Assembly (NCBI GenBank): GCA_020283715.1
Contig: JAIQCW010000238.1
Location: 1-24,422 of the forward strand
DNA from: Cytauxzoon felis
Taxonomy: Eukaryota > Apicomplexa > Aconoidasida > Piroplasmida > Theileriidae
Length of the DNA stretch: 24,422 nt
Direction of reading: 5' to 3'
Below the pieces are notes generated by a model that did not search any database, had not been told where the DNA came from, and was given only the letters and a program-made list of their open reading frames with translations. Position 1 is the stretch's first letter. Every line of letters starts with the position of its first letter. Shown piece by piece: positions 1 through 24,422 of this stretch. Position numbers and translations under genes: made by a program.

Positions 1-178
1 AGAAGCCTATGATACCTGGGAATGAATGTTGAACATGGAGGCTCATAATACACGAGATATGAAGCCTATAGATTTAATGTATATTAGCAATGTCAGTAAC
101 GAAGCTTTAAAGTCACATGATGTGGAAATGGCTATAAATTTTAAATGTAGTATTGTATACTAGGGGTATAGTAATAAA

Positions 179-1684
179 ATGTCGGAAAAGGGTGGAAGTG
201 ACGGTATAAAGAAGGCAGCTGCCTTCTTAGGAGGATTTATTCTTCCATTTCCTCTATACATAGTGGTTAATTTCTCTTCATTTGCCGTTGAAAGATTCCA
301 TCTACCACCAGATAAGATACCGTTATTCATCAACAAATTCTTCAGTTCTATGGAAATATCATGTTTAGTTGGTATGATGATCACATGTGCAATTGTTGTA
401 GTACTTAAAGATAATTCTTACATCCTATCAATCGTCAATATATGGCTCTTCTTCATTGTAGTTGTTATATTATTCGAGAATTATAATCATGGAGGTGATT
501 TCGGGAATATTAGCTTATATTACTGGATGGTGAATGTTTTAGGATTTGTATTAGGATATAATTATATCAGTAGCGCAAAGGTTTCGTCTGGAGAGGGACT
601 TTTTGTTATCCTTGGTCGATCACTCTCGGGGATTGTAGTCGTGATTTATCAAATGGGATTCTATTATATAGGATCCTATTATGGATTAGAGGATTTAGGC
701 CACCGGATGTTCATTTGGTTCTTTATTATGCTAATAATCGTTTCACTCTCCGCAGCTATAACCTGGACAGTCGGATACAAGGGCGGGAGTGGAAGTGATG
801 GAAGCTCTACGAAGAAATGTTGCTGTTGTTGTACATCATGCACGGAACAATGTTCCCATGAATGTACATGTTCCGAAAAATGTAATCAAAAGTGTTGTTG
901 CTGTTGTTCATCTTCTACATGTGAATCTAAAGACAAATGTTGTTGTTGTAAGAGTGATAGCAGTAGCAGCGGTGATGGTAGCATCGGCGAACTTATCCAG
1001 GAACCTCAAGCTATATCAGCCTTATTAATGTTCCCTATTAGCAATCCAATAGCTTATTCATTCAATCCATCGATTGCTCCATATCAATTCCTTGGTCTAG
1101 TAGATGGTTATAAGGTATCACTATTAGTTACATTCACAACATGTATACCATCATGTGTTTTCACTATATTAAAGTATGGAGTAGATGGTGGTAAATATGC
1201 ACCAGAGAATAAATGGAAATGCTGTTTAGTATATTACCATATGGCATGGTGCGCAATGTTGCCATTACTTTCCGCTGCTGTCATATGTCTAATTATGCTC
1301 CACTACCCATACTGTAGAATCTCTAGATACTTTTACAGGACTAAATTCAGAATATACCTCTTGTCTGTAACACTACAGCTCAGCAATGAGGTTATGTTAG
1401 GGATAGGAATGGGCGGTGTAGGAAATCAAGGCTGTAGTAGTAATGGTACTTTAGCAGCATTAAGTTTGTTACTAGCCTTCTTGACATTAGTGATTGGAAT
1501 GTTCATTTCAGATGGATACTTGAAGACTTATAGGAGATCCGATAGGGATCATTGGCCAACTAAAGGTTACACTAGATATAGGGGATTCAAATTTTGGTTT
1601 GGTAGTGGCGTAAAGGAGGCAAGAAAAACATTTAGAGAAATATTCACAAGAGATATGAGAAAACTACTCATGTTGTATGAATAA
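179..1684 (+). CDS. Multi-pass membrane protein with poly-cysteine loop
   Basis: This is an intronless 501-residue protein that starts at the first ATG after a short AT-rich leader. Hydrophobic segments lie near residues 13-34, 57-76, 81-99, 113-131, 140-164, 177-199, 279-296, 311-332, 349-374, 391-409 and 424-443, giving about eleven spans. Six spans, a long soluble loop and then five spans is the layout of equilibrative nucleoside transporters. It is also typical of piroplasm multi-transmembrane families (Tpr/Tar, mtm), but I see no diagnostic motif for any of them. The loop (about 200-275) has 20 cysteines within residues 214-257, including two runs of five and one of four, framed by Gly/Ser-rich stretches. 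The C-terminal tail is basic and probably cytosolic. The cysteine cluster could be palmitoylated or bind metal; that is inference. The lack of introns sets it apart from most neighbours. Function unknown. Confidence 0.8.
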   Translation: MSEKGGSDGIKKAAAFLGGFILPFPLYIVVNFSSFAVERFHLPPDKIPLFINKFFSSMEISCLVGMMITCAIVVVLKDNSYILSIVNIWLFFIVVVILFENYNHGGDFGNISLYYWMVNVLGFVLGYNYISSAKVSSGEGLFVILGRSLSGIVVVIYQMGFYYIGSYYGLEDLGHRMFIWFFIMLIIVSLSAAITWTVGYKGGSGSDGSSTKKCCCCCTSCTEQCSHECTCSEKCNQKCCCCCSSSTCESKDKCCCCKSDSSSSGDGSIGELIQEPQAISALLMFPISNPIAYSFNPSIAPYQFLGLVDGYKVSLLVTFTTCIPSCVFTILKYGVDGGKYAPENKWKCCLVYYHMAWCAMLPLLSAAVICLIMLHYPYCRISRYFYRTKFRIYLLSVTLQLSNEVMLGIGMGGVGNQGCSSNGTLAALSLLLAFLTLVIGMFISDGYLKTYRRSDRDHWPTKGYTRYRGFKFWFGSGVKEARKTFREIFTRDMRKLLMLYE

Positions 1685-2304
1685 ACACACGAATTGTATT
1701 TATAAACACATCAACTCAATGTAATATAAGATTTTAAACGCAGTCAATTGTCATTAGACATATTTAATTTAATCTATTATTTACTTATAGATCACTCTAT
1801 ATTCAATCTCTTTTAGTCCTGCCGTCAGCTCTTTTATTTACTTCCCCCTCCGCTTCCCTGAGATCAGCTACGGGTTCCACTTGAGGTCTAGTACTAACCA
1901 CCTTCATCGTAACCTTCCTTTCCATTGCATGGAGCCTTCTCTATTTAGTTGTCCCTCCGCTTCCCTGAGATCAGCTACGGGTAGTCCACTTCCACTTGAG
2001 GTTACATCCAACACGTCCTTAGCACAATCTTCCATCATTCCCATGATGGATGATCCATCACTACCTTCTTCACTACCTTCACTTCCGCCACGATCTCCGG
2101 GAGTGGCTTTACTCTTTAGAGATAGATAATTAAAAGAGCTGACGGCAGGATGGACCTCAGGTGGAACGCCTAGTGGAAGTGTATTTTGATTGTAACCTCA
2201 TGTGTATAGCTCTCTGCAAAACCAACGGTCGACTAACATCAGGTTAGCATCATTTATATAAAATGAATTTATGGTGATTAAATTTATTTAATGACATTAA
2301 TTTT
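1685..2304. other. Convergent 3' intergenic region carrying a repeat element
   Basis: This is the space between two convergent genes, the membrane protein (+) and the GRAM/VASt gene (-). Both edges are AT-rich and unremarkable. The middle, about 1817-2180, is clearly more GC-rich and is a copy of the dispersed element described separately. No gene is supported: the 82-codon frame on the plus strand is antisense to the element's peptide-like frame. Confidence 0.7.
1817..2150 (-). repeat. Dispersed element copy A with inverted ends
   Basis: This is a 334-bp GC-richer block bounded by a perfect 20-bp inverted repeat: 1817-1836 is the reverse complement of 2131-2150. Read on the minus strand it encodes most of the peptide module found inside the neighbouring GRAM/VASt gene (key words YLSLKSKATPGDRG, SSIMGMMED, VADLREAEG). 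The frame is broken once near the middle. The stretch around 2004-2066 differs from 6434-6496 inside that gene at about one base. It lies some 150 bp beyond that gene's stop codon, in the same sense. No target-site duplication is obvious. The edges may extend to about 2180. Confidence 0.75.
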
Positions 2305-5300
2305 TCATCGGTTATAAATGAGGTAGAGTGGATTGAATTTGAGATTTTTGAAATACCAGAGAATGCTACCGATACCGATTATAATAATTAATTTTTTATA
2401 ATTATGGTAATCATTAATGATTACATCTTGTTTAATTGAGATATTATTATTATTATCACGTGTATATTTATCATGGCAGAGTATTTTTACTGCATTATTG
2501 AATTTTTTAATAGCTTCATTTGTGATTATATTATTGAACATTGTAAATTTATTGAAAATCACATTACATTCTACTCTAATATTAATGTATGGATTATTAT
2601 TAATCTCTAATTTAGTAGCTGTAATACGAAATATTGTATAGAATAATTTACAAAAGGGTAAATTATCTACATTATTTATACTCTGATATATAAAGATTTT
2701 ATTACCTATCAATGCATACTTAATATCCTCATTTGATATACCATTTATACTCTTGATGAATTTTAAACTGGAATTGTTATTAATTTTAAATCTATATCGT
2801 AATTTTCTATTTTGATATTGTATTCCTTCATCCTTTACCCCATTTTCATCCTTCACCCCATCTTCTTCATCACCCCATATAAATTCAACATCGTCTAAAT
2901 CACCCTTGAAATCAAATGCTAAATTATCCAATCTAGTTTGACATATAGGTGATGTATGATGTATATTTGATTTAAATCGATGAACGAAATCAGATAATTT
3001 TAAATTTATATTGTCATTGAATATAATAAAAGGTAATGGCTCCAATGTACCGAAATATGACTCTAATTGCACCCTATATTTAATCATACTCGTATCATAT
3101 CCACTCGAGGTTATAACCTTGTCTCCATCTGAGGTCTTCCACTCGCCGTGGTGGCTTCTTCCCTTTACCTCCCCTTCCAGCTCCCGTAGATCGCTTCCAG
3201 GTGTCAATTCATCAATAGATTTAGATAATACATTATAAATCCTCTTTATATTCTTGAGTGAATAAAATATATACTCGTCTCCATTCTTTAAAATTATTCT
3301 CATTTTATACGGCAATACTTTATTCGGCCTCAAAATTAATAAATTTACATCGTATATGCTAATTAATACCCTAGTATTGTATCCAAAAATATTATTGTCA
3401 TTAAAGGCTGAATAGAAACCAATCGAATCTTCCGTAATGTACATTGTACCATGCAACAATATCTTTTTTACCAATGCACACCTAATCTCGTGATTTACAG
3501 CCGCCTTTAATCCCAATTTACTCAAAATTAACGAGCTTCTCAACAACTTTGATGATGACGGAAGAGGATGTTCCGAACGTAGTGAGGGAAGTTCCGAGTG
3601 CAACGAGGATGAAGGATATTCCGAGTGAAACGAGGATGGTGGAGGGAGATGGGATGAAGGTGGTGGGAGGGTAGAGGTGGTGCATGGAACATCAGGTGTA
3701 TTGATTTCATTCGTGGTATTGATGATCTTCGATGTATTGATTGTATTCGTTGCATTCGAAGTACTTCCTGACTTCTCATCATCCATAACTACCCTCCCTC
3801 CAACATCCAAATGTGTAATTGTATTAACATTAGATAATCTATACCAGGGATAATAGTTTTCATGACCGTCCATAAACTTAATAAATTTAGCAGGAAACCA
3901 ACGATTAATTATATTTTTATTGGGATAATTAACCCCACATACCCCATCATTCTGCCCCACATCATCAGAATGGTTTGTGATGACATGACCATACCATAAA
4001 GGAGTACATCCGGCGATTTTGACATGTATATAATCACCTTTTTTAAATGAAAAGTTATATTTATCTTCTTTATAATTAGCATTGGATATAACAATCATTT
4101 CAATACCCTTGAATAATTCATTAATAGTATAACTTGTATTAATTGGCTTAATGTCATGCAGAAATTTAACCTGTTTCAATTCATCTGTACCTATAAATGG
4201 TACTAGTATATTTATCCAATTATCATTATCATTATATATACCTATACACTCATCACATAATAATACCGATGATTCTATACATGAATGTATCATCCCATCT
4301 ATTATATCCTGTATCCCAATCATCAACTCATCTCTATCATCTGAATCATGGGGCTGAACCCCACTATAACGCTTAAAGTAGTGTTCATGGGGTTTTTTAA
4401 TGAATGATGATGGGAATATTGTTGATATGAGGTTATATAAATTATAATAATGAAGCTCTTGGGTTTTATGATGATTCATTAATATAATGAAGAAGTTATA
4501 AATTGATGAATTACCAATTTTATAATCCTTGAAACTATTACAATTTGATAATTTACCAAATCTATTATGATGATAACGATACATTTGATAACACACATCA
4601 CGAAGATACTCATATACCCTCTTTATAGTAGAACGGAGTGAAGAAAATAGTTCCGACGAAGGAGGAACTATCGACGAGCGTAGCGACGAGGGACGAAGTT
4701 CCGAATGAAATGAGGATGGACCTTCTGAACGTAGTGATGAGGGATGTTCCGAACATAGTGAGGAACGAGGAATTTTCTCCGATTGTAATGAGGAAGAAAG
4801 GAATTTTCTACGAGTATAACGAGGAAAATTCTTCGAGGAAGGAAAATTCTCCGAGTGAAGCGAGGGAGGAAAATTCGTCGCAGTAGGAATATTCTCCGAT
4901 TGTAATGAGGAAGATGGAAGATGACTACCTTCAGGATGACTATTTTCAGGACGTGAAGTATTTTCAGATGGACATTCATCACATCGACTCTCAGAACTAC
5001 TTTCATCACATTGACCCTCAAAATGTAATTCACCCTTGGTTGATATATCAAAATTACAGAAATTCAACACCTTCTTCCCACTTACTCCCTCACTTCCTCG
5101 GTCGTCGTCAGTGTCTTCGACACTTCCTCCTCTTCCTCCTCCTATGTCGTCGGACGATCCATCTTCAATGATATAGGCGTTGAATAAATTACCTAGAGAT
5201 ACATTAACGTTTAGAAATAATATACAGTAATCAACTAGATGATTTATAGAGTGTTGTTGTAGTGTATAAATATTATTTGGATAATTTAATTTGAAATCAT

Positions 5301-7167
5301 TCAATAAATTAATCATATCTGAATCAAATTTATGTATACCATCAATTGTAATATCATATTGATAATGTACAACACTTAATTGTTCAATATAATTAGTATA
5401 ACGTATAAAATCACGTGAATCATTAAATAATGACATGATTAATCTATAGTTTTTTTCACGTGTCTTATTATTACCATTACCAGTACATTTACAATATTTC
5501 AATACATTATTAATACTCTCTATAGAGTCATCCATCTTGTCCAAATTCAAAGTTGCAGCCCCATTATTTAATGAAAATTTCTTTATAGAGTCATTCATCA
5601 TCCCCAACTTCAAAGTTGCAGCCCCATTATTTAATGAAAATTTCTTTATAGAGTCATCCAAATTCTTCTCAAGCTTATTCAATTTAGATAAAGATTTATT
5701 ATAATTATAAATTATAGTTGAATATTTATTTATATACTTCTTTAAATTAAATTTCATATCATATAATAACATGTTCGTCCTTAATAACAACTCATTTAAA
5801 TCATTTAGAATATTATTTATCATAACATCAAATTTATTTAATAAATATATCTCAATATTTAATAATTCCATAATAAATAATAATAACCTTTCTAAATCTA
5901 TAAATAATTTATATAATAATTTTATATTTATATCATCATTATAACCACTATAATTTTCCATAGTACTAATAAATCCATCATCAATATTTATACAATCCAA
6001 TGACCATACATCATCTAATGATATACTCAAAGGTAAATTATACTCTTGCCTTAAAGTTTTAAAATACATGAATGAATTAATACATTCATTCCTATCATCT
6101 GATGAAGAATTACAAACTGAATCCAATGATAGATGAAGATCGAGAGTTCCATCACACTCAGTCGCTGATACAACTGAGGTCTTTCCACTAGGCGTTCCAC
6201 CTGAGGTCGTCCTGCAGACAGCTCTTCTATTTACTTCCCCCTCCGCTTCCCTGAGATCAGCTGCAGGTTCTCCACCTGAGGTTACATTCAACACATCCTT
6301 AGCACCATCTTCCATCATTCCCATGATGGATGATCCATCACTACCTTCTACTCTTCCACTAGGCGTGGAGCCTTCTCTATTTAGTTGTCCCTCCGCTTCC
6401 CTGAGATCAGCTACGGGTAGTCCACTCGAGGTTACATCCAACACATCCTTAGCACAATCTTCCATCATTCCCATGATGGATGATCCATCACTACCTTCTC
6501 TACCGCCACGATCTCTGGGAGTGGCTTTACTCTTTAGAGATAGGTAATTGGAAGAAGCCTCCACGGCAGTGGGATCAGAGGATGTAACCTCGGTGGAGAT
6601 CTGTTCTTCCGGGTTAACATATTTAGTTTCTCCGGGTAGAATTCTTGTTCTTAGGGGTTGAACATCTCCGTTCTTCCGGGTTGACAAATCCTGTTCCTCC
6701 TCATTAACTTCGCCACGATCTCCGGGAGTGGCTATGCTCTTTAGAGATAGGTAATTAAGAGAGCTGACGGCAGGACCAACGGTGGAGGCGAGTGGAACAG
6801 ACGTGGATTGAACTTCAGGTGGAGAACTTTCAGCAAGATCTATTGTCGATATCCTGCCGTCAGCTTCTTTATTTATTTCCCCCTCACGCTCCCGTAGATC
6901 GCTCTCGGGTGTTTTATTTGAGGTTACATCATCTGTATCTTCAACAGTTCCATAATACTTCTTCAAATGTATTTTGATAGTATCAATTCGATGTAAGAGT
7001 TCAAGTGATGTATTAAATACACTTGTATTATCTAAACGTTGTATATCTTTAGTATGCGATAAAAGATAAGGTAATCTATCAATAATACGTTTAGAATTTG
7101 TATAATTTAATTCATAAACCTTTTCTAAGAATAATAAATTACTATCAACATTTAAATTAAGAACCAT
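2305..7167 (-). CDS. SH3-GRAM-VASt membrane-anchored protein, Lam/GRAMD1-like
   Basis: Intronless, 1,620 residues. The open frame extends five codons upstream to a TTG, but the first ATG is at 7167. Residues about 1022-1098 look like an SH3 fold (FSFKKGD, PLWYGHV, RWFPAKFIKF). About 1210-1320 reads as a GRAM domain (GTMYITEDSIGFYSAF, then an ISIYDV strand). About 1360-1570 fits a VASt/StART-like lipid-binding domain. One hydrophobic helix near 1590-1610 ends the protein. GRAM-VASt-TM is the order of Lam/Ysp/GRAMD1 (Aster) proteins, which move sterols at ER contact sites. The helical region at about 420-665 could be a divergent BAR-like domain, but I cannot show it. Linkers are filled with repeats: element-derived modules near 100-350 and about 1325-1350, a 21-residue tandem repeat near 505-548, and Ser-Ser-Leu-Arg-Ser-Glu-like runs near 755-850 and 1175-1205. 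Lipid transfer is inferred from domain order. Confidence 0.75.
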   Translation of the reverse strand: MVLNLNVDSNLLFLEKVYELNYTNSKRIIDRLPYLLSHTKDIQRLDNTSVFNTSLELLHRIDTIKIHLKKYYGTVEDTDDVTSNKTPESDLREREGEINKEADGRISTIDLAESSPPEVQSTSVPLASTVGPAVSSLNYLSLKSIATPGDRGEVNEEEQDLSTRKNGDVQPLRTRILPGETKYVNPEEQISTEVTSSDPTAVEASSNYLSLKSKATPRDRGGREGSDGSSIMGMMEDCAKDVLDVTSSGLPVADLREAEGQLNREGSTPSGRVEGSDGSSIMGMMEDGAKDVLNVTSGGEPAADLREAEGEVNRRAVCRTTSGGTPSGKTSVVSATECDGTLDLHLSLDSVCNSSSDDRNECINSFMYFKTLRQEYNLPLSISLDDVWSLDCINIDDGFISTMENYSGYNDDINIKLLYKLFIDLERLLLFIMELLNIEIYLLNKFDVMINNILNDLNELLLRTNMLLYDMKFNLKKYINKYSTIIYNYNKSLSKLNKLEKNLDDSIKKFSLNNGAATLKLGMMNDSIKKFSLNNGAATLNLDKMDDSIESINNVLKYCKCTGNGNNKTREKNYRLIMSLFNDSRDFIRYTNYIEQLSVVHYQYDITIDGIHKFDSDMINLLNDFKLNYPNNIYTLQQHSINHLVDYCILFLNVNVSLGNLFNAYIIEDGSSDDIGGGRGGSVEDTDDDRGSEGVSGKKVLNFCNFDISTKGELHFEGQCDESSSESRCDECPSENTSRPENSHPEGSHLPSSSLQSENIPTATNFPPSLHSENFPSSKNFPRYTRRKFLSSSLQSEKIPRSSLCSEHPSSLRSEGPSSFHSELRPSSLRSSIVPPSSELFSSLRSTIKRVYEYLRDVCYQMYRYHHNRFGKLSNCNSFKDYKIGNSSIYNFFIILMNHHKTQELHYYNLYNLISTIFPSSFIKKPHEHYFKRYSGVQPHDSDDRDELMIGIQDIIDGMIHSCIESSVLLCDECIGIYNDNDNWINILVPFIGTDELKQVKFLHDIKPINTSYTINELFKGIEMIVISNANYKEDKYNFSFKKGDYIHVKIAGCTPLWYGHVITNHSDDVGQNDGVCGVNYPNKNIINRWFPAKFIKFMDGHENYYPWYRLSNVNTITHLDVGGRVVMDDEKSGSTSNATNTINTSKIINTTNEINTPDVPCTTSTLPPPSSHLPPPSSFHSEYPSSSLHSELPSLRSEHPLPSSSKLLRSSLILSKLGLKAAVNHEIRCALVKKILLHGTMYITEDSIGFYSAFNDNNIFGYNTRVLISIYDVNLLILRPNKVLPYKMRIILKNGDEYIFYSLKNIKRIYNVLSKSIDELTPGSDLRELEGEVKGRSHHGEWKTSDGDKVITSSGYDTSMIKYRVQLESYFGTLEPLPFIIFNDNINLKLSDFVHRFKSNIHHTSPICQTRLDNLAFDFKGDLDDVEFIWGDEEDGVKDENGVKDEGIQYQNRKLRYRFKINNNSSLKFIKSINGISNEDIKYALIGNKIFIYQSINNVDNLPFCKLFYTIFRITATKLEINNNPYINIRVECNVIFNKFTMFNNIITNEAIKKFNNAVKILCHDKYTRDNNNNISIKQDVIINDYHNYKKLIIIIGIGSILWYFKNLKFNPLYLIYNR
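3117..3206 (-). repeat. Partial dispersed element between GRAM and VASt domains
   Basis: A GC-richer in-frame block that encodes a diverged form of the element's DLRE-LEGEV motif. It contains a CACTCGCCGTGGTGGC stretch also seen, with small changes, at 6560-6575 and in the MCM8 last intron. It falls in the linker after the GRAM domain, so the folded domains are spared. Confidence 0.6.
3555..3650 (-). repeat. Ser-Ser-Leu-Arg-Ser-Glu minisatellite, short tract
   Basis: Imperfect tandem units around GTAGTGAGGGAAGTTCCGAG (plus strand) encode S-L-R/H-S-E words on the minus strand. The same unit recurs at 4630-4905 in this gene and in the long intron of the phosphodiesterase gene. It lies in the linker between the SH3-like and GRAM domains. 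Confidence 0.65.
4630..4905 (-). repeat. Ser-Ser-Leu-Arg-Ser-Glu minisatellite, long tract
   Basis: About 275 bp of imperfect units built on TTCCGAACGTAGTGAGGA (plus strand), encoding repeated S-S-L-R/H/Q-S-E words with interspersed F-P-S on the minus strand. The reading frame stays open throughout. This gives a long polar, probably disordered linker between two helical regions of the host protein. Confidence 0.7.
5525..5660 (-). repeat. 63-bp tandem repeat encoding 21-residue units
   Basis: GAGTCA anchors at 5525, 5588 and 5651 are exactly 63 bp apart, giving two full units and the start of a third. Each unit encodes 21 residues beginning DSIKKFSLNNGAATL. The period is a multiple of three, so the frame is kept. 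It sits in the helical, asparagine-rich region of the GRAM/VASt protein. Confidence 0.85.
6207..6912 (-). repeat. In-frame cluster of dispersed element copies (B-E)
   Basis: The N-terminal quarter of the GRAM/VASt gene carries several element modules. The TCCTGCCGTCAGCT-like end occurs near 6209 (degenerate), at 6759-6775 (inverted) and at 6855. Two copies of the SSIMGMMED...DLREAEG module lie at about 6230-6350 and 6375-6500. Two YLSLKS...TP-DRG modules lie at about 6505-6550 and 6710-6755. All are read in frame as protein, so this stretch looks built by repeated insertion or unequal exchange of the same element. Confidence 0.75.
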
Positions 7168-7713
7168 TTTATGATACCACAAGGGTTATTAAATTTATAA
7201 AATTAATGTAAAACTGCATTTATATAGAAAATACATTTTACAATAAATAAATAAAAATACTAATATACATGAAAATATAATTTTAAAAATTTATATACAG
7301 TAAAAATAAATTAACGTCTCTTAACTTTTATGATCCAATACAACATAAGCTTCATATGATACGTACCATTATATAAATTACACTATATATAATTAATATC
7401 TTATTTAGATCCAATTATAATTTAATATAAATATTTTAATATTAATTTAATTTAATATTAAATTATATACATTTTATAAAATTTTTATATTTTAATCTCA
7501 ACGTTATGATCTTCTACCATAATCAACACATCTAAACCACTCTAATTTAAACACATTATCTACTTGAAACTTAATATATAATAATATTCTATTATTAGAT
7601 GCTTTAATGTAGCAACATGTCATGATAACCCATAATTGATGTGTTGACTGAGCTTAAATGACATCACTTAAATAACATTAAATAAGATAGTTTACATGCA
7701 TAAAATACACTAA
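7168..7713. promoter_or_regulatory. Divergent promoter region, GRAM/VASt gene and bS18m
   Basis: A 546-bp very AT-rich spacer between two start codons pointing away from each other, so both promoters must lie here. CATGCA at 7695-7700 is TGCATG on the minus strand, a known ApiAP2 recognition core in Plasmodium, and lies just before the bS18m start; relevance here is inference. I see no further gene. Confidence 0.5.
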
Positions 7714-9066
7714 ATGTTTCTATATTTACGGCATTTTGCCTCCAAAGCATCTAAATTAAAACTAAAGGATAATAATGTCTCTAAAAATTTTGAGCTGCTC
7801 TTTGGTAATACACAAAATAAAAAGGTATAGACTCAAATGATATAATAACATACTTCAATAGATAAGTAAAGAAGGGACATTTGATGCACTTTATCAAGAA
7901 TGTATGTCTGATATATATAAAAGGAGAGCAGAAGCTGATGATTATTCTGATGAAACTAAGGAATCACCTGAAATCGCAGAGTTAACAGCTAAAGAACTTC
8001 AAATTACACGTTCTATATTCAAGAGAGTTGATCCTTTAAAGAAGGTAAAATTTCATATATACACATTTATTCATTAAAATTTAGCTCGTACCGAGACTTG
8101 AGAATAAAGATGATTATATTGATCCTTATTGGGATCCATTTAGGAAAGTTGACAATTTGAAGATACAATTAGCCTCTGAATTCACTGATTTAGCAAGGTT
8201 AGTATGAAATATACTTAACATCAGACTCTAATTCTCTATTCCACAACGACTATTTTGAGTCTTCTACTATAATCATACCTCATTCAATTCTTACTTAGAT
8301 TGGTTAGTAGTGCAGAAGCGCGTAAATATCGAATGATGATACGTGAAACCTTACAGCAACATGAAAAATTTTCTCATTCATCATATGTTGATGATAAAGA
8401 GGTATTTTTATTTATATAAATGAATTGAGTTCATCTTAATAGGATGATGAAGATATAAAACCACATGATGTACATGAACGTTTTTGGGATCCTGATATTG
8501 ATAAGAGATTGGTATTGCGTAATAATCTTCGTCCATTCTGCTGGAGAGGTATAGTATTATTATATGACTTCATTAGATATATAACAATAGATCTACATGT
8601 ATTACATAATTTTGTTGCTGAAAATGGTCAAATACTACCTAGAAGATTAACTTTTGCTACTAGGAAACAACAACGTCAAATTTTCAAGGCTATTAAAATC
8701 GCAAGACAGATGGCATTATTCCCTTATGATTGGCGTCCTCGTTATAGGGATAGAATACCATTAATGGATCCTAGACAGGTGATTATAAATTTTTAATCTT
8801 GATATATTTATATAGTATTTGGCTGATGAATTATATCATCGTTACAAGACTTTTGGTGATTTAAGAGCAAAGGCTATGATAAATATTATAATGAAGAGAT
8901 ATCCAGATGTTAATAATTTTAGGTGAGTATAATAGTGATTATTTGATGTATCAATTATAGATATTTAAGATATGAAGCTAAGAAATATGAACAATACATT
9001 AAAAATAAGGATGATATAGACTTTGCTTCAATATTAAATGATTATAAGAATAATAATAATGATTAA
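7714..9066 (+). CDS. Mitochondrial small-subunit ribosomal protein bS18m
   Basis: Seven exons (7714-7824, 7862-8044, 8085-8197, 8299-8401, 8443-8778, 8816-8922, 8961-9066) join in frame to 352 residues; all junctions are GT/AG. Residues about 193-270 match bacterial-type S18: RPFC near 200, then ILPRRLT near 235 followed by a basic helix and ARQMALFPY near 257-265. The first exon begins MFLYLRHFASKASKLKLKD, a basic amphipathic leader typical of mitochondrial import, so I place it in the mitoribosome rather than the apicoplast or cytosol. Bacterial S18 is about 75 residues, so the long N- and C-terminal extensions are lineage-specific additions, as is common in apicomplexan mitoribosomes. Exon boundaries are read by eye; the S18 core within exon 5 is certain regardless. 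Confidence 0.85.
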
Positions 9067-9464
9067 TAATATATTTAATTTATAATGAACTTTGGTGTGT
9101 ATAGTATATATGACCCCAACCCCTACATGTGTAGAGTAATAGGATATATATAAGTAAGAGGTGTAATGATAAAATTTAAATCTAGACATAATTTGTTGTA
9201 TATGAAATAATTATATTATTGTTTAAATCATGATATAATTTTATATATATTTAATAAAATGTGTAAAATTATTATACTGTATTGGATAATATTTAATGTA
9301 TTATAATAGATAACAAGAGTATAGACATGATACACATTATAATTAATTCAATATTTATAAACTGTAATTGTTTATTAACATATATTATATTTTAAAAGTG
9401 ATTATATATATGTCTTTTCTTTATTTTAAAAAAAAATAATCATCTTCAACCTAAAAAAAAAGAA
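9067..9464. other. AT-rich intergenic spacer
   Basis: Between the bS18m stop and the phosphodiesterase start, both on the plus strand. It holds poly-A/T runs and simple TA-rich stretches and presumably includes the PDE promoter. No ORF, RNA gene or repeat element is apparent. Confidence 0.6.
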
Positions 9465-11770
9465 ATGACAAGGGACTCAATAAAATCCGCGATATCGGAT
9501 CTTGAAAGTTTCTTAAAAACAGAATGTAATGATGATAATGTATTAAATTCATTTACATTAATAAAAAATACATTAGCATCTTTATTTAATTCTAGATTGA
9601 ATTATAATATCTATAATGTACCAGATATTATAGCATTGACTCATGATGCTAAAACTGGCAATCCTAATAATAATAATACATTACCATCCATGATTGATAA
9701 TATACGTAATTTTGTTAATAATATTGCATCTTCATCAATATTTTCACAAACATGTACAAATTTATTAAATTGTAAATTAAAGACTGGGGATGATGATGTT
9801 AATGCATCTGATGATAAAAAAATCTTTATAAATACATCTTCATTCAATAGGAAAGCTATTAATGTCGTATATGAAACTAATGGATGGACTATTGGTAAGA
9901 GTAGACGTAATGTACCTATTGATGAAGAGAATTTAGATTTTTATATGAAACAATTAGGATGTAATTGGCATCTTGATATAATTGGTCTATCTAATTTACC
10001 TACTATACTTCATGATGGACCATTATTTTCAATGGGTAAATATTTATTACAACCCGTGGGTGATAAAATTCATCCCACATTTAATTCATTATCATTACCT
10101 GTATTACGTGATTTACAAGATATATATCTACGAAATCCATACCATAATGCACTTCATGGTACATTGGTATGTTGAAGTTACTTTGAATCACCTTCTTTTC
10201 AATCACCTTCTTCTATAGGTTGGACATATGTCTGTAGTACTTTATAAAGCAATTTGTTCTGAACCGAGGTACCTTTTTTTTAATAAAATTCCCTGATAAA
10301 CTTCCCCCAGATTTACAAATTACGAAGAGTTTGGTTACATTTTGGCTGCATTAGGCCATGATGCTGGACATCCTGGTATGTTGGATGGAAGTTTATACAC
10401 ACTACACACCTCAATACAGGAAAAACAAATGCATTTTTATCGTCGACTGGGAATCCATTGGCATTAATATATAATGATAATAGTATCTTGGAGAATTATC
10501 ATTCATCATTGATATTCCATATAATGCGTTTACACGTGCAGTTTTTCAATTTGATACCACCAAAGGAGTGGGAAAAGTTACGTAAACGCATGATACAGTT
10601 GGTATTATCTACAGATATGTCTAATCACTTTACCCATATTGATAATATAAAGGTAAATTTATTGTGGTTGAATATTAATATTTAGAATCGACGCTTAAGT
10701 GGTGAATTTGATATTAAAAATGATGATGACTTTTGGCTGCTGTTAGTCTTGTGTATAAAGACTGCAGACATTGGTCATAATTTTTTGCCATGGGTCGATC
10801 ATATAACGTGGACCCATGTATTATTTGAGGAGTTTTATTTGCAAGGCGATGAAGAAAGATTTTTATCAATGCCCCTATTATTATTTTTCGATCGTACCAG
10901 AGCAGCCGATATACCAAATTCACAACTAGGCTTCTTTAAAGGATTTACAGGGGTATGTTGATGTTATGTTACGGAGTGAATCCCCGAGTGAAACGAGGAT
11001 GATGAACGCAGTGAAGACTACCGAAGGTATGACTGAAGAGTAGTGAAATGGCAGGAAGTGGACGTCAGTGATTGTCATTATTTCCACATGACATTTCATA
11101 CCTCACTTCCACCCTCACTTTTCTTTCTTTCTTTCTTTTTTTACTTCCCTCTTCGAGGAATTTTCCCCACTCCTTCTTCCCCACTTCAATCGGAGAATTT
11201 CCTTTTCTTCTTCTTTCTTCTTTCTTCTTTCTTCTTTCTTCTTTTTTTTATTTCCCTCTTCGAGGAATTTTCCCTCCTTACATCAATCGAAGAATTTTCC
11301 ACCCTCATTTCATTTGGAGAATTTTCCTTCCTCGAAGAATTTTCCTCGTTATAGTCGTCGAAAATTCCTTCCTCACTTTGTTCGGAGTTTCCTCCTTCGT
11401 CGGACAATTTTCATCCTACATTGAAGAATTTTCCTCGCTCCTCACTATGTTCGGAACTTCGTTTGAAATTCCTTCCTCACTACGTTCGTCATCTTCACTT
11501 CACTACGTTCGTTGGCAACAACACCTCCTCCTACGTCGTCGGTACCTTCGTTACACTCAGTTCCACTTCGCTTCATCCCACTTTCAGCCTCTATTGGACG
11601 AGTTGATAATGTACGAGACGGATTCAAAGTTTATATCGCGTGTATTATCATTCAATGCATCGGAGAATTTGGAGTTATGGAAAGGTTGTAAATCTAGAAA
11701 GATAGAGGAGATTGTAGAGGATTTGGACAATGCAAATGAGACTTATCAAGTTGAGGATGCATTTATTTAA
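9465..11770 (+). CDS. Class I cyclic nucleotide phosphodiesterase
   Basis: Six exons (9465-10166, 10219-10268, 10311-10375, 10420-10652, 10686-10952, 11588-11770) join in frame to 499 residues. The catalytic domain covers about residues 170-460 and would hydrolyse cAMP or cGMP. The metal site is complete: H231 in YHNALHG (226-232), H267 and D268 in HDAGHPG, and D378 in KTADIGH. Also present are TDMSNH (337-342), an EEFYLQGDEE helix (398-407), and the invariant purine-clamp glutamine at Q430 (SQLGF). One difference is ENYHS near 297-301, where many PDEs have two adjacent histidines. I see no membrane span, unlike several Plasmodium PDEs, so it is probably cytosolic. Nucleotide preference cannot be read. 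The fifth intron is 635 bp, versus 33-52 for the others. PDE opposes cyclases in PKG/PKA signalling. Confidence 0.88.
10953..11587 (+). repeat. Repeat-filled 635-bp intron of the PDE gene
   Basis: The donor follows residue 439 and the acceptor is CTTTCAG at 11581-11587. Reading through from exon 5 meets TGA after two codons, so it must be spliced. It contains ACGAGGATGA/AACGCAGTGAAG units near 10980-11010, oriented opposite to TTCCTCACTACGTTCGGA-type units near 11340-11515; these are the minisatellite of the GRAM/VASt gene. Between them lie (TTTC)n near 11120-11140, a (TTTCTTC)n polypyrimidine tract near 11205-11250, and two diverged copies of a TTCCCTCTTCGAGGAATTTT block (about 11143 and 11262). 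A long plus-strand open frame (from 11072) crosses it but is compositionally repeat, not gene. Confidence 0.75.
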
Positions 11771-11848
11771 TTATAAAAGTGATTATCGCAATGTATATAT
11801 ATTTTAAATGGGGGAAAAAAATTCACTAGTAAATTTAAATTAAAATCA

Positions 11849-12738
11849 TCATCTTCTTAATGTTTTTCTATCAGATGTTAGATGGCTCATGTTATTATTA
11901 CGTGTAATACGATTATTGGAACCTGATGATTGTATAGGACGTTCTTCCTCAATGACTTGTTTAGTAACACTACCTATAATATAATTATTGACAGTAATTC
12001 ATATATAAATTTACCATCAGGATGTGTAGTTGTAATTTCTTTACGTACAAATACTTTATTATTAACAACTCTTGTTGTTGTAGATGTAGAAGAAGATGTG
12101 AAATTACGTGAACTACCAGATGAAAAAGATTGCGATACAAATGATTGAATATGATCATTAAACATTGATGAGTGACCAAAATCATCAAACATATCATCAA
12201 ATATATCATGCCTTCTAGAATATGATTTTGAAGATCCATGTTGAAAAAAATTATCATCACCACCAAAGAATAAACCAAATGGTGAACTAAAATATAAAAT
12301 TTATAATAAATTAAATTATAAATTAACATACTTTCCACCAAATACCATATTAAATACTCTTTGTGCATCAGCAAAATCAAAATCATGATGTCTCTTTGTA
12401 TAATTAAAACCTCCATCCATATCATCAACAGTTCCAGTAGCTATAATAATATATTATTAATTTATTAATTATTATATACCATCATATCTATTTCTACTCT
12501 TCTTATCAGATAAGACCTGATATGCTTCTGATATCTTCTTAAACATTTCTGTAGCTCTATCTTTATCACCTTGATGTTTATCTTTAATAATTATAATTCA
12601 TATTAAATAAATTATTATAAACATACCAGGATGCCATTTTAAAGCTAAATTTCTATACTTTTTTTTAATAGTCTCATCTGAATCATTAGGTGAAACACCT
12701 AAAACTGCATAATAACCCAAAGGATCATTTGATACCAT
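11849..12738 (-). CDS. J-domain co-chaperone, DNAJB6-like
   Basis: Five exons on the minus strand (12627-12738, 12480-12581, 12332-12440, 12015-12286, 11849-11973) join to 239 residues. The J domain occupies about residues 6-72, with helix [12 protein letters not shown], and the HPD motif at 36-38 needed to stimulate Hsp70 ATPase. An intron splits the Asp codon, so HPD appears only after splicing. Then come a Gly/Phe-rich segment (FFGGDDNFF), a Ser/Thr-rich stretch, and a C-terminal motif ([16 protein letters not shown]...VIEEE) that resembles the beta-strand region of DNAJB6/DNAJB2. There is no zinc-finger region, signal peptide or membrane span, so a cytosolic or nuclear Hsp70 partner acting on aggregation-prone proteins is likely. 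It converges on the PDE gene with only 78 bp between stops. Confidence 0.85.
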
Positions 12739-13075
12739 TATAAATACAAAATAAACAATATAAAATTACAATATATAATATTAATAATATATAATAACAA
12801 TAAATTTATAATAATAATAACCTCCTATGAGGCAAATACTTGGGATTATTTACAAAATGATAAACACACTACAGTTATATTCAATTAATCACCCCTCTAT
12901 TATAAATAATGATATCATCTATACAATATTTTCTATATTCATATAGTTTTTATTTATATCCTTTTAATATTTATATATTAAAATTCATATTTATATATAA
13001 ATTGACTACACATTCAATATTTATAACATTTTAATGTATATTTAACCTTCTATAACTAAATATACCTTTATCGCA
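12739..13075. promoter_or_regulatory. Divergent promoter region, J-protein and MCM8
   Basis: A 337-bp AT-rich spacer between divergent start codons. Both promoters should be here. I find no clear motif, ORF or repeat element beyond TA- and ATA-rich runs. Confidence 0.45.
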
Positions 13076-16000
13076 ATGCTTTATTCTGAAGATATTATTA
13101 ATTTACTCATTCAATTATATTTTTCAAACCATGAGATAGGTATAATAATATATTATTCATTTTTTTTATTATCATAATCCTTAGTACATTCTTCAATACC
13201 TGAGCATATAGATCCATGGAGAGAATTTTTCTTTAGATATTGGAATGTATTAATAAATCCTGTAAGTATAATCATATTATCCTATTATAATGTAATATCC
13301 ATAGGTTAAGCATAGTTTCTTTGAATTACATGAGATAAAATTAGATTATTTACAATTATTAGAATTATGTGTCCCTCCTTCATTAGAAAAATTTAAAAAG
13401 GATCTATATACTAATCCTGGATTAATATTATCTACTATGTCTGCAGCATTACATTTGGAAACATTATGTTATTTATATAATAGATCTAATGAATTAGATC
13501 AGATACTTACAAATGAGGAATTAGAAGAGATAGATGTATCATGGAGGAATGATTTATCTAAAATAAAATTTGATTGTGAATTAGGTCATTATATAAATAA
13601 ATGTAAATTATCAAATTATATATCATTAGATGAAGTAAAATTTTATCGTGTTACTATAAGATTAGAAAATTTTACTCCTACATTACCATTTAGTTCATTA
13701 AGAAGTCATACTGTTGGTTGTATAGCATGTATACGTGGACAGGTTGTTAGGATTGGACCAGCAAAACCATTAATATTATCTGCATTATTTACTTGTTATA
13801 AATGTGGTAATAGTTTTTATAAAAATTTTATTGATGGTATATATGATACACCTTCTATATGTATTAATCGTGATTGTGATTCAAGATTTTTCCAAATACA
13901 ACGTCATTGTGTTGAAACTATAAATCATCAGATGATAAGGTTTGATTGATTGACTTTGAAAGAAAAAGATATATATATTATTGATTTAGACTTCAAGAAG
14001 AAAAAAAGTGTAAGGACAGATAGACCAACAGATCCAGCATCTAATGCATTATTAGATATTGAGGTATGGTTATATAATTTGAAATTAAACCCTCCCCTTC
14101 AGTTAAAGGGTAGCTTAGTTGATAGATTTCATCCTGGTAGTTTATTACAAGTTGTAGGAATAATACAAGCTACTACATCACATATTGATAATGTAGCATT
14201 ACAAAAATCTATGTATACTATATATATAAGTGCAATATCAGCTGTAGTATTGAATAAAAAATCAGATACACAAAATAATAATGAATATGTATGTTGATTG
14301 AATAATAATTTATAAACTACTAAAGATTAATAAAGGAGGTAATAAATCAATAGCATTAGCGAATTGTATAACTAATGATATGTGGAAGGTATAATGAATG
14401 AATGAATGATATGGATATTAATTTTATAGATTTATAATATAAAAGATGAATCTCCTATTAATTTAGATATTGGTATGACATGTACACCAGATTTACGATG
14501 GCATAAATATGAGAGTAAGGATAAAAATTCAACTTCTATAGAAAATCCTTACAATGATGTAAATAATATATATTTTGAATTTATACGTGATATATATTAT
14601 AATGAACCAAATAGATTTTATTTGGTAGCTGCATCATTATTTCCTCGTGTAGTTGGACGTCATTTTGTTAAAGGTATATTTATAATTGTATGGATATACA
14701 TCTTAATATAGCTGGACTTTTATTAACATTACTTGGTGGTGTATCTATATATAATGATGAAAATATATTAAAACATCGTGGTAATGTACATTGTTTATTA
14801 GTTGGTGATCCTGGTGTTGGTAAAAGTTTAATGTTACGTAGTTTATGTAGTCCATTAACTGGTAGTTACTTTTTTTCTGGTGGTACAATAACATCTAGTG
14901 GTTTAACTGCAGCTGTTGTTAGAGATAATGGATCTAATGAATTTACATTAGAAGCTGGTGCATTAGTATTAGCATCTGGTGGTGTTTGTTGTATAGATGA
15001 ATTGGACAAAATTACATCTATAGAACAACAAGCATTTCTAGAAGCTATGGAACAACAATTTGTTTCTGTAGCTAAAGGTGGTATTGTTAGTACATTAAAT
15101 GCACAATGTACTGTTATATGTGCATCTAATCCTGTTAATGGGAAGTATAAGTATATTTAATTTATCATTAACATCATTGATATATTATATTAGTTCAAGG
15201 AAGACTTTATCTGAGAATTTAAAATTATCAACACAATTACTCAGTCGTTTTGATTTAATTTTCCTTATGATGTAAATTGTAATCATCAATACATGAAATG
15301 TTATCATATAGTGATACTCCAAATGAAGGACATGATAATCTCATTTCTAATCGTATGTTGAAACAGGTTTGTTTTTTCTAATGGAGAGCAGGAAATGGGG
15401 GAGACACGAGAGAATTTTCTCCTGTATTTTTTTTAAACCTAAACTATTATTTCCAGGAACATGAAATTAAATCGGATAATGTACCGAATTTAAAGTATAA
15501 GATTGAATTATTTAATGTATATTTATACAACTTTTATCACCACCTTCTATATAGACTCATGATTTATTGAATGAGAAATTGATTTATGAATATATAGAGT
15601 ATGCTAAAATGTATATAAGACCTGTATTTACTAATGAATCCAAGAAATTATTAAGAGATTTTTATTGTGAATTACGTAACTTGAGTAAAGATTCTACAGA
15701 TTCATTACCTACAACAACTAGACAATTAGAAGGGATAATAAGATTATGTCAGGTATATTGGAGGGTTGAGGTGTTGAAGAGTATATAAAATTTCAATAGG
15801 CTCGTGCTAGAGGTGATTTATGTGATTGTATAACTATAGAACATGTATATGATGTAATTGAAATATTTAAACATACCTGTTATTATCCTGGATATATAAA
15901 CTCTCTATCCCGTCATGTATATTTGATTTATTTATAAATTCTTTATCATTATTTCCATTAGAATATTAAACGTGAAGAGAAACGTAGTAAATCAAGTACA

Positions 16001-16623
16001 TCAATTGTTACATTATTTGTTAATGCACTGAAGGAAATATTGGATAAAAAAGTGGCATGTGTACCAAATGAAGTATATTTATAGGATTATTATGAAGCAA
16101 ATGCTAATCTATTATAGGAAATGATCGATCTAGCTAAAGAAGTTGCACGCTTAAATAATTTATCTGTACCACCAGATTATATAATCAACCAAGGTAATTG
16201 ACACATACTATATCTTCATTACATCTGAAGTCCCATCCAACTCTCTTCCTCTTGTAGAGAGCTCTCCACTTGAGGTCCAGTACTACTCTTCTTCCACTTG
16301 CCGTGGTGGCCTCTTCCAATTACCTATCTCTAAAGAGTAATGCCACTCCCGGAGATCGTGGCGATGGAATGATGAGTAGTACCGGACCTCAAGTGGAATA
16401 CCCGCAGCTGATCTCAGGGAAGCAAAGGGGGAAGTAAATAGAAGAGCTGACGGCAGGAATTTAACCTCGAGTGGAACGCAAGTGGAAGAGTAGATGATAA
16501 TGATTGGACCTCAAGTGCAGCAGTTGCATTCTCCTTCGTTCACTTTCATTTCATTTTCAATCTTTAGTAAATCATTATGGATATATATTGAAGCAAGGTT
16601 CATATTGGAAGACGAATTTGTAA
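13076..16623 (+). CDS. MCM8: MCM8-like AAA+ DNA helicase
   Basis: Fifteen exons (13076-13139, 13185-13261, 13305-13939, 14009-14288, 14326-14388, 14430-14673, 14712-15150, 15194-15271, 15312-15366, 15457-15516, 15555-15752, 15800-15916, 15962-16072, 16118-16193, 16568-16623) give 850 residues, close to animal MCM8. Four zinc-finger cysteines are C211, C214, C233 and C238. Walker A is GDPGVGKS (486-493), Walker B CCIDELDK (547-554), and the arginine finger LLSRFD centres on R619. ASNPVNGKYN and SENLK...LLSRFD fit MCM8 better than MCM2-7. MCM8, usually with MCM9, works in homologous recombination repair. The join of exons 3 and 4 is uncertain: an acceptor at 13989 would restore the family's Q-E motif (MIRLQE) but then breaks frame at an A7 run. 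The last exon, 18 codons encoding a GYILKQG tail, lies beyond a 374-bp intron holding a repeat element. Confidence 0.82.
16194..16567 (+). repeat. Dispersed element copy G in last MCM8 intron
   Basis: The 374-bp final intron contains a GC-richer block matching the GRAM/VASt-gene element, in the same sense as MCM8. The YLSLKS module is at about 16318-16355, the ADLREAKGEV module at about 16400-16440, and the AGCTGACGGCAGGA end at 16445-16458. A near-perfect 24-bp inverted repeat (16265-16288 against 16374-16397, one mismatch) brackets the first module and could form a hairpin in the transcript. Flanking intron sequence (16194-16230, about 16520-16567) is ordinary. Confidence 0.75.
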
Positions 16624-16646
16624 TGTGGCGCTGGCATTGTAAATGT

Positions 16647-16968
16647 ATTTGAAGAGTATTGGATAAAAAGGTACCATGTGTACCGATTGAGGTACATTTA
16701 TAAGTGACGAAAATAATTTATTATAGGGTATATTAATTTAATTAAGGAAATTACACTTTAAATAATTTATTTATACGACACTTGTAACTATACATCTATA
16801 CTACATTTATATGACATCTATCTTCCATAGACATTTATAATTCTCAATCTCCCATAGACGTATATACGACGTATATACTTCACCGCCTTCCATCTTCCTT
16901 TATAATGGATATATATTGGAGCGAGTGTTGTTATGGAAGACGAGTTTATGATGATGGCATTGGCATAA
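16647..16968 (+). pseudogene. Decayed tandem copy of the MCM8 3' end
   Basis: 16647-16780 resembles MCM8 exons 13-14 and the small intron between them: TATTGGATAAAAA, CATGTGTACC, a short ATTTATA...TTATTATAG intron-like piece, then TTAAATAATTTAT. 16899-16968 resembles the last exon and the bases after it: TAATGGATATATATTG, TGGAAGACGA, ATGGCATTGGCA against 16575-16640. Reading frames are broken and the catalytic domain is absent, so this is a non-coding relic of a tandem duplication. The space between its two exon-like parts is only about 118 bp and contains no dispersed element. Confidence 0.75.
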
Positions 16969-17262
16969 TTGGGGTATTAGCATTTAATATTGTGTCTTTA
17001 AATATATTTGAATAATTTTACATGGTAGATGAGATATTATATAGATTGGATACATGACTATAGGATTATATGATGAAAAAAATTTTTTATATACAAATGT
17101 ATAAATGATAGTAAATAAAATTTAATATTATAAATGTGTAATGTTTATTTGATAATAATTATATAATTTGTTAAATATAATATATAAAATTTAATAATGT
17201 CAAGTATAAATAGTATGTAATATATTATATTATGTATATATGTTATATATATAGATGATGAT
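16969..17262. other. AT-rich spacer upstream of KDM1-like gene
   Basis: Very AT-rich, with TATATA runs. An alternative first exon for the next gene is possible here: ATG at 17197, seven coding bases, then a 51-nt GT...TAG intron to 17254, which joins in frame just before the ATG at 17263. Nothing else is recognised. Confidence 0.4.
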
Positions 17263-20200
17263 ATGAATGATAATAAATATCAATTAGATTTACAAAAATG
17301 GTTATTTTTGTATTGTTCTCTTACTAATGATCAAAAAAATGAATTAGAATCATCAATATTAATTAAAGAATCAAATAAATTTCATAATAAATCATATGAT
17401 ATAAATTTATTATTAGATAAAAATAAATTAGATTATTGGATAAATATTGTAAATGAATTAAAATTTAGATTTAAATTATTATATATTAATTTAATATGGA
17501 ATCGTTTAGGTCATTCTATTAAATTAAGAATACGTATACATGATACAGATGTGTATGGTAATGATGGTAATCATTCTAAACGTATTCTTAAATTAAAATC
17601 TATGCATAATTTTAGAATGAATGCATATGATCAATCAATATTAGTACGTGATGGTGGTGTTAATACTGCTTTTAATATTGCATTATATTATCGCAATGAA
17701 GTTTTTAATATATTAAATATGATACCACCTAATGATGAAGCTATATTCTTTAAATCAAATGATATATTATCAAGAACTAATCAAAGAAGATCTACTGAAT
17801 TTATATCATTAATTACAAATGTCTTACATTTTAATACACTACATGCCCGTACATCATCTATCAATGTCGATTCTAATGATATTGATACCTTTTTTAATTT
17901 AGTTTCATTAAGAAAAAAACGTAAAATAGAAGATGTGTATATCAATGGTTTCATAGATGAAGAAAAAAAACCAACTTTACAATTGTCTAATGATCTTGCA
18001 CATTCACAACAAGAATTTATACCTCAGTTTAATAAAACTCGTAAAAGATGGAACTTTGAAAAATTAAGAAATTCATTAATACGTGAACCAAAACCATCAA
18101 TTATAAATGCAGTATTTAAAAAATCATTCAAAAATTTACCATTAGAACCTGTAGATGTAGTAATTATTGGAGCTGGTGTATCAGGCTTAGCAGCTGCAAA
18201 TTATCTCAAATTATGTGGAGCATCTATATGTATAATAGAAGGTAGAAATCGTATAGGTGGAAGAGTATTTACAACAACTCTACCTGAACGTAAATTATCT
18301 GATGATTATGTTCTTAAAGAAGTTAATGTAGATTTAGGAGCTAATTATCTTCATTGTTGTAGTATTGTAGGATTTAATAATGATGATGCATTTGATCCAG
18401 CTAAAGATGTATGTAATAGAAGATGCTATTATAAATCATTGCTAGGATTAGCTAAAAAATTAAAACCAAATGTATCTAATGTAGCTGGTGGTGCAAATTG
18501 GGAATCAACATTATACTCCAATTGGTATGATGATTCAACTAGTGAAAAGATTAGTATGCATAGTGTTATTAAAGCTAATATGATTAGTGAAAAGATAAGG
18601 TTACGTGCGGCAAAAAAAGGTTTTCGCATTACGTAAACAATTGAAAGTAGATTTAAGAAAGAGTGCAGATGTATATAATAAATTTGAGGATGACATGAAA
18701 CCGTTAAATAAATGGTACATAAATGATGGTTTATATAAAGAAGTATGTGGTGGTAATTTCAAACATACCGATTATAATAAGTCTGTAGTTAAACAAAATG
18801 GTGATAAAAAATCATTATGGGATATATATCTCGAGGCTACACTAGAAATTTTTAGCGAATTAAATATTAATAAAAAAAATTTACCAATATAGAATGGAAA
18901 TTATTATTTATTATAATGCAGTCTAGATTAGGTTATAATAGTGATTTACGTGAAACATGTATATCAATGTGTAGACTTCCATTAATGGATGATGAACTTG
19001 ACTCGAATATATCATATCTCAATAGAAGTAATGTAATGATGTATGAAAATTATGTTAAATCTACATTTGATTCATTAAATCAAGCAAATGTCACCCCATT
19101 TAATGGTAAGACTGATTGTGATAAATTAGTTATTGATGGCTGGGATTGGCTTTTAAAACATTTATCCAATACACTGAAAGATGACTTGTACCTCGGCTCC
19201 AAAGTTACTGATGTCATTTTAGATGAGGGAGGCCTGAAAGGAGGGGAAGTGAAGAATGTGGGTGGAGTGGAAGATAATGTCAACTCTATTAATGGTAATT
19301 ATTCCACTTTGAAATTTAATGAAAATGTCAATCACCCAATTATCGTCAGGGTAGTTGATTCTGAGCATCAGCAAATGGAGCATCGTATAGTTAGAGCAAA
19401 GTATGTGATTGTGACGGTACCAAGTGTATTGATTTCATCATTGGATTCATTGAAGTCGAGAAAGATGCGGGAAAAAAATAAGATAAATTTTATACCACCA
19501 TTAGATAAATATAAATGCAAGGCTATAAATCGTTATAAAATGGGTCATCATAATAAGGTATTATTAAGATTTGATCCAAGACAGGTATTTTGGCCAAAGA
19601 ATGAGTTACAATTTAATTGTTTGGATAATTCATTCCAATTTATGAATTTACATTCATATGGTAAAGAGGGTTGTATATTAGCTCATAGTTTCCCACCATT
19701 TTCAATAAGATGGAGTGGTATAGATAAAGATGAGATAATTGTTAAGACATGTCTTGATTTATTACAAAAAATGTTTTCTATACCATCAGATAAAATGCCA
19801 TATCCAATAGATTCTATAGTTACACGATGGTTTAGTGATCCATATTCTGGTGGTTCATATTCATATCCAGATGTGGATGCTGTTGAGGATGATATTATAC
19901 ACTTAAAAAGTCCACATCCAAAAAAAAATCCTCGTATATTATTTGCAGGAGAATATTTATCAAATAGTTATTATCAATGTGTAGATGGAGCATTTGATAC
20001 AGGTATACGTGCAGCTGAAGATATAGCACATCTTGGATTAAATAAACCATATCCATTTGAAATTGATCCCGATACACCATCACTTGAGGGATTACTTAAT
20101 CCAATGTATTCTGATAAATATTTAAATCTATCAGTACCAATACCAGATATACAACATTTAGGATATTACCTAACAGATGGTAGTGATGAGATACTTACTG

Positions 20201-20912
20201 ATACTAGATTTTCAAATATTATTCCATATGGTCTTGAAGACTCTACTCTCGAAGATGGCACCACTGCTATTAAAAACGAGTTGGATATACTCGAAAATGT
20301 TCAAGACATATTATCTAAAGATTTTGTTTCTATTAAATCACTTGAAAGATCAATTGATGATTTGAAGGCACAATTTGATAAATTAAAGCATGAAAATCGC
20401 TACAATAAACATTTATACACAGCTCAAATACTTGTAGAGGCATTTTGGAAATCATGTAATGAATATAAACTTGATGTTAAGTCCGATGAATTTAACGTTA
20501 GAAATCAGCATTTTAGTAATCGGGTATGTAAAAATGCACTAGATTCCATTGGAATTAAGCATGAGATTGTATGTTGGTCATGTTTAAGGGGTGGAGAAGT
20601 AATTATATGTGATTATAAAGATTGTAATAAAGTTTGGCATTTGGAATGTTTACCAAGGAAAAATAAGAAGCAATTGAATGCTAATGAATGGATATGTCCA
20701 ACATGCAGCGGGCATCAAGTTAAAGTGAGTTGAAGTATATATAATTTATATTCAAATATATATAGAGAGGTGAAAATGCTGCGGATGAGGCTATACAATT
20801 TTATTGGCATCGTCGTGGTAATTGGTGGCGAGTCAAGGCATTGATATCATTATGTCGTAGAGTATATAAAAGAATTAAATATTGTAGAGATAAATTAGAA
20901 AATTTAGAATAA
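17263..20912 (+). CDS. LSD1/KDM1-type amine oxidase with C-terminal PHD finger
   Basis: The FAD fold starts at VDVVIIGAGVSGLAAANYL (from residue 297), with the GxGxxG motif and GGRVF near 335. LSD1 hallmarks follow: NKV with K765 at the position of the flavin-contacting lysine, SDPYSGGSYSY near 858, and the second FAD motif LFAGEY...GIRAAEDI near 890-925. A Cys4-His-Cys3 PHD finger sits at 1104-1148 (C1104, C1107, C1116, C1121, H1126, C1129, C1145, C1148). One 41-nt intron (20725-20765) leads to a basic last exon, for about 1,202 residues. The first 290 residues are unrecognised; I see no clear SWIRM domain. The frame shifts at an A7 run (18612-18618) and returns at an A8 run (18872-18879), and the shifted part reads as sensible protein. 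Role inferred: nuclear FAD-dependent lysine demethylase guided by PHD reading of histone tails. Confidence 0.8.
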
Positions 20913-21000
20913 ATAAAATTTTAATATGTTACATACAACATCACTATAACCCCCCCTATTTATTTGTCAAGTTTTATGCACACCTCGTAAATTTATAAAA

Positions 21001-23624
21001 ATGATAGGTATACAGGAAGGTAGAGTATTTAATGCTCATAGTGCTAAAGATTTTAATAATGAATATCTAAAACTTCCTAGTAGCTTACCTAGTTTAGATG
21101 ATGTCTACACATATTTCAGCTCCTTTTTAAATGCTTATTCTGCTAGTTCACTTCAACAAGGAAAATTAAAAAGAATATTATTAGAAAATATAGTAAACAA
21201 TAATTATTTATTAGAGTTGAAATTAGATGATTTATTTCAATTTCAAAATGTTGTTGATACAACATCTGAGCGTGAAGATGATTCTATAGCAAAACAATTA
21301 CGTGAAATTCATATGACATCTGTAGATGTAAATAATGAAAATAAAAAGCTTCCACCATTTTATGCACAAGAACTTGTTAAGGTATTGTCTTTATATCAAA
21401 CACATTTTTATATATTATTATAGGTCTTAACAGAACGTCCATTAATATATCTATCAACTATTGAACGTGTATGTTATGATGTATGTAAGATGCATCATAA
21501 TTTTGATGATTCTGATCAATCTTTTAACTTTATACAAATCAATTTATTGAATACATTTTGTAAACCTACACCAATTAGGTTCGTATTAATCTTATTAATC
21601 AATTTATTTTTTATAGATGTTTATTATCTTCTAAACAAGAAAGATTTGTTGTAGTACCAGGAATTATTGTTCAGGCTAATAGAATTCAACATAAGATGAA
21701 GGTTCTAACTATACAATGTAGATATTGTGGTCATAAAATGATATTAGATGTTCCATTATGGATAGCAAAACCACAAATTCCTAGAAGTTGTAGATATTCA
21801 TCTACTATGAAATCAATTGGTGCTGATAATAATAATCGTTCATTAGATAATCAATTAGGTTGTGTAGGTGTACAGGTTTGTTTGTATTTCCTTACAATAC
21901 CCTCAATACTTAGAACCCATATGTTGTATTAACAAATGAATGTCAATTTGTAGATGTACAGACGTTAAAGATGCAAGAATTAGCAGAAGATGTAAGTAAT
22001 TTCATTCATATTATAATACTTCAGGTCCCTACTGGTGATATGCCTAGACATTTGAAATTGAATGTTACACGTTATCTATGCGATAAAGTTATTCCTGGTG
22101 ATCGAATTTATGCACATGGTGTATTGACATCATATAATATGAGTGTACGTGAATCTGATTCAGATGGTATTAATCATTCATATCTACACGTATTGGGTAT
22201 TCAAAAACATACTCAAGGTAGAGGAGAATGTATTGAATTTGGTGTTGAAGAAACTAATGATTTAGTTTTATTGGCATCACAACCGGATATACATGATATG
22301 ATCTTCAAGTTTGTTTAATTTATTCATTTTAAAATATATATTTAGATCAATTGCACCTGCACTCTATGGTTTAGATGACGTTAAAAAAGCTTGTGCTTGC
22401 GCGTTGTTTGGTGGTACTAGGAAAGAAATTGGAAATGATACCAAGATTAGAGGTGATATTAATATACTCATGCTTGGGGATCCATCTGTAGCTAAATCAC
22501 AAGTACTCAAATTTGTAGATCATGTTGCACCAATTTCAGTTTATACATCCGGTATATTGAAGTGAAATAAATTATAATATCCATTAGGTAAGGGTAGTAG
22601 TGCTGCAGGTTTAACAGCGGCTGTTGTAAGGGATTCAATGGGTGTATTTTCTCTTGAAGGAGGTGCTATGGTGTTAGCTGATGGTGGCATTGTATGTATA
22701 GATGAATTTGATAAAATGCGTGATGATGATGCTGTAGCTATACATGAAGCAATGGAACAACAAACTATATCTATATCAAAGGCTGGTATTACCACAATGC
22801 TTAATACAAGATGCTCAGTTATTGCTGCTGCTAATCCAACAATGGGATCATATTCCAGTAATTTGGAAACAACCGAACAACACGAATTTAAGACGACGAT
22901 TTTATCACGCTTCGATTTAATTTTTTTATTGAAGGATACTGAAGATGTACATCGTGACTCTACTCTCTGTCGCCACATCTTATCACTCCATACGGTACGC
23001 TTTTAAATTTCATCTCACTTTATACTTAGAACAAGGAAAAACTGGAGACATGTCCTATACCCATTAATAAATTACGACGCTTCATTCAATACTCGAAACA
23101 AGCCGTGTCACCAATGTTATCTAGTGATGCAAAAGACTCGCTACGCAATTTCTATGTACAAAAACGTAAAGAGTATAGAGATGATAAGAGGAGTTCAACA
23201 AGGAAAATACCAATTACACTTCGTCAGTTGGAATCTCTTGTACGTATATCAGAAAGCTTCGCGAGGATGGAGCTATCTCCCATTGCTACCGAAAAACATG
23301 TACAAATGGCTATAGAACTATTCACAGTTTCCACTGGAGAATCATCCAAACAATGCCTGTCGTTGGAACTTATGTCATCGCATGACCAAATGCTGGTTAA
23401 ACAAGTTGAAGATGTCATTCTTCAAAAATTACAAAAGGGAAATAGACTATCTAGAAGATATCTAGTAAAAGATTTGGAATACAACGGTTTTGATATAGCG
23501 TATATTTCAAGGTAATTATATGAATTTATCCAATCTTCAATACAATAGAGCCCTTGCCATTTTAATTAGGAGAGGAGTTATTCAAGAACGCGGCGACATG
23601 TCATTACGCCGTGTAACGGCGTGA
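21001..23624 (+). CDS. MCM5: MCM5, subunit of the replicative MCM2-7 helicase
   Basis: Nine exons (21001-21381, 21424-21578, 21617-21875, 21914-21991, 22025-22308, 22346-22551, 22588-22994, 23030-23511, 23549-23624) give 775 residues, a normal MCM5 length. Cysteines C213, C216, C237 and C261 form the N-terminal zinc finger. [11 protein letters not shown] and GDMPRHLKL...[11 protein letters not shown] are typical of MCM5. Walker A is GDPSVAKS (430-437), Walker B CIDEFDK (491-497), arginine finger R562 in LSRFD, and a C-terminal winged-helix-like tail ends the protein. With MCM2-4, 6 and 7 it forms the ring loaded at origins by ORC/Cdc6/Cdt1 and activated as CMG. All eight introns are 33-42 nt. 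The 33-nt intron at 21992-22024 keeps frame and has no stop. Only 88 bp separate it from the KDM1-like gene, so its promoter must be very short or lie inside that gene. Confidence 0.92.
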
Positions 23625-23706
23625 GGAATGAAGTGAATGGAATGGAATGAATGAATGAATGAACGAAGTGAGTGAATGAATGAATGAAATGAATGAAATG
23701 GAATGC
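23625..23706. repeat. GAAT-type short tandem repeat after MCM5
   Basis: Imperfect (GAAT)n and GGAATG units start directly at the MCM5 stop codon. The AACGAAGTGAG word inside it resembles the ACGTAGTGAG unit of the minisatellite found in the GRAM/VASt gene and PDE intron. It would lie in the MCM5 3' UTR. Confidence 0.75.
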
Positions 23707-24422
23707 GAAATTCTATAAGCGTTACCAGAGGTAGAAGATTGAGATGGGTGGTGATGATGATGGATGTAGGTGATTCGTGTCGATGATTCGTGTCGTGATG
23801 GATTTCAGTGGATTCGTATGAATTATAGACGGTGGATTAAAAAGGTATAATTTTCCATATTTTAAGGGATTAAAGTCGGAATATAGACAATGCTTCATAT
23901 ATTGGACGAGTAAAATCAGTCAAATTATGGGATACGTCATACAACTTCCAATCACTGGACAAGGGTCCAGTTTTAATTTCAGAGTAATATGATGCCATTA
24001 GAAATTGTTATTTTAATTTGTTATACATTTATTTTTAATTTTATTTCATCGCTATGGTGCGGAGCAGGCCCCATTGGACTATTGCTGATGTTTTAAGTTT
24101 ACTTATACACTTTATCGATTTTACAAATATAATTTATTTATGAGCCTCTCATAAATTTTATAAAGTCTGAAATATAGTTTTGGATATTTTTTATTTAGTC
24201 TATTTTTACTCTTTTGAATACTCCTATAGAGAGCTTTGGGATTATTTCTCACCTTATGATTATTCGCGCTATTAAGATATCGAATTTAATTTGTTTAAGG
24301 TAGAATAGTTACTAATTCCGTATAAATCTCTTTTAAATTATATCAGCTTCACCCTGTCTCGTAATCTTTTCAGGTTGGGTGATTTTATATCGTTTAAAAA
24401 TTTACAGTTAATATATCAATTT
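23707..24422. other. Unassigned right edge, possible start of another gene
   Basis: No gene is firmly supported. GATTCGTGTCG occurs twice near 23771-23795. ATG at 24054 opens a 29-codon frame; an 81-nt GT...TAG intron (24097-24177) would instead join it to 24178-24275, giving about 46 residues rich in Tyr and Phe. A different frame is open at about 24200-24302. The composition is less AT-extreme than the other spacers, so an exon of a gene running off the edge is possible but unproven. Confidence 0.2.

Follow-up and report, generated by a model that had tools for sequence, protein, structure and literature searches.

INTRODUCTION

MITEs and foldback elements are non-autonomous, dispersed elements with inverted repeats. 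Rickettsia and a yeast organelle are already known to harbour repeats that invade proteins. The Rickettsia palindromic elements (RPE) are described, in the relevant part of PMC10969869, as small palindromic repeat families that lie between genes and also in frame within unrelated metabolic genes. The GC clusters of yeast mitochondria, according to the portion of PMC4464245 devoted to them, are mobile GC-rich palindromes of 30-80 bp in an AT-rich genome (about 120 per genome), which fall into classes, partly form tandem arrays and are mainly non-coding, yet also occur in the protein gene VAR1 and in rRNA genes.

For the Apicomplexa, the cited part of PMC9141347 describes elements of the LINE-like and Gypsy-like kinds for some species and none of any TE type for C. 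felis, T. parva, T. annulata or T. orientalis. The same part states that MITE candidates were dropped as likely false positives and that repeat models with more than 40% aligned to annotated exons were removed, hypothetical proteins not being considered; an exon-overlap filter of this type could conceal a family such as the one described here. Our search of the literature on piroplasm and apicomplexan repeats and genomes turned up no description of a comparable repeat for piroplasms, a weak negative in that subscription journals and preprints lay outside its coverage.

RESULTS

The window analyzed here is the whole stretch of 24,422 nt, from a FAINT-rich piroplasm genome of the Theileria/Cytauxzoon type (8.62 Mb). 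The original prediction held that the same module recurs at four sites of this window, two in an ORF with GRAM and VASt matches, one in its 3' flank and one in an MCM8 intron; all four are real and have modules in common (Table 1), and comparison within the window links them through direct families D1-D4 and inverted pairs I2-I9. That these copies differ by very few bases holds for short stretches only, the longest direct pair in the window reaching 91% over 124 nt.

Table 1. Repeat copies and host features in the window
Feature	Position	Strand	Details
Intergenic composite copy	1817..2172	+	Between convergent stops 1684 and 2305; order P (TCCTGCCGTCAGCTC), B, spacer, T, B, E, C (TCCATCAT-TCCC-ATGATGGA), D, loop hairpin CTC-TTTA-GAG, inverted P, inverted E
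Host ORF with GRAM and VASt matches	2305..7185	-	About 1,626 codons, stop-free across two repeat runs
Partial copy (E, R, B variant 2)	3100..3206	+	Inside GRAM/VASt ORF, read on minus strand; B = residues 1328-1337 in stop-to-stop frame numbering (6 less in Pfam-match numbering)
Second, smaller repeat family (TTCCGAACGTAGTGAGGAA type)	4630..4915		Same GRAM/VASt ORF; more runs at 3571-3655 and 11125-11580
Composite, several complete and partial copies	6174..6931	+	In GRAM/VASt ORF, minus-strand reading (YLSLKS, DGSSIMGMMED, DLREAEGEVN); by ORF residue B 92-101, D 147-158, D 216-227, C 233-242, B 256-265, C 283-292, B 306-315
MCM8 penultimate intron	between 16073 and 16118		44 nt
Last MCM8 intron	16194..16567	+	374 nt
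MCM8 intron copy without C	16265..16494	-	R, D, E, B, P with flanking E shells
Last MCM8 exon	16568..16623	+	Ends ..VNHYGYILKQGSYWKTNL stop

In the host ORF, the Pfam match to GRAM (residues 1227-1316) scores above the cut-off and that to VASt (residues 1450-1554) reaches 24.7 bits, under the cut-off of 27; the partial copy codes for part of the linker between the two. Among about 8,000 scored candidates for each, no protein homologue was found for this ORF or for the ORF at 179-1684. The intergenic copy is flanked by the stop of the GRAM/VASt ORF and by that of a convergent multi-membrane-span gene.

Splicing from 16193 to 16568 yields a product that aligns with the MCM8 structure 7wi7 (E 1.2e-20; query 3-179 of 185, chain 600-773 of 787), including 12 residues beyond the junction. 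The predicted copy in the last MCM8 intron is borne out by this spliced alignment, with a true extent that is wider than the 16307-16458 first given, and the aligned C terminus rules out that the copy is MCM8 3' flank, a reading in which the frame meets TGA at 16198-16200.

Pattern searches of the genome gave 2,532 matches to module B (about 1 per 2.4 kb), 1,123 to a sister variant of B, 1,917 to module D and 457 to the SSIMGMMED core (C), and reversed-pattern controls in the same genome gave 0. Because thousands of matches stand against 0 for the reversed patterns, the modules are not due to chance, a chance or low-complexity origin is ruled out, and confinement of the repeat to a few sites is decisively contradicted. 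The analysis supports a genome-wide dispersed family that is found as exon, intron or intergenic sequence, and with it the suggestion that the family can be exon or intron by site.

The repeat is assembled, mosaic-like, from short hairpin modules. A unit of about 190-350 bp begins with an outer E shell, an end module (P, Q, R or T), an AT-rich arm, B and an optional C hairpin, and continues with D, which resembles inverted B, and a small loop hairpin, an inverted arm, an end module and an E shell. Two stems were shown to retain their pairing via two-sided changes. The loop stem is fully paired in 119 of 124 copies, and complementarity is complete in 19 of the 22 in which both arms have changed; the R stem, paired in 133 of 147 copies and with one broken pair in 14, occurs in two opposite forms (GCC/GGC in 89, GGC/GCC in 44). 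Mean DNA fold z was -2.8 for 6 exonic units and -2.7 for 17 non-exonic units versus -0.3 for 26 control stretches, with ranges that overlap in part (non-exonic, -6.7 to -0.7; control, -2.0 to 2.1); the intergenic window copy has z = -3.1 and the MCM8 copy z = -4.5. The end modules were shown to assort freely, those of the two sides being matched in 35 of 95 units (shuffled mean 32.9, P = 0.35). A known structured RNA is ruled out within the window, where Rfam gave no match at gathering scores.

The hairpins might be under selection for a function, as a 3'-end or chromatin signal for instance, with gene conversion preserving them and with exonic copies as leakage that is tolerated. This would agree with the two-sided stem changes and with the copies that lie, in one orientation, 3' of the window gene ending at 1684 and of its relatives L073 and L076, all of them multi-membrane-span genes, but copies lie in ORFs, introns and intergenic DNA alike and the window has no Rfam match, and we consider such a role quite unlikely.

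Over the full length of the core consensus, which without end modules measures about 180 nt, only one of the six frames is free of stops. This open frame is used by 28 of the 30 repeat-bearing ORFs of at least 300 codons, a set of rows that includes some overlapping loci, while the two exceptions (L043 and L072) read the opposite strand. Among 41 copies chosen on DNA alone, 14 lie in ORFs of at least 300 codons in the open frame and 1 lies there in the opposite orientation. Adjacent module pairs (n = 137) are in phase in all 44 cases in which both modules fall in such an ORF, and no pair has one module only in it; the remaining pairs are in phase in 57 of 93 cases, above one third (P = 5e-8), an excess that could stem from a coding source or merely from inherited spacers. 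Exonic copies show a deficit of position-2 mismatches (58/813 versus 197/1651, P = 0.0002) that is not seen in the other copies (P = 0.30), and indels in multiples of three account for 21 of 37 exonic versus 25 of 78 non-exonic indels (P = 0.015). In alignments with homologues the repeat stands out as a clean insert both in Vps33 and in IleRS, which has 234 residues at a spot where a homologue has 13. Further hosts are ProRS, an SMC protein and a midasin-like AAA protein, and the nameable host genes are unrelated to one another. Judged from the reading frames, these observations support the view that the repeat contributes in-frame peptide stretches to many unrelated genes, and some of the ORF copies could be stop-free introns.

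That the ORF copies are untranslated altogether, as introns that happen to be stop-free, seems highly improbable to us. The MCM8 copy is intronic, and removal of 1316-1692 (377 nt) from L015 joins two open stretches, with L045 alike by eye; what argues against extending this to the ORF copies is that no adjacent pair has just one module in a long ORF, that position-2 constraint is limited to the exonic class, which also has more multiple-of-three indels, and that ORFs of 1,000 to 3,670 codons extend through copies. We also judge it very unlikely that the repeat began as a protein segment of a gene family, with functional exonic copies and with intergenic and intronic copies as decayed or spilled-over pieces. 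Such an origin would be consistent with the one frame open over the whole core, the phase excess of non-exonic pairs and the weak position-2 constraint in exonic copies. However, most sampled modules lie outside ORFs of at least 300 codons (B, 92/127; C, 31/49; D, 61/80), a rule that overlooks shorter exons, and the non-exonic copies are no more decayed, the exonic ones being on average more diverged (mismatch to consensus, 8.3% non-exonic versus 10.3% exonic; within-group identity among 60 copies, 0.894 versus 0.860). The mutually unrelated hosts and the similar folding of both classes likewise speak against it.

The hairpin modules, the free ends, the fully open core frame and the scale of the family all go beyond what the original prediction had described. 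Its proposal of a recent spread found no support: nearest neighbours among 60 sampled copies have a median identity of 94.4%, the best pair reaches 96.5%, and no copies in that sample are near-identical. Exonic and non-exonic copies are partly separated, the nearest neighbour lying in the same class for 46 of 60 (shuffled mean 35.3, P = 0.003). Homogenisation by gene conversion, for which the support is indirect, is plausible. A search for empty sites in 842 gap pairs at 65 loci (264,027 bases) found none with module-free flanks and a module-bearing gap. The paralogous genes L073 and L076 each have a copy 3' of the gene, and L015 and L045 each have one in apparently the same intron; these common positions suggest old resident sites with turnover, not fresh insertion everywhere.

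The inverted ends, the small size and the copies dispersed in thousands might point to an ordinary MITE with target-site duplications that is mobilised in trans by a transposase. We regard this as unlikely, since the free assortment of the end modules differs from what fixed transposase-binding ends show, target-site duplications were not seen, and the cited part of PMC9141347 reports no DNA-transposon genes in 64 apicomplexan genomes, a point for which Y1_Tnp alone was searched in the present genome. The element ends are fuzzy; to the eye, the E shells and the arms form inverted pairs, but agreement between the end modules on either side does not exceed chance. No transposase candidate emerged from the profiles searched: Y1_Tnp had 0 matches in the genome, which speaks against a REP/RAYT-type transposase, and a search for RVT_1, as a reverse transcriptase partner of the SINE/LINE kind, found one locus only, in a 1,010-codon ORF.

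DISCUSSION

Our results lead us to propose, as the probable explanation, a hairpin-cassette repeat, non-autonomous and translation-transparent, which has spread through a nuclear piroplasm genome and works like the Rickettsia palindromic elements. Insertions would land widely in the genome; in genes, the ones to persist would be those that can be read through, in one orientation and frame, as a hydrophilic linker that is probably unstructured, and the element would thereby act as a translation-transparent passenger. Spread and reshuffling may proceed by hairpin-primed template switching, ectopic recombination, gene conversion or possibly an unrecognised transposase. No host function would be necessary, and new linkers would be a by-product.

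More tentatively, and with somewhat less than even confidence, we suggest that a nuclear eukaryote has independently evolved the Rickettsia strategy on a far larger scale, with transposase-free, combinatorially recombined hairpin cassettes whose open core frame lets insertions in genes survive, so that new linkers are still being written into the housekeeping enzymes of this parasite, the genome of which is otherwise compact. If true, a family of this kind in a nuclear genome, with module copies in the thousands, would offer a natural system for studying how protein sequence encoded by hairpin DNA comes to be tolerated and, at a later stage, perhaps put to use. It is also relevant to the report of few or no mobile elements in Theileria and Cytauxzoon (PMC9141347, in the part cited), and for piroplasm annotation such a family would account for odd inserts in conserved enzymes.

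A prokaryotic, viral or plasmid origin found no match in exact-pattern scans or in blastn against plasmids. An exact search with a 34-base module pattern, which covered one genome for each prokaryote species, gave 0 matches; distant relatives would escape such a search.

Like MITEs and foldback elements, the piroplasm repeat is dispersed, appears to be non-autonomous and shows inverted repeats by eye; unlike them, it has combinatorial ends and no target-site duplication that we could see, and no partner transposase is known in Apicomplexa according to the cited part of PMC9141347. The yeast GC clusters belong to an organelle genome, whereas the piroplasm repeat is nuclear and has many host proteins; the genes at its loci (MCM8, LSD1-like, midasin-like, SMC) are known nuclear ones, so the loci are not mitochondrial. 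The closest likeness is to RPE, which the repeat resembles in being palindromic and stably folding (mean z about -2.8 versus -0.3 in controls, with two-sided stem changes) and in forming in-frame inserts in unrelated conserved genes with a preferred open frame (28 of 30 ORF rows, with clean inserts in IleRS and Vps33). With an apicomplexan host and 0 exact prokaryote matches, it works like an RPE and is not classed as one. In contrast to RPE, it resides in a eukaryotic nuclear genome, counts thousands of module copies versus dozens, is built from modular units with interchangeable ends and occupies introns as well.

Results

All four repeat sites named by the original prediction are borne out in the window sequence. 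The exonic copies lie inside a single frame of 1,626 codons that runs without a stop and matches GRAM and VASt (the VASt match below the curated Pfam cut-off). The copy assigned to an MCM8 intron does lie in one: when 16193 is connected to 16568, the resulting C terminus can be aligned with MCM8 7wi7 over query residues 3-179 of 185, 12 of them beyond the junction (E 1.2e-20). This last intron measures 374 nt and the preceding one 44 nt. Another, smaller family of repeats (TTCCTCACTACGTTCGGAA type; 31 candidates by DNA search; 49 genome matches at up to 2 mismatches, control 0) is also present in the window; the in-frame runs that it encodes (NFPSSKNFPSSLRSE type) occur in the GRAM/VASt ORF and, judged by eye, also in the isoleucyl-tRNA synthetase and Vps33 genes.

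Coordinates of repeat copies and neighboring features in the window, and repeat-bearing loci with Pfam matches
Position or locus	Feature	Remark
6174-6931, 3100-3206	Repeat copies	GRAM/VASt ORF
1817-2172	Repeat copy	Intergenic
16265-16494	Repeat copy	Last MCM8 intron
2305-7185	GRAM/VASt ORF	Minus strand
6600-6700	Exonic composite	Further dispersed module (TTCTTCCGGGTTAACA type) mixed in; also in L019
5517-5642	In-frame 63-base tandem duplication	GRAM/VASt ORF; 90% identical
16038-16083/16657-16702, 16574-16625/16902-16953	Pieces near last MCM8 exons	Decayed duplicates just 3' of gene
3571-3655, 4630-4915, 11125-11580	Second repeat family	
179-1684	Multi-membrane-span ORF	Convergent with GRAM/VASt ORF
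18916-20730	LSD1-like protein	Four relatives in protein search, three named: Nephromyces, Plasmodium cynomolgi, Babesia microti
L006	Prolyl-tRNA synthetase	Pfam match
L060	Isoleucyl-tRNA synthetase	Pfam match
L025	Vps33	Pfam match
L028	SMC hinge protein	Pfam match
L011	CW zinc-finger protein	Pfam match
L027	FAINT protein	Pfam match
L041	Helicase/PHD protein	Pfam match
L043	PSME4-like protein	Pfam match
L063	Midasin-like AAA	Pfam match
L067	Nrap-like fragment	Pfam match, below curated cut-off

The genome (8,623,106 bases, 181 contigs) is taken as that of a Theileria/Cytauxzoon-type piroplasm; Pfam FAINT, a family that points to this group, has 145 matches in it versus 0 in 14 control genomes. 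Pattern searches allowing up to 3 mismatches found 2,532 matches to B variant 1, 1,123 to B variant 2, 1,917 to D and 457 to the C core, and none to backward-read versions of the B, D and C patterns. No site is counted under both B variants, because these differ at 11 places (hand count), and B density is about one per 2.4 kb, a single composite unit possibly containing more than one B. The share of sequence covered by 14-mers common to at least five loci is 5.3% in the window and 5-25% in six 10-kb stretches from another contig, C37, a range biased upward because five of the six were picked for exact C cores.

As read by eye from 46 aligned copies and 26 B-D pairs, a few sharing one D, a unit runs from an E shell (TCCACYTGAGGT) through an end module (P, Q, R or T), an arm, B, E and an optional C to D, a loop hairpin, and the arm, end module and E in inverted form. 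Also by eye, D looks like an inverted B, and a small hairpin is possible in most modules. Counted as copies, not independent events, the loop hairpin (CTC/GAG, CCC/GGG or CCG/CGG) is fully paired in 119 of 124, both arms being changed in 22 (19 fully complementary) and one-sided forms making up 2 of 24 deviating copies, while the R stem, which has two opposite forms, is paired in 133 of 147 and has one broken pair in 14. The end modules of the two sides are independent: among 101 units, 95 of them typed at both ends (up to 3 mismatches), 35 have matching end types versus 32.9 when shuffled. Units fold more stably than shuffled sequence, the mean z being -2.8 for exonic units (n=6), -2.7 for non-exonic ones (n=17) and -0.3 for other stretches (n=26), with overlapping ranges.

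The core consensus (about 180 nt, without end modules) has one frame open end to end, on the strand complementary to the written C core; on the C-core strand itself, one frame stays open for 56 codons before a stop. Among 41 copies picked by DNA alone, 14 lie in ORFs of at least 300 codons in the fully open frame and 1 in the 56-codon frame. Across all loci searched, 28 of 30 module-bearing ORF rows of that length (fewer genes, since some loci overlap) share frame and orientation, and two (L043 and L072) read the opposite strand; the frame is partly forced, because coding-strand stops leave few alternatives, and the scarcity of opposite-orientation copies probably follows from the stop met in that orientation. 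Among 137 pairs of adjacent modules, both members fall within such ORFs in 44, all in phase as the ORF definition nearly forces; the informative part is that no pair has just one of its modules in such an ORF. The remaining 93 pairs include 57 that are in phase. In the 14 exonic copies, codon position 2 carries fewer mismatches (58/813) than the other two positions (97/826 and 100/825; Fisher P 0.0002). Their indels are more frequently multiples of three (21 of 37) than those of 26 non-exonic copies (25 of 78; P 0.015). Both effects are upper bounds, because the open-frame requirement alone filters out some mutations. Non-exonic copies have no codon-position effect (P 0.30). A peptide search, with 150 of 3,375 candidates scored, listed matches in open frames of 63 to 3,670 codons, about 54 of the approximately 150 reaching 300 codons (hand count).

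In a Pfam scan of 26 repeat-bearing ORFs (L012 overlaps L011), 11 had a match with an E-value no higher than 0.01, and the other 15 had none; the L035 match, like that of L067, falls under the curated cut-off. Two homologue alignments place the repeat inside a conserved protein: in the isoleucyl-tRNA synthetase, query 251 to 486 stands opposite 106 to 120 of 8c9e, with modules at 311-453, and in Vps33, query 236 to 451 stands opposite 213 to 222 of 4bx9, with modules at 332-388. The prolyl-tRNA synthetase modules sit between two matched parts, a less clean case because the bacterial enzyme has its own region there, and for L028 and L043, where the match ends ahead of the repeat, the insertion may lie within the domain.

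Discussion

Exonic and non-exonic copies are related yet partly separate classes. In 60 C-bearing copies (17 exonic, 43 non-exonic; some loci fetched through peptide similarity), median pairwise identity is 0.882 and median nearest-neighbor identity 0.944 (maximum 0.965), with no burst of near-identical copies. Identity within groups is 0.860 for exonic versus 0.894 for non-exonic copies; the nearest neighbor is non-exonic for 11 of the 17 exonic copies and of the same class for 46 of 60 overall (35.3 shuffled, P 0.003).

The free assortment of end modules, together with two-sided stem changes and few one-sided forms, would be compatible with recurrent template switching or gene conversion between hairpins. 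The 3'-flank copies of the paralogous genes L073 and L076 (about 75-77% identical in DNA) may fit this too: the elements are about 90% identical and the downstream flank 77%, and the L073 element is equally close to several unrelated loci. The multi-membrane-span ORF of the window, 25% identical to its relative at L073 (E 2e-53), likewise has a copy past its stop, and all three genes carry theirs in the same gene-relative orientation. Another diverged paralogous pair, L015 and L045, has repeat units of unlike module make-up in seemingly the same intron (in L015, excision of 1316-1692 brings two open stretches together; in L045, a comparable arrangement from about 2854 onward is judged by eye). 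No empty site was found in 65 loci, none of 842 gap pairs having a module-bearing gap between module-free flanks. Of the two enzyme families searched by profile, Y1_Tnp is absent from the genome and RVT_1 has a single locus (G000, contig C56, 73693-74436) within a 1,010-codon frame, which we guess could be telomerase.

According to PMC9141347, C. felis, T. parva, T. annulata and T. orientalis were found without mobile elements, and repeat models overlapping annotated exons were discarded. Set beside the Rickettsia palindromic elements (PMC10969869) and the yeast mitochondrial GC clusters (PMC4464245), the piroplasm repeat, although a member of neither family, works like both.
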